A DNA stretch of 64,000 nucleotides, from assembly GCF_040250305.1 (NCBI RefSeq), contig NZ_CP158190.1:3814001-3878000 (forward strand), given 5' to 3'. This DNA is from Peribacillus frigoritolerans. Lineage in GTDB: Bacteria; Bacillota; Bacilli; Bacillales; DSM-1321. Within the stretch, counting starts at the first letter, position 1. Each line of letters opens with the position of its first letter. The notes under the pieces were generated by a model. The model worked only from the letters and a program-made list of their open reading frames with translations, was not told where the DNA came from and searched no databases. Made by a program: the position numbers and the translations under genes. Below, piece by piece: positions 1 to 64,000 of the stretch.

Positions 1-478
1 CGATGACGGAATCTATGGAACGGCCGCGTTCTTTAATATCACGGGTCATCCGACGAAGGATCCGCAAGTCTGCGTCCGTATCAACATATAGCTTCATATC
101 CATCAAGTCTCGGAGGCGCTCGTCCTCCAGCACAAGAATCCCTTCAAGGATGATGACATCCTGGGGTTCAACTGTGATGACTTCTTCCGAACGCGTATGG
201 ATCGAATAATCATAAACCGGTTTTTCTATCGTTTCATAGCGCAGCAATGCGTTAATGTGATCGATTAGCAAATCATTATCAAATGCAAGCGGATGATCAT
301 AGTTCGTTTTCAAGCGCTCTTCAAAAGGCAGATGACTTTGATCTTTATAGTAATAATCTTGTTCGATCATCAAGATGGAATGTCCTTGAAAGAATTCAAA
401 AATGGAACGGGTAACACTTGTTTTACCTGATCCAGACCCTCCGGTAACTCCGATGACCACTGGTTTCTTTCTTGTCAT
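1..478 (-). CDS. udk: Uridine kinase, C-terminus cut by window edge
   Basis: This is the first gene part in the window; only the first 159 codons are visible and no stop is seen. Uridine kinase phosphorylates uridine and cytidine to UMP and CMP in pyrimidine salvage. The N-terminus reads [20 protein letters not shown], a P-loop of the kind found in uridine kinases, and the last visible codons read [13 protein letters not shown], which matches the conserved ERGRS segment. The ATG at 478 follows an AAGGAG-type site inside the end of the upstream trhP2 gene, whose stop ends one base away, so the two are probably translated from one message. The call is recognition of family motifs, not a search. 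Confidence 0.93.
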
Positions 479-479
479 G

Positions 480-1751
480 TCAATTCTCCTTCCGCATCAT
501 ATTGTTCACATAAACTCTATTATCTACTTGAATGCGGACAATTTGAAGCGGATGGCGGGCTGCCTCCAGCTCCTTACCTGACTCATCCCAGATCGTACCG
601 ATTTTTTGAGTGAAGTTTTCGATTTCCGGTCCAAAAAACTCCACTTCATCTCCAGGCTTGAAGAAGTTACGTTGCTGCATGGTAACGATTTTAGTTTCCT
701 CGTCGTAATCAAGCACCAACCCTGCGAAGTCGAAGCGAGTCTTTACGGTATGATTCCCGAACATTTGCTGTTTATACCCAGGAATTTCACCTTCCATGAA
801 CGATGATGCCGTCTCACGATTCGCACACTTATCAAGCTCTTCCAGCCATTCTTGTTTAATCTTGAAATTGTCCGGATCGGCACAATACGCATCAATCACT
901 TTACGATAGACGCTGACAACTGTTGCAATATAATGAATGGACTTCATTCTTCCTTCGACTTTTAAGCTGTCTATGCCAATTTCAATCATGCCTGGCAGTG
1001 ATTCAATCAGCTTCAAGTCTTTTGGACTCATTGCGAATGGTGCATCTTCTTTATCGAATAAAGCCTTTTCCCCGTCTTGATCCAACTCATATAAATCATA
1101 ATCCCAACGGCAAGACTGACAGCAGCCGCCGCGATTCGAATCACGCGCCGTCATATGGTTCGAAAGGGTGCAGCGTCCAGAATAGGCAATGCACATGGCT
1201 CCATGAACGAAAGCCTCGATCTCGATATCGACCTTCTCCTTCATTTCACGGATTTCATCAGCACTCGTCTCACGTGCCAAAACAACCCGCTCCAAACCTT
1301 CCTCTTTCCAATACTGAACAGCCTTCCAGTTCGATAGGGATTGCTGTGTGCTTAAATGGATCTCGACGTTCGGAGCGACCCGTTTACAGGTTTCGATGAT
1401 TAATGGATCGGCTACGATGATACCATGAACCCCAGCCTCCTGAAGTCCTTCCAGGTATTCATCCAAACCATCTATATTTTCATTATGAGCGAAGATATTT
1501 GTCGTTACATATACTTTAGCGCCATACTTTTTAGCGAATTCGACGCCTTCCTTCATTTCCTCAAACGTGAAGTTGCCGGCATTGGAACGAAGACCATATT
1601 CCTGACCGCCAATGAACACGGCATCCGCGCCGTAATGGACGGCAATTTTTAATTTTTCAAGGTTGCCGGCCGGAGCCAGCAATTCCGGTTTTTTTACAAT
1701 GACTCTCTTTCCATCAACGATCTTGGAAATTTTATCAGCAATAGCATTCAA
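480..1751 (-). CDS. trhP2: Peptidase-U32-family tRNA hydroxylation protein TrhP2 (YrrO)
   Basis: This 423-residue protein belongs to the U32 family, once called collagenase-like proteases. In B. subtilis YrrO (TrhP2) and YrrN (TrhP1) are needed for prephenate-dependent 5-hydroxylation of uridine 34 in tRNAs. Visible family features are KPELLAPAG near residue 21, the GADAVFIGG strand, the cysteine cluster of [19 protein letters not shown] followed by CRWDY, and the EGRMKS segment. The start is a TTG, chosen because an AGGAGG site lies seven bases upstream. It is followed by udk with one base between and preceded by trhP1 32 bases away, so the group reads as one operon. Function is transferred from the family. 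Confidence 0.92.
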
Positions 1752-1783
1752 GGCTATTCCTCCTCTTTCTCTTACCCTTTTCT

Positions 1784-2713
1784 TTAATAAACCGATTCTT
1801 TAAAGAAGAACCCGGTATCCAACTCGCGATTATCCGGCTGAACCGCTTTGACTTTTTCAAAGAGCTCAGATTTAATATCATCATAGCGGTCAGGGTCTTC
1901 AGCACATACGTCAATCGCTTCCCGATATAGCTTTGTCATTTCAATGATATATTCCGGTGTTTGCAATAGCCCTTCGATTTTCAGTGAATCGATTTCCGCT
2001 TCAATCAATTCCTGAAGTTCATCAATCATGCACATATCATTCGGACTCATGATATGTGTGCCATTTTCATCCTCATAAATCGGGTATTTATTTTCACGTT
2101 CCTTATCATGCAAGAACATACTTCTATTTTCCTTCCGATTTTCCACTTCCATTGCCTTGCCTTGGTATTCAAAGTAATTACCTAGAAGCGTACGCTTCGA
2201 TTGGAACATGCATGTCATGCCGTGCACTTGCACTTCCATCTCCACTTCGGCATTTTCCTTCATTTCCACTATCTCGTCCAGACTTATCTCACGGGCAGCC
2301 ACGGCACGGACAGCACCGCGTTTCCCCCAGTAATTACATGTATACCAGTTCGTTACCGTCATCTCTGTATTCCAATGCAGGGGCATATCAGGTGCCACGG
2401 CACGGACAGCCATTAAGACTGCGGGATCACCGAATATGATCCGATCGGCACCAGCTTCTTTAAGGAAGGTGACATACCCTTCAAGCTCGTCCACTTTTTC
2501 ATTATGAAATATGGCGTTCATGGATACATACACTTTCTTGCCCGCAGCATGTGCAAGCTCAATCGCCTTCTCGACAGCTTCACGTTTGAACTCTCCTGCC
2601 AGCCTTAGTGCATAACGTTGTTCGCCAATGACGAAGGCATCAGCGCCGGCATCGATGAGTTCTGTTATATGTTCGACACTTGTCGGAGTCACGAGTAATT
2701 CAGGCTTTTTCAT
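1784..2713 (-). CDS. trhP1: Peptidase-U32-family tRNA hydroxylation protein TrhP1 (YrrN)
   Basis: This 309-residue protein is the shorter paralogue of the next gene and the counterpart of B. subtilis YrrN/TrhP1. It begins MKKPELLVTPTSVEH, has the GADAFVIGEQRYALRL strand typical of the U32 fold and an EGLLQTPEY segment where TrhP2 has EGRMKS. It has only one cysteine (in MTCMFQ) in the region where TrhP2 has its cysteine cluster, so it probably lacks the iron-sulfur ligands seen in the partner. The start chosen is the ATG at 2713, eight bases behind GAGG; a GTG three codons upstream overlaps the ribosome site. It overlaps the end of trmR by 14 bases, which supports co-translation. Confidence 0.9.
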   Translation of the reverse strand: MKKPELLVTPTSVEHITELIDAGADAFVIGEQRYALRLAGEFKREAVEKAIELAHAAGKKVYVSMNAIFHNEKVDELEGYVTFLKEAGADRIIFGDPAVLMAVRAVAPDMPLHWNTEMTVTNWYTCNYWGKRGAVRAVAAREISLDEIVEMKENAEVEMEVQVHGMTCMFQSKRTLLGNYFEYQGKAMEVENRKENRSMFLHDKERENKYPIYEDENGTHIMSPNDMCMIDELQELIEAEIDSLKIEGLLQTPEYIIEMTKLYREAIDVCAEDPDRYDDIKSELFEKVKAVQPDNRELDTGFFFKESVY

Positions 2714-3365
2714 TTTTGTCACCTCTATGTTTACTTATGGCCACACCATCACCAATCGGCAAAATTACGGTATCGAAATTGGGATGGTCATGTAACCAGA
2801 TGTTAAAATCTCTGATTTTTTTGATGAGAGCTCGCTTTCTTCTCGTCATTTCCATTTCTTCAATGTTTTCGGCAACCAGGCCTTTGAATAAAACATTATC
2901 AGTAATGATGATGCCAGCACTAGCAAGGAATGGTTCAAACAGTTCAAAGAATCGCTTGTACTGCCCTTTAGCTGCATCAACGAAGATGATATCAAACGGA
3001 CCATGTTCCATGACTTTCGGCCCAGCTTCAAGGGCATCCCCTTCAATGAGGGTGATCCTTTCCGACAGTCCCGCCTTCTTGAAGTTAGCTCTTGCCTGCT
3101 CAATACGGGCTTCATTCCGTTCAAGTGTGACGATACGAGCATCCGGAAGGGTCTCAGCCATCCTTATAGCCGAATAGCCAATCGCCGAACCTACTTCCAA
3201 TATCGCCTTTGGCTGATGAAGCCTTAATATCTGTAGCAGTACCTCAATGCCTTCGGGCTCCATGATCGGCACATTATTTTCCAACGCAAAATCTTCCAAC
3301 TCCTTAAGCAAACCCGTACGCTCCGGAATTAAGGAATGAAGATATTGTTCTATTTTTCCGTTCAA
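2700..3365 (-). CDS. trmR: tRNA 5-hydroxyuridine methyltransferase TrmR (YrrM)
   Basis: This 221-residue SAM-dependent O-methyltransferase resembles B. subtilis YrrM, which methylates 5-hydroxyuridine at tRNA position 34 to 5-methoxyuridine. The SAM-binding loop ILEVGSAIGYSAIRMA sits near residue 55, an acidic VTLERNE strand follows, and FDIIFVDAAKGQY carries the metal-binding DAAK motif of the catechol-methyltransferase-like family. The start is a TTG seven bases after GGAGG. It is the first gene of trmR-trhP1-trhP2-udk, so the product of the two hydroxylation proteins and the enzyme that modifies it are made together. A strong hairpin and a terminator-like stem lie in its leader. Confidence 0.92.
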   Translation of the reverse strand: MNGKIEQYLHSLIPERTGLLKELEDFALENNVPIMEPEGIEVLLQILRLHQPKAILEVGSAIGYSAIRMAETLPDARIVTLERNEARIEQARANFKKAGLSERITLIEGDALEAGPKVMEHGPFDIIFVDAAKGQYKRFFELFEPFLASAGIIITDNVLFKGLVAENIEEMEMTRRKRALIKKIRDFNIWLHDHPNFDTVILPIGDGVAISKHRGDKNEKA

Positions 3366-3414
3366 AACGTTTCCTCCAATTATAAGGAAAACAAAAGCGC
3401 TTGGTCAGTAACAT

Positions 3415-3440
3415 GAAGAAATTGATAGGTCAATTTCTTC
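3415..3440. repeat. Perfect inverted repeat in the trmR leader
   Basis: GAAGAAATTGA is followed by a four-base loop and its exact 11-base complement. It lies about 50 bases upstream of the trmR start codon. There is no U-run after it on either strand, so it is not a normal terminator. It could be an RNA hairpin or a protein-binding palindrome in the leader. Confidence 0.6.
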
Positions 3441-3493
3441 ACAAGGAGCAGCTGAAACAAGTATGCTTGACGATCTACATTTCCTTATCTTTC

Positions 3494-3521
3494 AAAATAA
3501 AACCCGGCATTCGCCGAGTTA
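3494..3521 (-). terminator. Terminator-like stem in the trmR leader
   Basis: On the minus strand ACTCGGC pairs with GCCGGGT around a short loop and is followed by TTTATTTTG. It lies between the mltG terminator and trmR, so it may end a short leader transcript or act as an attenuator for the trmR operon. Confidence 0.5.
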
Positions 3522-3570
3522 CGTCACCGATAGGAATCGGATCTAAAATTCACTTGTACTATTCTATCAT

Positions 3571-3601
3571 AAAAACAAGGGGAAAGTAATATCTCTCCCC
3601 C
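3571..3601 (-). terminator. Rho-independent terminator after mltG
   Basis: On the minus strand GGGGAGAG pairs with CTTTCCCC (one mismatch) and is followed by TTGTTTTT. It lies just past the mltG stop codon. Confidence 0.7.
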
Positions 3602-3625
3602 CTCAGTCTCATTGCATTTTTTTAT

Positions 3626-4762
3626 TTATTTATTGGAAATATGCTCTGCCTTTTTGATATTGTGGTCATCCAAGGTCTTCGAGTAAAGGACTTCCCCTTC
3701 AGGTGTTGCCAAAAAGTATAGGTAATCCGTTTTCTCAGGTTTCAGTACCGCATCGATTGATGTCGTTCCGGCATTTGCAATCGGCCCTGGAGGCAGCCCC
3801 TTATTCTTATACGTATTATAAGGTGATTTCACCTCAAGGTCTTTATAATACACCCTGCTCTTATGTGAACCTTTCGCATACAAAACGGTCGGATCCGTTT
3901 GAAGCGGCATCTCTTCCTCAATACGATTGTAAAAGACGGAAGCTATTTTTCCGCGATCGACCTGTGCCGTCGCCTCTTCTTCAACAAGCGAAGCGAAGGT
4001 CAGCATCTCATGTACGGAATAATCGTTTTTGTCCATCTGGGTCTCGTATGCCTGCAATGTCTCTTCGGTTTTCTTCAGCATCTCGATGACGATCGATTCC
4101 AGTGTCGGCTTTTCCTCATAAAAGTCATAAGTAGCTGGGAAAAGGTATCCTTCAAGCGGATATAAAACCTTTTCATTTTCAATTTCCGAGGTCAAGAGCT
4201 GCGGAAATTTCTCTTGCATGGCATTAACGAATTTCTTATCATTCAATTCCTTAAATACCTTTTTCGGATCTTCACCCGTCTTGACTGCGATGATATCGGC
4301 AATTTGGACAAGCTGCTTTCCTTCAGGAATCGTAATCTTCATTGCAGCTTCCTTCATGAGTTTTCCGGTTTTGATGCTTGTGACGATATCTTCAATTGGC
4401 ATGGAAGGTGATAATTTATACTCACCTGCCTGAAAACCGGATTCATTGCGGAATTTAATATAATATTTGAATACGCGTGCGTCCTTGATTATCCCCTGCT
4501 CTTCAAGCAGTGTCGAAATTCCGTTAACGGAAGAACCGATTGGGATTTTCACTTTCTTGATGGTGTCATCTTCGGGATCGACTGGTTTCATGGCTGAGTT
4601 GATATATAAAAAGCCCACAAGACCAACTATCCCAATTAGTACAATAAGCGAAGCTATCGTAATCATGATGATTTTACGAACCAGCTTGGCTTCTCCTTGC
4701 TGTTCTAACAATTTCATTCGGATATGTTCCTTTTTAGATAAATTTTTATCTTTTTCATCCAT
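3626..4762 (-). CDS. mltG: Endolytic murein transglycosylase MltG (YrrL)
   Basis: MltG is a membrane-anchored lytic transglycosylase that cuts nascent peptidoglycan glycan strands. The 378-residue protein has a charged cytoplasmic N-terminus, one membrane helix at about residues 31-55 (MITIASLIVLIGIVGLVGF), a LysM-like segment and a YceG/MltG catalytic domain. The catalytic glutamate is expected in FASLVEEEATAQVDRGKIA, which is present, followed by the conserved QTDPTVLYA and YNTYKNKGLPPGPI blocks. The ATG at 4762 is preferred because GGGGG lies seven bases upstream; an ATG two codons earlier abuts that site. It is a single gene between two terminators in a conserved neighbourhood. Confidence 0.95.
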   Translation of the reverse strand: MDEKDKNLSKKEHIRMKLLEQQGEAKLVRKIIMITIASLIVLIGIVGLVGFLYINSAMKPVDPEDDTIKKVKIPIGSSVNGISTLLEEQGIIKDARVFKYYIKFRNESGFQAGEYKLSPSMPIEDIVTSIKTGKLMKEAAMKITIPEGKQLVQIADIIAVKTGEDPKKVFKELNDKKFVNAMQEKFPQLLTSEIENEKVLYPLEGYLFPATYDFYEEKPTLESIVIEMLKKTEETLQAYETQMDKNDYSVHEMLTFASLVEEEATAQVDRGKIASVFYNRIEEEMPLQTDPTVLYAKGSHKSRVYYKDLEVKSPYNTYKNKGLPPGPIANAGTTSIDAVLKPEKTDYLYFLATPEGEVLYSKTLDDHNIKKAEHISNK

Positions 4763-4996
4763 TTTCATTCCCCCTGCAAACTCACACCAACTACAGAATG
4801 GTTTCTAGATGATGCTTTCTCTAATTAATCTTTGCTTCGAACATTATACTAAAATCAACAAATAATTACATGTTTTTTGCAAAACTACATTCATCAATAC
4901 TCTATTTATGGCAAAAATGCACTAGTTTTGTCAATATACAGGTATTATTTAATAGGAAAATAGTGATATATTTGTCTAAGTTTTTTTGAGGGTATA

Positions 4997-5120
4997 TTGA
5001 TTTCCGCTCCAGGCACTCGCTTTCCGCGGGCGGTCCGGGAGCCTCCTCGGCTACGCCTGCGGGGTCTCCCCTAGACGCGCTTTTCCCGCAGGAGTCTCGC
5101 ACCTTACTCTCCAATCAACT
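4997..5120. repeat. GC-rich dispersed element, copy 1
   Basis: This roughly 124-bp segment starts TTGATT and ends AATCAA, and carries the blocks CCAGGCACTCGCTTTCCGCG, GGTCCGGGAGCCTCCTC, GGGGTCTCCC and CGCAGGAGTCTCGCACCTT. Two more copies in the same orientation lie at 5463-5579 and 58527-58653. The middle can fold: GGGAG near the centre pairs with CTCCC. It is much richer in GC than its surroundings. I recognise this as a family of intergenic repeats seen in Bacillaceae genomes; no function is known to me. The rest of the 475-bp gap between mltG and the next small gene shows nothing else I can name. Confidence 0.85.
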
Positions 5121-5237
5121 TTGTTTTAATTATTTACTCAGCTTAAAAATTTGTTCCCTGCATGTATTAGGCATTTTCTAGAAATGACAGGAATATTCAT
5201 GTAGGAATGGTATTATTGATTTAAGATAAAGAAAGGT

Positions 5238-5402
5238 GTGAAGGAGTTGGATAATTCTTATTTTGTAGGTTGGGGGACATTGGCACTCATAAACGCCGGA
5301 CTTGCTCAAGGTAAAAATAGAACGGCGTTGAATTGGTTCTTGCTATCTTTATTTTTGGGTCCGCTCGCCACTTTTATGCTTTTATTCGCAGAGAAAAGAT
5401 AA
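5238..5402 (+). CDS. Small membrane protein, unknown function
   Basis: An unbroken frame of 54 codons (or 51 from a TTG at 5247) encodes a peptide with the core FVGWGTLALINAGLAQGKNR and a hydrophobic stretch WFLLSLFLGPLATFMLLF ending AEKR. This is the pattern of short one- or two-helix Bacillus membrane proteins with a positively charged loop, which I have seen as conserved hypotheticals. The start is uncertain: GTG at 5238 sits just behind GAAAGG, while the TTG at 5247 directly abuts AAGGAG. It is transcribed opposite to its neighbours and lies between two same-direction copies of the dispersed element. No function can be assigned. Confidence 0.6.
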   Translation: MKELDNSYFVGWGTLALINAGLAQGKNRTALNWFLLSLFLGPLATFMLLFAEKR

Positions 5403-5462
5403 GGTGTTACTGGTACATAAATGAAAAAACCGACCTTTTTAAGGGTTTGTACAATTTGAACG

Positions 5463-5579
5463 TTGATTTCCTTTCCAGGCACTCGCTTTCCGCGGGCGGT
5501 CCGCCCTCGGCGCCTTTGCGCCTTTGGTGTCTCCCCTTGACACGCTTTTCCCGCAGGAGTCTCGCACCTTCCAATCAAC
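5463..5579. repeat. GC-rich dispersed element, copy 2
   Basis: This copy has the same TTGATT...AATCAA ends and shares the CCAGGCACTCGCTTTCCGCG and CGCAGGAGTCTCGCACCTT blocks with copy 1. Its central part differs: the GGGAGCCTCCTC arm is replaced by a shorter GCCCTCGGCGCC segment, so the central hairpin is remodelled. It lies between the small membrane-protein gene and the yrzB terminator. Confidence 0.85.
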
Positions 5580-5612
5580 TTTGTTTTTAAATTTTAGATT
5601 GAGCCTCTTTTC

Positions 5613-5647
5613 AAAAAAAAAACCGACCTTTAGGGGCCGGTTTTTTT
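5613..5647 (-). terminator. Terminator of the yrzL-ruvX-yrzB operon
   Basis: AACCGGCC and GGTCGGTT on the minus strand form a stem followed by a run of nine or more T residues. It lies directly after the yrzB stop codon. An A-run and T-run on both sides make it potentially bidirectional. Confidence 0.85.
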
Positions 5648-5653
5648 CTAATC

Positions 5654-5944
5654 TTATTCTTCTTCTGCTTCTTCTTGGTCAAGGAATGTATTTAACATTT
5701 CTTCGACTAGATCCCACTCTTCTTCTGTTTCGATCGGTGTAAGTTCACCATCTTTATTATCTTCGCTCGGTACGAATGATGAAGCGTGGATTTCGATTTC
5801 TTCCTCATCATCTTCCGCTGACATCGGATAGTAAAGTACATAAGATTTGTTGAATTTATCTGAGTCGAATGTGAAAAGGATTTCGCAAAGTTGCTCGTTT
5901 CCGTTTTCATCTACTACTGTAATGTTGTTTTCGCCGTGTTCCAT
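5654..5944 (-). CDS. yrzB: DUF1292 family protein YrzB
   Basis: This is a 96-residue, very acidic protein. It matches the conserved Firmicute YrzB/DUF1292 family by its [20 protein letters not shown] start, the ILFTFDS segment, the YVLYYP strand and the acidic C-terminal tail rich in Glu. The molecular role of the family is not established. It is the last gene of yrzL-ruvX-yrzB, a gene order kept in many Bacillales, and is followed by a strong terminator. The ATG is preceded by GAGGTG with normal spacing. Confidence 0.92.
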
Positions 5945-5955
5945 TTGTATTCACC

Positions 5956-6381
5956 TCATATTGAATTTGTTTGTCTGTCCAAGAATCCTTGCAGAATCAT
6001 GACAGCTGCCATTTTATCAATGACTTTCTTGCGTTTGCTTCGGCTCACGTCCGCCTCAAGAAGGACACGTTCAGCCGCCATAGTTGTCAACCGTTCATCC
6101 CAGAGAAACACCGGCAGCTTGAATTTGTTTTCTAATCGTTTAGCGAAATCTTGGCTGATCTCGCCTCGCGGTCCAACGGTCCCATTCATGTTTTTAGGTA
6201 AACCGAGGACAATTTTAGAAACATCATGCTCTTTTATAATTTCATTGAGGCGTTTAAAGCCGAAGTCATTTCCAGCTTCGTTAATTTTGATCGTTTCCAA
6301 TCCTTGTGCAGTCCAACCCATCGCGTCACTCAGGGCGACGCCGATGGTTTTTGAACCTAAATCAAGTCCCATTGTGCGCAT
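5956..6381 (-). CDS. ruvX: RuvX/YqgF-type Holliday junction resolvase-like protein (YrrK)
   Basis: This 141-residue protein has the RNase H-like fold of the YqgF/RuvX family, proposed to resolve Holliday junctions and, in E. coli, implicated in 16S rRNA 5' processing. The first catalytic strand [14 protein letters not shown] contains the conserved aspartate, [13 protein letters not shown] is the family loop, and WDERLTT followed by [10 protein letters not shown] carries the remaining acidic residues. Its ATG overlaps the yrzL stop codon as TAATG, so the two are coupled. Exact activity in this lineage is inferred. Confidence 0.93.
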
Positions 6382-6656
6382 TAGTATTCCTCTCGATGGT
6401 TCTTAAGATACGACTTAACCAATTCTTCGATGATTTCATCGCGTTCAAGCTTACGAATAATGTTTCGAGCATCCATATGGCGCGGGATGTAGGCCGGGTC
6501 ACCAGATAATAGATAACCGACAATCTGGTTTATCGGGTTATAACCTTTTTCCTGAAGTGCAACATAAACTTGAGACAATACTTCTTGTACATCTCTTTCG
6601 AATGGTTCTTCGGGAAAATTAAATTTCATCGTTTTATCAAAGGAACTCATAAACAT
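6381..6656 (-). CDS. yrzL: IreB/DUF965 family regulatory protein YrzL
   Basis: This 91-residue protein matches the IreB family (DUF965). In Enterococcus faecalis IreB is phosphorylated by the PASTA kinase IreK. Signature segments are [11 protein letters not shown] at the N-terminus and [20 protein letters not shown] in the middle. The ATG at 6656 is six bases behind AGGAG; homologues usually start at the second ATG (MSSFDKT, 6650), so the start may be two codons later. It is the first gene of the yrzL-ruvX-yrzB operon. Confidence 0.92.
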
Positions 6657-6694
6657 GCACCTCTCCTCAGCGTCCAGAATCCACTATTACCTAC

Positions 6695-6723
6695 ATTGTA
6701 CAACACTTTCCATTGATTATGAA
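6695..6723 (-). promoter_or_regulatory. Candidate sigma-A promoter of yrzL operon
   Basis: On the minus strand TTCATA and TACAAT are separated by 17 bases. The elements overlap the end of alaS, so yrzL-ruvX-yrzB can be transcribed apart from alaS. This is sequence matching only. Confidence 0.4.
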
Positions 6724-9353
6724 ATCGATAAGACCCATTCTTCAACAAAATTAAGCGCTGCATCCAATTTTTCTGGGTCTTTTCCGCCGGCTTGGGCCAT
6801 ATCCGGACGTCCGCCACCGCCGCCGCCGCAACGGGAAGCAACTTCTTTGACCAATTTACCAGCATGGAAGCCGCGGTCGATGTAATCCTTAGTCACTCCG
6901 GCAATCAAATTGACTTTTTCACCTTGGGCCGAACCTAATACGATAATGACAGAATCGAGCTTTTGTTTCAAATCATCTGCCATTGCACGCAGATTATTCA
7001 TGTCGGTAGCTTGAACCTTGGCCACCAATACTTGAACGCCATTTACGTCTTTTACGTTAGAAACAAGGCTGCTTGCTTCAATATTACTTAATTTTGCAGT
7101 AAGGCTTTCATTCTCACGATGAAGATCCTTCACTTCAGCCAGTACCGTTTCAATTCTTGAAGGTACATCTTTCAAGTTCGTTTTCAATTTGGCAGCCGCG
7201 TCTTTCAAGACACCGATTTGATCAGTCATCAATTTGTATGCCCCTGCACCCGTTACCGCTTCAATACGGCGAGTACCTGCGCCGATGCCGCTTTCGGATA
7301 CGATTTTGAACAAGCCGATTACGGCTGTATTCGGAACGTGGACACCCCCGCAAAGCTCAAGGCTGTAATCGCCGATTTGAACGACACGGACAATCTTGCC
7401 GTATTTTTCGCCGAACAACGCCATTGCGCCCATAGCCTTTGCTTCCTCGATGTTTTTATAGTCCGTATTCACTTGTAAGCTTTGCCAAATCTTTTCATTT
7501 ACAATCGTTTCGATTTGTTCAATCTCTTCCGCCGTTATCTGGCCAAAATGAGAGAAATCGAAGCGAAGGCGTTCAGCCTGTACGAGTGACCCTGCTTGAT
7601 TGACATGTGTTCCAAGCACATCTTTCAACGCCTGATGCAGAAGATGCGTCGCTGTATGGTTTTTCGTGATATGGATCCGATTTTCTTGATTTACCGTAGC
7701 TACGATATTGGAATCTGCTGTTAAAGTGCCGGCAGTAACCGTTACACGGTGCAGATTTTGGCCATTAGGGGCCTTTTGGACATCATGGACATCAACCTTC
7801 ACGGATTCACTGGCCATCGTTCCTATATCGGCTATTTGTCCGCCGCTTTCAGCATAGAAAGGAGTCTTGTTCAGTATCACTTGAACTTCTTCACCTTCTT
7901 GTGCCTCCGTTACAAGCTCGCCATTTTTTACTATGGCAGCAACTTTGGCTTCGACAGCGACTTGATCATAGCCGACAAATTCACTTTCAACTTTAATATC
8001 TCCCAATACCCCGCCTTGGATTTGCATGGAATCCACATCTTGACGCGCTGAACGGGCACGTTCACGCTGTGCATCCATTTCCTTCTCGAATCCAGCCTGA
8101 TCGACCGTCATGCCTTCTTCTTCTGCATATTCTTCCGTTAACTCAATCGGGAAGCCATATGTGTCATATAAACGGAATGCATCACTGCCAGGAATGGTTG
8201 TACCGCCTTTTTCCTTTTCCTTTTTAATGACTTCAGAAAGGATGGCGAGTCCATCATTTAGAGTTTCATGGAAGCGTTCCTCTTCATTCTTGATTACTTT
8301 TGCAATGAACTCTTTATTCTTAAGGACTTCAGGGTAGAAGTCTTTCATGATTTCGCCGACGACCGTCACAAGCTCGAACATGAATGGTCGATTGATGTTG
8401 ATTTGCTTAGCATACCGGACCGCTCTCCGGAGTAAACGGCGCAATACATAACCGCGGCCTTCGTTGGATGGAAGAGCCCCGTCACCTACTGCAAAGGCTA
8501 CCGTACGAATATGGTCGGCAATGACCTTGAAGGCAACATCTTTTTCTGAATCAACACCATATTTCACATCGGAAATCTCTTCGACTGCCCGGATGATTGG
8601 CATGAATAAATCTGTATCATAGTTCGTCGCCACATCTTGAACGACGGAAGCCATACGTTCAAGGCCCATCCCTGTATCGATATTTTTCTTTGGAAGCGGT
8701 GTGTAAGAACCGTCCGGATTATGGTTGAATTGGGAAAACACAAGATTCCAGACTTCTAGATGCCGTTCATTTTCCCCGCCTGGATATAGTTCCGGATCAT
8801 TCGGATCATCGCCATATGCTGGTCCGCGGTCATAGAAAATCTCTGTATTCGGGCCGCTTGGACCTTCACCGATATCCCAGAAGTTCTCTTCCAGGCGAAT
8901 GATCCTTTCAGCAGGAACACCGATTTTCTTATTCCAGAGTTCGAATGCTTCATCATCTTCAGGATGGATCGTCACAGCCAATTTCTCTTTGTCGAACCCA
9001 ATCCATTTTTCATCCGTCAAAAATTCCCATGCCCATGTGATGGCTTCTTCTTTGAAATATTCGCCAATGGAGAAGTTTCCGAGCATTTCGAAGAACGTAT
9101 GATGACGTGCCGTTTTCCCCACGTTTTCAATATCGTTTGTACGGATGGCCTTTTGAGCATTTGTGATCCTTGGATTTTCAGGAATCACCCGTCCATCAAA
9201 ATATTTCTTTAACGTCGCCACCCCGGAATTGATCCAAAGCAATGATGGATCTTCATGTGGAACCAATGACGCACTTGGTTCGATGGTATGGCCTTTTTCA
9301 CTAAAAAAATCTAAATACATTTGGCGGATTTGAGCACCAGTTAAATACTTCAT
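6717..9353 (-). CDS. alaS: Alanyl-tRNA synthetase
   Basis: AlaRS charges tRNA-Ala with alanine and edits misactivated serine and glycine. The 878-residue length is normal for the family. The N-terminal aminoacylation domain starts [17 protein letters not shown]. The editing domain shows the zinc-type motifs [11 protein letters not shown] near residue 565 and [10 protein letters not shown] about 100 residues later. The C-terminal oligomerization and tRNA-binding part ends in the family's glycine-rich segment [25 protein letters not shown] precedes the ATG. Expression is predicted to depend on alanine tRNA charging through the T-box leader just upstream. Confidence 0.98.
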
Positions 9354-9395
9354 ATATATATCCTCCTTTAAAAATTATGTAATTTTGAGCACACA

Positions 9396-9640
9396 AAAAA
9401 CCCCCATCCCAAAAACAGGGACGAGAGTTGACTCGCGGTACCACCCTGATTATGGACGCAGGAATTCATCCCAGGCCCATCACCTTCATAAAAGCCTTAA
9501 CGCGGCATGACGGCAGGTATTAGCTGCTCTCAGGACTAGCTTTCTGCTGCTCTTCACCTTGCAGCCCCTTTCAGCCTGGGGGACCACTCTCTTTTAGATG
9601 GACTTCAGCATACTTCATCCTTCAACGAATTATCTTATGT
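9396..9640 (-). promoter_or_regulatory. T-box leader of alaS
   Basis: The minus strand contains the T-box consensus AGGGTGGTACCGCG at 9434-9447, which pairs with the acceptor end of uncharged tRNA. It is followed by a terminator stem CTCGTCCC/GGGATGGG and a T-run at about 9396-9432. Upstream, between 9500 and 9630, is a stem I region; an alanine codon GCT in GCAGCTAATAC (complement at 9522-9524) is a plausible specifier, with the AGTA element of the specifier loop further 5'. T-box leaders of this kind raise transcription when tRNA-Ala is uncharged. The specifier assignment is inferred from position. Confidence 0.93.
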
Positions 9641-9645
9641 TATGG

Positions 9646-9674
9646 ATTATATTCACAAGACTTTTATTTGTCAA
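9646..9674 (-). promoter_or_regulatory. Sigma-A promoter of the alaS T-box transcript
   Basis: Perfect hexamers TTGACA and TATAAT are separated by 17 bases on the minus strand. The -35 box overlaps the last codons of the upstream yrrI gene, so alaS starts from inside that gene's end. Confidence 0.85.
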
Positions 9675-10740
9675 TAAGGGGCGGCTTCTTTCTAAAGTGA
9701 ACGCGGGCATGAAGTACAAAAACTTTCAATACAGCCAAGATGGGAATCGAAAGGACCATGCCCATGATACCTCCTATTTCACCCCCGGCCAATAATGCGA
9801 GCATGATGAACAGCGGATGCATATGGAGGCTTTTACCGACTATAAGCGGCGAAAGGATATTTCCCTCAAGAAATTGAAGTACAAGCACGATGACCGCGAT
9901 GATCAACACCATTTTAACTGACATTGTCGCGGCAATGACCAGTGCAGGAATCGCCCCAATAATCGGTCCGAAATACGGAATGACATTCGTTATCCCGATT
10001 ATCGCCCCCAATAGAAGCGGATATTGCATTCCGACTATCCAGAAGAGCAGCGAGGAAATCAAACCGATCACGACACAGACGATGATTTGTCCGCGGATAT
10101 AGCCGCCAAGCGACGCATCCACATCACGAATGAATGCCCGTCCCTGCTTGCGCCATTTTTTCGGCGTCATATACCATGCCATTTTTTTTAAAACGGTGAA
10201 ATCTTTCAGGATATAAAATGCGATGAATGGAATCAACGCAATCAGGACGATGAAATCAATCATCTTCATTGCATACTCCATCGCCTTTTCAGGTATACGC
10301 TTCAGCCAATCTTCGAAAAGGGTGACACCTTCTTCGAATCTTTCATGAATTCCGAACGGCCAGGCCGCCGTTTGATGATTGAGTTTATCAATGCTGCCCC
10401 GGTACTGTTCAACCAGTTCCGGCACGCTTTCCGACAGCTCGCGAACCTGGCTCACGATCACTGGAATGCCTTTATAAACAGCAAAGCCAATCCCTCCAAA
10501 AAACAATAAATAGATAATCGTAATCGAAAGCCAGCGACGCATCCCTTTCTCATTTAAATATTCCACTACAGGGTGCAACAAGTAACTGATGAACGCACCA
10601 ATCAAAAAAGGCAGCAGTACCGTCACACATACAGTAACGAAAGGTCCCCACATGGGCTTAAGTTTCATAAAGATATAGATAACAAAAAATAAGAGCAATA
10701 AAAAACCCAGGCGATAAAACCACTTTAGACGAATACTCAC
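9664..10740 (-). CDS. yrrI: AI-2E family transporter / permease (YrrI)
   Basis: This 358-residue integral membrane protein belongs to the AI-2E (PerM/YdiK) family; some members export small molecules or ions, but most are uncharacterised. Several strongly hydrophobic helices are visible, including FLLLLFFVIYIFM near the N-terminus, and the family segments GGYIRGQIIVCVVIGLISS, PYFGPIIGAIPA and SPLIVGKSLHMHPLFIMLAL. The GTG at 10740 is chosen as the start because GGGAGG lies eight bases upstream; an earlier GTG overlaps that site. It sits directly upstream of alaS, as in B. subtilis. The substrate is unknown. Confidence 0.9.
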   Translation of the reverse strand: MSIRLKWFYRLGFLLLLFFVIYIFMKLKPMWGPFVTVCVTVLLPFLIGAFISYLLHPVVEYLNEKGMRRWLSITIIYLLFFGGIGFAVYKGIPVIVSQVRELSESVPELVEQYRGSIDKLNHQTAAWPFGIHERFEEGVTLFEDWLKRIPEKAMEYAMKMIDFIVLIALIPFIAFYILKDFTVLKKMAWYMTPKKWRKQGRAFIRDVDASLGGYIRGQIIVCVVIGLISSLLFWIVGMQYPLLLGAIIGITNVIPYFGPIIGAIPALVIAATMSVKMVLIIAVIVLVLQFLEGNILSPLIVGKSLHMHPLFIMLALLAGGEIGGIMGMVLSIPILAVLKVFVLHARVHFRKKPPLIDK

Positions 10741-10792
10741 AATAAACACCTCCCGCTCATTTATTCTTCGAAAAGCGGAAGGTTTTCATACA

Positions 10793-10826
10793 TGAAAAAA
10801 GAGTGCCCTCATTACCAGGACACCCA
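10793..10826 (-). terminator. Terminator after yrzQ
   Basis: On the minus strand GTGTCCT and GAGGGCAC form a stem followed by TCTTTTTT. It lies just past the yrzQ stop codon. Confidence 0.75.
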
Positions 10827-10832
10827 TTGCCG

Positions 10833-10946
10833 CTATAATAATGACTTTAATCTTTTGCGTATTTTCTTCATGTTCCGTTTAATCATCTTCGAGTTCATCA
10901 AGTCCGAACCCAAGTTCATTAGAGTATTGCGTGAACGTCTAGCCAT
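10833..10946 (-). CDS. yrzQ: YrzQ family mini-protein
   Basis: A 37-codon frame encodes a very basic peptide beginning MARRSRNTLMNLGSDLMNSK and continuing with RNMKKIRKRLKSLL. It is preceded by GAGGTG at good spacing and followed by a terminator, so it behaves like a real gene. The sequence and place (beside yrrI and yrzR) fit the YrzQ family of Bacillales. The function is unknown; the charge suggests a nucleic-acid or ribosome contact, which is a guess. Confidence 0.75.
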   Translation of the reverse strand: MARRSRNTLMNLGSDLMNSKMIKRNMKKIRKRLKSLL

Positions 10947-10967
10947 TGCAAACACCTCTTCCGTTAT

Positions 10968-11162
10968 TTACATACCGAAGCGGCGGTCATTTTCCTCAAA
11001 CAAATCGTCCAATGAGCTTAAACTTCCATCTTCCTCGACTTGGTGCGTATTTATGAGCCCTTCGGATAGAGTCATTTCAATAAAGCAATTCCAACAATAA
11101 TATTGATTTACGCCAATCTTCCCAACATCTTTACTGCGGCAATTCGGACATTTAATTTCCAA
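10968..11162 (-). CDS. yrzR: Small zinc-ribbon protein YrzR
   Basis: The 64-residue product begins MEIKCPNCRSKDVGKIGVNQ and continues YYCWNCFIEM, giving two CxxC knuckles typical of a zinc ribbon, then an acidic tail. The TTG at 11162 is the likely start: it lies six bases after GAGGTG and ten bases past the stop of the PRC-barrel gene, whereas an upstream in-frame start would run through that gene. The match to YrzR rests on place and appearance. Function is unknown. Confidence 0.8.
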   Translation of the reverse strand: MEIKCPNCRSKDVGKIGVNQYYCWNCFIEMTLSEGLINTHQVEEDGSLSSLDDLFEENDRRFGM

Positions 11163-11172
11163 AATGGACACC

Positions 11173-11631
11173 TCACTGTTCATAAACTGAAACAATGATG
11201 GTATCCTTCCCTAATGCAGGCGGCTGTTTTGATTCTATCACTGTCGACTCCGAGAAAAACCCATCCGTTGTTTCATACGCTATAATCGTGCCCATTTTCT
11301 CCTTGAAATATACATCCTGCAGTAAACCAAGCTCTTCGCCCATTTCTGAAAAAAGCATGCGTCCCAATAATTCGTCCTTCGAAAGGCAAATGGAATCCGC
11401 AGGCACCTTCCTGAAGGTTGAATCCTGTTGCATGATGACGATCCCATCTGGACCGAATGAAGAAATATCGTCGAGTTTTAAATGAAAAGCCCTTTTGAAC
11501 AATGCTTGTTGATGAACGACCAAGCCTGTTACCTTACCCATTTCAGAAATTGATAAATCGTGGACCGTGCCGATTCTTTCTCCTTTGATTGTAAAAACCG
11601 GCATCCCTTTCAATAAAGAAAACGTCCGCAA
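11173..11631 (-). CDS. yrrD: PRC-barrel domain protein (YrrD-like)
   Basis: This 152-residue protein has two PRC-barrel-like halves. The first is MRTFSLLKGMPVFTIKGERIGTVHDL..., the second LLGRMLFSEMGEELGLLQDVYFKE. PRC barrels occur in RNA-processing factors and photosynthetic reaction centres and usually mediate binding. The TTG at 11631 is favoured by spacing from AAGGCGG; an ATG two codons earlier abuts it. It is followed by yrzR, yrzQ and a terminator, forming a small operon of poorly known genes upstream of yrrI. Its role is not established. Confidence 0.82.
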   Translation of the reverse strand: MRTFSLLKGMPVFTIKGERIGTVHDLSISEMGKVTGLVVHQQALFKRAFHLKLDDISSFGPDGIVIMQQDSTFRKVPADSICLSKDELLGRMLFSEMGEELGLLQDVYFKEKMGTIIAYETTDGFFSESTVIESKQPPALGKDTIIVSVYEQ

Positions 11632-11741
11632 GGTCATCCCGCCTTTCCGAACATTTTTATTATCTCTTTACTAATGTAAATAGATGTGCTGAAAGGTTTT
11701 CCATTGTTGGTCCCTCTTCCGTCAATACAGAATCCAGGCCA

Positions 11742-11768
11742 CAAAAAAAAGACCGGTTTCCCGGTCTA
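11742..11768 (-). terminator. Terminator of the lemA-TPM operon
   Basis: AGACCGG and CCGGTCT form a stem followed by eight T residues on the minus strand, directly downstream of the TPM-domain gene. Confidence 0.88.
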
Positions 11769-11779
11769 ATACACTTACC

Positions 11780-12556
11780 TTACCATCCTCTGCTGGCACC
11801 TCCGCCACCGGAACTTCCTCCGCCGCCGCCCCGTGGACCGCCGCTTCCGCCTCCACGGCCGCCACCACCACCTCCGCGACTAATGAATATCAAAAGGATA
11901 TTGATTAGCGTTTGAAGGAAAAATCCTTTAAAGAACTTGGCATCGAGGATGAATACGATGATGACTACGATGATAATGAGGAAAATCTGTAAACCTGATG
12001 GCTGAAAGGTTTCTGACTCGGGCTGAACGGTGAGATCTTGATAAAACTCGTCACCTAGGTCGTATTCTTTCGTGACGTCGTTATATACAGCCTTATAGGT
12101 CTCCGTCAGGGCAACATCATATTTACCCTCTTTCACCGCAGGGATAGCCACATCATCCAAAATCTGTCCAGATCTTATATCGGTAATGGCCCCTTCCAAA
12201 CCGTACCCCACTTCAATGTGGATTTTCTGTTCTTCCATGGCAAGCACAATGAGGACTCCATTGTTCAACTCGGCATCACCAAGCTTGAATGATCTAAATG
12301 CCTCGACCGAGTACTCCTCGATTTCGGATTCTTCCATCGAATCAACCGTCAAAACGGAAATTTGTGCTTTTGTGGCATCATCCAATCGTTTCCCAAGTTC
12401 GATGAGTTCGGATTTTTCCTGATCATCCAGGACTCCAGCAAAGTCCTGAACATATATATCCCCAACTGGTTCAGGGATGTTAGGTTGTGCTGCGGCTACG
12501 TTTGCTAAACCGAACGTGAGAATGAAGAATAGCGCAAACACAGCGAGTCTTTTCAT
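11780..12556 (-). CDS. TPM-domain (YgcG-like) membrane protein with Gly-rich tail
   Basis: The 258-residue protein starts with a signal-like helix (LAVFALFFILTFGLANVAAA), then a TPM domain: YVQDFAGVLDDQEKSELIEL, LTVDSMEESEIEEYSVEAFR and GLEGAITDIRSGQILDD. A second membrane helix follows near residue 195 and the end is a low-complexity glycine/serine tail. TPM proteins are linked to membrane protein quality control in plants and are of unclear role in bacteria. It is coupled (TAATG) to lemA, a pairing common in bacteria. The catalytic role, if any, is unknown. Confidence 0.88.
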   Translation of the reverse strand: MKRLAVFALFFILTFGLANVAAAQPNIPEPVGDIYVQDFAGVLDDQEKSELIELGKRLDDATKAQISVLTVDSMEESEIEEYSVEAFRSFKLGDAELNNGVLIVLAMEEQKIHIEVGYGLEGAITDIRSGQILDDVAIPAVKEGKYDVALTETYKAVYNDVTKEYDLGDEFYQDLTVQPESETFQPSGLQIFLIIIVVIIVFILDAKFFKGFFLQTLINILLIFISRGGGGGGRGGGSGGPRGGGGGSSGGGGASRGW

Positions 12557-13122
12557 TATTTATCGCTCCCGAAATCAACCTTTGGCGTTTCTTTTTCTTG
12601 ATCGGTCACTTCAAAATATGGTTTGGCATCGAACCCGAACGCTCCTGCCATCATATTCTTCGGAAAGCGTTTAATCATTTTATTATAGTTGGTAACTTCA
12701 TCATTATAGTCTTTTCGTGCTACCGTCAGCCGATTTTCCGTTCCTTCCAAACTATCCATGAGACCCTTAAAGTTCTCATTGGCCTTTAAATCCGGATAGT
12801 TTTCGACAACCACCAAAAGTCGGCTCAAGGCCCCACTCAATTCTTGATCGGCATCAATCGCTTCTTCAGTCGAATTGGCACCGGCCAGCTTCGAGCGTGC
12901 ATCACTCACCGCTTTAATGGCTTCCGTTTCATGCGAAGCATAACCCTTCACCGTTTCGACAAGATTTGGAATCAAATCCGCTCTTCGTTTTAATTGATTA
13001 TCCACCTGCGACCATTTATTGTCGACGTCTTCACTTGCACTTACAAGGCCGTTATATGAAGATGCCCCATAAATGACAAGTAAAACGACAACGACTATTC
13101 CTATTATCCAACCTTTTTTCAT
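12556..13122 (-). CDS. lemA: LemA family protein
   Basis: This 188-residue protein has one N-terminal membrane helix (WIIGIVVVVLLVIYGASSYN) and a LemA helical domain: VDNKWSQVDNQLKRRADLIPNL, then long amphipathic helices and NKMIKRFPKNMMAGAFGFD near the end. The family is conserved but of unclear function. ATG 13122 lies six bases after GGGGG. It is the first gene of a two-gene unit with the TPM protein, which suggests that the two act together at the membrane. Confidence 0.92.
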   Translation of the reverse strand: MKKGWIIGIVVVVLLVIYGASSYNGLVSASEDVDNKWSQVDNQLKRRADLIPNLVETVKGYASHETEAIKAVSDARSKLAGANSTEEAIDADQELSGALSRLLVVVENYPDLKANENFKGLMDSLEGTENRLTVARKDYNDEVTNYNKMIKRFPKNMMAGAFGFDAKPYFEVTDQEKETPKVDFGSDK

Positions 13123-13205
13123 CAAATACCCCCTACTCTTTCACATATTAGTTATAGTTCCACCAAAACTATGAATTTTAAACAAAATTCATCCAAAAGA
13201 ACCCG

Positions 13206-15611
13206 CTACATAAAATCATAAGGCGTGACATTCTCCATCCCGATCATCGGGTCAGCATGCATGAGAATATCAAGATAACTTGATTGTTGAGATACCTCTC
13301 CCTTTTCCGCCGGCATTTCTTCTTCACTCAAAATCCCCTGCAGCTTTTCACGCAAAGTCGTTTTGCGGCTCATCTCATCATTACGCTCGATCCCTAAACG
13401 GAATGCATCTTCTTCACCACAAAGGATCAAGAAATTTTTACTGCGCGTAATCGCCGTATACAATAAATTACGTCGGAGCATCCGATAATAGCTTTTCACT
13501 ACAGGTAAAATGACAATGGGGAATTCACTTCCCTGCGACTTATGGATGGAGCAGCAATAGGCATGTGTGATCTGGTTCAAGTCCTGCTTCGTGTATGTCA
13601 CTTCGATGCCTTCGAACGATATGATTACTTTATCGACAGAATCGGTATTTTCTTTAGCGAACAATATCGACACGATTTCTCCCATATCGCCATTAAAGAC
13701 GCCCTCCTCTGGCTGGTTCACCAGTTGAAGCACCTTATCTCCCGTTCTGTATATTACGTCTCCGAATTTTATTTCCCGCCGCTTTTCATCCGCATTGCTA
13801 TTGAACACTTCCTGAAGCATTTTATTCAATGCATCAATGCCGGCAGGTCCTCTATACATGGGAGCCAGCACCTGTATATCCTTGGCCGTGAAGCCTTTCG
13901 TCCTGGCATTGGCAACCACTTTCTCGATAACTTGGGCGATTTGACCGGTTTGGCAGCGAATGAACGATCGATCTTCTTGCTGTTTCGTGACATCATCCGG
14001 AAGCCTTCCTTTTTTGATTTCATGTGCCAATTCAATGATCGACGAGCCATCGGCTTGACGATAAATATGTTCAAGACTGACAGTCGGGACACAATTCGAT
14101 GCAAGCAAATCCTTTAAAACCTGCCCAGGTCCAACAGATGGCAGCTGATCTTCATCACCAACCAATATCACTTGGACATTTTCCGGCAGAGCTTTAAACA
14201 ATTGATGGGCCAGCCACGTATCCACCATTGAAACCTCATCGATGATTACGATACGGCCATCCAGCTGATTATCCTCATCATGGGAAAAGCCTTCACTCCC
14301 GTTCCACCCGAGCAAACGATGGATCGTAACAGCGGGAAGCCCAGTCGATTCGGCCATGCGTTTCGCTGCACGGCCAGTAGGAGCCGCAAGTACGAATGGA
14401 AATGGATCGCTTCCTTCTTTTTTATAATCGTTAATGTCCATGGAAACGCCATGCAGCTCTGCATATAGCTCAACGATTCCTTTGATGACTGTCGTCTTAC
14501 CCGTACCCGGTCCGCCCGTCAAGATTAACATGGGTGATTGCAGGGCCGTTTGGATCGCTTCCTTTTGGGCCGGGGCATAGGAAACATCCAGCCGCTCTTC
14601 CAGCTCCCCAAGTGCCAGCAAGAACTCTGATTCGGGGAACTGGTCCTCATACTCGGTTTGAGCAAGCAGCCGCTTGATGTTCATCACGATTCCCTTTTCC
14701 GAATAGAAAAGCGAAGGCGGATAAATTCGTTGATCCTCGACAACTATTTTCCCCTCTTGCGTCAATTCGATTATTTCCGAGGAAATGTTCGTGAACTCAA
14801 TGCGGTCCCGCTTATTTTCCTCAAGCAGCCGTTTGACCGCTTCCAATAGCTGCTCAGCTTCTATGTAGATATTTCCGTCCTGCAGGCATTGAGATTCAAG
14901 CGTATACAAGCACGCAGCCTTGATTCGGTCGGGATGGCTGCCGGAAATGCCCAGCTGATGTCCAAGCTCATCCGCCCGTCCAAAACCAATCCCTTCAATA
15001 TCCTCTACGAGCTTATACGGATTTCCCTGAACCATCGTGATCGTATCCTGTTTATACATTTGATAAATCTTCATCGACAGCTGCGGACCGAAGCCATATT
15101 GATTCAGGGCGATCATCACCTGCTCCAGACCTTGATGCTCGACCAATGTATCATAGAGGCCCTTTGCCTTTTCCCCGGATAGCTTCGGGATATCATCAAG
15201 TAGCGAGGGCTGAGCCAGAATTTTTGAAATTGCCTTTTCACCCAGTGTCTCAACAATGCTTTCTGCTGTTTTCTTCCCAATGCCCTTGAAAAGGTCACCT
15301 GATAAATAACTGACGATGCCTTCCTTGGATTGAGGCAGATCCTTGCGAAAATGCTCTACATGAAATTGAAGGCCAAAACGCGGATGTTCCTTCATGGCCC
15401 CATAAAAAATATAGATCTCATCCTCATGCATCCTTGGAAAATAACCAGTTACGACCGCTTCCTTCTCTTCATAATTCAGATTCGTTTCATGCACACGAAT
15501 TCTTACAACCGAGTACATATTTTCTTCATTATGAAAGATCGTCACTAAATGACTTCCTTTCATGAACATTTTCTCTTCTGAAAACAAATCCAACGAATCT
15601 TGCTGGCTCAA
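13206..15611 (-). CDS. recD2: ATP-dependent DNA helicase RecD2 (YrrC)
   Basis: RecD2 is a superfamily 1B 5'-3' helicase that works without RecBC and protects replication forks and takes part in repair. The 801-residue product has the extended N-terminal region with helix-hairpin-helix repeats (SGDLFKGIGKKTAESIV, EDIEGIGFGRADELG), Walker A GGPGTGKTT near residue 366, Walker B IVIIDEVSMVD, GDEDQLPSVGPGQVL, and the C-terminal HAYCCSIHKSQGSEFP and YTAITRSKN motifs. The start is taken as the TTG at 15611, six bases behind GGGGAG; an ATG seven codons earlier has no ribosome site. It lies next to yrrB, as in B. subtilis. Confidence 0.96.
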   Translation of the reverse strand: MSQQDSLDLFSEEKMFMKGSHLVTIFHNEENMYSVVRIRVHETNLNYEEKEAVVTGYFPRMHEDEIYIFYGAMKEHPRFGLQFHVEHFRKDLPQSKEGIVSYLSGDLFKGIGKKTAESIVETLGEKAISKILAQPSLLDDIPKLSGEKAKGLYDTLVEHQGLEQVMIALNQYGFGPQLSMKIYQMYKQDTITMVQGNPYKLVEDIEGIGFGRADELGHQLGISGSHPDRIKAACLYTLESQCLQDGNIYIEAEQLLEAVKRLLEENKRDRIEFTNISSEIIELTQEGKIVVEDQRIYPPSLFYSEKGIVMNIKRLLAQTEYEDQFPESEFLLALGELEERLDVSYAPAQKEAIQTALQSPMLILTGGPGTGKTTVIKGIVELYAELHGVSMDINDYKKEGSDPFPFVLAAPTGRAAKRMAESTGLPAVTIHRLLGWNGSEGFSHDEDNQLDGRIVIIDEVSMVDTWLAHQLFKALPENVQVILVGDEDQLPSVGPGQVLKDLLASNCVPTVSLEHIYRQADGSSIIELAHEIKKGRLPDDVTKQQEDRSFIRCQTGQIAQVIEKVVANARTKGFTAKDIQVLAPMYRGPAGIDALNKMLQEVFNSNADEKRREIKFGDVIYRTGDKVLQLVNQPEEGVFNGDMGEIVSILFAKENTDSVDKVIISFEGIEVTYTKQDLNQITHAYCCSIHKSQGSEFPIVILPVVKSYYRMLRRNLLYTAITRSKNFLILCGEEDAFRLGIERNDEMSRKTTLREKLQGILSEEEMPAEKGEVSQQSSYLDILMHADPMIGMENVTPYDFM

Positions 15612-15647
15612 CGCTTCTCCCCACCTTTCCATGCATATGCTTTTTAT

Positions 15648-16319
15648 TTACTCAGCATTCATTTCTTCCAACAGTTTCTTACCGTGCGCAGCAAGCATAT
15701 GGTCAGGCTGTGCTTCCAAAGCCTTATCAAAATAAGCCATCGCTGCTTGCGCATCCTCACGATACCCTGCAAACGCAACACCTAAATTATAATAAGCATC
15801 CGCATGATTCGGATCCTGTTCCACAACTAAATTCAGTTGATTGATCAATTCATCATATAATTCCGCATTAGCAAGACATAACGCATATTGGAATCTTGCA
15901 TCAACGTCCTCAGGGCTCAGCTCCACCGTTCTCTGTAAATAAGGCATCGCCAATTTCGGCTGATCTAATGCCATCAATGTCAATCCAAGCATGAAGTAAG
16001 CATCGCTGTTATCCAGCCCTAAACGGATTGCCTTTTCGAACATATCCTTCGCTTCGACTAGTTTAGAATCTGATTCATAATATAAGTTTCCTAAAGAATA
16101 GTAAGCCGCTGCTGCATTTTCATCCAGCTCGATCGCCTTTTTGTAAAACTTGACCGCTTTATCCGTTTCACCAACGGCAGTCAATACATTCCCAAAGTTT
16201 ATGTAGGCAACAGGCTCATTCGGATTTTCCTCGATCGCCTCATTAAAAACTTTCGCCGCTTCTTCGTATTTCCCTTGCTGCATAAATTCAATTCCTTGTT
16301 GATTCTTATCCATATCCAT
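15648..16319 (-). CDS. yrrB: TPR-repeat protein (YrrB)
   Basis: This 223-residue protein is almost entirely tetratricopeptide repeats; about six copies of the ~34-residue unit can be seen, for example AYINFGNVLTAVGETDKAVK, AYYSLGNLYYESDSKLVEAK and AYYNLGVAFAGYREDAQAAM. TPR arrays mediate protein-protein contacts. No signal peptide or membrane helix is present, so it is cytosolic. GGAG precedes the ATG by five bases. It lies between mnmA and recD2, in conserved order. The partner is unknown. Confidence 0.92.
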   Translation of the reverse strand: MDMDKNQQGIEFMQQGKYEEAAKVFNEAIEENPNEPVAYINFGNVLTAVGETDKAVKFYKKAIELDENAAAAYYSLGNLYYESDSKLVEAKDMFEKAIRLGLDNSDAYFMLGLTLMALDQPKLAMPYLQRTVELSPEDVDARFQYALCLANAELYDELINQLNLVVEQDPNHADAYYNLGVAFAGYREDAQAAMAYFDKALEAQPDHMLAAHGKKLLEEMNAE

Positions 16320-16391
16320 TCACACTCCATTTTTATATTAAAAAGTATAGCATAAGCCAGTGGTCGAATTCAGGCGGTACACCCGCAATCC

Positions 16392-16427
16392 AAAAGAAGT
16401 CCCCAACCGCAAACACAGCTGGGGACA
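16392..16427 (-). terminator. Terminator after mnmA
   Basis: GTCCCC and GGGGAC with flanking pairs form a stem followed by TTCTTTT on the minus strand, just past the mnmA stop codon. Confidence 0.8.
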
Positions 16428-16435
16428 TGCTTATT

Positions 16436-17560
<1,125 letters not shown>

Positions 17561-17580
17561 TCATTTATTTAAAGTAAGAA

Positions 17581-18726
17581 TTATCTTCTCACTAATCTAT
17601 TAACGATTTTAACGGTGGTTTCAGCCGCCTGCCTTACTTCCTCTTCCGTGTTGTTCAGACCGAAGCTGAAACGAATCGAATTCTTCGTCCGCTCCGAATC
17701 TTTCCCGAACATCGCCACAAGCACATGCGACGGATCGATTGACCCAGCTGTACAAGCGGATCCGCTCGATACAGCAACACCTGCCAAGTCCATATTAACG
17801 AGCATCGATTCCACATTCGTACCAGGAAAACTAACATTCAGCACATGCGGCAGCGACTGTTCCATAGATCCGTTAATTTCATATTGTACATCCGCCTCAT
17901 CAAAGACGGCAAGCAATACGTCTTTAAATCGCTTGTATTGCTCCTTTTTCTCTTTCATCATGCTTTGTGCAATTGAAACGGCTTCTGCAAAACCGGCAAT
18001 TGCAGGCACGCTTTCCGTACCAGCACGGCGCTTGCGTTCTTGTTCCCCGCCATATAATTGCGGATTCAGCTTCAAGCCTTCACGCATATAAAGAAAGCCG
18101 ATTCCTTTTGGACCGTTGATTTTATGCGCGGTTACACTAAGCAAATCCACACCCAACTCTCGAACGTCGATAGAGATCAAACCATATGCCTGAACCGCAT
18201 CCGTATGGAAAATGGCTTGATGCCCCTTGAGCAGCTCTCCAATTTCAGCAATCGGCTGGACCGTTCCAACCTCATTATTGCCGAACATGACCGAAACCAA
18301 AATCGTGTCATCCCGCAATGCGGCCTTTAGATCGGCAATTGAAATAAGCCCCGCTTCATTCACAGGTAAATATGTGACCTCAAAGCCAGACTTCTCAAGG
18401 AATTGGCATGTATGCAAAACCGCATGATGCTCAATCTCCGTCGTAATGATGTGCTTCCCTTTATCTTTATAAGCATTCGCAACACCAATGATCGCCGTAT
18501 TATCCGCCTCGGTTCCGCCGCTCGTGAAAATGATTTCATTCCGCCCCGCACCGATGCTCGCCGCAATACTCGAACGCGCCTCATCCAAAACATGGCGTGC
18601 CTCCCGACCGAAAGCATGAATGCTCGACGGATTCCCGAAGTCATGGCTCATGACCGTCATCATCCTATCGATCACATTCGGATGCATCGGTGAAGTCGCA
18701 GCATGATCTAAATATATTCTGTCCAC
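17581..18726 (-). CDS. yrvO: Cysteine desulfurase (YrvO type), partner of MnmA
   Basis: This 381-residue PLP enzyme takes sulfur from cysteine as a persulfide. The N-terminus IYLDHAATSPMHP, the PLP-lysine context SVTAHKINGPKGIGFLY and the active-site cysteine loop SSGSACTAGSIDPSHV are all intact, the last being the IscS-type long loop. In B. subtilis YrvO delivers sulfur directly to MnmA, and here mnmA is the next gene. The start is GTG, ten bases after GGAGG. A stem-loop terminator lies between cymR and this gene, so readthrough from cymR is probably partial. Confidence 0.94.
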   Translation of the reverse strand: MDRIYLDHAATSPMHPNVIDRMMTVMSHDFGNPSSIHAFGREARHVLDEARSSIAASIGAGRNEIIFTSGGTEADNTAIIGVANAYKDKGKHIITTEIEHHAVLHTCQFLEKSGFEVTYLPVNEAGLISIADLKAALRDDTILVSVMFGNNEVGTVQPIAEIGELLKGHQAIFHTDAVQAYGLISIDVRELGVDLLSVTAHKINGPKGIGFLYMREGLKLNPQLYGGEQERKRRAGTESVPAIAGFAEAVSIAQSMMKEKKEQYKRFKDVLLAVFDEADVQYEINGSMEQSLPHVLNVSFPGTNVESMLVNMDLAGVAVSSGSACTAGSIDPSHVLVAMFGKDSERTKNSIRFSFGLNNTEEEVRQAAETTVKIVNRLVRR

Positions 18727-18744
18727 TTTTTTGTCGCCTCCATT

Positions 18745-18774
18745 AAAAAACGCAAGCGCCTACATAATAGGCGC
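18745..18774 (-). terminator. Terminator between cymR and yrvO
   Basis: On the minus strand GCGCCTA pairs with TAGGCGC and is followed by TTGCGTTTTTT. It stands directly in front of the yrvO ribosome binding site, so it could set the ratio of cymR to yrvO transcripts. Confidence 0.8.
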
Positions 18775-18786
18775 ATTGCTAATCAC

Positions 18787-19206
18787 TTAAATATAGTACA
18801 TATAAGAATCGATTTCACCCGTATCCTTGTAGCTCGCCAAATCCATAAGCGTCGTATTATCCAATACGTCCTTCACAGCATCGCGAATCCGGATCCAAAG
18901 CTGGCGCTTCACCGGCTCCTCATCCTCAATTCCTTCAACAGGAGTAATCGGCCCTTCCAATACACGAATGACATCACCAGAAGTAATCTCCTGAGGATCT
19001 TTAGACAGGACATACCCGCCATACGCACCGCGCACACTCTTCACCAATCCCGCATTACGAAGCGGCGCAATCAGCTGCTCCAAATAATGCTCCGACAGAT
19101 TATGCGTCTGGGCAATCGATTTCAAACTCTTCGGGCCTTCTCCATAATGTTTAGCAAGCTCAATCATAATTGTCAAACCATAACGGCCTTTAGTAGATAT
19201 CTTCAT
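18787..19206 (-). CDS. cymR: Rrf2-family cysteine metabolism repressor CymR
   Basis: CymR is the global repressor of cysteine uptake and synthesis genes in Bacillales and acts in complex with CysK. The 139-residue product starts MKISTKGRYGLTIMIELA, the typical Rrf2 winged-helix start, followed by the recognition-helix region SEHYLEQLIAPLRNAGLVK and the wing VRGAYGGYVLSK. It has no cysteines where Fe-S Rrf2 proteins keep three, as expected for CymR. The ATG at 19206 is about eight bases behind GAGG. Its place upstream of the desulfurase and mnmA is conserved. Confidence 0.95.
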   Translation of the reverse strand: MKISTKGRYGLTIMIELAKHYGEGPKSLKSIAQTHNLSEHYLEQLIAPLRNAGLVKSVRGAYGGYVLSKDPQEITSGDVIRVLEGPITPVEGIEDEEPVKRQLWIRIRDAVKDVLDNTTLMDLASYKDTGEIDSYMYYI

Positions 19207-19251
19207 ACATATACACCTCAAATTATTTATCCGTTTCTAAATTCTTTTGAA

Positions 19252-19260
19252 ATTATAGCA
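19252..19260 (-). promoter_or_regulatory. Extended -10 promoter of cymR
   Basis: The minus strand shows TGCTATAAT, a perfect -10 with the TGn extension, about 45 bases upstream of the cymR start codon. No good -35 box is visible, which extended -10 promoters do not require. Confidence 0.55.
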
Positions 19261-19388
19261 TATTCCCGCCGGAAATGCATTCACCCGCCCTTCATTTGTC
19301 AAATTATCCTAATTGGAGAGGTAGGAAAAAGGAAAGAAAAGAATGAAATGTGAACGATAGGATGACGAATTTTATACAGCATTTTGGG

Positions 19389-19978
19389 TTAGGACTGATT
19401 TTTTTGCTCGGACGGCCGGATTATTGCGGGGATAGGTCGAATTATTTGCTTAGACGGCCGGATTATTGTGGCGATAGGGCGAATCTTTCGCTTGGACGGT
19501 CGGTTTATTGCGGGGATAGGTTGAATCTTTGGCTTGGACGGTCGGATTATTGGGTGCTAGAACGGATTTTTCGCTTGGAAGCTGGATTATTTACGCTAGG
19601 GCGAATCTTTCGATCGGACGGTCGGATTATTGCAGGGATAGGTCGAATCTTTCGCTTGGACGGTCGGATTATTGGGTGCTAGAGCGGATTTTTCGCTTGG
19701 AAGCTGGATTATTTACGCTAGGTCGGATTTTTCGATCGGACGGTCGGATTATTGCAGGGATAGGGCGAATCTTTCGCTTGGACGGTCGGTTTATTGCAGG
19801 GACAGGTCGAATCTTTCGCTTGGACGGTCGGTTTATTGGGTGCTAGAGCGGATTTTTCGCTTGGAAGCTGGATTATTTACGCTAGGTCGGATTTTTCGAT
19901 CGGACGGTCGGATTATTGCAGGGATAGGTCGAATCTTTCGATCGGACGGCCGGATTATTGCGGGGATAGGTTGAATTA
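19389..19978. repeat. Tandem array of ~42-bp units (two ~21-bp halves)
   Basis: About 14 degenerate units of 38-42 bp follow one another without spacers. Each unit has two similar halves, one ending GGTCGGATTATT and the next ending GGTCGAATCTTT. A higher-order block with TGGGTGCTAG and GAAGCTGGATTATTTACGC recurs at 19551, 19673 and 19837, that is at 122 and 164 bp. Because 122 and the 38-41 bp units are not multiples of three, the apparent plus-strand frames shift along the array, so coding is unlikely. The array stands between cymR and the NERD-domain gene; a related array follows that gene. Confidence 0.93.
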
Positions 19979-20079
19979 ATAAGAAAGTACGTTACATGCC
20001 ACATTTAATTTCACTAAAATACAGGAAATCACTTTATTAACCGAGAATACTTCACTTAAATCTATAAGGAGTGGTTATC

Positions 20080-21069
20080 ATGATCATTAAAAACTGCAAG
20101 ATGCCTTTAAAAATAGACATGCTCGAAGCTCTGATGAGACGCTTACCTCATGGACATGCGAAGCAACCGGCAATTATTGAAGATATCAAAAAAATCAAGG
20201 CCGGATACAACGGTGAAAACAGAGTCTTCCAATCTCTTAAATCCCTTCCTGAAAAAGAGTATCTACTCTTTCATGACCTCCGACTAATTGGATCATCTTT
20301 CCCCTTCCAAATGGACATCCTCATTCTCACATCCTCTTTCCTTTTAATCCTTGAAGTCAAAAACATGGCTGGTGAAATCTTTTTCGATAATGCATTCAAT
20401 CAACTTATCCGTACAAATCCAGATGGAAAAACCGAAGCTTTTGATGATCCCATATTGCAAGTGAGCCGGCAGCGACAGCAGTTATTAGACTGGTTAAAAA
20501 CAAAAAGAATGAACAACCTTCCAGTTGAAACCCTCGTTGTCAGTGCCAATTCTTCAACGATCATTCGGGCCGGGAATACGGATATTAATAGAAAAGTGAT
20601 ACGTAAGGATCGGATTCTACTTAAAATTGAGGAATTAAAAAACAAGTATAACGAAGCGGTCCTTTCTACTAGAGCAATGAAACGATTATCGAATTTATTG
20701 CTTGATGGTCACATCCCTTATATTCCTAAACCGCTAGAGAATTATAGAATTCCGATTACCGCCCTCCAAACCGGAGTATTCTGCGATAAGTGTCATGCAT
20801 TTTCGATGGAGCGGAAATCAAGAAAGTGGATTTGCCGTACCTGTTTGGATTTTTCCCTCGATGCTCACATTCCGGCACTTTATGATTATCTATACCTCGT
20901 CAAACCTACCATTACCAATAAGGAATTTCGAAACTTCCTACAACTCCAATCCCCATCCAGTGCAAAGAAACTATTACTTTCACTAAAATTGAATCATTCC
21001 GGACATACTAGAGGCAGATTTTATCTATTAAATTCTCTCATAGAAGCAGAGGTAGGATTTCTCCGCTGA
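20080..21069 (+). CDS. NERD-domain (nuclease-related) protein with zinc ribbon
   Basis: The 329-residue protein carries a NERD domain at about residues 40-160: KAGYNGENRVFQSL, then FQMDILILTSSFLLILEVKN, matching the D...ExK pattern of restriction-endonuclease-like folds, and the family's later DDPILQVSRQRQQLLDWL block. A Cys4 zinc ribbon follows near residue 245 (CDKCHAF ... WICRTCLD), and then a helical tail. NERD proteins are presumed nucleases; their targets are unknown. The ATG at 20080 is eight bases behind AAGGAG. The last codons and the TGA stop lie inside the first unit of the downstream repeat array. As I recall the B. subtilis map, cymR and rarA are adjacent there, so this gene and its arrays look inserted. 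Confidence 0.88.
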   Translation: MIIKNCKMPLKIDMLEALMRRLPHGHAKQPAIIEDIKKIKAGYNGENRVFQSLKSLPEKEYLLFHDLRLIGSSFPFQMDILILTSSFLLILEVKNMAGEIFFDNAFNQLIRTNPDGKTEAFDDPILQVSRQRQQLLDWLKTKRMNNLPVETLVVSANSSTIIRAGNTDINRKVIRKDRILLKIEELKNKYNEAVLSTRAMKRLSNLLLDGHIPYIPKPLENYRIPITALQTGVFCDKCHAFSMERKSRKWICRTCLDFSLDAHIPALYDYLYLVKPTITNKEFRNFLQLQSPSSAKKLLLSLKLNHSGHTRGRFYLLNSLIEAEVGFLR

Positions 21070-21166
21070 TAAGTCGAATTAGTCCGCTGGTAGGTCGGAT
21101 TTCTCCGCTGGTAGGTCGGATTAATCCCCTGTAGGATGAAATATTCCGCTGATAGATTGAATTATC
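21051..21166. repeat. Second, shorter ~21-bp repeat array
   Basis: Five to six units of about 21 bp with consensus close to CCGCTGGTAGGTCGGATTTCT run from inside the 3' end of the NERD-domain gene to 21166; the last two are degenerate. The GGTCGGATT core and direction match the array at 19389-19978. The first unit encodes the end of the protein (VGFLR) and its stop. Confidence 0.88.
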
Positions 21167-21291
21167 GAGCTCACAGCAAAAATTAAATCCCCACACGGAC
21201 TACTATAATAGGAATTCCCCCTCTTTTATAGCATAATCAGCGCATTTCCCCCATCAGTTGTGATACCTTATATAAAAAGGAGAGGTGCGCA

Positions 21292-22563
21292 ATGAATATT
21301 AAACCGCTTGCTTTCCGGATGCGGCCTCGGTCGATTGATGAGATCATCGGGCAGGAGCATCTGGTCGGTGAAGGGAAAATTATCGCAAGGATGGTGAAAG
21401 CCAAGCAGCTTTCTTCCATGATCCTGTATGGTCCGCCGGGAATCGGCAAGACTTCGATTGCAAGTGCGATTGCCGGAAGCACGAAGTTTGCTTTTAGGAC
21501 ACTGAACGCGGTGACCAATAATAAAAAGGATATGGAAATCGTGGCTGCCGAGGCTAAGATGTCGGGGAAAGTGATTCTGCTGCTTGATGAGGTTCATCGT
21601 CTCGATAAGGCGAAGCAGGATTTCCTATTGCCTTATCTTGAAAACGGGATGATCACCTTGATCGGTGCAACGACCAGCAATCCCTATCATGCAATCAATC
21701 CGGCCATCCGAAGCAGGTGCCAGATTTTCGAGCTCAAATCATTGGAAACCTTTGATATAACCAAAGCTCTGGAACGGGCACTTCATGATGAAGAGCGCGG
21801 GCTTGGTGCGTATATAACGGATGTCAGCCTTGATGCCCTTACCCATTTCGCAACGGCTTCGAACGGAGATGTCCGCAGTGCGCTTAACGCTCTTGAGCTC
21901 GCCGTCATTTCCACCGAACCTGATGAGTCCGGAACGATTCATATAGATCTGCAAATTGCCGAGGAATGCATGCAGAAAAAAAGCTTCTCACATGACAAGG
22001 ATGGAGATGCCCATTACGATGTTCTGTCGGCTTTCCAAAAATCAATTCGCGGCAGTGATGTGAATGCAGCCCTTCATTATTTGGGGCGATTGGTCGAAGC
22101 CGGCGATCTTGTCAGCATTGCCCGTCGCATGGTGGTCATCGCTTACGAAGACATAGGTCTTGCCAATCCGCAGGCTGGTCCCAGGGCCCTCGCTGCAGTC
22201 GAAGCCGCTGAACGGCTCGGGTTTCCTGAAGCCCGGATTCCACTTGCCAACTCCGTGATTGAGTTATGCCTATCACCTAAATCGAATACGGCTATTACCG
22301 CAATTGATGCGGCTCTTTCCGACATTCGCAGCGGCCATAGTGGAGATGTACCAGATCATCTTAAGGATGCCCATTACAAAGGGGCCACTGAACTCGGACG
22401 TGGCATCAGCTACCTTTATCCGCATGACTACGAGAATGGTTGGGTGAAGCAGCAATACTTACCGGACAAACTGCGCAGAAAAAAATACTACAAACCGAAA
22501 AAGAGCGGGAAATTTGAACAAGCCCTTGCCTCGGTCTATGAAAATATCGAGAAAAAGAAATAA
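21292..22563 (+). CDS. rarA: Replication-associated recombination protein RarA (YrvN)
   Basis: RarA (MgsA) is an AAA+ ATPase of the clamp-loader type that acts at stalled replication forks. The 423-residue protein starts with the family segment AFRMRPRSIDEIIGQEHLVG, then Walker A GPPGIGKTS near residue 50, Walker B VILLLDEVHRLDK, sensor 1 LIGATTSNPYHAINPAIRSR and the C-terminal tetramerization region with YEDIGLANPQAG and PKSNTAITAIDAAL. GGAGAGG precedes the ATG. It is on the plus strand, opposite to region 1, and ends in a bidirectional terminator. Confidence 0.96.
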   Translation: MNIKPLAFRMRPRSIDEIIGQEHLVGEGKIIARMVKAKQLSSMILYGPPGIGKTSIASAIAGSTKFAFRTLNAVTNNKKDMEIVAAEAKMSGKVILLLDEVHRLDKAKQDFLLPYLENGMITLIGATTSNPYHAINPAIRSRCQIFELKSLETFDITKALERALHDEERGLGAYITDVSLDALTHFATASNGDVRSALNALELAVISTEPDESGTIHIDLQIAEECMQKKSFSHDKDGDAHYDVLSAFQKSIRGSDVNAALHYLGRLVEAGDLVSIARRMVVIAYEDIGLANPQAGPRALAAVEAAERLGFPEARIPLANSVIELCLSPKSNTAITAIDAALSDIRSGHSGDVPDHLKDAHYKGATELGRGISYLYPHDYENGWVKQQYLPDKLRRKKYYKPKKSGKFEQALASVYENIEKKK

Positions 22564-22597
22564 CTCCGGATCACTTCAGACCCGGAGTTTCTTTATT
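22563..22597. terminator. Bidirectional terminator between rarA and coat gene
   Basis: ACTCCGG and CCGGAGT form a stem followed by TTCTTTATT on the plus strand and by TATTTCTTTTTC on the minus strand, so it can serve both convergent genes. Confidence 0.82.
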
Positions 22598-23240
22598 GTG
22601 GGAAATGAAAACTTTTAACATGCCTCATGTTGACAAAAATCGCCTCCCCTTGAGCATTCACCATCTCAATAATGCCATCTTTCACTGCACTGATCATCCC
22701 GATATTCTGCGGATGCATCCCCAAGTCGAGCACTACCAGTTTATTGGTTAACTTTTTCACCTGCTCCTCCAATGTCCGGGCCCAGCTTAAAGATGAAACC
22801 TGTGCCAATTGTTCCCCTTTATTCAAACCGTATGGACCCTTTGCATCATCGCAAACCGAAAGCCACTTTAAATGATCCATCGAAATGAACATCGTTTTAA
22901 ATACTGGCGAATAAAAGACGAAATAGTTATTCATGATGCCCACGATATAACCATGAACCGAGTTTTTTTTTGTGAGCAGGATTTCAACAAACATCCCCTT
23001 CGCATTCATCAGTAATTTTCGGAACGATGTCTCGTCAATCTCCGGCTCTCCTCCCGAACCAATCTCCTCATCGATTATAGGAAAGGAAAAATTCTTAATG
23101 TGCCGGAATGGAATGTAACGGTAGGCTTTTCCAGTATACAAAACGATGATGTCAGAACTTACTTCAATTAAAATCCCCGCTTCATTTATATTCCCTGAGA
23201 GCTCCAGTTCCATATACTGGCCTATATGCTTTGCTAACAA
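22593..23240 (-). CDS. CotB-related spore coat protein
   Basis: This 215-residue protein repeats the same structural module as the CotB-type gene upstream: short beta-rich units that end in xHIKxx, such as IIVLYTGKAYRYIPFRHIKN, NNYFVFYSPVFKTMFISMDHLK and DGIIEMVNAQGEAIFVNMRHVK. That makes three Sm-like units, as in CotB. It lacks the serine-rich tail. The start is a TTG behind AAAGGGGG. Place next to cotB and shared modules point to a coat protein made late in sporulation in the mother cell, but the exact gene name is not known to me. Confidence 0.72.
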   Translation of the reverse strand: MLAKHIGQYMELELSGNINEAGILIEVSSDIIVLYTGKAYRYIPFRHIKNFSFPIIDEEIGSGGEPEIDETSFRKLLMNAKGMFVEILLTKKNSVHGYIVGIMNNYFVFYSPVFKTMFISMDHLKWLSVCDDAKGPYGLNKGEQLAQVSSLSWARTLEEQVKKLTNKLVVLDLGMHPQNIGMISAVKDGIIEMVNAQGEAIFVNMRHVKSFHFPQ

Positions 23241-23453
23241 GCGACTCTTCCCCCTTTATATTAAAATCAACCAAACAAAATGGTTGCTTGGCCATTTTAA
23301 AAGCATTTGAACATAAACTTTTGAAAATGAAAAAATAAATCAAAATGGTGTAACGAATCCCAATGAATCCATCTTGGGCAACAACGGCATGTCCACCTTT
23401 CATAAGAAGGCACAACAACTCGATCTTGGTTGCTGTACCTGTTTGGTATTTCT

Positions 23454-24449
23454 TTACCGGATATTTTGATTTGAAGCTTTGATTAGGTTCTCAATCCAAA
23501 TTTGCTTGAATGCATTTGCACGAGGACTTCTGCGTCTTGCTGATATTTCTTCTGAGCTTGAGCTTGAAGAGCTTTCATCTGAGCTTGAGCTTGAAGAGCT
23601 TTCATATGAGCTTGAGCTTGAAGAGCTTTCATATGAAGAACTGCTCTCTTCTGATGAACTGCTTTCATCTTTTCTACTTCCGTTTGCTGAATTTCCATTT
23701 GCTGAATTTGCGTTTGATGCACCTCCGTCTGACGAACCTCCATCTTCGGATTTTTCATCTGTCTCCTCTTCAGCTTCTTCCTCTACCTGCACAGTTAAGG
23801 CAACGAATTGGACATGATCAGTTGTCACATAAAATAATTCTTGATTATGCACAACGATAAGGTACGTATCAGCCACTTCCATCAGGATGCCCTCAACCCT
23901 CTCAGGTCCACCAGCGAAAACGGATACCCAGTTGTGGACTAAGCGAGTCAGAATTCCATTTAGTGTATCAGTTCCGTTATAAACAAATTCAGGCAATAAT
24001 TGTTCGTCTGATTGTTCTATCACTGTTACACTTTTAATATGGGAAATCGGGTATAAAACAAGCCCATCTTTCTCCGTGGATAAAACTAAAAATTCATCTT
24101 TCACATCTACAACCCGGCCAACTTTAGATGCCGGACCGCCGCCATTCACTTGAATGCAGCTAGTTTGAAGAGTTGCCAGCAATCCTAAAAAACTGGTCGG
24201 AAATACTATTTCTTCTTCCTCGGCCAATAAATCGACTTGTGACTTTTTCGCATTCGCGACAACGATTTTCAAATGATCCCTTACGTAATACACAAGTTGA
24301 GTTTGTTCATCTTTCCCTGTTTGTAAAACGATATAATCGCTTAATACTCCTATAAGCCTGCCTTCTCTAGAATCAGGCCCGCCTTTAAACACCCTCACCG
24401 ATTTTCCTGTTAAAGCATCAAGGTACGGTAAACCAACAGTCTCTGCCAT
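23454..24449 (-). CDS. cotB: Outer spore coat protein CotB-like, serine-rich tail
   Basis: The 331-residue protein matches the layout of B. subtilis CotB. Three N-terminal modules each carry a GGPxSxxGRL-type loop (VFKGGPDSREGRLIGV, NGGGPASKVGRVVD, FAGGPERVEGILME) and end in a HLK/HIK/HVQ strand. A low-complexity tail follows from about residue 230, made of tandem runs of Ser with YE or DE pairs, encoded by ~30-bp direct repeats at 23560-23650. In B. subtilis the tail of CotB is heavily phosphorylated by CotH; here it is Ser/Glu-rich rather than Ser/Lys-rich. ATG 24449 lies 11 bases behind GGAGG. Confidence 0.85.
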   Translation of the reverse strand: MAETVGLPYLDALTGKSVRVFKGGPDSREGRLIGVLSDYIVLQTGKDEQTQLVYYVRDHLKIVVANAKKSQVDLLAEEEEIVFPTSFLGLLATLQTSCIQVNGGGPASKVGRVVDVKDEFLVLSTEKDGLVLYPISHIKSVTVIEQSDEQLLPEFVYNGTDTLNGILTRLVHNWVSVFAGGPERVEGILMEVADTYLIVVHNQELFYVTTDHVQFVALTVQVEEEAEEETDEKSEDGGSSDGGASNANSANGNSANGSRKDESSSSEESSSSYESSSSSSSYESSSSSSSDESSSSSSSEEISARRRSPRANAFKQIWIENLIKASNQNIR

Positions 24450-24640
24450 TTTTCCTTTAGCCTCCAATAGTTATTTATACTTTAATGATATCCGTACTGC
24501 ATATATATGCGCCTGCTTTCTAATACGGACTCTGCTTATCACCCATTTTGTAGGAAATCGTCGTACGCCTAGAAATCCCCTTTTGAAAAATCACTTTTTC
24601 CATTCTATTCAACTTTTAAAAAAGGGCCTTACTTTTTAAT

Positions 24641-24669
24641 AAAAAAACCCCGGAATTTTTTCCGGAGTT
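24641..24669 (-). terminator. Terminator after small ORF
   Basis: AACTCCGG and CCGGGGTT pair on the minus strand around an A/T loop and are followed by seven T residues. It ends the 39-codon gene just upstream of it. Confidence 0.8.
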
Positions 24670-24672
24670 ACA

Positions 24673-24792
24673 TCAACAAATCTCTATATAGAATGAAATG
24701 GCTTTCCTTTGCCCGGATTTTGTCACGGTCATATGCAGCTTGCCTGCGTTTTTCAAGTTAGGATGGACAATTCCTTCATTCTCAACTTTCAC
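24673..24792 (-). CDS. 39-residue peptide, unknown
   Basis: A GTG-started frame of 39 codons begins MKVENEGIVHPNLKNAGKLH and ends AISFYIEIC. It has an AAGGAGG ribosome site ten bases upstream and its own strong terminator three bases after the stop, so it has the layout of a true small gene. No family is recognised. It lies between the cotB pair and an ABC transporter operon. Confidence 0.5.
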   Translation of the reverse strand: MKVENEGIVHPNLKNAGKLHMTVTKSGQRKAISFYIEIC

Positions 24793-24813
24793 TAAGCACC
24801 ACCCTCCTTAACT

Positions 24814-24841
24814 GAAAAAAACTCCAAATGAAATTTGGAGC
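24814..24841 (-). terminator. Terminator of the ABC transporter operon
   Basis: CTCCAAAT and ATTTGGAG pair on the minus strand and are followed by seven T residues, just past the ATPase gene. Confidence 0.88.
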
Positions 24842-24848
24842 ATGACAT

Positions 24849-25541
24849 TTACCTATGTTTTTCCTTTAGCCACCCGATTACCGATTTCCCACCTTTTTCG
24901 CGGAGATCTTCGGCTTCTTCCTTTCCAATGGCCTTTCCATCCTTGATTACGATTACCTCATCGAGGATGTTTTCGACTTCCTCAATTTCATGAGTCGCCA
25001 TGATAACCATTTGCCTTTCAAAATCGATAGAAGATAGCAAGCTCCGGACAATCGAATCCCTGACCATAACGTCCAACCCTGAGAATGGTTCATCCAATAA
25101 TACGACCGGTGCCTCCCGAGAAAGGGCTAGCACTAATTTAAGCCTTCCCCGATTACCTTTCGACATCGTACGGACCTTCTTCCGGACATCCAATTTCATG
25201 GTTTCCAGCATTTCAATTGCCTTATCCCGATTAAAATCACCAAACTGCGAAGCATGAAAATCAATATACTGACCTGCCGTAAAATTGGGATAGAAAAAAT
25301 CAAGCTCTGTCAGATAAGAAACAACAGAAGCTGTCCTCCTGCATACCGGCATCCCAGCGACCGTCACCTCACCATGATCCGGTTTCGCGAGACCCGCAAT
25401 CAGTTTGAGCAATGTTGACTTACCGCTTCCATTGGCTCCTAACACCCCATAAATCTTCCCCACTTCAAATGTGAGTGATACACCATCAAGGGCAGCAACG
25501 CTTCCATACTTTTTCGATACATCATGCAGTTCAACCGTCAT
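24849..25541 (-). CDS. ABC transporter ATP-binding protein (YtrB-like)
   Basis: This 230-residue ATPase has Walker A GANGSGKSTLLK, a signature motif written MSKGNRGRLKLVLALSR in place of LSGGQ, Walker B PVVLLDEPFSGLD and the H-loop MATHEIEE. The degenerate SKGNRG signature is common in the YtrB/YhcG group that pairs with GntR regulators. Its ATG overlaps the GntR gene by four bases (ATGA). It is predicted to power the membrane protein at 25919-26704. The substrate is unknown; relatives respond to cell-wall antibiotics. Confidence 0.9.
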   Translation of the reverse strand: MTVELHDVSKKYGSVAALDGVSLTFEVGKIYGVLGANGSGKSTLLKLIAGLAKPDHGEVTVAGMPVCRRTASVVSYLTELDFFYPNFTAGQYIDFHASQFGDFNRDKAIEMLETMKLDVRKKVRTMSKGNRGRLKLVLALSREAPVVLLDEPFSGLDVMVRDSIVRSLLSSIDFERQMVIMATHEIEEVENILDEVIVIKDGKAIGKEEAEDLREKGGKSVIGWLKEKHR

Positions 25542-25915
25542 TCCGCATCCCCCTGCTTCTTCAAAAACTGCTGTACCGCTGTCAGCATTTCTTCTCTCGA
25601 CAAGCCAATTTCTTTCATGTTCTCAACGAATGCCTCAATAACTTCCGTTCGGATCCGGGTACGCAGTGAAGCAATCAGCGCCGGATCATTTTTCACGAAT
25701 GTACCTTGCCCCCTTCTCGTCTCCACAATTCCATCCCTCTCAATTTCGGTATAAGTACGCTGTATCGTATTCGGATTGACACCCATTTCGACAGCCATTT
25801 CGCGGACCGATGGCAACTTATCCCCACTCTTTATCTCACCCCGTACAATTGAATAACAAATTCGATCGGCAACCTGTAAATAAATCGGTTTTGAAGCATG
25901 AAAATCCTCTGGCAT
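25538..25915 (-). CDS. GntR family regulator, YtrA subfamily
   Basis: The 125-residue protein is a GntR winged helix (PIYLQVADRICYSIVRGEIK, SGDKLPSVREMAVEMGVNPN, TIQRTYTEIERDGIVETRRG) with only a short helical tail, which is the YtrA type. Such proteins repress their own ABC operon. It sits between permease and ATPase genes, three bases after the former and overlapping the latter, so all three are one transcript and autoregulation is likely. Confidence 0.92.
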   Translation of the reverse strand: MPEDFHASKPIYLQVADRICYSIVRGEIKSGDKLPSVREMAVEMGVNPNTIQRTYTEIERDGIVETRRGQGTFVKNDPALIASLRTRIRTEVIEAFVENMKEIGLSREEMLTAVQQFLKKQGDAE

Positions 25916-25918
25916 CCT

Positions 25919-26704
25919 TTACACCTCAATCTTTCGATCCAGCAGCCAACATGAAGCAAGGAACATTATCACTAATCCAATAACATCCAACCCGCTTGTC
26001 AAAAGCGAAATATTTCCCCCGCCTTCTAAATAAAACTCCAATTTGGATTGAGACAAGCTAAACGACGAACCGCTAAAAGCTGGTACAGCCCATATATCAT
26101 CCAGTTTCTGATATAGCATTGTCTGGCCAACCCAATTTTTCAATAAAACCGTTCCTATAAACAGAAGAAACACTAACAGCCAACGAATATTTTTAATAAG
26201 TTGAATCCTTGCGAGTGCATGATACACTACCCATAAAAACATCATAAGCACAGCTATGACAATACTAACCGCCGTCATAACCCCGCATACCTGTAACAGG
26301 CCTATCAACTCCATATTTTCCAGCTGAAAGTCTTGCTGGAAATAACTAGTTGGTACCCTAAAAGCCACAAAAACTAAACAGCAGGCAAATAAAATGGAAA
26401 TCACCTGAAATAGTACACATGACAATAATTTACTTCCAAGCAACATCGCTGCAGACTGGGGATTGTAAATCCACAATTGCGTCTTCCCTTCATAATTCAA
26501 ACATCCAAAAATCAAAGAGAACATAATAAATGGTTGCAAGATCATAATTACCCAGGTAGACATATAAAAAATACCTGCAACTTCCCAATACCTGGATACT
26601 AAAAAAGAAATAAACACAAATCCAACTTGCGCAACCAACAACCACAAAAGTGTGGATTTCCCAATCAACCACTCCTTTAGCACTAAACCTTTAAATGAAT
26701 TCAA
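25919..26704 (-). CDS. ABC transporter membrane protein
   Basis: The 261-residue protein has about six hydrophobic helices (for example STLLWLLVAQVGFVFISFLV, LLQVCGVMTAVSIVIAVLMM and WLLVFLLFIGTVLLKNW). It ends DRKIEV, with a basic cytoplasmic end. It is taken as the permease of the downstream ATPase. The TTG at 26704 is preferred as the start because AAGGGG lies nine bases upstream; the open frame runs further 5' without a ribosome site. Having the permease first, before the regulator, is unlike B. subtilis ytrA operons. No specific family is recognised. Confidence 0.78.
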   Translation of the reverse strand: MNSFKGLVLKEWLIGKSTLLWLLVAQVGFVFISFLVSRYWEVAGIFYMSTWVIMILQPFIMFSLIFGCLNYEGKTQLWIYNPQSAAMLLGSKLLSCVLFQVISILFACCLVFVAFRVPTSYFQQDFQLENMELIGLLQVCGVMTAVSIVIAVLMMFLWVVYHALARIQLIKNIRWLLVFLLFIGTVLLKNWVGQTMLYQKLDDIWAVPAFSGSSFSLSQSKLEFYLEGGGNISLLTSGLDVIGLVIMFLASCWLLDRKIEV

Positions 26705-26859
26705 TTTTTCCAACCCCTTAAGAATTGTTCTAGTTACATAGTACACAGTTACACCAAAATATGTCAAAGGTATTATAAAATAGCAAAATATACTATTATT
26801 TTATTAAGAAATTAAATATAATAGATTAAGTGGTTACAAAAAGAGGAAGGAAGTAAAAT

Positions 26860-27789
26860 ATGAGACATGAAAAGAAGAAGAAAAAGAAACGGACATGGCT
26901 GAAGGTAGTCGGGATAATTGTCCTACTTTTTATATTAGCAGGGGGAGCTTTTGCCTACTCGGTATGGAATTCACTGACTAAAACTGTTGATACGATGCAT
27001 ACACCAATAGACCGTACTACAGATAAACGAACTAAGGACCTCGCACTATCAGATCAGGAGCCATTCTCGATGCTCATGCTCGGTGTCGATGAACGTGATG
27101 GCGACAAAGGCCGTTCAGATACTATGATCGTCTTGACAGTCAATCCACAAAAGAAATCGGTCAAAATGCTAAGCATTCCGCGTGATACACGGACCGAAAT
27201 CGTCGGTCATGGTACACAGGATAAAATCAACCATGCATTTGCCTTCGGCGGCGCAAAAATGTCCATGGATACCGTTGAAAACTTTCTTGATATCCCAATC
27301 GACTATTATATGAAGATCAATATGGAAGGCTTTAAGGATATCGTGGACGCAGTCGGCGGCGTGACCGTGCAAAACGATTTGGACTTCACTTATGAAGGCG
27401 TCCATTTTGCAAAGGGAAGCATTAATCTAAATGGAGAAGATGCGCTTAAATATTCACGAATGAGATATGATGATCCGAATGGTGATTATGGCCGTCAATC
27501 CAGACAACGTTCCATCATCGAGGCTGTCATCAAGGAAGGCGCTAGCCTTTCATCACTGACGAAATACGATGATGTCTTCGATGCATTAAGTAAAAATATC
27601 CAGACGAATTTAACGTTTGATGACATGATGGACATCCAAAAGAACTACAGAGATGCTAGCAAAAGCATAACACAAGCAACCATTCCAGGAAATGGAACGA
27701 AAATCGACGGAGTCTACTATAATATCGTGTCGGATGAAGAAAAAGAAAAGGTCCAATCCGAATTAAAAGAACAATTATCCATCAAATAA
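26860..27789 (+). CDS. LytR-CpsA-Psr family cell-wall polymer ligase (TagU-like)
   Basis: LCP enzymes move undecaprenyl-linked teichoic acid or capsule chains onto peptidoglycan. The 309-residue protein has a very basic cytoplasmic start (RHEKKKKKKRTWLK), one membrane helix (VVGIIVLLFILAGGAFAYSV) and an extracellular LCP domain with MLMLGVDERDGDKGRSDTMI, MLSIPRDTRTEI, the FGGAKMSMDTVENFLDIPID block and GEDALKYSRMRYDDPNGDYGR. The conserved arginines and aspartates are present. It is transcribed alone with its own terminator. It may attach teichoic acid or the polymer made by the locus downstream; the sequence cannot tell which. Confidence 0.93.
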   Translation: MRHEKKKKKKRTWLKVVGIIVLLFILAGGAFAYSVWNSLTKTVDTMHTPIDRTTDKRTKDLALSDQEPFSMLMLGVDERDGDKGRSDTMIVLTVNPQKKSVKMLSIPRDTRTEIVGHGTQDKINHAFAFGGAKMSMDTVENFLDIPIDYYMKINMEGFKDIVDAVGGVTVQNDLDFTYEGVHFAKGSINLNGEDALKYSRMRYDDPNGDYGRQSRQRSIIEAVIKEGASLSSLTKYDDVFDALSKNIQTNLTFDDMMDIQKNYRDASKSITQATIPGNGTKIDGVYYNIVSDEEKEKVQSELKEQLSIK

Positions 27790-27790
27790 G

Positions 27791-27840
27791 AAAAAATGAA
27801 AGAGCTGTCCGGACCCGCATCCCGACAGCTTTTTCATTTT
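27791..27840 (+). terminator. Terminator after LCP gene
   Basis: AAATGAAAGAGCTGTC pairs with GACAGCTTTTTCATTT over a long stem. It lies just after the stop codon. Confidence 0.85.
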
Positions 27841-28066
27841 CCCCGTCCAATATTCTGACAAAAAACGAACTCCAATTGTAGAGATTTGTTGGAATTTTTG
27901 TTGTTTATTAGGCACTAAAAGACGGTATAATCTAATATGAGCTGACAATTCCATCTTCCCCTTGCCCCTATAATCACTTGACACTATCATTCACTGGACC
28001 CAGAATTCCATCAACCGTCATTCATCAACTATAATAAATAATCCTAAACAAAAGGAGTGGATTTAT

Positions 28067-28168
28067 ATGAAAATCAAAGCAGGCAGCTGGGCTATGCTAA
28101 GCAAACAGGACAAAATGTTTATTCTGAAAGCCATCAGTGATCGATCAAGAATGAAATATGTTTCATGA
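28067..28168 (+). CDS. 33-residue peptide, unknown
   Basis: The frame has a textbook AAAAGGAG site seven bases before the ATG and encodes a peptide starting MKIKAGSWAMLSKQDKMFIL and ending RSRMKYVS. No terminator follows directly and the 3' end meets the end of a decayed minus-strand gene. No family is recognised; it may be real or the relic of a longer gene. Confidence 0.4.
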   Translation: MKIKAGSWAMLSKQDKMFILKAISDRSRMKYVS

Positions 28169-28527
28169 GAAGTGGCTCTTTTCGGCAATACATGAGAGCA
28201 ACGCCTCTCCCTTTTCAATAAAACGAACTCGAGCCTGAAAAAGGAGAGGAATCTATTTAAACCGATAATCCCATTACAAACAGCATTCGCCTTTTTCTTT
28301 GATAATATAGCTATCTTGTTCCATATAAACACCCCAATGCGAGAATTGAAGACCTGTGTAACTGGAATTTCATAGGCCGCTTTATGCTGCCCTCCAACCC
28401 TATCCAGAATCCAGTTCTTCACTTTCTTAGTATCGGCCTACAAATCATACTGAAAGGCCTATACTTCCATATTGTAAAATCGCTCGGTAAATGAAAAATC
28501 ATACAAGCCACCCACATAGCGTAGCAT
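28163..28527 (-). pseudogene. Decayed gene of ~120 codons, several stops and a frameshift
   Basis: Reading the minus strand from the ATG at 28527 gives LRYVGGLYDFSFTERFYNME, a TAG two codons later, FQYDL, a second TAG, and then KKVKNWILDRVGGQHKAAYE. Near 28350 the sense switches to the -1 frame: TGLQFSHWGVYMEQDSYIIK, a TAA, WDYRFK, a TAG, then IPLLFQARVRFIEKGEALLS to a TGA at 28163. The text looks like one protein interrupted by four nonsense codons and one shift. I do not recognise the family. The rest of the gap up to VanZ shows nothing. Confidence 0.6.
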
Positions 28528-28595
28528 TCATAAACGACAAAAAAGAAGCATGATGCAGACATGCTCCTTAATTAAATGTATTGAAAATAAGTACT

Positions 28596-29084
28596 TCAGA
28601 TCCGATTACGCCTTCTCCTTCGATAAATGAAAAGAAAACAGAAGATTCCAAGCAAACCGCCAAACGTGTCCAGCATGACATCCTGCCATAAAGGGGTACG
28701 GCCACCGGTTATTTTCTGATGCAATTCATCTGCACTCGCATAAAAAAGGACACATATCAGAGCCCCTGAAAACGAAAGAATAGGATTCCTTACAAAACTT
28801 CGCCAAACACCCAAAGTCAATAAACCAAACACAAAAAAGATAAAAAGATGGGCACCCTTCCGAATGAAAAACTCCACAAAACCACTCACTCCAGCAGTAT
28901 GGGCACTAACCTCAACCCCTCCATACATGAATGATATGCCACTTAGCTTATCATACCAATACGGCGTATTGAACTGCGCCAAAAAAGGGGTAACGCTTTG
29001 CTCCTCATACGTCTGCGAGGAAAAAAAGAAGATCAGCATCGCCCATGAAATGAGAAGGATGGGGAATATGTATTTACTTTTCAT
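28596..29084 (-). CDS. VanZ-like membrane protein
   Basis: The 162-residue protein has four hydrophobic segments and the VanZ-family pattern: ILLISWAMLIFFFSSQ at the N-terminus, FIRKGAHLFIFFVFGLLTLG in the middle and ASADELHQKITGGRTPLWQD before the last helices. VanZ gives low-level teicoplanin resistance in Enterococcus, but most relatives have no known role. The start ATG is preceded by GGAAGGG with rather long spacing. It stands alone. Confidence 0.88.
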   Translation of the reverse strand: MKSKYIFPILLISWAMLIFFFSSQTYEEQSVTPFLAQFNTPYWYDKLSGISFMYGGVEVSAHTAGVSGFVEFFIRKGAHLFIFFVFGLLTLGVWRSFVRNPILSFSGALICVLFYASADELHQKITGGRTPLWQDVMLDTFGGLLGIFCFLFIYRRRRRNRI

Positions 29085-29237
29085 ATTTTGATAAACCCTT
29101 CCCTTTTACCTCTTAGTTCTTTTTATATTGTTCCATAATTTCACTTACAATAAGATCCTGATTAGACTCCCCTATTGTAAAAGTGCCTTTTATTATATCA
29201 AAAAGTCCATTTTAAATTTCCACTCCAATAAAATTGA

Positions 29238-29444
29238 GCGCCATTATGTGATTGGAAAGAACAAGTGCAAATAATTAAAGAGAGTGTCGATTCCGACAAC
29301 AAGAATTTATCAGTCATCGGTATCGGTTCTTTCAGGCCGATTGATTTAAGAGTAAAAAGTATGGCCAAAGTACTTCCTCTTTCATTAATATCGTCTAAAG
29401 GGCTTCTATATAGGCAATTATCATATAGAAACCTTTCTGGCTAA
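29238..29444 (+). pseudogene. Possible coding remnant
   Basis: A 68-codon open stretch with no start codon or ribosome site reads CDWKEQVQIIKESVDSDNKN followed by LSVIGIGSFRPIDLRVKSMA and ends YRNLSG. The composition looks like protein rather than random frame. The remainder of the 455-bp gap between VanZ and manA shows nothing recognisable. Confidence 0.25.
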
Positions 29445-29539
29445 ATGATTCCTAAAAGGATTATTGTGGGTATGTTGGTTAAAATAACTTTTATTGTTTG
29501 CCAAGAAAGTATGAAGTACTAGACCTCAAGTGGCGTTTT

Positions 29540-30490
29540 TTAGACATAACTTGTTATCAATTCCATTTTACCTGATGCGACTAGTTCCTTCACTTCACGT
29601 GTAATAATAAAGTGATCACCTTTTTTCACCTCAAACATATCACTATCGGTAAGGATCCTTCCGCTCCCTTCAATTATACTTAGTAGTTGAAAGGAATCAC
29701 GTATTACTACTTGATAATTAGATCCTGAAATTTTATGATGAATCACGGTGAAATCAGGGACTTCAATAAGTAGCGTTTTTTCACCACTGATTACTATTTC
29801 TTTTACCGTGTTAATGGGATCTGGCGAATCAGGAACAGTTGTTACCTGAAGTGCCTTTTCAAGATGAAGTTCTCGCTTTTTCCCTATAGAGTCGACTCTG
29901 TCATAGTCGTATACACGATAAGTTGTGTCCGATGATTGTTGGGTTTCTAAAATCACTATGCCCTTCCCGATTGCATGTACTTTACCACTTTTCACGAAAA
30001 TGAAATCGCCTCGCTTTACGGGTTGTCTTTGGAGGAGCTCGTCCCATTTCCCTTCTGAAGTCAGGCTTTTCATTTCTTCTTTTGTTTGAGCTTTGTGGCC
30101 AAGAATTATTTCTGCATTTGGCTCTGCATCAAGTACATACCAACATTCAGTTTTTCCGTAAGACTCACCTTCCAGGTCAAATGCTTGTTGATCATTTGGA
30201 TGAACTTGAACGGATAAATCATCGTTAGCATCGAGTATCTTAACAAGCAGTGGAAATGCATCCATTTCGTAGTTTCCAAATAGCCTGTCCCGATGATCAC
30301 GCCATAGTTCAGATAGATGTTTACCGGTAAATTCCCCCTCTTCTATGATGCTATCTCCGTGTTGATGTGCAGATATTCCCCAACATTCACCTATTAGTCC
30401 ATCAGGGATTTGATAGAAAAAGTCTGTCTCCAACTTACGGCCTCCCCAAATTCTTTCTTGAAAGATCGGTTTAAGTTTTAAAATCGACAT
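29540..30490 (-). CDS. manA: Mannose-6-phosphate isomerase, class I
   Basis: ManA interconverts fructose-6-phosphate and mannose-6-phosphate, here probably to feed GDP-mannose synthesis for the polysaccharide. The 316-residue length is that of Bacillus type I isomerases. Visible motifs are PIFQERIWGGRKLE, the zinc-site segments VQVHPND and GKTECWYVLD, and KSGKVHAIGKGIVILETQQS with the last histidine. GGAG precedes the ATG by ten bases. It is the last gene of the locus, after a 434-bp gap from the polymerase gene. Confidence 0.95.
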   Translation of the reverse strand: MSILKLKPIFQERIWGGRKLETDFFYQIPDGLIGECWGISAHQHGDSIIEEGEFTGKHLSELWRDHRDRLFGNYEMDAFPLLVKILDANDDLSVQVHPNDQQAFDLEGESYGKTECWYVLDAEPNAEIILGHKAQTKEEMKSLTSEGKWDELLQRQPVKRGDFIFVKSGKVHAIGKGIVILETQQSSDTTYRVYDYDRVDSIGKKRELHLEKALQVTTVPDSPDPINTVKEIVISGEKTLLIEVPDFTVIHHKISGSNYQVVIRDSFQLLSIIEGSGRILTDSDMFEVKKGDHFIITREVKELVASGKMELITSYV

Positions 30491-30924
30491 GGTTTCACTT
30501 CTCCTATTCTGTTAAAATCTGGGTAATTCGAAAAAGGAAGACTGATGGCTACCAGTCTGTCTAAAAAGCAGTCATCCATTGTCGCTAAGCAGAAAAGTTA
30601 CGAAAATATTCGTCTCCTTCAACATTTTCTGGAACCACAATCATAAAAATTGGCTTAACAGGATTGCTTTTTATTAGCTTTACCACACTTTACTTTCTGT
30701 TTTCTTTGCTAAGACGTTGATTAGTATAAAAACTGCTTATATATTTTTCTCTTACCTCGTAAGGGAAATTATAACTAAACCTAAAGAGTTAATACAGATG
30801 AAAGGATAGATATTGAATGCATTACCTCAAATTAATGCACTAGAATTCAGTACTCACCAACAGTTTTTGCTACTTCATTTCAGTGACTTATTGCGTGAAC
30901 CATAAACAATTAAAACACCACAAT
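30491..30924. other. Gap between polymerase gene and manA
   Basis: No intact gene of normal size is seen. Two short plus-strand frames look somewhat protein-like: 30545-30646 (33 codons, starts MATSLSKKQSSIVAK, with GGAAG before the ATG) and 30813-30905 (TTG start, LNALPQINALEFSTHQQFLL). Both may be remnants. No terminator is obvious between the two genes. Confidence 0.3.
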
Positions 30925-32286
30925 TCAAGGCTTCTTTTCCTTGTTTTTTGTAAAAAGGATTAACCCTGTAATCATAAAAAGTAGTGTGGAAATTCTATAA
31001 TTATGAAGAAAATAGTTATCAAACATCCCCTGAAATAACACAGTAGCATAGGAACCAATTAAAGCTATATAGATTGGATTTTTTGTATTAACATACCTTT
31101 TCACAGATATGAATAACACTCCAAACATGAGTAACGCTAGTGAAAAAACACCCAAAATCCCACTCCAAGACCAAACTATTAGAAAATTATTATGTGGAGG
31201 TAGTTTACTCAAACTTTCGCCCATTTGAAATGATATTTGTTCCCACCCACCATAACCCAATCCAAAAATTGGATGAATGTGTGATAATGCAAATCTCCAT
31301 ATCTCCATTCTAGGGTCAGATTGTATTGCATTTATGCTTAATCTATCGACAACATTACTAAAAAGACCGGTGTTAGCAAAAATAATGCCTAATAGTAAAA
31401 CAGGAAAACTTAGCAATATAATTCTAACCCAAGTTTTCTTCTTTTTAATGTTTATTAGTATTAATATTAAAATAGTGAAAGCGATAGCACCTATTCCAGC
31501 TCGTGAATTTGTACTGATTAAAGCCAAAAAGTAAATAATGATTATAACATTATAATACCTTCTTGTACTCTTAAGCCTTAAAGATATTGAAGTCCAAAAT
31601 AACATCCCAAAAAATACTGCGGCTACATTTGTATTCACAAAAAAGGTACCTGCTTTCCTTGGGTCTAATATGTTGTTATAACCTTCTCCAAACAAAACCG
31701 ATAAAGCACCAGAATCTATAAATAAACTAGCTAAAGAGCTTTGCAAGAAACTAATTTCTAAGTCTGGAAGAAGCAAAAAAATTACATTTAGAACACCAAT
31801 AGGCAAACCTAATAGGATGATATTTTTTAATATTATTTCCACCGAGTAATTGTTCGCTATTTGCTGCCCTACAAGTATAGTCATAAATGCAATGAAATTC
31901 AAAAGAGTTAGATGTATTCCTAACCGTATATCAGGAGCGTATAGTAACCCAGCACTTATACCTAAAAAATATAAAATGAAAATCCATGTTGCCTTTTGTT
32001 TTATATGAGTTTTAAAAGAAAAAATAAAAGAAAGACAACCCAAAAAGACCAAAAGGGCATAGCATACATTAAAGTTAGCACTACCAAACGGGATGAAAAT
32101 TAAATACAAACAAAAAAATGGAATAGTATATAAATACAATAGTTTTTGATTCACAAAAAAATAAACTAGAAAGACCAATGACACTAAAATAATTGGATGA
32201 TACACAGATGCTCCTATTGCGTACAATAAGCCAATTATGCATAGTATTATTTCTCTATAGTTGCTTAAACCTATCTTATTGACCAT
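30925..32286 (-). CDS. O-antigen ligase / Wzy-type polysaccharide polymerase
   Basis: The 453-residue protein has about eleven membrane helices and one large outside loop before the C-terminal third, the layout of the O-antigen ligase/polymerase (Wzy) family. The segment RMEIWRFALSHIHPIFGLGYGGW and the following PPHNNFLIVWSWSGILG resemble the conserved FGxGxGxF...HNxxL region of the family. In a Wzx/Wzy system it would join repeat units outside the membrane. It is the only polymerase candidate in the locus. Base composition is clearly AT-rich. Confidence 0.82.
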   Translation of the reverse strand: MVNKIGLSNYREIILCIIGLLYAIGASVYHPIILVSLVFLVYFFVNQKLLYLYTIPFFCLYLIFIPFGSANFNVCYALLVFLGCLSFIFSFKTHIKQKATWIFILYFLGISAGLLYAPDIRLGIHLTLLNFIAFMTILVGQQIANNYSVEIILKNIILLGLPIGVLNVIFLLLPDLEISFLQSSLASLFIDSGALSVLFGEGYNNILDPRKAGTFFVNTNVAAVFFGMLFWTSISLRLKSTRRYYNVIIIIYFLALISTNSRAGIGAIAFTILILILINIKKKKTWVRIILLSFPVLLLGIIFANTGLFSNVVDRLSINAIQSDPRMEIWRFALSHIHPIFGLGYGGWEQISFQMGESLSKLPPHNNFLIVWSWSGILGVFSLALLMFGVLFISVKRYVNTKNPIYIALIGSYATVLFQGMFDNYFLHNYRISTLLFMITGLILFTKNKEKKP

Positions 32287-32899
32287 GAAATTTTTACACC
32301 TTTCAAGTTTATATAGTTCTATTCTACCATAAAATTAAATCAGGAATATTAGTAGCTTCAAACTTTGTAAAACATAATCATTTAAATAAACTTATATTCT
32401 GCGATTAGCTATCTTATATCTAATAGTCTCACGGTTAATTAGTCTCTAGCGGTAAATTAATCATATTTTTTTCAATCTAAAACTCATTACATCTGAAAAC
32501 CAAGCAATTACTATGCCAAAAATTTTCACGTAATATATTTGTTCTCCTAAAAAAGAGTTAACAAGGGCGTCGTTGATCTAATCTTTTGTTCAAAGTAAAA
32601 GATAAAACTGTGTTATATTACATGAGAGATTTACTTATCTGAATTGTTTCCGAATAGACTTAAGCATTGATGTAAAGAGATTTACTTGTTCTTTATTTAT
32701 GTATTTATTATATTTTACAATCAAATCCTGAGTTTTTTGACCTCCTTATAGTAAGAACTCTAATCGAAAAAAATTGCAATGCATTAACCACTCCAACTTT
32801 ATAAAGTGAAGAATTTCAAACCGTTTTTTTTATATATTTTGGCACAAATAAAGAGATTCAAAGGGCTACCATTTCAATTCTAGAAATATCTTATTTCAA
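32287..32899. other. AT-rich gap without recognisable gene
   Basis: The 613-bp stretch between the polymerase gene and the small gene at 32900 has no open frame with a ribosome site and no clear terminator. It is very AT-rich and may be the decayed remains of a gene. Confidence 0.3.
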
Positions 32900-33124
32900 C
32901 TATTTTTTATAGATTGTTAATTCGAGTAAACTTTCTCTTTTAACTACATTTCTTCCACTTAATTTCTCCCATAAAGAACATCTTGTACCTAAAAGTATAG
33001 CATTATCATCATTGTATCTATTAGAAATTTTCATTGACTTGCATTTTATTACTCTAATCATCGAGGACAGTTTTTTTATACTTATAATCCCTTTATATAA
33101 GAGTAGTATGTTTTTGAAAATCAT
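32900..33124 (-). CDS. 74-residue protein, possibly truncated
   Basis: The frame begins MIFKNILLLYKGIISIKKLS, and its ATG overlaps the TGA of the glycoside hydrolase gene as ATGA, which suggests coupled translation. The C-terminal half contains RYNDDNAILLGTRCSLWEKL. No family is recognised; length and the empty 600 bp after it suggest the start of a longer gene that was lost. No good ribosome site of its own is seen. Confidence 0.4.
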   Translation of the reverse strand: MIFKNILLLYKGIISIKKLSSMIRVIKCKSMKISNRYNDDNAILLGTRCSLWEKLSGRNVVKRESLLELTIYKK

Positions 33125-34422
33125 CTTATAATTATATACTTTGGGCTATTAGTTAACTCTAAATTTATTGAAGCCCCACCCTGTACTTTTCCAATTTCCT
33201 CACCGTATAATGAAAATATTCGGCCTTTATTAAAATTGAACGGAGTATCTACACGGTGTGTATTTTCTGAAGTCCAAAAGACAATTGTTTTTTCATTCTT
33301 TTTATTTGTAAAAATTAGAATGTAATCATTTGGATTACCTATTTCAATTCTTTTATTTAAATTAAAGCCATTTAAAATATAATTCATAGTATTAATAGCC
33401 ATATATGATTTTTTAGGAACTTTGGAATCATTTTGTCTTAATCCAAAATGATGTTCTCCATTACGAGGATCAGTACCATCATTTTTCCAGTCATACCAAA
33501 TGCTTATAGGAATATCGGATAGTAGATTAATTAGAAACATCCTAACCAAATAATTTGCTTGAGAATCTTCATTTAAATTAAGTCCATCCAACCACTCAAC
33601 TGTTGGGTATCCCCATTCACCTGAAAATATAGGTATATCTCTATCGGTATATATACTCATCATATTTCTCAGATTTTTATAATCATTAGCAACGGTTTCT
33701 GGATTTTGTGTTCTGTAGGGATGAACAGACAAAGCATCGATATAATCTAGTATTCCTTTTTTAAATATTTCTTCTAACCATAGTAGAGACTCACCCTCTA
33801 ATCTTGCCAAGGCTGGAGCCACTACAACTCCACTTGGATCATTCTCTTTTATAGTCTTTGAAACTCTTTTCAATAGAGAAGAATATTCTTTAATGTTAGG
33901 TTTAGGCTCCCAAAAACTCCCATTAGGTTCATTCCAGATTTCCCAAATTATTTCTTTATCCTTGTATCTTGATGTTACTTCGCTTACATACCTAACAAAG
34001 GCATCTTGTCCTTTCTTTGTTACAATTGATTTGTTTTCCTCATATAATCGATTGCTGTAATTCAAAATATAGTATGGCCGTATGTTATTGCTAACTAATG
34101 CATTAGTTAATTCATCGTATCCTCTATCCTCAAAATCAAATACTCCTGGCTCTTTTTCTATACTCTCCCATGTAATATCTTGCCTTACTACTTTAAAACC
34201 AGCATCTTTTATTAAATTTATATCTATTGAATTTCCTGTAAGGTGAGTATTAACACCAAAGCCATTAGGAATTGTGCGAGAAAATTTATTTTTATTCTTA
34301 TCTTTATCTTTATCTTTTTTCTGTTCTACAATTTTAAAGCATAAAAGATTAACTAAAAGTAGCAATGTAATTATTATAAACACATTTCTTTTGTTGAACT
34401 TAAAATAATTGCTTTTTTGCAT
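33121..34422 (-). CDS. Membrane-anchored glycoside hydrolase (GH39/PslG-like)
   Basis: The 433-residue protein has an N-terminal signal anchor (VFIIITLLLLVNLLCF) and a TIM-barrel glycosidase of clan GH-A. FGVNTHLTGNSIDINLIKDA opens the barrel; the acid/base glutamate is expected in IIWEIWNEPNGSFW and the nucleophile in PIFSGEWGYPT. This resembles PslG, the GH39-type enzyme of the Pseudomonas Psl locus, which cuts its own exopolysaccharide. Placed in a polysaccharide operon, it probably trims or edits the polymer at the outer face of the membrane. Family number is inferred from pattern. GAGGTG precedes the ATG. Confidence 0.82.
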   Translation of the reverse strand: MQKSNYFKFNKRNVFIIITLLLLVNLLCFKIVEQKKDKDKDKNKNKFSRTIPNGFGVNTHLTGNSIDINLIKDAGFKVVRQDITWESIEKEPGVFDFEDRGYDELTNALVSNNIRPYYILNYSNRLYEENKSIVTKKGQDAFVRYVSEVTSRYKDKEIIWEIWNEPNGSFWEPKPNIKEYSSLLKRVSKTIKENDPSGVVVAPALARLEGESLLWLEEIFKKGILDYIDALSVHPYRTQNPETVANDYKNLRNMMSIYTDRDIPIFSGEWGYPTVEWLDGLNLNEDSQANYLVRMFLINLLSDIPISIWYDWKNDGTDPRNGEHHFGLRQNDSKVPKKSYMAINTMNYILNGFNLNKRIEIGNPNDYILIFTNKKNEKTIVFWTSENTHRVDTPFNFNKGRIFSLYGEEIGKVQGGASINLELTNSPKYIIIR

Positions 34423-35232
34423 TTTTTCACCTCATCCTTTTGTTTATTCATTATTTTCGTTTTTTGGATTAAATCAATTTTTTCAGCAACTTCAAAAGAC
34501 CATTCATTCGAATATTTCAATTATATATGATCTTCTAATGTGATGAGACTATAAAAGATATTAACACCCTTAAATTTTCCAATATATACCTTATAGATTT
34601 CCAACGTGTACTTATTGTCCCATTCATACCAAATGGTTCTGATTCAAGTACATGACGTATTCTTACTACATCACTTCATTGATTTTACGATGTACATAGC
34701 GGATTTTTGTTTTCTTTCAAAGAAGAATAATGACCTCTTCTGTGCGACCGTACTTCTTTAACAGCTTTTGTTAACCTGCGAAACAGTTCAATCATGCTAC
34801 AAGAGAGGTAATATGGCTTTTAGGTATATTTTCATCGGATTTTCTCCACCACTTGCAATTCCATGAACTTTACCAAAATTCATTCTTCATTTTCAAATGA
34901 AATTTTGAGCTTAGATTCACTTTGAATTCTAAGAATATTGTATTGGTAAGTATTCTGTTGAATTAAACTAAACCGTGAGTATTGTTAGCACTAACTATCT
35001 CATACAGACCTCAATTTCAATTTATGCTAAATCCCGTTTTTTCCTTTACCTCTTTTGTCCTTTTTTCACGCTCATTTTTCTTTCACGACTGGCCATTGTT
35101 TCCCTTGAATATACGTTTTTCCAATACTAAAACCACCTCCGATTTAAGTGCTTTTATTAATTCACACTATTTCCGAAGGTGTTTTATTATCTCAAATATT
35201 GGGTTAGCCTTCTATGCTCTTTCTTAATATAA
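34423..35232. other. 810-bp gap with probable decayed coding sequence
   Basis: No intact gene is found. On the minus strand a stretch around 34540-34660 reads VRIRHVLESEPFGMNGTIST and RWKSIRYILENLRVLISF before a stop, and frames further upstream have several stops, so this may be the wreck of a gene. An open plus-strand frame at 34982-35227 has no ribosome site and is probably chance. Confidence 0.35.
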
Positions 35233-36612
35233 TTATGCTTTTTTTACACTTAACACATGCTCTACGATTTCTTCCCAAGTCATAAATATACGAACAATAT
35301 CCTCTTCAATTAATTGTGATCCTGTTTGAACTTCAATGATTTCTAAATCAGTTGTCGCTTTAATAGCATGTTTATCTCCAGATTGGATCAAAAGTACATC
35401 ACCAGGTTTCACTTTACGAAGCTCATCATTTAAAATAAATTCTCCATCACCTTTAATTATTGTCCATACTTCATCGCGATAATCGTGTAATTGATAGCTT
35501 AAGTTTTTACCTGCATTTACGCCAATGCGTTTTGTCAAAACTTCTTTACCTTTTTCAAACTTCGTATAATCTAATACTCTATACCAGCCCCAACGGCGTT
35601 CTTCATACATAGGGCGATTATCAAATTCGCCAATCATCTCTTTAATACGTGGGCTAGCTTCTTTATCAGAAACTAAAATTCCGTCTGGACTAGCTGCAAC
35701 AATTAAATTAGAAACACCTAGTACCGTGATTGGAACATCTAATTCATTAATTAAGTGAACATTTTCACTATCTTGACTAATAACACCTTTACCAATTTGG
35801 CTTGTTGCCATTTCTTCGGTTAGAGTATTCCATGTCCCTAAGTCTTTCCAATAGCCATCATAAGGAAGAACTACAATGTTTTCTGTCTTTTCAACAACCT
35901 CATAGTCAAAACTAATATTCGGAAGTTTCTCATATTGTTTTAATAACTCATCATATTCAGTTGGTAGCCCTTTTTCTTCTAGAATTGAAATAACGTAGCC
36001 TAATTTAAATGCAAAAACACCACAATTCCACAATGCACCTTCTTCAATTAGGGTTACTGCTTTATCTTCAGATGGTTTCTCTGTGAAACGACTTACTTTA
36101 CTATATTCATTACTATTTTCTTCATTAGTAGGTACAATGTATCCATATTTAGATGATGGATATGTAGGATTTACACCTATTAAAGCAATTTGAGCATAGC
36201 TATCTTGTACAACTTGTTCTAAATCTTTTATTCTATCGAAGAATTCATTATCTACATAAGGATCCACAGGTAAAATAGCTACTACTTCACTTAGGTTAGC
36301 ACCTTGAAAACTATAAATGTAAGATGCAGCTAATGCAATTGCAGGAAAAGTATCTCTTCGACAAGGTTCAATAATTAAGCCAGCTTGATTATTAAGCTGG
36401 CTTTTAATCGCATCTACTTGCGATTTTCCCGTTGCAATAACAGTTGAGTCTGCTAGACCAACTTTACTAATTTGGTTCCAAACACGCTGTACCATAGATT
36501 GTAAATTTTGTTCTTTATCTTCTAACACTTTCAAAAATTGTTTTGAACGAGAATCATTTGAAAGTGGCCACAATCGCTTTCCTGATCCACCAGATAATAA
36601 TACTAACTTCAT
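35233..36612 (-). CDS. manC: Mannose-1-phosphate guanylyltransferase / M6P isomerase (ManC)
   Basis: ManC makes GDP-mannose from mannose-1-phosphate and GTP. The 459-residue protein has the nucleotidyltransferase start MKLVLLSGGSGKRLWPLSN, the sugar-site motif FTEKPSEDKA, and a C-terminal cupin domain with WGWYRVLDYTKFEKGKEVLT and DRYR-type HDYRDEVWTIIKGDGEF. Two-domain enzymes of this type can also isomerise fructose-6-phosphate. The ATG at 36612 follows GAGG; its start is one base past the stop of the preceding glycosyltransferase. No phosphomannomutase gene is in the window, so that step must come from elsewhere. Confidence 0.95.
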   Translation of the reverse strand: MKLVLLSGGSGKRLWPLSNDSRSKQFLKVLEDKEQNLQSMVQRVWNQISKVGLADSTVIATGKSQVDAIKSQLNNQAGLIIEPCRRDTFPAIALAASYIYSFQGANLSEVVAILPVDPYVDNEFFDRIKDLEQVVQDSYAQIALIGVNPTYPSSKYGYIVPTNEENSNEYSKVSRFTEKPSEDKAVTLIEEGALWNCGVFAFKLGYVISILEEKGLPTEYDELLKQYEKLPNISFDYEVVEKTENIVVLPYDGYWKDLGTWNTLTEEMATSQIGKGVISQDSENVHLINELDVPITVLGVSNLIVAASPDGILVSDKEASPRIKEMIGEFDNRPMYEERRWGWYRVLDYTKFEKGKEVLTKRIGVNAGKNLSYQLHDYRDEVWTIIKGDGEFILNDELRKVKPGDVLLIQSGDKHAIKATTDLEIIEVQTGSQLIEEDIVRIFMTWEEIVEHVLSVKKA

Positions 36613-36613
36613 T

Positions 36614-37768
36614 TTATTTCGCCTCAACTTTTTCTAAGTCAGATTTTTGTTTCTCAGTTATTTTTTCTTCTACAAAATCACGAAATTCTTTTCTAAAACG
36701 TTCTGGAGAAAATCGCAATGAATTTTCACGACAAACATTAGAAGAGATTAAATGACCAACTTCTTCATATTCTTCAACTGCTTTTACTATAGCAGAAGGG
36801 GTTTGCTCTAAAAAGAATAACCCCGTTGGATGTTCACTTCGACCAAGTCCATTTACGGTTTCTAAAGCCCCACCTTTTCCGTAAGCAATAACAGGCGTCC
36901 CACATGCTTGTGCTTCAACTGGTGTAATCCCAAAATCTTCTTCTGCTGCAAATACAAAGGCTTTAGCTCGTTGCATAAAATCTTTAAGCACTTCTAAAGA
37001 CTGGTAACCAAGCAATTCTACATTAGAAGTTGCTTTAGCTTTAATCTTTTCATAGTCTGGTCCATCACCAATCACAACTAATTTTTTATCTGGCATTTTA
37101 CTAAATGCCTCAACAATGATATTAATCTTTTTATATGGAACCATCCTGGAAGCTGTTAAATAAAAGTCTTCTTTTTCCCCTCCTAAATTGAAGGCTAAAA
37201 CATCAACAGGTGGATAAATAGTTTGTGCTTTCCGTCTATAAACTTTCCAAATACGATCACCAATAAAATCCGAATTAGACAAAAAGTAATCCACTCCGTT
37301 TGATGTACGATAATCCCAATTTCGAATTTTATGTAAAATATATTTTGCTAACATACCTTTTAACCCTTTATTTAAACCAGCTTCTTTAAGATATTGATGC
37401 TGTAAATCCCATGCATATCGAATTGGTGAATGAACATATGAAATATGCAGTTGATCTGGACCAGTAATAACTCCTTTAGCTACAGCATGTGAACTAGAGA
37501 TGACTACATCATACTTGGAGACATCTAATTGCTCAATAGCTAGAGGCATTAAGGGTAAATAACTTCTATATTTTTTTTTGGCCATAGGGAGTTTCTGTAT
37601 GAAGGATGTATTTACCTTTTTATTTAAAATAAAGTCTCTTTGATCACTTGGTATATAATCAACGAGACTAAAGAGATCCGCATTAGGATAAATTTTCAAA
37701 ATCTCTTCTAAAACTTTTTCTGCTCCTGCATAAGTAACGAGCCAATCCTGTATTATCGCTACTCTCAT
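36614..37768 (-). CDS. GT4 glycosyltransferase, WbaZ-like mannosyltransferase
   Basis: This 384-residue GT-B enzyme begins MRVAIIQDWLVTYAGAEKVL and contains ISYVHSPIRYAWDLQHQYL, typical of the WbaZ-like branch of family GT4 that uses GDP-mannose. The C-terminal donor site shows VVIGDGPDYEKIKAKA and AEEDFGITPVEAQACGTPVI with the EX7E pair. It overlaps the previous gene by four bases and is followed by manC, the source of its likely donor. Linkage and acceptor cannot be told from sequence. Confidence 0.85.
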   Translation of the reverse strand: MRVAIIQDWLVTYAGAEKVLEEILKIYPNADLFSLVDYIPSDQRDFILNKKVNTSFIQKLPMAKKKYRSYLPLMPLAIEQLDVSKYDVVISSSHAVAKGVITGPDQLHISYVHSPIRYAWDLQHQYLKEAGLNKGLKGMLAKYILHKIRNWDYRTSNGVDYFLSNSDFIGDRIWKVYRRKAQTIYPPVDVLAFNLGGEKEDFYLTASRMVPYKKINIIVEAFSKMPDKKLVVIGDGPDYEKIKAKATSNVELLGYQSLEVLKDFMQRAKAFVFAAEEDFGITPVEAQACGTPVIAYGKGGALETVNGLGRSEHPTGLFFLEQTPSAIVKAVEEYEEVGHLISSNVCRENSLRFSPERFRKEFRDFVEEKITEKQKSDLEKVEAK

Positions 37769-38847
37769 TGTTCCAACACCTCTCTTATGACTTTAAGAGT
37801 ATCTTCAGATGATTGCTTCCAATTAAATCCTCTTGAATGTGCAAGCCCTTTATTAGATAGCTCTAGTTTTCTTTGAGAATTATTTGCCAAGAAAACTAAT
37901 TTATTAGCTATGTCTTTAATGTCAAATGGATTTATATATTCGACATTGTCACCACATACCTCTGGTATTGATGCTATTTCTGATGCGATAACTGGACAAC
38001 CACATGCCATTGCTTCCAAAGGTGGCAGTCCAAAGCCTTCATAAATCGAAGGATATACCATAAAGTCTGCATCTGAAACCATTTGTCTCATTTCGTTATC
38101 TTCTAAGTAACCAGTAAAGACCACTCTATTTCCTAACTCTGCAGCTGATTCAATAACAAAATTATCTGAGGTAATAAACCCTTCTTTTTTCCCTATTATT
38201 ATTAGATTATGAGGAATATCGTTATAAACTAATTTAAAGGCGGATATTAAGTTTGTTAAGTTTTTATGTGGTTTCACATTTCCCACGTAAATAATATAAG
38301 GCTCTCTTTTTTTTCTGGATTGTTTAAACCACTCTGAATCTACCCCATTATATATTACTTCAATTTTAGAGGTGCTTTTCACATTAACTTTTTTCATTAA
38401 TTCATTCTTAGTAAACTTAGAAACACAAATTATTTTATCTGCTTTTTTACTTAAAGAGCGAAACATAAAATTAGCATAAAGTTTCTTGGAAATACTATTC
38501 TGATTAATGTCATGCTTTAAATGAAAAATATCGTGTATTGTTACTAATAACTTTGTGTTTGCAGACGTAAAAATTGGAATATTGTAATGAGGTGACCATA
38601 CTAAGTCATATCCTGTTGATATTACTTTTATTAACTCAATCTGCTCTTTAATAGAATAAATGGAAACATTACAATCTATAATCGATACATTACGAAAATT
38701 TGAAAAATGATTTAAGTCTTCTTTTGCTCCTAATAAAGAGAATTGATAGTTTCTGTTATCCCCTAGAATAATTTGAAGTAAATTATTTATATAAACACCT
38801 ATCCCTGAAGACCTAATCATCCTCGCATCAACTAATATCTTGAACAT
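37765..38847 (-). CDS. GT4 glycosyltransferase, MtfB-like
   Basis: The 360-residue enzyme has the GT4 MtfB-like layout: SGIGVYINNLLQIIL near the N-terminus, LVTIHDIFHLKH, YIIYVGNVKPHKNLTNLISA and YPSIYEGFGLPPLEAMACGC with the donor-site glutamates. Members of this branch are often mannosyltransferases. AAGGGG precedes the ATG. Its stop overlaps the next gene. The donor is inferred to be GDP-mannose from the nearby manC and manA. Confidence 0.84.
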   Translation of the reverse strand: MFKILVDARMIRSSGIGVYINNLLQIILGDNRNYQFSLLGAKEDLNHFSNFRNVSIIDCNVSIYSIKEQIELIKVISTGYDLVWSPHYNIPIFTSANTKLLVTIHDIFHLKHDINQNSISKKLYANFMFRSLSKKADKIICVSKFTKNELMKKVNVKSTSKIEVIYNGVDSEWFKQSRKKREPYIIYVGNVKPHKNLTNLISAFKLVYNDIPHNLIIIGKKEGFITSDNFVIESAAELGNRVVFTGYLEDNEMRQMVSDADFMVYPSIYEGFGLPPLEAMACGCPVIASEIASIPEVCGDNVEYINPFDIKDIANKLVFLANNSQRKLELSNKGLAHSRGFNWKQSSEDTLKVIREVLEQ

Positions 38848-39222
38848 AAGAACCCCTTTTCTTTGTCTTTAAGATAATCAAATAACTTTTATGATTAAAA
38901 ATTGTCGTTAATACTGAGCAAATTAAGATTAGTGATATTGATAATAAATTCTTGCTTAAGTAGAAGAGAAATACTTCACACCAAATCTCCGAAAAACTAA
39001 TAGCAAAAAACATCCTACTTTCGATTGCTAGTAAACTTAATATCCGGTTTAAGAAGCAACACTTCGGTGCAATTTAATTAAGAATGGAATCTTGATTGAT
39101 TCTTTATATTTACATTAGAAATAAAAACAATATAGACAGAATCTTTTCATCTTAATATTTATATTTTTCACAACGAATACACGAAGCAAAAATATGTGAG
39201 AGTCTCTCCTCCCAGTCACAAT
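38848..39222. other. AT-rich gap between ugd and glycosyltransferase genes
   Basis: No intact gene is visible in these 375 bases. A hydrophobic minus-strand frame (38828-39013) ends inside the next gene and has no ribosome site; it could be the tail of a lost membrane-protein gene. No clear terminator is seen. Confidence 0.3.
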
Positions 39223-40554
39223 TTATCTGTTTGAGTCAGCTTTTAAACATAATACTTTTCTTCGTCCAATAGAGTAATATTCCATGGAATAATCCTCTAC
39301 CCTTTCAAGCGGAAAGCAATTACGTCCATCAAAAACAATCGGTTGCTTCATCTTTTCACTGAACAAGCTTAAAGACATATCTTTAAATTCATCCCATTCT
39401 GTTAATATAAAAACACAATCCGCTTCTGCCAAAGCCTCTTCTTTGGTTTGAACATATTCTATACAATTTGGTAACCATTCTTTTGCATTATTTATAGCTA
39501 TCGGATCATATGCTTTTACAAGTGCTCCTAATTCTACTAGTTCTCTTGCTATCACAATAGAGGGAGCTTCCCTCATATCATCAGTGTTTGGTTTGAAACT
39601 TAAACCTAATATAGCGACCTTTTTTCCTTTTAATGAACCAAAGCGTTCATTTGCTAGGGAAATAAGTTTTCTCTGCTGCTTGGCATTCACCTCAATTACC
39701 GACTTCAACAAATGAAAATCAAGTTCAACATAAGAAGCAATTTTAGACAAAGCTTTTGTATCTTTCGGAAAACATGATCCCCCATAACCAATTCCTGCAT
39801 TTAGAAACATAGTACCTATACGCTGATCAAGCCCCATACCTTTTCCTACTTCTTCGATATCTGCATCAACCTTTTCACAAATGTTTGCAATTTCGTTGAT
39901 AAAACTTATTTTAGTTGCTAAGAAGGCGTTTGATGCATACTTTATCATTTCTGCACTTCTAATGTCTGTTTTAAGTATAGGAATACCAAATGGTTGATTT
40001 ATCTTTTCTAGAACGTCAGCAGCAGCTGAATCATCAGCCCCGATGACAATTCGATCTCCATGAAATGCATCATGAAGTGCAGAACCCTCTCTCAAAAACT
40101 CAGGATTAGATACTACTTTGACCTGTTTTTCTTCACCTACTACTTCATCAATAATGGCTTGGACTTTATGATTTGTTCCCACGGGAACTGTGCTCTTAAC
40201 AACGACAATAGTGTTGGTAGGTGCATACTTTGCAATGGTTTTAGTTGCCTGTTCAATATATTTCAGGTTTGCCGATCCATCTGCATTTTCTGGAGTACCC
40301 ACCGCAATATAAATAGCGACAGCTCCTTGAAAAGCCTGTTGATAATCCGTAGTAAACGTAAGATTATCCTTCTCAATATTAGTTTTCATCATTTCACCTA
40401 GACCAGGCTCATAGATGGGGGTAATTCCCATATTCATCTTTTCTACTTTATTTTTATCTATGTCCACGCACGTTACACAATGTCCAACTTCAGACAAAGC
40501 AACACCAGTAACCAAACCAACATATCCTGTACCAACTACAGCGATTTTGCTCAT
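39223..40554 (-). CDS. ugd: UDP-glucose 6-dehydrogenase
   Basis: Ugd oxidises UDP-glucose twice to UDP-glucuronate using NAD. The 443-residue protein has the Rossmann start MSKIAVVGTGYVGLVTGVAL, VVVKSTVPVGTN, NPEFLREGSALHDAFHGDRI, the KYASNAFLATKISFINE segment and the catalytic cysteine in GIGYGGSCFPKDTKAL. ATG 40554 is chosen because AAAGGAGAG lies upstream and the family starts there; the open frame extends 12 codons further. With gtaB in the same operon it predicts glucuronic acid in the polymer. Confidence 0.96.
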   Translation of the reverse strand: MSKIAVVGTGYVGLVTGVALSEVGHCVTCVDIDKNKVEKMNMGITPIYEPGLGEMMKTNIEKDNLTFTTDYQQAFQGAVAIYIAVGTPENADGSANLKYIEQATKTIAKYAPTNTIVVVKSTVPVGTNHKVQAIIDEVVGEEKQVKVVSNPEFLREGSALHDAFHGDRIVIGADDSAAADVLEKINQPFGIPILKTDIRSAEMIKYASNAFLATKISFINEIANICEKVDADIEEVGKGMGLDQRIGTMFLNAGIGYGGSCFPKDTKALSKIASYVELDFHLLKSVIEVNAKQQRKLISLANERFGSLKGKKVAILGLSFKPNTDDMREAPSIVIARELVELGALVKAYDPIAINNAKEWLPNCIEYVQTKEEALAEADCVFILTEWDEFKDMSLSLFSEKMKQPIVFDGRNCFPLERVEDYSMEYYSIGRRKVLCLKADSNR

Positions 40555-40669
40555 ATCAGCTCTCTCCTTTATTAATAAAAAGTTTTTCAATACTATTTAT
40601 TATGTTCCTTTATAAATTTAAGTTTTATTACTCTTTTTCTGCATCATTAATAATGTTAAATTTCAACCA

Positions 40670-41776
40670 TTATGAATAAATGAATGTTAATAAATTATCA
40701 ACTTTCCCTTTCCATGACTCTTTTAATGACTGTTTCTTAATTTCTTTTGAAGTCATGGAATAATTTTTACAAGATTCTAGCACCTGAGAAATATTTGAAT
40801 CATCATCATACAAAAATACAAATTCTTCATTTCTATTTTGCAATTCTGGTGTTTTTCTTGCTAAAACCTTTAATCCAGCTAATCCATATTCATATAATTT
40901 CATTGGACTTCTACCTTTATTGGCGGGATTGTCACTGGTTAACAATAAACCATAATCTGCAGCCATTAAATACTCAATAACTTTTTCATACTTTTGCTTT
41001 CCAAGATAAGAAATATTGTCATACTTTTTTGAAAGGTCCATTATTTTATTATTTCCCGGACCAATTAATTGAAATAAACTTGTTGGGTTTTCTTTCACTA
41101 GAAATTCCAGCATATCAAAATCAAAACGACTATCAAATGCACCAGCATAAATGAAAGTTTCTCTATCATTTTTTTTGTTTGTTCGGTTTAAAAAATAGGT
41201 TTCATCTACACCGTTACTAATCACCTTGATATTCTCAGAACTAATAGAATACATGTCAATTAAATGTTCTTTGACTGGTGTAGACGTAGCTATAATTTTT
41301 TTACATAACGATGTTGCTTCACTTTCAAACTTAATTACTCTACTACCTTCCATATGAGAATAAACATCAGTAGGACGGTATACTTTATGTAAACAGTTCA
41401 AATGTTTAATTATTGGGTAGAAATAAGGAGAATCAATTAATACTATATCTATAGTTTCATTATTAAAGAAATTAGAAATCTTCTTTACTATTTTTCTAAT
41501 TTCAAACTTAGAAACTTTATTAATATGAAACATTTCTTTTGGAAGGAAAGTATTAGGTATTAGATTTTCCACTCCACCTTCGCTATAAAACTTTCCTCTT
41601 AACTCTTTTCTAAGTTTATTTTCATCATTTTTGCTTATTATATGAAACCAAGAATACGGTGCACTAACATGAAGAACTTTATTACCACGTTTAACTAGTT
41701 CTTTTGAGAGATGGTGCGACCCTACAACAAATGATCCCCCCATAAATGTATGAGATAGAAATAATATATTTTTCAT
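40670..41776 (-). CDS. Glycosyltransferase, GumK-like appearance
   Basis: The 368-residue GT-B protein begins MKNILFLSHTFMGGSFVVGS and includes VGSHHLSKELVKRGNKVLHV, the polar acceptor domain, VYRPTDVYSHMEGS and a donor domain with FIYAGAFDSRFDFDMLEFLV and RSPMKLYEYGLAGLKVLAR. The overall look recalls glucuronosyltransferases of the GumK group, and the next gene makes UDP-glucuronate, so glucuronate transfer is a reasonable guess but not shown. ATG 41776 is six bases after GAGGG. Confidence 0.75.
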   Translation of the reverse strand: MKNILFLSHTFMGGSFVVGSHHLSKELVKRGNKVLHVSAPYSWFHIISKNDENKLRKELRGKFYSEGGVENLIPNTFLPKEMFHINKVSKFEIRKIVKKISNFFNNETIDIVLIDSPYFYPIIKHLNCLHKVYRPTDVYSHMEGSRVIKFESEATSLCKKIIATSTPVKEHLIDMYSISSENIKVISNGVDETYFLNRTNKKNDRETFIYAGAFDSRFDFDMLEFLVKENPTSLFQLIGPGNNKIMDLSKKYDNISYLGKQKYEKVIEYLMAADYGLLLTSDNPANKGRSPMKLYEYGLAGLKVLARKTPELQNRNEEFVFLYDDDSNISQVLESCKNYSMTSKEIKKQSLKESWKGKVDNLLTFIYS

Positions 41777-41896
41777 CGTTTCCCTCAATTCATAAAATTA
41801 GTTTAAAAACTCTATTATTACAATATTGTACTTGGTCATAATCCTGTGTCATTTCCCATATATCAATAATGTGTTTACCAGTGTGAAATTTCACAA

Positions 41897-43078
41897 CTAT
41901 AATTTTAGTTTATTTATTAAATCAGATAAATAGTTCTCAGAATTATATGCCAAAACTGCTTTTTCTCTACCATTGTTTGATAATACTTGTTGCTTATCAC
42001 TATTACTGACTAAGCTCAATATTTCTTTTGCTAAATTAGGAACAAGGTGTTCATCATTTTCTACTAAAACCCCACAATTATCAGATAGTATCTCTGGGAT
42101 TGCTCCAACATTCGTAGATATAACCGGCTTTTTCATCGCCATCGATTCAACAATTGTTAGACCAAAAGCTTCGTCCCCTAGTGATGGAAGAACAATGATA
42201 TTTGCAGAATCAAGATATTTAGGCAATTCAGCATGATTAACATAACCAATCATCAACACTTTGTTTAATGGCAATCTATTGATAGCAATCCTCAATTTTT
42301 CTTCATATGATTTATCATTTAATTCTCCAATTATAAACAGATGTAGCGACGGATTTTTAACTATAGCTTTGCCGAAAGCCTTAATTAACTCTAAAACACC
42401 TTTTTCTTCTATTACTCTTCCATGATATATTAAAATATTTTCTTCTGAGGGGATGTTATATTTCACTCTCAAGAATTGAGAATTCATTTTTTTAGTTTTA
42501 AATTTATTAACATTGATTCTGTTTTCTAAAACAATCGCTTTCTCCAATTCTTTATCTGTAGAACAAACTTCTTTAACCCTATTATTTATATATTCACTAA
42601 CAGAAAGTACTTTATCACACAGTTTAACGATATTCTTAGAATCAGATCTATCTATATTAATAGTATCATTATGCAAATGAAGCGCGATTTTAGCTTCCTT
42701 TTTATTTTTTTTTACAAAACCTACATATAACGGTCTATTTTCTATAATAATCCAATCATATTCCTGCTTTTTAAGTTCTTTAACAGCATTAAATATATAC
42801 GGATGAAAAATTTTTCTAAGACGTAATCTCCCTAAAAATTTATTTAATAAATTAACTATTTTCTCTAGGTTTTGGCTATAATGTATAAAATAAAAATTTG
42901 TGTTTTTTATTGTTTTACTTTTACTCAAAGCTCTCTCACTGTCTTTTGAAAACACATCAATCCTGAGCTTTTGTTCCTTTTCATTATTTTCAATTAACAA
43001 GTCTACTAATGTCTCTACAGCTCCCCCATCTACTGCTGGCACTGGCTTCATTTCATTACACAAAATAGCTATTCTCAT
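41897..43078 (-). CDS. GT4 glycosyltransferase
   Basis: The 393-residue enzyme begins MRIAILCNEMKPVPAVDGGA with the acceptor-loop glycine cluster DGGAVETLVDLL, and has a standard GT4 donor domain: ILIYHGRVIEEKGVLELIKA, LFIIGELNDKSYEEKL and VLPSLGDEAFGLTIVESMAM with the two glutamates. The specificity is unknown. It is in the middle of the locus, after the flippase gene. Confidence 0.85.
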   Translation of the reverse strand: MRIAILCNEMKPVPAVDGGAVETLVDLLIENNEKEQKLRIDVFSKDSERALSKSKTIKNTNFYFIHYSQNLEKIVNLLNKFLGRLRLRKIFHPYIFNAVKELKKQEYDWIIIENRPLYVGFVKKNKKEAKIALHLHNDTINIDRSDSKNIVKLCDKVLSVSEYINNRVKEVCSTDKELEKAIVLENRINVNKFKTKKMNSQFLRVKYNIPSEENILIYHGRVIEEKGVLELIKAFGKAIVKNPSLHLFIIGELNDKSYEEKLRIAINRLPLNKVLMIGYVNHAELPKYLDSANIIVLPSLGDEAFGLTIVESMAMKKPVISTNVGAIPEILSDNCGVLVENDEHLVPNLAKEILSLVSNSDKQQVLSNNGREKAVLAYNSENYLSDLINKLKL

Positions 43079-43150
43079 ATTCTATCCATCCTATGTCTTA
43101 CTTTTTTATAATCTATCTCTTAATAGAATTTATTAAAAATCTTGAAAGAT

Positions 43151-44611
43151 TTATTTCGCGAAAAAACCAGATTCTTTTGTATCCTTTTTTCTATATATAG
43201 TCCACATTTTTTTTATGGTTGTGAATTGTAAACTTAAAATTAAGAAAAGCAAGGATATATTTATCATAAACATAAACATCCATTTTATTGAAAGCAAATT
43301 CAAAAATGCACCAGATAATAACAATAATATTATTCCATAGTGCTTTATAACAGGGAACCTCATTCCATTTTCATTTGAAAAATGAGTTCTAGCCACAAAA
43401 AAGAAAACATATGATACTGAAGTTGCAATTGCTGCTCCAATTGCACCGAATTTAGGGACTAAAATGATATTAATAATGATATTTGGAACTAACGCTATCA
43501 AACCTACCCAGATACTCAAATAAGTTTTTTTCGAAAACACTATACCTAAACATGTTGTTTCACTCACAGTATATATAATTGGTTGTAAACATAAGAAAGC
43601 AACAATATACGTTGCATCCGCATATCCAGGTGATAATACATAGATAATTAGATCTTTTAACATTAAGATTGCGATGAATAGTATGGACATTAACAATAAT
43701 ATCGAATCACTGACTATCTTAAAATACTCTATATTTTTACCTTCCTCATACCAACGATAAGCCGTGGGAACCCAAAAACTTGTGAAACTTACTTGGATAA
43801 TACTTAAAGCTCCAGCAATTTTTAATGTTGCTGTAAAAATTCCTACCTGATAGAAATCACTCCATGCTCGTAAAGATAATCTATCAAGTGAATTCAACAG
43901 GCTCGATAAAGATGTCGCTATTAAAATTGGCAATCCAAATAAAAGCATTTTTTTCAGTAATTCTTTATTCAATGAAAAGTTTTTATATACAAAAAGTAAC
44001 CTGTATCTAATTATTAGGTATATGTCAGCTATAATTTGTCCAAATACTGCAGAGTAGACAACTGCTAGAAAATCACGTCTTATAAAAATTACAAATACCA
44101 AAGTAAAGAAGAAAATAGCTAGCTTAGTAAATATAGTAACTAATGAATACTCCAGTGCTTTTTCTTCCATTCTTAGAGAAAGTAAAATAAATCTTTCAAT
44201 AACCATAGCTACTATCATTATCCCGAATAAAATAGCAGGAATAATTAGATTTGAGCTACCAAACAACAATATTGATATCTGAGATGGTAGTAAAAATGTA
44301 ATTAGTAATATAAAAAAAGCCATAATCAAAGGAATAAAAATAGCATTTTGGAATAAGTTCAATTTATTTTTTGACGAATGATATTCTCTTGTATATGCTT
44401 GATCAATGCCAAGGAACAAAAATGTTCCAAAAATCATTTGGAATAACGAAAACATACTGGCCTTCCCGTATTCATTTGGATCTATAAAGTAGGTTGTTAA
44501 TGGAATCGTAAGAAATGTAATAAAAGCACCTGCTACAGGGCCTATTGAAAAACCGATGAGCTTCTTTATAAAGTTATTCATTATACCAATAGAATATATT
44601 CTATTAGTCAC
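43151..44611 (-). CDS. Wzx-type polysaccharide flippase
   Basis: The 486-residue protein has 12-14 hydrophobic helices and the MOP-superfamily PST pattern, including FSIGPVAGAFITFLTIPLTT at the N-terminus, EYGKASMFSLFQMIFGTFLF and GLPILIATSLSSLLNSLDRL. It would move lipid-linked repeat units across the membrane before polymerisation by the Wzy-like protein. The start is uncertain: GTG at 44611 abuts GAGG, while the ATG at 44581 (MNNFIKK) lacks a site. Confidence 0.88.
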   Translation of the reverse strand: MTNRIYSIGIMNNFIKKLIGFSIGPVAGAFITFLTIPLTTYFIDPNEYGKASMFSLFQMIFGTFLFLGIDQAYTREYHSSKNKLNLFQNAIFIPLIMAFFILLITFLLPSQISILLFGSSNLIIPAILFGIMIVAMVIERFILLSLRMEEKALEYSLVTIFTKLAIFFFTLVFVIFIRRDFLAVVYSAVFGQIIADIYLIIRYRLLFVYKNFSLNKELLKKMLLFGLPILIATSLSSLLNSLDRLSLRAWSDFYQVGIFTATLKIAGALSIIQVSFTSFWVPTAYRWYEEGKNIEYFKIVSDSILLLMSILFIAILMLKDLIIYVLSPGYADATYIVAFLCLQPIIYTVSETTCLGIVFSKKTYLSIWVGLIALVPNIIINIILVPKFGAIGAAIATSVSYVFFFVARTHFSNENGMRFPVIKHYGIILLLLSGAFLNLLSIKWMFMFMINISLLFLILSLQFTTIKKMWTIYRKKDTKESGFFAK

Positions 44612-44654
44612 CTCGATTATTAGATTATTAGATTATTAGAGATTATTAAACTAG

Positions 44655-45782
44655 TTACAGTGATTTTAGTTTAATAGCCCATTCTTTTAAAATAACTTGT
44701 GTACTAAAGTCTTTTGATCTTTCAATACTTTTCCTTTGAAAAAACTCTCGCTTTTCTCTATCAAGTATTAATTCTTTCAATTGAAGTATAAAATCATCAA
44801 TGTTATATTTTTCAACCAAGATTCCATATTCGCCGTCTTTTAAAATCTCTTTCGGCCCTAGATTATTAAAACTTATTACAGGTAATCCACTTGCCATGGC
44901 TTCTGTGATTACAAGACCAAATCCTTCCCATCTTGAGGTCGAAATAAAGATGGAGCCTAAAGAATAAAAATCAATTAATTCATTACCCCTCAGAGAACCT
45001 TTTAATATAATTTTATCTTCTAATTTATTGGTAATAATTAAATTCTTAAATTCCCTTTTGTCTGCACCATCTCCAGCTACAAGAATTTTCCACCCCGGTT
45101 CTAATTCTCTAGCAATGTTTATTAGATAGTCTAGACCTTTTTGTTCGATTTTCAAACGTCCAACAAAAACAATAATATTATTATTTAAGTTACTAATTTT
45201 TGTTTCAGAAATGGTTAACGGATTATAGATGTAGCATGAGTTCACATTTAATTTTTTGTATTTTTCTAGGTCTGCGGATGTTAAGCATACAACCAAATCA
45301 GCTTGTCTGATTCCTGAAAAATAATCATCGATAAACTCTTTACTATATTGCTTAGTATACACATCGTAATTATTATGTTGCCAAGCAACAATTTTTATAT
45401 TAGGAAATTCTTCTTTTAGTGAAGGGACGAGAGCTGTTAGTGAATCTTGACACAATATGACTATTTCGTGTTTACTTTGTTTTAAATATTTAATTAAATC
45501 CTCTGCCTGTTCTTTATATAAATCTAATATATTAAGCGATTTTTTGTTTATTTTATGCTTAAAATATAAACCTCTTTTTATTATTTTTCTTCTGATTTTT
45601 CTAGCTTTTATAGCGTTGGGTGTGTTAATACCTTTATCTATATCATAAAAAAAAGTATTTTCTCCTGAAAAATCGATTAAAGCAATATTATCCCCTCTTC
45701 TATGCAAAGAATTTGCCAATTCGACTGCTACCTTTTCGACACCGCCTAAATTAAAACCCACGTTTACAATACAAATGTTCAT
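44655..45782 (-). CDS. GT4 glycosyltransferase
   Basis: The 375-residue enzyme starts MNICIVNVGFNLGGVEKVAV, the GGxE acceptor-loop start of GT4 enzymes of the GalNAc/Glc-transferase type (YP_ and Epsf-like groups), and carries IIVFVGRLKIEQKGLDYLIN, WKILVAGDGADKREFKNLI and STSRWEGFGLVITEAMASGL. GGAAGAG precedes the ATG. It is the first gene after the RNA element at 45975-46048, so its expression would depend on readthrough past the gap. Confidence 0.86.
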   Translation of the reverse strand: MNICIVNVGFNLGGVEKVAVELANSLHRRGDNIALIDFSGENTFFYDIDKGINTPNAIKARKIRRKIIKRGLYFKHKINKKSLNILDLYKEQAEDLIKYLKQSKHEIVILCQDSLTALVPSLKEEFPNIKIVAWQHNNYDVYTKQYSKEFIDDYFSGIRQADLVVCLTSADLEKYKKLNVNSCYIYNPLTISETKISNLNNNIIVFVGRLKIEQKGLDYLINIARELEPGWKILVAGDGADKREFKNLIITNKLEDKIILKGSLRGNELIDFYSLGSIFISTSRWEGFGLVITEAMASGLPVISFNNLGPKEILKDGEYGILVEKYNIDDFILQLKELILDREKREFFQRKSIERSKDFSTQVILKEWAIKLKSL

Positions 45783-45974
45783 CAAATTCTCTTCCTTCTT
45801 TAAAGTGTAATAATAAATAAACTATACTTGTGTGTCTTATTAGAATAAATTGTGCCTATATGTTTTGATAACGTTTTTAGGTCACTTTTAACATTCATTG
45901 ACTACAAAGCTAATACAAAATACTAACAAGTCTCTCTTGAGAAACCCCTTTTTTCGTTTTTTTTTATATTCATT

Positions 45975-46048
45975 GAAAGGAGGTCGAAAACTAAGCTCAG
46001 GGCACAAGTTTTAACCTAACCCTAAGCTAAGACTTGTATGCTCCTTTT
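45975..46048 (-). ncRNA. Candidate EAR (eps-associated) antiterminator RNA
   Basis: Three complementary pairs can be found. Outer helix: AAAGGAG (45976-45982) with CTCCTTT (46041-46047). Inside, AGCTCAGGG (45994-46002) pairs with CCCTAAGCT (46020-46028, one mismatch), and ACAAGT (46004-46009) with ACTTGT (46032-46037). The two inner helices cross, so they form a pseudoknot closed by the outer helix. EAR elements, first found in the B. subtilis eps operon, are pseudoknotted RNAs that let polymerase pass terminators in long polysaccharide operons. Place in a capsule-type operon fits. No second structure is seen in the 419-bp gap. Identity with Rfam EAR was not tested. Confidence 0.72.
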
Positions 46049-46204
46049 TTTATAGTGGTACTCCAATGAAAATATAGAAATGGCATGTCAAAAAAAATCA
46101 ATAATTATTTGCAAAGGAATTAGGGATAAGACTAAAGTAGTTATATTAGTTATACATTAGCTCTAAAGATAAAAAGTATTATGTCACACATTTGTTAAAG
46201 TGGC

Positions 46205-46909
46205 TTAATATGCTCCTTTTCTAGTCGCTACTAGTAAAATTGTATTTAAAAGAATCTTAATATCTAGCTTAAACCCTTGATGATCAATATAATAAAACTC
46301 TAAATCCGCACGTTCAGGGTAACCCACATCACTTCGACCACAGATTTGCCAATAGCCGGTAACACCAGGTTTAACAGCCAGAAACTCGGATAAACGATTA
46401 TTATACTCTTTCAGTTCTTCTTGGATAACGGGTCTTGGACCAACTAAACTCATATCACCCTTTAGTACATTTATTAATTGAGGAAGTTCATCTAAGCTAG
46501 TTTTCCTTAAAAAACGTCCTATATTTGTGATGCGTGGATCTTCTTCTGATTCCAATTTATAATTGTTCTGTAGGTACTTTTTATAGAGTGATTTATCATT
46601 TTTTAAAACTTGTTCAGCATTTACAATCATTGAACGAAACTTATACACTACAAACATCTTTCCATTTTGCCCCACTCGTTTTTGTCCAAAAATGACAGGA
46701 CCTTTATTCTCGCCAAACAAATACAGGAAACTGATAAGAACAAACACCGGAAAAGTTAGCATTAACCCTGCAAGAGCTCCTATAATATCAATTAGTCTTT
46801 TAGTTGCAAGATAAGGAAAACGTTGTTTTTGAACAACAATTTGAGAATCACTTAAATCAGATCCTTCTAAATTAGTTAATGGTTTATTTTCAGAAGCTGT
46901 ATCACTCAT
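46205..46909 (-). CDS. Undecaprenyl-phosphate sugar phosphotransferase (priming enzyme)
   Basis: The 234-residue protein is a short, single-domain bacterial sugar transferase. After a basic segment it has one membrane region ([20 protein letters not shown]), then [10 protein letters not shown], the [20 protein letters not shown] block, [10 protein letters not shown] and [15 protein letters not shown]. It transfers a hexose-1-phosphate from UDP-sugar to undecaprenyl phosphate and so starts the repeat unit; glucose or galactose is likely given gtaB next door. It overlaps gtaB by eight bases. Confidence 0.93.
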
Positions 46910-47795
46910 ACTTATTCACTTTTACACTTTCTTTTTTTAAAACTTCTCCTAAGAAGTCCAACAATGAATCTTTTAAGTCTTCATTGTTCAACGCAAACTC
47001 AATGGTCGTTTGAATAAACCCTAATTTCTCGCCTACGTCGAATCTCTTTCCTTCAAAATCATATGCAAAAACTCGTTGAATTTCGTTTAACTTTTGGATG
47101 GCATCTGTCAACTGAATCTCCCCACCTGCTCCCAGTTCATGCTTTTCCAAGAACATAAATATTTCAGGAGTGAAAATGTAACGGCCCATGATTGCCAAGT
47201 CGGATGGAGCTGTTCCTTTTGCTGGCTTTTCGACAAAGTTATTTACTTCATAGCGTCGGCCGTTTTGGTTACTTGGATCTACAATCCCATAACGATGGGT
47301 TTCTTCTTTAGGAACGGTTTGTACACCAATGACTGAGGATAGGGTTTTATCATATTCATTCATTAACTGTTTTAAGCAAGGTGTTTCCGCTTGGACGATA
47401 TCATCACCTAATAAAACGGCGAATGGTTCATTTCCGATAAATTTCCTTGCACACCAAACTGCGTGTCCTAAACCTTTTGGTTCCTTTTGTCTAATGTAAT
47501 GAATATCAACTTTGGAAGGAGCTTGGACCTTTTCAAGTAATTCGAATTTATTTTTTTCCATTAAATTATTTTCAAGTTCAAATGCATTGTCGAAATGATC
47601 CTCAATTGCACGTTTACCTTTTCCGGTTACAATAATGATATCTTCAATACCTGAAGCGACCGCTTCTTCGATGATATATTGAATGGTTGGTTTATCCACG
47701 ATAGGTAGCATTTCCTTGGGCATCGCCTTAGTGGCTGGCAAGAACCTTGTCCCCAACCCTGCTGCTGGAATTATTGCTTTTTTTACTTTTTTCAT
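46902..47795 (-). CDS. gtaB: UTP-glucose-1-phosphate uridylyltransferase
   Basis: GtaB/GalU makes UDP-glucose. The 297-residue protein has [20 protein letters not shown] with the nucleotide loop and catalytic lysine, [28 protein letters not shown], and [23 protein letters not shown] precedes the ATG. In the operon it supplies both the priming glucose and, through Ugd, UDP-glucuronate. Confidence 0.96.
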
Positions 47796-48004
47796 TTATT
47801 CTCCCCCTCTTGTTATTCATGTTCATTTATTTAAAATATCTGGATGCTGATAAAATTCTATGTATTTTCCTAATTATCGAAAAAAAAGATTAAAAACTTA
47901 GAGTATTAGTCCGATATATAAAATGCCATAATATTTTTTCTTCATTGAAAATTAGTAACTCACATAAAAACAAAACAAATCTACCCATAAGAATTCACCC
48001 AAAA

Positions 48005-48784
48005 TTAGCCTCGGACATTAAAAAATCCCCAATATTTTTTCTTTTTAATCTTATCAGGGACTTCTTTATAAACCGTTTTACCTGCTACAAGCAATTCCGC
48101 ATTATCTAGAAAAAGGTCAACATAGTCGACACTGAATTTCTTTTCAATCACATCAAAAGCTTCATTCATTTTGAAGCTTCGACTTGTGATATTATGAGCA
48201 TCTGATGAAATGAAATGTGTTAGATTAGATTCAATTAATTGCATCGCAAACTTTTGAATGTTCTTTCCGAAGGCACCCGAAACGCTGGAAGCAGTTACCT
48301 GGGTAAGTGTTCCGTTGTTCACAAACTTGTATAAAAGATCCGGATTTTCGATTAATTCTTGGTTTCGTTCTGGATGGACGATTATCGGAGTCAAGCGCTC
48401 GAATTGTATATCTGAGAGCAATTGTTCCGTATAGCGCGGGACATGTGCAGATGGCAGTTCAATAAAAAGATACTTTTCTCCATCATTCAGTGTGATGATT
48501 TCTTCCAGTTCATAGTCTTTCAAAATCTCTCCATATATCCTTGTTTCTTGCCCTGGCAGTATTTCCAACGGAATCGCTTCCGCTGTTAATACTTCATTGA
48601 GCTCTGCCACTCTGTGGATGATATCTTGTTTCCGATTTTCGTATTTCCCATTCATATGATGCGGCGTTGCAATGATCTTATGTATACCTTCTAAAACCGC
48701 TATTCTCGCCATCTCTAAACTATCCTCAATCGATTGAGCTCCATCATCTATCCCAGGTAATATGTGGGAATGGATGTCTATCAT
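48005..48784 (-). CDS. PHP-type tyrosine-protein phosphatase (YwqE/CpsB-like)
   Basis: This 259-residue metal-dependent phosphatase of the PHP fold removes phosphate from the C-terminal tyrosines of BY-kinases and so controls chain length. Metal-binding motifs are MIDIHSHILPGIDDGA, IIATPHHMNG, GQETRIYG, IIVHPERNQEL and HFISSDAHN. ATG 48784 directly follows GGAGGTGGAGG; the open frame continues 28 codons 5' but without a site. It follows the kinase gene as in other capsule loci. A second copy lies at 51333-52100. Confidence 0.93.
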   Translation of the reverse strand: MIDIHSHILPGIDDGAQSIEDSLEMARIAVLEGIHKIIATPHHMNGKYENRKQDIIHRVAELNEVLTAEAIPLEILPGQETRIYGEILKDYELEEIITLNDGEKYLFIELPSAHVPRYTEQLLSDIQFERLTPIIVHPERNQELIENPDLLYKFVNNGTLTQVTASSVSGAFGKNIQKFAMQLIESNLTHFISSDAHNITSRSFKMNEAFDVIEKKFSVDYVDLFLDNAELLVAGKTVYKEVPDKIKKKKYWGFFNVRG

Positions 48785-48877
48785 ACCTCCACCTCCTTCC
48801 TTTAATTCTTTTAACCTATTAAAATCACAATCATTCCTTAACAATATAATACAAAAACTGGGAAACAAGTATTACTT

Positions 48878-49570
48878 TTACTTATTTCCATAATAATAGT
48901 AATACTGGCTATTTTTTTGCATTTTTTTATTATTTAACACAACCCCCAAAAGGTTACATGAAGCTGCATTCAATAGTTCTTTTGCCTTTATCGCTTGTTC
49001 AGTTCCTGTTTTCCCGCTCGAGATTACAAGAATCGTTCCGTCACATTTGTTCGATAGAATTTGTGCATCCGTAACCGCCAAGACTGGTGGTGTATCCATG
49101 ATAATGACGTCAAATTCTTCGTAGAAACGTTCGAATAATTCATTCATCGAGTTAGAGCCTAGCAATTCAGCCGGATTAGGGGGAACTGGGCCGCTGGATA
49201 ACACATATAGATTTTTTTCATCCGTTTCAACGACAGCATCTTTCAAATCCATGCGTTTCGTTAATACATTCGTCATTCCAAAGGTATTAGGTAAATTGAA
49301 GGTATAATGAACTGTTGGTTTTCTTAAGTCCGCATCCACAAGCAAAACCTTTTTTCCTTGCTGTGCAAATACGACCGCAAGATTGGCTGCTGTGGTGGAT
49401 TTCCCTTCTCCTGGTCCTGTAGAAGTGACCATGATCGAACGCATCTCTTCATCAACGGCAGAAAATTGAATATTCGTCCGAATGGTACGGAATTGTTCCG
49501 ATATCGGGGATTTTGGATTGAATTTGGCAATTAATTTTCTTTTAGTATCCAAATTTTTCTTTTTAGCCAA
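48878..49570 (-). CDS. BY-type tyrosine kinase (YwqD/EpsB-like)
   Basis: The 230-residue cytoplasmic kinase has ISEQFRTIRTNIQFS, Walker A TSTGPGEGKSTTAANLA, Walker A' VLLVDADLRKPTVH and Walker B DVIIMDTPPVLA. The last residues QYYYYYGNK form the tyrosine cluster that becomes autophosphorylated. It needs the activator domain of the CpsC-type membrane protein encoded just before it. The TTG at 49570 is the likely start, six bases after GAGGTG and overlapping the upstream gene by eight bases; the longer open frame lies inside that gene. Confidence 0.93.
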   Translation of the reverse strand: MAKKKNLDTKRKLIAKFNPKSPISEQFRTIRTNIQFSAVDEEMRSIMVTSTGPGEGKSTTAANLAVVFAQQGKKVLLVDADLRKPTVHYTFNLPNTFGMTNVLTKRMDLKDAVVETDEKNLYVLSSGPVPPNPAELLGSNSMNELFERFYEEFDVIIMDTPPVLAVTDAQILSNKCDGTILVISSGKTGTEQAIKAKELLNAASCNLLGVVLNNKKMQKNSQYYYYYGNK

Positions 49571-50303
49571 TTTTTTCACCTCTTCCACGTGTTGCTGGTC
49601 TTTCCGAACGTAAGCTATTATCTCCTTGGCCATCAATTGTCCCAATGACACCAAGGATAGGCAACCCTAGTTGCTTCTCGATATCTTGCTCTGTCTTTAT
49701 CGTGTTATCCAAATATTCCAAAAGGAAAGCAACACCTACACCTGCCATTAAACCAACCACCAAAGCAATCGCAATGTTAAGTAACGGTCGTGGCTTGATA
49801 GGTGATGGGTTTTCTGCAATTTCTGCTTTTACCAATAATGTCACATTATCTACATTCATGATCTCGACTATTTGTTTTTGAAACACTTCTGCTGTTTTAT
49901 TCGCAATATCCACAGCTGTTTGTGGATTTTCATCCTCAGCAATGATGTTGACAACTTGTGAATCCTGTTCACTTGCAACTGATATCCTTTCATTTAACTC
50001 CACTGTTGTCATATCAAGATTAAGGTCTTCTTTAACTAATTCCAATATCGCCGAACTTTTAATGATGACATTATATGTATTAATTAATTGCAGATTCGTT
50101 TGAACTTCATTGTTATTATAAAGTGCTTCTTCATTCTTGGATTGATTGACAAGTAATTGAGTGGACGCCTGATAGATTGGCGTTAATAGAAAATAGCTGA
50201 TTATTCCACTTACTAAAACAGCAAGTGCCGTAATGATGATAATTAGGTTTAAACGTTTTCGTAAAGTTAAAAATAGGTCTTTTATACTTATTGTTTCTTC
50301 CAT
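49563..50303 (-). CDS. Wzz/CpsC-type chain-length regulator and kinase activator (YwqC-like)
   Basis: The 246-residue protein has two membrane helices, LIIIITALAVLVSGIISYFL near residue 20 and NIAIALVVGLMAGVGVAFLL near residue 180, with an extracytoplasmic coiled domain between. PSPIKPRPLLNIAIA is the usual Pro-rich signature before the second helix, and the short cytoplasmic tail binds and activates the BY-kinase. It is the first gene of the operon; ATG 50303 is six bases after GGAGGG. Confidence 0.93.
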   Translation of the reverse strand: MEETISIKDLFLTLRKRLNLIIIITALAVLVSGIISYFLLTPIYQASTQLLVNQSKNEEALYNNNEVQTNLQLINTYNVIIKSSAILELVKEDLNLDMTTVELNERISVASEQDSQVVNIIAEDENPQTAVDIANKTAEVFQKQIVEIMNVDNVTLLVKAEIAENPSPIKPRPLLNIAIALVVGLMAGVGVAFLLEYLDNTIKTEQDIEKQLGLPILGVIGTIDGQGDNSLRSERPATRGRGEKIG

Positions 50304-50336
50304 GATTCCCTCCAACTTTTAAATAACAGCATTGGT

Positions 50337-50345
50337 ATTATAACA
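50337..50345 (-). promoter_or_regulatory. Extended -10 promoter of the polysaccharide operon
   Basis: The minus strand reads TGTTATAAT, a full -10 with TGn extension, about 34 bases upstream of the first start codon. No convincing -35 box is seen. No SinR-like or AbrB-like site was recognised by eye. Confidence 0.5.
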
Positions 50346-50501
50346 CAAAACCTTGCCATTCATTGTTTTTTTTGTCATAATTTTAGGTAATTTGATATTT
50401 ATATTAAATCTTATTTCCCTATATATTGGTATGGTTATTTGAAAATTGGTATAAATTACAAAAAAACAGTGTCTAAATACGGCATATTATGGAGGAATCA
50501 T

Positions 50502-51284
50502 ATGAAGGTCTTCTTACCTACTTTTATTATTTTAGCATGCGTCGTATCTCTAGTTATAGGTAATATTCATTGGAATGGTAAAATCTCTGATGCTAGTGTC
50601 AGTCAGACTGAGCAAAAAAGTACGAAGGGGGAAACTAGTAATTCAAGTCCCGATAATGGAGAACTCGTAAAATACATAGGGAATTGGCCGAAGGCAAGCA
50701 AAGACTTATATAAAAAAAGATTGGCAGAAGGGAAACCTTTTAAAATTTTGCTGGTTGGATCGAATTCCCTTGGCAATGAGGGGTATAACTTGCCTGATGA
50801 TTTAGCTGACCAGCTTAAAGATGTTTATGGAGACACCGTTCATGTGGACGGTTTACTTTACGATTTGATGTCTTCACAGTTTGTTCTTCAAAACAAACAA
50901 AATGATTTAATAGAGGCCAAGGCCGATTTAATTTTGTTCGAACCTTTCACACTAAAGGATAATGGGAATGTCGCCATTGAAGATTCTCTTGGAAATATAA
51001 CGACGATTATTGAGGATGTCACTGCAGCAAACAAAGAAACACAATTCATTCTGCAGCCCCCTAACCCTTTATATAATGCAACCTACTATCCTAACCAAGT
51101 GAAGGAATTGGAAAAGTATGCAAAGGATAAGGATATTCCTTATCTCAATCATTGGAGTAATTGGCCTGATCAAGCATCAGATAAAATGATAGACGTTTTG
51201 AACGAAGGACGGGAAATACCTAATGAAAAGGGCTATAAAATATGGAGTTTGTATCTGGAAGAATTCTTTATTAAGCAGTTTTAA
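50502..51284 (+). CDS. SGNH-like hydrolase, secreted/anchored, capsule-linked
   Basis: The 260-residue protein has a membrane helix at the N-terminus (FLPTFIILACVVSLVIGNIH), a spacer and an alpha/beta domain in which FKILLVGSNSLGNEGYNLPD takes the place of the SGNH block I and PYLNHWSNWPDQASD that of block V. The usual GDS is written GSN, so the nucleophile may be shifted or lost. Proteins of this sort lie near polysaccharide loci and can act as sugar O-acyl transferases or esterases; the substrate here is unknown. ATG 50502 is six bases after GGAGG. It is divergent from the operon. Confidence 0.7.
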   Translation: MKVFLPTFIILACVVSLVIGNIHWNGKISDASVSQTEQKSTKGETSNSSPDNGELVKYIGNWPKASKDLYKKRLAEGKPFKILLVGSNSLGNEGYNLPDDLADQLKDVYGDTVHVDGLLYDLMSSQFVLQNKQNDLIEAKADLILFEPFTLKDNGNVAIEDSLGNITTIIEDVTAANKETQFILQPPNPLYNATYYPNQVKELEKYAKDKDIPYLNHWSNWPDQASDKMIDVLNEGREIPNEKGYKIWSLYLEEFFIKQF

Positions 51285-51287
51285 AAC

Positions 51288-51328
51288 AAAAAGCCGCATC
51301 ACCCTATACTGGGGATGCGGCTTTTTTG
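51288..51328. terminator. Bidirectional terminator between SGNH and phosphatase genes
   Basis: AAGCCGCATC pairs with GATGCGGCTT in a ten-base stem, with TTTTTT after it on the plus strand and TTTTTGTTTT on the minus strand. Confidence 0.9.
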
Positions 51329-51332
51329 GGAT

Positions 51333-52100
51333 TTAAAATATACCTAAGAATTTTCTTGATTCAATTTTCTGCGGCATTTCTTTGTATGCCAATTTACCTT
51401 GAATCAAAAGCTCGGCATTGTCCATGAATAAATACCTCATATCGACACCAAACTTATTTTCTATTTCAGTAAAAGCCTCGGTCATATGGAAAGCACGGCT
51501 TTTCGTATTATGGGCATCAGATGCTATATAGTGAGTCAGGTTTTTCTCGATGAGTTGAAAGGCAAACTTTTTAGTTTTCTTACCAAATCCACCAACGATA
51601 CTTTTTGCTGTTATCTGAGTCAAAGCTCCATGTTTAACCAGCTTGTAAAGGTGATTTGGAGATTCCATAAACTCCAGATTCCTTTCTGGATGAACAATGA
51701 TGGGAACTAGCCCTTTCATTTGCAACTCATATAATAAGGGCTCTGTATATGCAGGAACATGGTCTGCCGGCAATTCGATGAACACATATCTTCCGCCATC
51801 GTTCAAAGTTAAAATTCTTTCGGCCTGATAATCCGCTAAAAGATCTCCATAGATTCGTGTTTCCTGTCCTGCCAACACGTCCAAATCAATTGATTCAGCT
51901 TTCAATGCATCGTTTAGTTCTGCCACTTTTTCTATAATATCAAATTTCTCATTTTCAAAAGAACCATTTTTATGATGAGGAGTGGCAATGATGGTCCGTA
52001 TACCCTCCGATACAGCAAGCTTAGCCATGGCTATACTCTCTGTAATGTGCTTAGCCCCGTCATCAACGCCTGATAATATATGAGAGTGTATATCAATCAT
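51333..52100 (-). CDS. Second PHP-type tyrosine-protein phosphatase
   Basis: This 255-residue paralogue of the protein at 48005-48784 keeps all metal motifs: MIDIHSHILSGVDDGA, IIATPHHKNGSF, GQETRIYG, IIVHPERNLEF and HYIASDAHNTKS. The two proteins align along their full length. It stands outside the main operon with its own start (GAGG nine bases upstream). It may act on the same kinase or on another BY-kinase outside the window. Confidence 0.92.
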   Translation of the reverse strand: MIDIHSHILSGVDDGAKHITESIAMAKLAVSEGIRTIIATPHHKNGSFENEKFDIIEKVAELNDALKAESIDLDVLAGQETRIYGDLLADYQAERILTLNDGGRYVFIELPADHVPAYTEPLLYELQMKGLVPIIVHPERNLEFMESPNHLYKLVKHGALTQITAKSIVGGFGKKTKKFAFQLIEKNLTHYIASDAHNTKSRAFHMTEAFTEIENKFGVDMRYLFMDNAELLIQGKLAYKEMPQKIESRKFLGIF

Positions 52101-52483
52101 CTATAAAACCTCTTTCCGCTCTGTCGGACAAACTTCGTAATTATTTACACATAAATCTAACATTTTAATGAATTTTATACAAATAAATATAATTGGTAAT
52201 TACTATTAAACTCCAGAAATCCTTAAACGGATATTTTTAATCATTAAAATCCTTGAACTATTGAATTATCCTGAATATTACTATAAATCTTACCTCCGTT
52301 CTCTATTATGAACAATAGGAAAGAAGGCATGACTTTTTTTAAATAACCAAAACTAGAAATTTATTTCAATAGATTTGTCCTATAGTCTTTTTATGTTTTC
52401 ATCTGGAAATATAAAAATGCTTTTCATTAAATTTTAACGATATAAACCCGAGGACATGATCTCCCATTTGGTTTATTACCAAG

Positions 52484-52546
52484 GGGCAATTACTCACATT
52501 GTATTAGCTGTACCTGATTTGATGCTGCGATTAAGTGGTAAAGAAG
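52484..52546 (+). pseudogene. Fragment of VOC-family gene (copy 1)
   Basis: AITHIVLAVPDL is readable, then a short deletion shifts the frame (GATTTGATGCTGCGATTAAG where the intact gene at 55875 has GATTTAGATGCGGCGATTAAG). Only about the first 20 codons survive. The rest of the 52.1-52.6 kb gap shows nothing recognisable. Confidence 0.7.
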
Positions 52547-52602
52547 CTGTTGTGAAGTTATCGGCTGGTTATGGATTCAGGCTTTGTCTCGACAACAATA
52601 AA

Positions 52603-52625
52603 ATAAAAAGAGCCCTAGGGCTCTA
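52603..52625 (-). terminator. Terminator of the small membrane-protein gene
   Basis: AGAGCCCTAGGGCTCT is a perfect palindrome followed by TTTTATTTTATT on the minus strand. The stop codon of the gene overlaps the stem. Confidence 0.85.
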
Positions 52626-52742
52626 AAATAAACTATTAACAATTAATTTTATCCATCCAATAAAAGAAATCCATAACGGTATGCTCAAAGATGTACCAAA
52701 CAAAAGTCCTTTTAAGAAATTCCCTTCATTTTTACCTACCAT
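52623..52742 (-). CDS. 39-residue membrane peptide
   Basis: The frame starts MVGKNEGNFLKGLLFGTSLS and continues IPLWISFIGWIKLIVNSLF, one amphipathic to hydrophobic helix. It has GAGAGG before the ATG, a promoter with good hexamers upstream, and a terminator that touches the stop codon, so all parts of a gene are in place. I recall similar short Bacillus proteins but cannot name one. The promoter carries a candidate CcpA site. Confidence 0.7.
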   Translation of the reverse strand: MVGKNEGNFLKGLLFGTSLSIPLWISFIGWIKLIVNSLF

Positions 52743-52778
52743 ATTGAACACACCTCTCGGCTTGGTTTTCTTGTGATA

Positions 52779-52807
52779 ATTATAATTGAAAGCGCTTTCT
52801 TTGTATA
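52779..52807 (-). promoter_or_regulatory. Sigma-A promoter with candidate cre site
   Basis: On the minus strand TATACA and TATAAT are 17 bases apart. Between them lies AGAAAGCGCTTTCA (52787-52800), a near-perfect palindrome that fits the CcpA cre consensus. A site between -35 and -10 would give carbon catabolite repression of the 39-residue peptide gene. Confidence 0.65.
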
Positions 52808-52953
52808 TGAGGCATTTGTAGTAATTACTTTACAATTTTGATCCTTAAGAGGTGCCGGCAAGTTGAATCAGTCGGTTAACTGAAGAGATTAAAACAATCC
52901 TCTAGGACTCATCATGAAACTCTACCCCTGATGCTAGACATGATTCCCCATCG

Positions 52954-53266
52954 GCACATTTTTTAACCCTATGTAAACTATGTTATGGTTTTATTTGTTT
53001 TAAGTAATGTTATTGTATTTCCAGTTTCCTTCTCACTTTTTCGTTGTATGATAGAAAAAAAAGGAGTTTTGGGAATGATTATTCTGCAGTATATTGGAAA
53101 AGTTTTTTCATTCATGCATAAGGATATACCGGAAACTCATGTTAAATGCCATGTTTGTGCAGGTACAGGTGCCTATGATATTTATACAGATTGTCTTACT
53201 TGTAATGCAAAGGGATTAATAAGTAAATTTGAGTATAATAGGAGGCTTGAAGAGGGTGAAATTTAA
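52954..53266. repeat. Direct duplication, copy A
   Basis: About 313 bp from GCACATTTTTTAACCC to the end of the zinc-finger gene are nearly identical to 54682-54993; a single T is missing from the second copy and substitutions are few. The repeat includes upstream sequence and the gene itself. Confidence 0.92.
53075..53266 (+). CDS. Small zinc-finger protein, DnaJ-like CxxCxGxG motif (copy A)
   Basis: The 63-residue protein begins MIILQYIGKVFSFMHKDIPE and carries CHVCAGTGAYDIYTDCLTC, two CxxC pairs in the style of the DnaJ or tryptophan-RNA-attenuator anti-TRAP zinc domains. ATG 53075 is eight bases behind AAGGAG; the longer frame has no ribosome site. It is one of two almost identical genes; copies differ at one residue near the end (F or V in LISKxEYNRR). 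Function unknown; single-domain CxxCxGxG proteins may bind unfolded protein or RNA-binding partners. Confidence 0.75.
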   Translation: MIILQYIGKVFSFMHKDIPETHVKCHVCAGTGAYDIYTDCLTCNAKGLISKFEYNRRLEEGEI

Positions 53267-53396
53267 GGAATTTCGTGAGGTCGATATATGTAATCAAAGA
53301 AGCAGTATTGGCTATTGCTTCTTTTTTTTGTCCAAAAAAAGTGCCGTTTGCCCCTCATCTCAAAAGAAGGGTATTTTAATTATCAGGGGGATACAT

Positions 53397-53633
53397 ATAA
53401 CAGCTATTACTCACATTGGATTGGCTGTACCTGATTTAGATTCTGCGATTAAATGGTATGAGCAGGTATTGGGTTTCAGGTTATTGGCGGGTCCCTATTC
53501 GTTTGATACAAGTATGGAGAATAAACTTAATATGACTAATGATCCTCTTGGTAATACTGTTAAAAAGATGCTAAATGCTCATTTGATGGCGGATAATGGA
53601 GTGGAGATTGAGCTTTTTGAGTTTCTGGAATAA
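53397..53633 (+). pseudogene. VOC-family gene copy 2: start codon lost and 3' half missing
   Basis: The 79 codons align with the first half of the intact gene at 55875 (ITHIGLAVPDLDSAIKWYEQ, LGFRLLAGPYSF, ADNGVEIELFEF). Where the intact gene has ATG after AGGGGGGATACAT, this copy has ATA (53397-53399), and it stops after LFEFLE, right where copy 3 goes on with EEPRMPKGES. So it lacks both a start and the second metal-binding half. Confidence 0.85.
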
Positions 53634-53765
53634 AAGCCGCGATTATTCCGCTTTGCCATTTACTTTTGTCGTTTTGTACCGCCTCCATTTACTGTCGGTT
53701 TCACAGAGGCTGTATTATCTTCTATATCATTCGACGTACTAGATCTAATTAAAATTATTTAAATT

Positions 53766-53790
53766 CAAAAATCCAGCAATTCTGCTGGAT
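53766..53790 (-). terminator. Terminator after frameshifted gene
   Basis: ATCCAGCA and TGCTGGAT form a stem followed by TTTTTGAATTT on the minus strand. Just beyond, at 53669-53760, a minus-strand tail reads SSTSNDIEDNTASVKPTVNG then GGTKRQK and a stop, possibly the remnant end of another gene. Confidence 0.65.
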
Positions 53791-53805
53791 ACTCCAAAGT
53801 ACCAA

Positions 53806-54037
53806 TCACTTAACCAAATTCAATACTTCTAGAAGTCTACCATCAGAATTATAGTTGAAAGTGACCGTCTTATCGTCATGAATGTGATAGCTTAAACCAA
53901 AAAACTCTCCGTCTTCCGGAAATTTTTGTATAAAAATCCTCGAGTTGTTCGGAATTTAGTTTAACGACCATAGGTTTCTTCCTATTATGTAGAGAATCTT
54001 CTACCCTCTCCATTACAGTCTCTGTAAATCTACCCAT
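53806..54037 (-). pseudogene. Small gene with a frameshift
   Basis: From the ATG at 54037 (behind AAAGGAG) the frame reads MGRFTETVMERVEDSLHNRK, KPMVVKLNSEQLEDF, then runs to an early stop at 53876. Removing one T from the five-T run near 53935 restores IQKFPEDGEFFGLSYHIHDD, KTVTFNYNSDGRLLEVLNLV and K before a TGA at 53806. The repaired product is about 76 residues. It is either a recent frameshift or a sequencing error in a homopolymer. The family is not recognised. Confidence 0.7.
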
Positions 54038-54230
54038 AATTATCTCCTTTAATCTCTCTTTCCCCAAATAATATACCTTATAAATGGTAAATAAAAGGTC
54101 CTTAATTAAAATTTCATAATAATGACACGATTCCTTAACAACTCTCCCAAGCATCTGATATTTTTACTGTAATTACCCATAATATTAATTAATCACCATT
54201 GTATCTGCACGGTTGTTTCACGCAAAGTTA

Positions 54231-54294
54231 ATTCCACTCTACAGAAGGGTTCTGTATAGACAGGAACATGATTTAATGGCAATTTGATAATAAT
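54231..54294 (-). pseudogene. Remnant of a PHP phosphatase gene
   Basis: On the minus strand IKLPLNHVPVYTEPFCRVEL matches IELPADHVPAYTEPLLYELQ of the gene at 51333-52100. Only about 20 codons remain. It abuts a transporter remnant of opposite direction. Confidence 0.6.
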
Positions 54295-54311
54295 CCGCTA
54301 TAATAGCCTGG

Positions 54312-54602
54312 ATGCCAAGTAACATGATTCTGTATATGGCAGCTATTTTTTATGGCATTGGATTCGGTGCTGTCCAACCGGCTCTTCAAGCGTGGTCTCT
54401 TGAACACGCTGCCCGAAATCTAAAAGGCATGGCCAATGCCACTTTCTATTCCTTCTTTGATCTTGGAATCGTTTTCGGTGCCATCCTCTTCGGACAAATC
54501 GGCTATCTGTTTGGGTATAATGGCATTTACATAATGGCAGCAGTCTCTGGGGATTTCAATATTGGCTTACCTATGGATTTTAAGAAAAATGAAGTAATTT
54601 AA
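54312..54602 (+). pseudogene. C-terminal remnant of an MFS transporter
   Basis: The 96 codons read LYMAAIFYGIGFGAVQPALQ, AWSLEHAARNLKGMANATFY and SFFDLGIVFGAILFGQIGYL, which is the region of helices 10-12 of a 12-helix MFS drug exporter. The first ~300 codons are missing and there is no ribosome site. It is followed by a normal stop. Confidence 0.75.
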
Positions 54603-54681
54603 ATTAAGGGACATCTTTGTGGATGTTCTTTTTTTCTTAAAACAGAATGATTTTGTAGAACAGTTTATTGCATTTGCATCA

Positions 54682-54993
54682 GCACATTTTTAACCCCATG
54701 TAAACTATGTTATGGTTATATTTGTTTTAAGTAATGTTATTGTATTTCCAGTTTCCCTCTCTCTTTTTCGTTGTATGATAGAAAAAAAAGGAGTTTTGGG
54801 AATGATTATTCTGCAGTATATTGGAAAAGTTTTTTCATTCATGCATAAGGATATACCGGAAACTCATGTTAAATGCCATGTTTGTGCAGGTACAGGTGCT
54901 TACGATATTTATACGGATTGTCTTACCTGTAATGCAAAAGGGTTAATAAGTAAAGTTGAGTATAATAGGAGGCTTGAAGAGGGTGAGATTTAA
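54682..54993. repeat. Direct duplication, copy B
   Basis: Second copy of the segment at 52954-53266, 1.73 kb downstream and in the same direction. Identity runs from GCACATTTTTAACCCC through the zinc-finger gene and stops at its end. Confidence 0.92.
54802..54993 (+). CDS. Small zinc-finger protein, DnaJ-like CxxCxGxG motif (copy B)
   Basis: The 63-residue product is the same as copy A except for Val instead of Phe in LISKVEYNRRLEEGEI. AAGGAG is eight bases before the ATG. Both cysteine pairs are intact. Most differences from copy A are silent or outside the gene, which suggests that both copies are still under selection or that the duplication is young. Confidence 0.75.
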   Translation: MIILQYIGKVFSFMHKDIPETHVKCHVCAGTGAYDIYTDCLTCNAKGLISKVEYNRRLEEGEI

Positions 54994-55142
54994 TGATTCC
55001 ATAAACAAAAAGTTAAATATCATCATCTTAAAGAGGATTTAAATTGTTACGCTAAAGCAGAATGAAACTGCGCTGGGACTAATTCACAAAACAGTTTTAA
55101 ATCCATTTTTCTAACTCATATTCCACCGTTAGTTAAAAGATT

Positions 55143-55652
55143 TTAATTCCACACAAAATTGGGATTGAACTCTTCTGGGTCGATCTCTGCTTGTTTGTAG
55201 ATAACAGGTTTTTCATTGGGCTTTTTTATAGTTAATTCAGTTTTTTCTTCGTTTAATTCTAAGGTAAGAAATGAAGTCCTGTTTGGCTCTTCTTCATTAA
55301 ATATGACAGCAGTGATTTTGTTTTCCACTGGCTCTGTTACTTTGAAATAACTCACCATTTTCTCTTTGCCTTTTTTTGAGATTTTATCCATTATGTAATT
55401 GCCATCACCATCACTTTGGATAAGTATATACGACTCATCCTCTATCCAACCACCGTAAAGATGATACTTTGGAGCATCATAAGATGGCACATTATTGGGT
55501 CTTATAGGATTTTGAATCTCTTTTTCCTCTTGTACTTCCACCTTTTCGGTTTTGATGTTGTCACACGCAGCAAGACTTACCATAACAAGAAATCCTAAAG
55601 CAATTTTTTTAATATAAACAAATTTGTTCCTCAAAAAAAGTGCATGATGCAT
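55143..55652 (-). CDS. Putative lipoprotein
   Basis: The 169-residue protein has a signal peptide ending in a lipobox (LGFLVMVSLAAC, lipidated Cys near residue 30), followed by a polar Glu/Lys-rich spacer and a beta-rich domain with YHLYGGWIEDESYILIQSDG and SFLTLELNEEKTELTI. It would sit on the outer face of the membrane. GGAG lies 10-11 bases before the ATG at 55652. The lipobox context is clear; the domain is not recognised. Confidence 0.72.
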   Translation of the reverse strand: MHHALFLRNKFVYIKKIALGFLVMVSLAACDNIKTEKVEVQEEKEIQNPIRPNNVPSYDAPKYHLYGGWIEDESYILIQSDGDGNYIMDKISKKGKEKMVSYFKVTEPVENKITAVIFNEEEPNRTSFLTLELNEEKTELTIKKPNEKPVIYKQAEIDPEEFNPNFVWN

Positions 55653-55874
55653 ATAATGAACACTCCAATTTTTTTTTCTTTAGGTTCAATATTCTATTCT
55701 CCATCGCGTTAATTCCATTATACGTAAAAAATGGTAATTTCACTATCCCGTTTTTTTGATTTATTTTCTTACTATTATATAAATACTAAAATATAAAAAC
55801 GAAAAGCCTCTCCCGCAAATGAACCGTTTGTCCCTCCCCTTAAAAGGGTATTTTAATGATCAGGGGGGATACAT

Positions 55875-56348
55875 ATGACAGCAATTACTCATGTTGGATT
55901 GGCTGTACCTGATTTAGATGCGGCGATTAAGTGGTATGAGCAGGTGTTGGGATTCAAATTATTGGCGGGTCCCTATTCGTTTGATGCGAGTGAGGAGAAT
56001 GAACCTAATATGACGAATGATCTTCTTGGTGATGAAGTTAAAAAGATGCGTAATGCTCATATGATGGCGGATAATGGAGTGGGGATTGAGCTTTTTGAGT
56101 TTGAGGAACCGAGAATGCCTAAAGGTGAGAGTCGCGGTTATGAGGGCTTTTTTCATATTTGCTTAGTATCGGATGATATCGAAAAGCTGGCTGATGATAT
56201 TGCTGCTTCTGGCGGTAAAAGGCGAAGCGATATATGGAATACCTGGGAGAACAAGCCCTATTATTTAATCTATTGTGAAGATCCTTTCGGCAATATCATT
56301 GAGCTTTACAGCCGAAGCACGGAATTGATGTATGGAAATAAAGATTGA
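55875..56348 (+). CDS. VOC-family protein (glyoxalase / methylmalonyl-CoA epimerase-like)
   Basis: The 157-residue protein is the complete form of the gene found broken at 52484 and 53397. It has two VOC beta-alpha-beta-beta-beta halves: TAITHVGLAVPDLDAAIKWY with the first metal His, GVGIELFEFEEPRM with a Glu, GFFHICLVSDDIEKLADDIA with the second His, and YYLIYCEDPFGNIIELYSRS with the last Glu, so all four metal ligands of a glyoxalase-type site seem present. AGGGGGGATACAT precedes the ATG. The substrate is unknown. Confidence 0.88.
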   Translation: MTAITHVGLAVPDLDAAIKWYEQVLGFKLLAGPYSFDASEENEPNMTNDLLGDEVKKMRNAHMMADNGVGIELFEFEEPRMPKGESRGYEGFFHICLVSDDIEKLADDIAASGGKRRSDIWNTWENKPYYLIYCEDPFGNIIELYSRSTELMYGNKD

Positions 56349-56353
56349 GACAG

Positions 56354-56395
56354 AAGCAGCCCCCAATTTATTATTGGGGGCTGCTCTTGTTTTTC
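56354..56395. terminator. Terminator after VOC gene
   Basis: AGCAGCCCCCAAT and ATTGGGGGCTGCT form a 13-base stem followed by CTTGTTTTT on the plus strand. The convergent protease gene ends just beyond. Confidence 0.88.
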
Positions 56396-56397
56396 TA

Positions 56398-58281
56398 TCA
56401 CTTTTTAACCGTTACTTTTCTTGATTCGCTTACGTTTTTCGCTTTATCTTTGGCATAGATATATAGGTTCTTCCCGGCTTTTTGCTTAGGAATTCTAACC
56501 GTGAAGGTACCTTTGGTCGTTGCTGTGGCAGAGCCGATCACTTTTTTTGATGCTTTGATGTATACTGTGGAGTTAGCCTCTGCTTTCCCTGCTACTATTG
56601 TGGTTTTTATGTTGACTGGGTTGACCGTCGGTTTACTTGGTGCTGTTTTGTCTGCGACGGTCACGGTTTTGATCGAGCTTATATTTCCTGCTTTATCGGT
56701 TGCTGTAACGGATAGGACTTTTCCGGCTTTTTGTTTTTTTGACATCGTTACGGTGAAATTCCCTGAGCTGTTCGAATTTGCTTTGCCTAAAACCGTTCTG
56801 CCAGTTTTGACAGTGACGGAGGAGCTTGCTTCCGCTTTGCCGGTTACTTTTACGGTATTGTCACCTACCGTATTTACCGACGGTCTTGCAGGAGCCGTTT
56901 TATCTGCCACTTTAAATGAAACGGGTATACTTTTATTTCCCGATTTATCGATAAGCCTAGTAGAAATGGTCGTACCGGCTGTTTGTTTTGCGATGGTCGC
57001 TGTAAACGTTTTTTCGCCGTTGATCTTCATTGTGGCCAGTTGTTTTTTATCGGTATAAATGGAGACGGTCCCCGTTTTAAAATCAACCGGGATTTTCCCA
57101 TTGATTTTGGTGTCCTTATCGGATATTGCGGTCACGGCCGGTTTGGTCAGCGTCTTCATTTCCAGTGCTTTTTTTGCATTGACCCGCCCGTTTCCATAGT
57201 AGATGTCTTTCCCTTTTGCACCTAGGTCCAAGGCTGAATCATAGAGGCGGTATTCGACCTCCGTTGTGTTGAGTTTGGGCTCATGGGACCAAATCAGTGC
57301 AGCTACACCCGCCACCATCGGTGTGGCCATCGATGTTCCGCTCATCCAGCCGTATTTACCATAAGGCAGGGTCGAAAGGATATCATCTCCAGGGGCCGCA
57401 ATATCGACTGTTGAATGGTAGTTGGAATAACTGGGACGCTTGTCCCTTGAGTCAGTGGCAGCAACGGAAATAACATGGCTGAAGGCGGCTGGGTACACAC
57501 GCTGTACATTTTTTCCCATATCCCCTTCATTCCCGGCAGCCGCCACGATCAGGACGCCTTTTTTATAGGCTTCCTGGACAGCCTTGTTCAAGGCCTCCGA
57601 ATAACTGGTGTCTCCTAAACTCATATTGATGATGTTTGCCTTTTGCTGAACGGCATAATGTATCGCTTCAATAATGTCGGCCGTATCGGCATACTCCCCA
57701 TCAAAGACATTGATCGGCATTAGTTTAACGTTCGGGGCAACACCCGTTCCGCCTATGCCGTTGTTCGCAGAACCGGCAATGATGCCTGCGATATGCGTTC
57801 CATGCTCCCCTTTTGGGACGATATGCTTCCGATTGCGTATCGTATCATAGGCATTGACGATCCTCCCTTTTAAATCTTCGTGGTTGCGATCGATTCCGTC
57901 GTCAATGATGGCCACGATCAATTCCTTCGAGCCCATCGATTTTGTCCACGCTGCATTCGTACCAAGCTTTTTATGGTGCCACTGGTCTATGTAGGCTGGG
58001 TCGTTCGGACTATCCATCTTCTTGAAAAGATAGTTTGGTTCTGCATATTCCACATTCTTCTGTTCTTCAAGTTCCTCAATCAGGGCGTCGGTTGTTTCCC
58101 CTTTAGGAACCTCCACCTTTTCTATCAACTCGTTGATCGGTTCATCGTTTTCCTCTTTATACTTGACGATGACACCATCAGATTGCGGCGTTTCTTCTGC
58201 AGAAGCAGAATCTGGCTGGTAGATTGGCAGAATCATAAACAGTAATACTACCGGCAATATGGCCTGAATAAGTTTGTGCAT
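56398..58281 (-). CDS. Secreted subtilisin-like serine protease with C-terminal Ig-like repeats
   Basis: The 627-residue protein has a signal peptide (HKLIQAILPVVLLFMILPIY ... SASAEE), an inhibitor-like prodomain ending VEYAEPNYLF, and an S8 catalytic domain with the triad in IVAIIDDGIDRNHED (Asp), GEHGTHIAGIIAG (His) and MSGTSMATPMVAGVAAL (Ser). The C-terminal third holds three repeated bacterial Ig-like modules of about 80 residues, with DKTAPARPSVNTVGDNTVKV and DKTAPSKPTVNPVNIKTTIV at the borders, ending in a very basic tail. These modules suggest cell-wall or polymer attachment. ATG 58281 is seven bases after GGAG. Confidence 0.94.
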   Translation of the reverse strand: MHKLIQAILPVVLLFMILPIYQPDSASAEETPQSDGVIVKYKEENDEPINELIEKVEVPKGETTDALIEELEEQKNVEYAEPNYLFKKMDSPNDPAYIDQWHHKKLGTNAAWTKSMGSKELIVAIIDDGIDRNHEDLKGRIVNAYDTIRNRKHIVPKGEHGTHIAGIIAGSANNGIGGTGVAPNVKLMPINVFDGEYADTADIIEAIHYAVQQKANIINMSLGDTSYSEALNKAVQEAYKKGVLIVAAAGNEGDMGKNVQRVYPAAFSHVISVAATDSRDKRPSYSNYHSTVDIAAPGDDILSTLPYGKYGWMSGTSMATPMVAGVAALIWSHEPKLNTTEVEYRLYDSALDLGAKGKDIYYGNGRVNAKKALEMKTLTKPAVTAISDKDTKINGKIPVDFKTGTVSIYTDKKQLATMKINGEKTFTATIAKQTAGTTISTRLIDKSGNKSIPVSFKVADKTAPARPSVNTVGDNTVKVTGKAEASSSVTVKTGRTVLGKANSNSSGNFTVTMSKKQKAGKVLSVTATDKAGNISSIKTVTVADKTAPSKPTVNPVNIKTTIVAGKAEANSTVYIKASKKVIGSATATTKGTFTVRIPKQKAGKNLYIYAKDKAKNVSESRKVTVKK

Positions 58282-58424
58282 ACAATCACTCCAAAAAATA
58301 TGATTAAGAATAGCTAACGATGAGGTTTGATCATGAACCATTTCTACTATTATTCCTAACTAGATTGTATACCGTCTGATTTGGATTTACTAACCTTTTT
58401 ATCTAGTTAAATTAACTTATTTGC

Positions 58425-58455
58425 ACAACAAAAAAACCACTATAAAGTGGTTTTA
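58425..58455 (-). terminator. Hairpin AACCAC/GTGGTT with T-run
   Basis: On the minus strand AAAACCAC pairs with GTGGTTTT and seven T residues follow. It is oriented for transcripts coming from livF. A second, imperfect version of the same stem stands directly after the livF stop codon at 58955-58973. Confidence 0.75.
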
Positions 58456-58526
58456 GTTTGTCGACAAAATGGGATCTACACAAAGCGGTTGACTGTAGAT
58501 AATAATTTGACTGTAACATTTGTACT

Positions 58527-58653
58527 TTGATTTCCTCTCCAGGCACTCGCTTTCCGCGGGCGGTCCGGGAGCCTCCTCGACGCTTCGCGCCTGTGGGGTC
58601 TCCCTTGGACTCGCTTTTCCCGCAGGAGTCTCGTACCTTCCGTTCCAATCAAC
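58527..58653. repeat. GC-rich dispersed element, copy 3
   Basis: This copy starts TTGATT, ends AATCAA, and shares all blocks with copy 1, including GGTCCGGGAGCCTCCTC and GGGGTCTCCC. It differs by TCGTACC instead of TCGCACC and by a few changes in the loop. Same orientation as the copies at 4997 and 5463. Confidence 0.85.
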
Positions 58654-58910
58654 TTATTCAGGTAGAACACTTTTGTCTAAAAAAGGGTTCTAAGTATCTC
58701 ACCCCGAATCCATTTTTTAAAAGAAGACTTGTATATTCTTCATGTTTTTTACTTTTTATATGGATCAAACACTAGATTGAAGAAATTTGCGACACTCCTG
58801 CCGAATTACTGGCTAGCCGAGACCACAGCCAGTTACTTTGATGAAGCATGGCAGACAGTCGGCGGAAAAGGAGCGGATTTCTGCAAACAACTGGAACTTT
58901 TTAAAATAAA

Positions 58911-58954
58911 AAAACTGTAGACAAATTCGCTTTCCTTCGAGTTTGTCTACAGTC
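58911..58954 (-). terminator. Terminator downstream of livF
   Basis: CTGTAGACAAA and TTTGTCTACAG form an 11-base stem followed by TTTTTTTATTTT on the minus strand, about 20 bases past the livF stop codon. Confidence 0.88.
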
Positions 58955-58971
58955 AACCGCTATAAAGTGGT

Positions 58972-59679
58972 TTAATGTCCGCCTAAATAGGCATTCTTGA
59001 TTTCTTCGCTTGCGGTCAGTTCCTCTGATTTGCCTGATAGGACGATTCGGCCGGTTTCGACAACATAGGCTCTGTCCGCGATGGATAGTGCTAAGTTGGC
59101 ATTTTGTTCGACTAGCAGAATCGTTGTACCCGTTTTGTTGATTTCTTCGATGATATTAAAGATTTGCTTCACCAATAATGGCGCAAGTCCCATCGATGGC
59201 TCGTCCAATAACAGAAGCCGGGGCTTGGCCATGAGTGCCCTGCCCATTGCGAGCATTTGCTGTTCCCCGCCGGAAAGTGTTCCGGATTGCTGTTTCAGGC
59301 GCTCTAGCAAACGCGGGAATAATTCATAGACTTTCTCCATATCCTGCTTAATGCCTGCCTTATCCTTACGTAAATAAGCACCAAGCTGAAGGTTTTCTTC
59401 AACGGTCATGTTGGCAAAGACCCGCCGGCCTTCTGGGACATGGGAAATGCCCATTTTCACGATCGATTGTGCTGCCTTTCCGCCGATGGAATCCCCTTCG
59501 TATAGAATCTTCCCTTGTTTTGGTTTTAATAGGCCGGAAATGCTTTTCAGCAACGTGCTTTTCCCGGCTCCGTTCGCCCCGATCAGGGTTACGATTTCGC
59601 CTTCGTTAATAGAAAGCGAGATTCCTTTCAGGGCTTGAATGTTTCCGTAATAGACGTTGATGTCCTCGATTTTTAACAT
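58972..59679 (-). CDS. livF: Branched-chain amino acid ABC transporter ATPase LivF
   Basis: The 235-residue ATPase matches LivF. It has NVYYGNIQALKGISLSINEG, Walker A GANGAGKSTLLKS, signature GTLSGGEQQMLAMGRALMA, Walker B RLLLLDEPSMGLAP and the H-loop region ILLVEQNANLAL, in which the usual His of ABC ATPases is replaced by Gln, as is usual in LivF. Its ATG overlaps the livG stop as TAATG. It is the last gene of livK-H-M-G-F. Confidence 0.95.
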   Translation of the reverse strand: MLKIEDINVYYGNIQALKGISLSINEGEIVTLIGANGAGKSTLLKSISGLLKPKQGKILYEGDSIGGKAAQSIVKMGISHVPEGRRVFANMTVEENLQLGAYLRKDKAGIKQDMEKVYELFPRLLERLKQQSGTLSGGEQQMLAMGRALMAKPRLLLLDEPSMGLAPLLVKQIFNIIEEINKTGTTILLVEQNANLALSIADRAYVVETGRIVLSGKSEELTASEEIKNAYLGGH

Positions 59680-60461
59680 TATGAAACCTCCTCGCCCAGA
59701 TAGGCCTCGATGACTTTTGGATTGTTACGGATTTCCTCTGGCTTTCCTTGAGCGATCAGTTGTCCGTGATCGAGTACATATATGCGTTCGCAAACACCCA
59801 TGACGAGCGGCATATCATGTTCAATCAATAATACGGTCAAATCGAATTTCTCACGGATGAGGGCAATCAGGTTCATGAGTTCGTGCGTTTCCTGGGGGTT
59901 CATCCCTGCAGCCGGTTCATCCAGCAAAAGCAGTTTTGGGTTGGCTGCAAGTGCACGGGCGATTTCCAAACGTCTTTGTTTACCATATGGCAGGTTCTTC
60001 GCCTTTTCATCCTTATATTGATCAAGGTTGAAAATCTTCAGGAACTCAATCGCCTTTTCATCCATTTCCTTTTCGCCTTTAAAATGGATCGGCATGCGGA
60101 AGATCGAACTTAAGATATTATGCTTCGAAAGCGAATGATAGGCCACTTTTACATTATCGATCACGGATAGTTCACTGAACAAGCGAATGTTCTGGAATGT
60201 CCGGCTGATTCCTTTTTGCGTGATTTTATATGGAGGCAGTTTTCTTAAGTTCTCACCTTCCAAAGAAATCGTGCCCTCCGTCGGGACGTAAACTCCTGTC
60301 AGTAAGTTAAAGAAAGTCGTTTTTCCAGCGCCGTTCGGCCCGATCAAGCCAATCAGTTCTCCTGGATATAACTCGACGTTAACATCAGAAACGGCTTTAA
60401 GACCCCCGAACTGGATGCCGACTGAATCGACTTTAAGCAGCGGTGTTTTTATTTTTTTCAT
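59679..60461 (-). CDS. livG: Branched-chain amino acid ABC transporter ATPase LivG
   Basis: The 260-residue ATPase matches LivG. It has VGIQFGGLKAVSDVNVELYP, Walker A GPNGAGKTTFFNLLTG, the LivG-type ISRTFQNIRLFSELSVIDNV, a signature region reading NLPYGKQRRLEIARALA, Walker B LLLLDEPAAGMNP and H-loop VLLIEHDMPLVM. It overlaps the end of livM by 29 bases, and AAGGAGG precedes the ATG. Confidence 0.95.
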   Translation of the reverse strand: MKKIKTPLLKVDSVGIQFGGLKAVSDVNVELYPGELIGLIGPNGAGKTTFFNLLTGVYVPTEGTISLEGENLRKLPPYKITQKGISRTFQNIRLFSELSVIDNVKVAYHSLSKHNILSSIFRMPIHFKGEKEMDEKAIEFLKIFNLDQYKDEKAKNLPYGKQRRLEIARALAANPKLLLLDEPAAGMNPQETHELMNLIALIREKFDLTVLLIEHDMPLVMGVCERIYVLDHGQLIAQGKPEEIRNNPKVIEAYLGEEVS

Positions 60462-61398
60462 GGCTGCTTCCTCCTTTACGTTTGAACATGGATGTTATTT
60501 CTTTTGTCCCCATTAAGCCTTGTGGGCGATAGAGCATCATCACGATTAGCACAAGACTGTAGATGATCATTCGTGTTTCCGGATAATCCTGCAGGAAAGT
60601 CGTTACGACAGTCAATAATATCGCGGCCAATACGGCACCGGAAAGACTTCCAAGACCGCCAAGCACGACTAGGATCAAAATATCAAATGATTTCAAGAAT
60701 CCGAAGTTCGATGGCTGGATGATATAGAAGTTATGAGCGTAAAGCCCTCCGGCAATACCGGCAAAAAAAGCACCGATCGCAAATGCCACAACTTTATAGT
60801 ACGTCGTGTTGATTCCCATCGAATCGGCAGCCGTTTCGTCCTCGCGGATCGATATGCAGGCCCTGCCGTGGGTCGAGCTAGTAAAGTTTCGGATGACGAT
60901 GATTGTTACGATAACGGAAGCGAATACCCAAGGCCAAGTGGTCAAATGGGAAACCTGCATGCCGCTCGCCCCGCCGACATAATCGATATTCAAAAGCATG
61001 ATCCGGACGATTTCACCAAAACCCAGGGTCGCAATCGCCAGATAGTCACCTTTTAAGCGTAAGCTTGGAATTCCGATGATCAAGCCTGCCAGCGCTGACG
61101 CCAAACCGCCGACTATCAATGCCGCATAAAATGGCATTTCCAGCTTCATCGTCATGACGGCTGAAGCATAGGCACCGACTGCCAGGAATCCGGCATGTCC
61201 GATGGAGAACTGCCCGGTTATCCCGATGATCAAATGCAGGCTCGCTGCCAGAATGATATTGATCCCGATGAACATGAGCGTATTTTGATAAAAAGGATTT
61301 AGCGATCCGCCGCCGATTAACACTTGAACTGCGGCGAAAAAGATCAATGATAGTGAAATCGAGAGCCAAAAACCTTTTGCTCGCTTAATTGTAGTCAT
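60433..61398 (-). CDS. livM: Branched-chain amino acid ABC transporter permease LivM
   Basis: The 321-residue membrane protein has about nine helices and the LivM-type EAA-like region: SIGHAGFLAVGAYASAVMTM near residue 65, GDYLAIATLGFGEIVRIMLL near residue 115 and GLYAHNFYIIQPSNFGFLKS with FDILILVVLGGLGSLSGAVL further on. GGGGAG precedes the ATG. It pairs with LivH in the membrane. Confidence 0.95.
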   Translation of the reverse strand: MTTIKRAKGFWLSISLSLIFFAAVQVLIGGGSLNPFYQNTLMFIGINIILAASLHLIIGITGQFSIGHAGFLAVGAYASAVMTMKLEMPFYAALIVGGLASALAGLIIGIPSLRLKGDYLAIATLGFGEIVRIMLLNIDYVGGASGMQVSHLTTWPWVFASVIVTIIVIRNFTSSTHGRACISIREDETAADSMGINTTYYKVVAFAIGAFFAGIAGGLYAHNFYIIQPSNFGFLKSFDILILVVLGGLGSLSGAVLAAILLTVVTTFLQDYPETRMIIYSLVLIVMMLYRPQGLMGTKEITSMFKRKGGSSHEKNKNTAA

Positions 61399-61411
61399 TG
61401 CTTTGTCTCCC

Positions 61412-62290
61412 CTATACTTTTTCTTTTTTGTTTTTACCGAATAAGCCTTGTGGCATGAAAATCAAGATAAGAATCAGTACGACGAAGGCTACAGCATCAC
61501 GCCATAATGAGTAACCGGCGGCACTGACCAAAGCTTCGATGACACCTAGCAATAGGCCACCGACCATCGCGCCCGGTATAATCCCGATCCCTCCAAGTAC
61601 GGCGGCAACGAATGCCTTCAATCCCGGAAGCACACCCATAAGCGGCTCGATCTTAATATAGTAAATACCGAAAATGACGCCCGCTGCCCCAGCCAATGCG
61701 GAACCGATTGCAAAGGTGGCAGAAATCGTGTTATCGACATTTATCCCCATTAGCTTAGCTGCATCCGCATCGTAGGAAACGGCACGCATCGCTTTTCCTA
61801 TTTTTGATTTATGAACGATGATTTGAAGGATGATCATCAAGACTACAGCCACTCCAAAAATCAAAACCGATTGACTATTGATGGAAACTCCAAAAATATT
61901 GAACTTGTCTGTCGGCAATACATCATTCGGATAAGCTTCCGGCTGTGCACCGCGGACGTAGATGAATCCGTATTCAATCAAAAGGGAAACACCGATGGCA
62001 GTGATAAGTGCCGCGATACGTGTTGCGTTACGTAATGGCTTGTACGCGATACGTTCGATCAATACTCCAAACAGCGCACAGACCGTCATCGAGATTAATA
62101 GGGCAGGCACGAATGACAGATCCAGGACCGTTATTGAGTAAAACCCAACGAATGAGCCGACCATGAATACATCACCATGTGCAAAGTTTATCAATTTAAC
62201 AATCCCGTAAACCATCGTATATCCGAGAGCGATAAGGGCATAAATACTTCCTAGTGAAACCCCGTTTATTAACTGTTGTATCAATTCCAT
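61412..62290 (-). CDS. livH: Branched-chain amino acid ABC transporter permease LivH
   Basis: The 292-residue permease begins MELIQQLINGVSLGSIYALI and has ALGYTMVYGIVKLINFAHGD, the family's signature, as well as RAVSYDADAAKLMGINVDNT and GLKAFVAAVLGGIGIIPGAM. Eight hydrophobic helices can be seen. AAGGAGAG precedes the ATG. It lies 13 bases upstream of livM. Confidence 0.95.
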   Translation of the reverse strand: MELIQQLINGVSLGSIYALIALGYTMVYGIVKLINFAHGDVFMVGSFVGFYSITVLDLSFVPALLISMTVCALFGVLIERIAYKPLRNATRIAALITAIGVSLLIEYGFIYVRGAQPEAYPNDVLPTDKFNIFGVSINSQSVLIFGVAVVLMIILQIIVHKSKIGKAMRAVSYDADAAKLMGINVDNTISATFAIGSALAGAAGVIFGIYYIKIEPLMGVLPGLKAFVAAVLGGIGIIPGAMVGGLLLGVIEALVSAAGYSLWRDAVAFVVLILILIFMPQGLFGKNKKEKV

Positions 62291-62393
62291 GTTCGACTCT
62301 CCTTGAAAATCTAATTTTATGAGTGATTAGTCCAGTCTCTTTCATTCCGCTAAGGGGATGTTCAGCATCCTGGCATGCTTGAAAAATGAGAAT

Positions 62394-62427
62394 TCGCCAG
62401 CACCTTCTTATTGACGAAGGGCCGGCG
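62394..62427 (-). terminator. Stem-loop between livK and livH
   Basis: CGCCGGCCCTTC pairs with GAAGGTGCTGGCG (two mismatches) on the minus strand, followed by a weak T-rich stretch. Such stems after the binding-protein gene often protect its mRNA or lower expression of the membrane genes. Confidence 0.6.
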
Positions 62428-62452
62428 AAAGGATTGGAGTTGTACTCCGAAA

Positions 62453-63631
62453 TTAAGGATTGATTTTTGTGTTGAAAACTTGCTCTCCCTCTTTAAACTC
62501 AAGGATGGTAGCAGATTTGATTGGATTATGTTTTTCATCCAATGTGAATGTACCCGTTACAAGCTCAAGGTCAGCCGTTTTTTCCAGCGCTTCTTTGATT
62601 TTTTCTGAATCCGCTGATCCAGCACGTTTAATCGCGTCTGCAAGGAAGTATCCTGTGTCATATCCTAGAGCGTTAAATGCATCCGGGGATTTATCTTTGT
62701 ACTTCGCTTTAAATGCAGACACAAAATTCTGAATTTTCTCATCAGGGTCACCTGAAGAATAATGGTTCGTGATGAACGTATTATTTAGAGCTTTTGCACC
62801 GGCAATTTCTACTAGCTTAGGAGAATCCCAGCCGTCGCCGCCCATGAATGGAACGTCAAGTCCAGTTTCACGTGCCTGCTTCACGATCAGACCAGCTTCC
62901 TCATAGTAACCAGGAAGGAAAATGAAATCAGGTTTTGCCGATTTCAAACGAGTCAATGTGGAACGGAAATCAGTATCCTTCGCGATGTAAGCTTCCTCAG
63001 CAACGATTTTTCCACCATTTTTTTCAAATTGTTCTTTAAAGGCTGCCGCTAATCCTTTTGAATAATCACTTGCGCTGTCAATATAGATGGCTGCACTTTT
63101 CGCTTTGATTTCTTTAGTGGCAAAGTTCGCAGCTACCGTTCCTTGGAACGGATCGATGAAGCTTGTCCTGAAAACGTAATCGTTCAATTTATCCTTGCTG
63201 AAAGTGATTTCCGGGCTTGTACCGGAAGGTGAGATGACCGGCACTTTATTATCTTGTGCAATCTGTACTTGTGCAATCGAGTTCGTGCTTGTCGCTGCAC
63301 CTACGATTGCTGCAACCTGATCTTGTGATGTCAGCTTGATCGCTCCGCTTGTCGCTTCTGACGCTTCTGATTTATTATCGACTTTTATAAGTTTGATTTT
63401 TTTACCGTCAATGCCTTCTTTATTTATTTCTGCAGTCGCAAGCTCCAGACCTTCTGCAATCGATTGTCCATATGAAGCAACACCGCCTGATAATTCAAGG
63501 TTGACACCGATTTTTATCGTATCTCCATCTCCGCTTGATTTTTCTGATGAACCAGAGCTGGAACAACCGGCTAGCACTCCTGCAGCAAGTGTTAGAGAAA
63601 GGAATGCACCTGCTAGTTTTTTCTTTTTCAT
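62453..63631 (-). CDS. livK: Branched-chain amino acid binding lipoprotein LivK/LivJ-like
   Basis: The 392-residue protein has a lipoprotein signal peptide with lipobox LAGCSSSG (Cys near residue 23) and a type I periplasmic-binding fold: IKIGVNLELSGGVASYGQSI, AAIVGAATSTNSIAQVQIAQ, VPVISPSGTSPEIT and DAFNALGYDTGYFLADAIKR. In a Gram-positive cell it is held on the outer membrane face and hands leucine, isoleucine or valine to LivHM. GGGGGG precedes the ATG. It is the first and probably most expressed gene of the operon. Other amides or amino acids are possible ligands. Confidence 0.94.
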   Translation of the reverse strand: MKKKKLAGAFLSLTLAAGVLAGCSSSGSSEKSSGDGDTIKIGVNLELSGGVASYGQSIAEGLELATAEINKEGIDGKKIKLIKVDNKSEASEATSGAIKLTSQDQVAAIVGAATSTNSIAQVQIAQDNKVPVISPSGTSPEITFSKDKLNDYVFRTSFIDPFQGTVAANFATKEIKAKSAAIYIDSASDYSKGLAAAFKEQFEKNGGKIVAEEAYIAKDTDFRSTLTRLKSAKPDFIFLPGYYEEAGLIVKQARETGLDVPFMGGDGWDSPKLVEIAGAKALNNTFITNHYSSGDPDEKIQNFVSAFKAKYKDKSPDAFNALGYDTGYFLADAIKRAGSADSEKIKEALEKTADLELVTGTFTLDEKHNPIKSATILEFKEGEQVFNTKINP

Positions 63632-64000
63632 AAATAATCCCCCCGTTTAGTAATCATCGCTCTGATGCATGAATATTTATTCAAGATGCCTCAGAAAAAG
63701 TTGATTAGATGAAATTTTTGAAATTAAATTAATATTTCGAAAAATAGTTTACCGCATAATTTTCATTCCGTCTATACAATAATTGTGAGAAGATTTCGCC
63801 AAATAGGATATTTTTCACAGGAAGTGCTATATCATTTTTATCTTTATATATTTTAAATATTGCGAAAATAGGCGTTATAATCAGAAAAAACTGATAATTT
63901 AATTATTTCGATATTGTAAATTCCTTATTTATTGCTCAAAAAATTTTATTCATTCCCTTATTTTTTTAATCCTTTTAATTACATTTTTACCAAAATAGAA
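63632..64000. other. AT-rich region upstream of livK
   Basis: The 369 bases up to the window edge have no gene. They must hold the promoter of livK-H-M-G-F, but no pair of hexamers stands out. A CodY-like or other operator was not recognised by eye. Confidence 0.4.

Follow-up and report, generated by a model that had tools for sequence, protein, structure and literature searches.

The described system that comes closest to the locus reported here is the RAYT/REPIN pair. According to two published accounts, its nuclease gene has a fixed chromosomal place, is flanked by its own short repeat, and is accompanied by dispersed noncoding copies of that repeat, which is lineage specific and more abundant in genomes that hold the gene (PMC8049555, PMC3733652). 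The locus analyzed here lies in a 64,000-nucleotide stretch (the window) of the 5.6-Mb single-contig chromosome of Peribacillus frigoritolerans, and it resembles RAYT/REPIN in that a gene for a NERD-domain protein (NERD1) is flanked by its own repeat and the repeats are dispersed in the genome. The association of more repeats with presence of the gene is clear for NERD1 but is contradicted by three losses of a second such gene, NERD2. Moreover, RAYT is an HUH tyrosine transposase that acts on palindromic single-stranded REPs, whereas NERD1 joins a NERD domain to a zinc ribbon and a predicted winged helix, and its repeats form direct, helically phased tandem arrays without hairpins. Because the enzyme is no HUH transposase and the repeats are no palindromes, RAYT/REPIN can serve as the nearest working analogy, yet the NERD system is not a member of it.

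Other systems share particular features with the locus. A homing endonuclease gene interrupts the sequence that its product recognizes, and NERD1 likewise lies inside its presumed target; the empty sites of NERD2 (in genomes G013, G001, and G034) consist of a fused array. The presumed target here is, however, a long array with many dispersed copies, and no invasion of an empty site was seen, the empty NERD2 sites looking like losses through recombination between arrays. Type III toxin-antitoxin systems such as ToxIN also have tandem repeats next to a nuclease gene, but four pieces of the NERD arrays displayed no RNA structure above chance, the arrays occur downstream and dispersed as well, and the protein has a predicted DNA-binding domain and a restriction-type nuclease fold. 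Plasmid iterons are direct repeats of ~20 to 22 bp around the gene for a repeat-binding protein; in contrast, the NERD arrays are chromosomal and dispersed by the dozen, and the protein has a nuclease fold and is no known replication initiator.

PglW of the BREX defense system has the NERD domain in common with NERD1 but differs in architecture. In comparisons with the NERD proteins of BREX and MADS, NERD1 scored 18.6 bits against a cutoff of 460 and, for PglW, 13.3 bits against a cutoff of 990. SmdA of Staphylococcus aureus probably carries a NERD domain too, and we know of no report of tandem repeats associated with it or with the NERD proteins of defense systems. CRISPR was considered and set aside, as the units are contiguous diverged copies with no unrelated spacers between them and the neighbors are cymR- and rarA-type genes.

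RESULTS

An intact NERD gene between two arrays of one repeat family

An earlier note, made from the letters of the window, had described a gene for a NERD-fold protein with intact D...ExK-like residues and a zinc ribbon between two tandem arrays of shared core and orientation, the second of them beginning within the gene's last codons and the whole block lying between cymR and rarA. Each of these claims was borne out (Table 1). The NERD1 protein matches the Pfam NERD family (PF08378) at 70.1 bits (cutoff, 22.1), with all catalytic and zinc-binding residues in place, and the downstream array begins ahead of the stop codon. GGTCGGATT/GGTCGAATT occurs on the plus strand in both arrays, the exact form GGTCGGATT being found seven times upstream and twice downstream. 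In the upstream array, Tandem Repeats Finder reports 21-bp units nested in 122/164-bp units from 19400 to 19976, and a chain test allowing one mismatch finds 24 core matches in the chain (locus L042, 3101 to 3686). The Pfam domains of the neighbors agree with the proposed surroundings; the name CymR for the left one is presumed from the gene order of Bacillus subtilis. Elsewhere in the window (23454 to 24467, minus strand), a DUF6897/DUF2642-type protein has a serine-rich tail made from 27-bp and 15-bp tandem repeats, and its relatives have other repeats in the tail.

Table 1. Features of the NERD1 block and its neighbors, in window positions
Feature	Position	Strand	Remarks
Left neighbor, Rrf2/CymR-type regulator gene	18787..19221	-	Pfam Rrf2
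Upstream tandem array	19389..19976	+	Core GGTCGRATT, 20/21-bp steps, larger 122/164-bp duplicated blocks
Array-to-gene spacer	19977..20079	+	Presumed promoter and ribosome-binding site, AAGGAG at 20066-20071
NERD nuclease gene (NERD1)	20080..21069	+	329 aa plus stop; ATG 20080, stop 21067-21069
D..ExK-type site, codons D79 to K94	20314..20361	+	Within NERD domain
Zinc ribbon, codons C235 to C255	20782..20844	+	Cysteines C235/C238/C252/C255
Predicted winged helix-turn-helix, C-terminal, ~residues 262-318	20863..21033	+	
Downstream tandem array	21050..21164	+	Core and orientation as upstream; Tandem Repeats Finder unit 21/42 bp
Right neighbor, RarA/MgsA AAA+ ATPase gene	21292..22563	+	Pfam MgsA_C

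Among 91 relatives of the protein, the catalytic residues are almost invariant (D79 in 91, E92 in 89, and K94 in 91), and each of the four zinc-ribbon cysteines is kept in 90 or 91. A Pfam scan carried to E = 1 gave, beyond NERD, a single subthreshold match to an unrelated family and no HUH (Y1) transposase; the best PADLOC match has an E value of 0.0097. In the predicted structural model, the nuclease part can be aligned with McrC and with nucleases ancillary to CRISPR, Can2 and Card1 among them, and the winged helix is likely the part that would read the core. The NERD2 proteins of genomes G014, G018, G026, and G011 differ, by eye, in the recognition helix and the wing.

Phased arrays accompany NERD genes across the order

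Relatives of the NERD1 protein occur in at least 50 of the 61 genomes searched. We assembled 97 distinct NERD loci, which come from the family of Peribacillus, from 12 or more further families of its order, and from certain named genomes, taking among the matches listed those that span more than 250 query residues (shorter fragments were excluded, and 3 of 100 were removed as duplicates); 6 of the 97 lack an intact frame, and many are mutual orthologues. A strict test that makes no assumption about the core called an array where at least three identical 7-mers stood in a 20/21-bp register, or multiples of it, within 900 bp of the gene. By this test, 87 of the 97 loci have an array (upstream in 73, downstream in 44, and on both sides in 30, leaving 57 of the 87 with an array on one side only), and 10 of the 97 have no phased array. 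When the proteins were collapsed at 50% identity and one gene was taken per cluster, an array was present in 39 of 44.

The earlier note had proposed checking whether arrays adjoin NERD genes more often than expected. They do: against 87/97, shuffled controls gave 2/485 (9/970 in a second shuffle run), 20 regions, one in each of 20 genomes, that lie ~19 to 30 kb away from a NERD gene and were not picked as intergenic gave 0/20, and cymR-rarA spacers lacking an intact NERD gene (19 with no trace of it, 6 with remnants) gave 3/25, all 3 among the 19. The last figure shows that the background level of arrays in these genomes is real. The linkage between gene and repeat is real and general across NERD relatives.

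When 7-mer pairs in the NERD flanks were counted at every spacing between 8 and 89, none being favored in advance, peaks appeared at 20 to 21 (4,559 pairs), 40 to 42, 60 to 63, and 80 to 84. The array cores among the lineages include GGTCGRATT (core 1), TCACGAGTAAA, ATCAGCCAAA, ACCGACCATAT, GCGCTCAAAG, GTTGATAAA, TTAGACCGAA, and GGCCCAA. Since the spacing peaks at 20 to 21 and its multiples across such different cores, the period is fixed and the sequence is not. Core and orientation agree between the two sides in 29 of the 30 two-sided loci; with one side shuffled, a 7-mer was shared twice in 33 of 600 trials. The remaining one of the 30, L120 (G044), has its two arrays in opposite orientations. 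In 63 of the 73 relatives with an upstream array, that array ends 80 to 190 bp before the aligned gene start. Genomes G046 and G044 have at least 10 and at least 9 NERD matches, with cores that differ among the loci fetched, and one cell may thus run many such repeat families.

The cymR-rarA junction within the genus

rarA was found in 35 of 36 genomes of the genus, and the DNA upstream of it was compared for these 35. Ten contain NERD1, intact in 7 and with one or two breaks in 3. The earlier note had held that finding the NERD gene at this place without arrays in most relatives would speak against its idea; by the one-mismatch chain test none of the 10 is without arrays, all having core-1 arrays on both sides, and by the stricter exact test one is, L056 having no array and L055 and L006 an array on one side only. 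Six genomes retain only remnants of NERD1, one of them with a three-unit array. The remaining 19 (4 close and 15 more distant) have no trace of NERD1 and, by the one-mismatch test, no core-1 array.

The strict, core-free test detected arrays in 3 of these 19 spacers. The spacer in L047 (G029) has a decayed core-1 array that the looser chain test overlooked. In L063 and L064 (G015 and G005), at ~4350 to 4950 in rarA orientation, a long array with the core TTTGTGCTCGAT lies in a cymR-rarA spacer that has no NERD gene, and in G005 it is followed by a second core, AATTTACGAGCG. Twelve-mers from these arrays recur beside NERD genes elsewhere, at L080 (G015) and at L082 and L022 (G005), so that the long arrays of G015 and G005 fit a nuclease-repeat reading as well as they raise the background. 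In a genome of the same species, G061 (L061, 5001 to 7497), rarA breaks off after codon 250; ~550 bp farther on lies another rarA-like gene, with an identity of only 56 to 57%.

Dispersed core-1 arrays

The pair pattern GGTYGRATT-N12-GGTYGRATT, with up to two mismatches, occurs 165 times in the genome of the window and once for the reversed control. The earlier note had also held that arrays lying at random with respect to NERD genes would count against it. Most core-1 arrays are dispersed and do not lie beside a NERD gene. We examined 25 dispersed core-1 arrays, from 26 stretches (one without an array) picked among the places listed; with genes taken from open frames only, none of the 25 lies inside a gene and 11 lie between convergent genes.

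Core-1 pairs number 14 to 177 in the 10 genomes with an intact or freshly broken NERD1 and 0 to 14 in the 25 others, the two groups touching at 14. The Mann-Whitney test gave P = 4e-6 (10 versus 10 genomes inside the clade, P = 2e-4), with both tests ignoring shared ancestry. A genome tree built from iscS, cymR, and part of rarA only requires at least three losses of NERD1, and the core-1 pairs left are 14 in G008, 4 in G018, and 1 to 9 in the G001-G027 clade.

One convergent gene pair has an array between its members in 7 of 10 NERD1 genomes and in none of 11 others. Of the 31 genomes with a match at this site, 21 were examined; G006 and G007, with other inserts or N, were scored as without an array, and G025, whose rarA fell below the cutoff, was scored as NERD1-less from the protein-relative search alone. 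Eight of the 11 NERD1-less genomes have a short spacer there, containing one terminator hairpin. Among the alleles of this site (L163, 4333 to 4745, and L180 to L200), several that bear the array have two terminator hairpins, one per end, and array gain or loss here may involve the hairpin repeat. Array length at one site also differs between strains of one species (10 versus 19 core matches). In L182, L185, L186, and L196, the convergent spacer holds a different, dispersed-looking repeat, with pieces such as GCAAACTCNCTTTCTACGAATTTGTCTACAG and GGCGGAAAGGGA.

NERD2 and concerted change of its core

NERD2 lies 51 kb away in the same genome, with TTTACTCGTGARTT arrays on both sides. Copies of this core-2 14-mer number 196 in the window's genome (control, 0) and 4, 3, 42, 5, and 5 in G014, G018, G026, G011, and G034. 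A wider core-2 pattern, run in these five genomes only, gave 188, 291, 293, 68, and 68, respectively. The NERD2 flanks of G014, G018, G026, and G011 all hold shifted forms of core 2, those of G014 and G018 being TTTACTCGCCAATT and TTTACTCGCGAATT/CCAATT. Among the listed places away from NERD2 in G014, 28 of 45 have TTTACTCGCCAATT, the form of the NERD2 flank, and 2 have the common form; in G026, several distant arrays contain the flank form TTTATTCGTGARTT again. Wherever this was checked, the dispersed copies of a genome thus follow the core variant at its own NERD gene.

NERD2 is gone from its place in G013, G001, and G034, where a single short array now joins the flanks, the outcome that recombination between direct repeats would give. 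Despite the loss, TTTACTCGTGARTT occurs 523 times in G013, the most in the genus, and 195 times in G001, and the 68 wider-pattern copies of G034 equal those of its close relative G011, which keeps NERD2. Either these losses are recent and copies decay slowly, or copy number is independent of the NERD2 gene. The NERD2 place holds other genes in G021 and G023 (core-2 counts of 8 and 49), and NERD2 is in pieces or has a gap in G025 (143). By eye, the NERD2 place in L210/L211 (G023) and L214 (G021) resembles a cluster of a sulfonate/taurine-type ABC transporter and a dioxygenase.

DISCUSSION

We propose a two-part system, a sequence-specific nuclease together with a repeat family that it maintains and probably spreads, and we give this reading a probability of about one half. 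The linkage of gene and arrays, the lineage-specific cores, the fixed period, and the dispersal of the repeats are observed, as are the match between dispersed and local variants in those genomes where it was checked, the conservation of catalytic residues, and the loss of the gene with fusion of its arrays. Every step beyond genetic linkage is one that we infer, including core binding by the protein, cutting, and cutting as the driver of spread and upkeep. A nuclease that combines the NERD fold with a zinc ribbon and a winged helix would recognize a 9- to 14-bp core of its own repeat, and tandem cores spaced every 20/21 bp, or two helical turns, would place successive sites on one face of the double helix. 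Cuts or nicks made within the arrays would lead to repair by recombination, through which arrays would be lengthened, homogenized, and occasionally copied to other intergenic sites. As the gene lies inside its own array, it could be lost through recombination between the halves, and each NERD lineage would drift to a new core along with its repeats. Two points count against the proposal: plain slippage or unequal recombination can lengthen arrays as well, and no array was demonstrably inserted into a formerly empty site.

The protein might instead only bind, acting as a regulator or chromosome organizer on phased arrays, with those at its own gene used for autoregulation and the dispersed ones as boundary or decoy sites, and with arrays spread by ordinary recombination and kept by selection. 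The two-turn phasing would suit cooperative binding, and the ending of most upstream arrays 80 to 190 bp ahead of the gene and the location of 11 of 25 dispersed ones between convergent genes and of none inside a gene would fit as well; but nuclease residues as invariant as the zinc cysteines would be unneeded for mere binding, and we regard this explanation as rather unlikely. A defense role, one of the ideas in the earlier note, would have the nuclease attack foreign DNA, with the arrays acting as self marks, as sinks, or as a memory. The idea draws on the NERD domains of PglW and other defense proteins, all of them weak matches, and on the modeled resemblance to McrC, Can2, and Card1. It is improbable, however, in that the matches to large NERD-containing proteins are sub-cutoff, far under the curated thresholds, or have E values of ~0.01, NERD1 is a lone gene flanked by housekeeping genes, the array units change by degrees and have nothing like spacers inserted between them, and the dispersed arrays would be left unexplained. 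Still more improbable is a nuclease that curbs its repeats by trimming or destroying arrays of its core, so that loss of the gene lets them expand: G013, with the top core-2 count and no NERD2, is what this predicts, but in G021 and G023, where the NERD2 place is likewise without the gene, the counts are only 8 and 49, and NERD1-less genomes hold few copies of core 1.

The position of a tandem array immediately upstream of a nuclease gene recalls type III toxin-antitoxin systems, in which transcribed arrays would restrain a toxic nuclease, and the earlier note had likewise raised a structured-RNA system. Four array pieces, however, folded no better than their shuffles (z, -0.88 to +0.34), Rfam had no match in the arrays of the window, and arrays also lie downstream and at many other sites and are, by the strict test, one-sided in most positive relatives, so an RNA partner seems very unlikely. 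The least probable account is hitchhiking, in which neutral slippage arrays collect in spacers and the gene is there by chance; the variation in array length within a species and the arrays in NERD-less spacers would be in keeping with it, but the 87/97 loci against 0/20 and 3/25 controls, the lineage-specific cores, the same core on both sides, and the match of dispersed copies to local variants all speak against it. Among the three ideas that the earlier note had offered, a repeat-spreading cassette fits best; that of a structured RNA found no support, and that of a defense locus no direct support.

Among the open-license literature matches listed, judged by title and the opening of the abstract, none describes a pairing of a NERD gene with a repeat, which suggests that the partnership between this enzyme and a spreading repeat family is undescribed. 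We see about even chances that it represents a class of genomic repeat systems, found in Peribacillus' family and in 12 or more further families of its order, in which small nucleases of NERD-zinc ribbon-winged helix architecture would have private 9- to 14-bp cores, helically phased tandem arrays would be kept and spread through the chromosome by break-induced recombination, and core and repeats would change together, making it a non-transposase counterpart of RAYT/REPIN. If this is true, NERD-winged-helix proteins would gain a substrate, and there would be an explanation for a large class of tandem repeats, apparently without a name, in the intergenic DNA of Bacillaceae and their relatives. 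Repeat populations could then depend on a nuclease other than a transposase. With dozens of natural protein-core pairs, the code by which the winged helix achieves specificity would be open to direct tests, and proteins of this kind could supply new sequence-specific DNA-binding or cutting modules.
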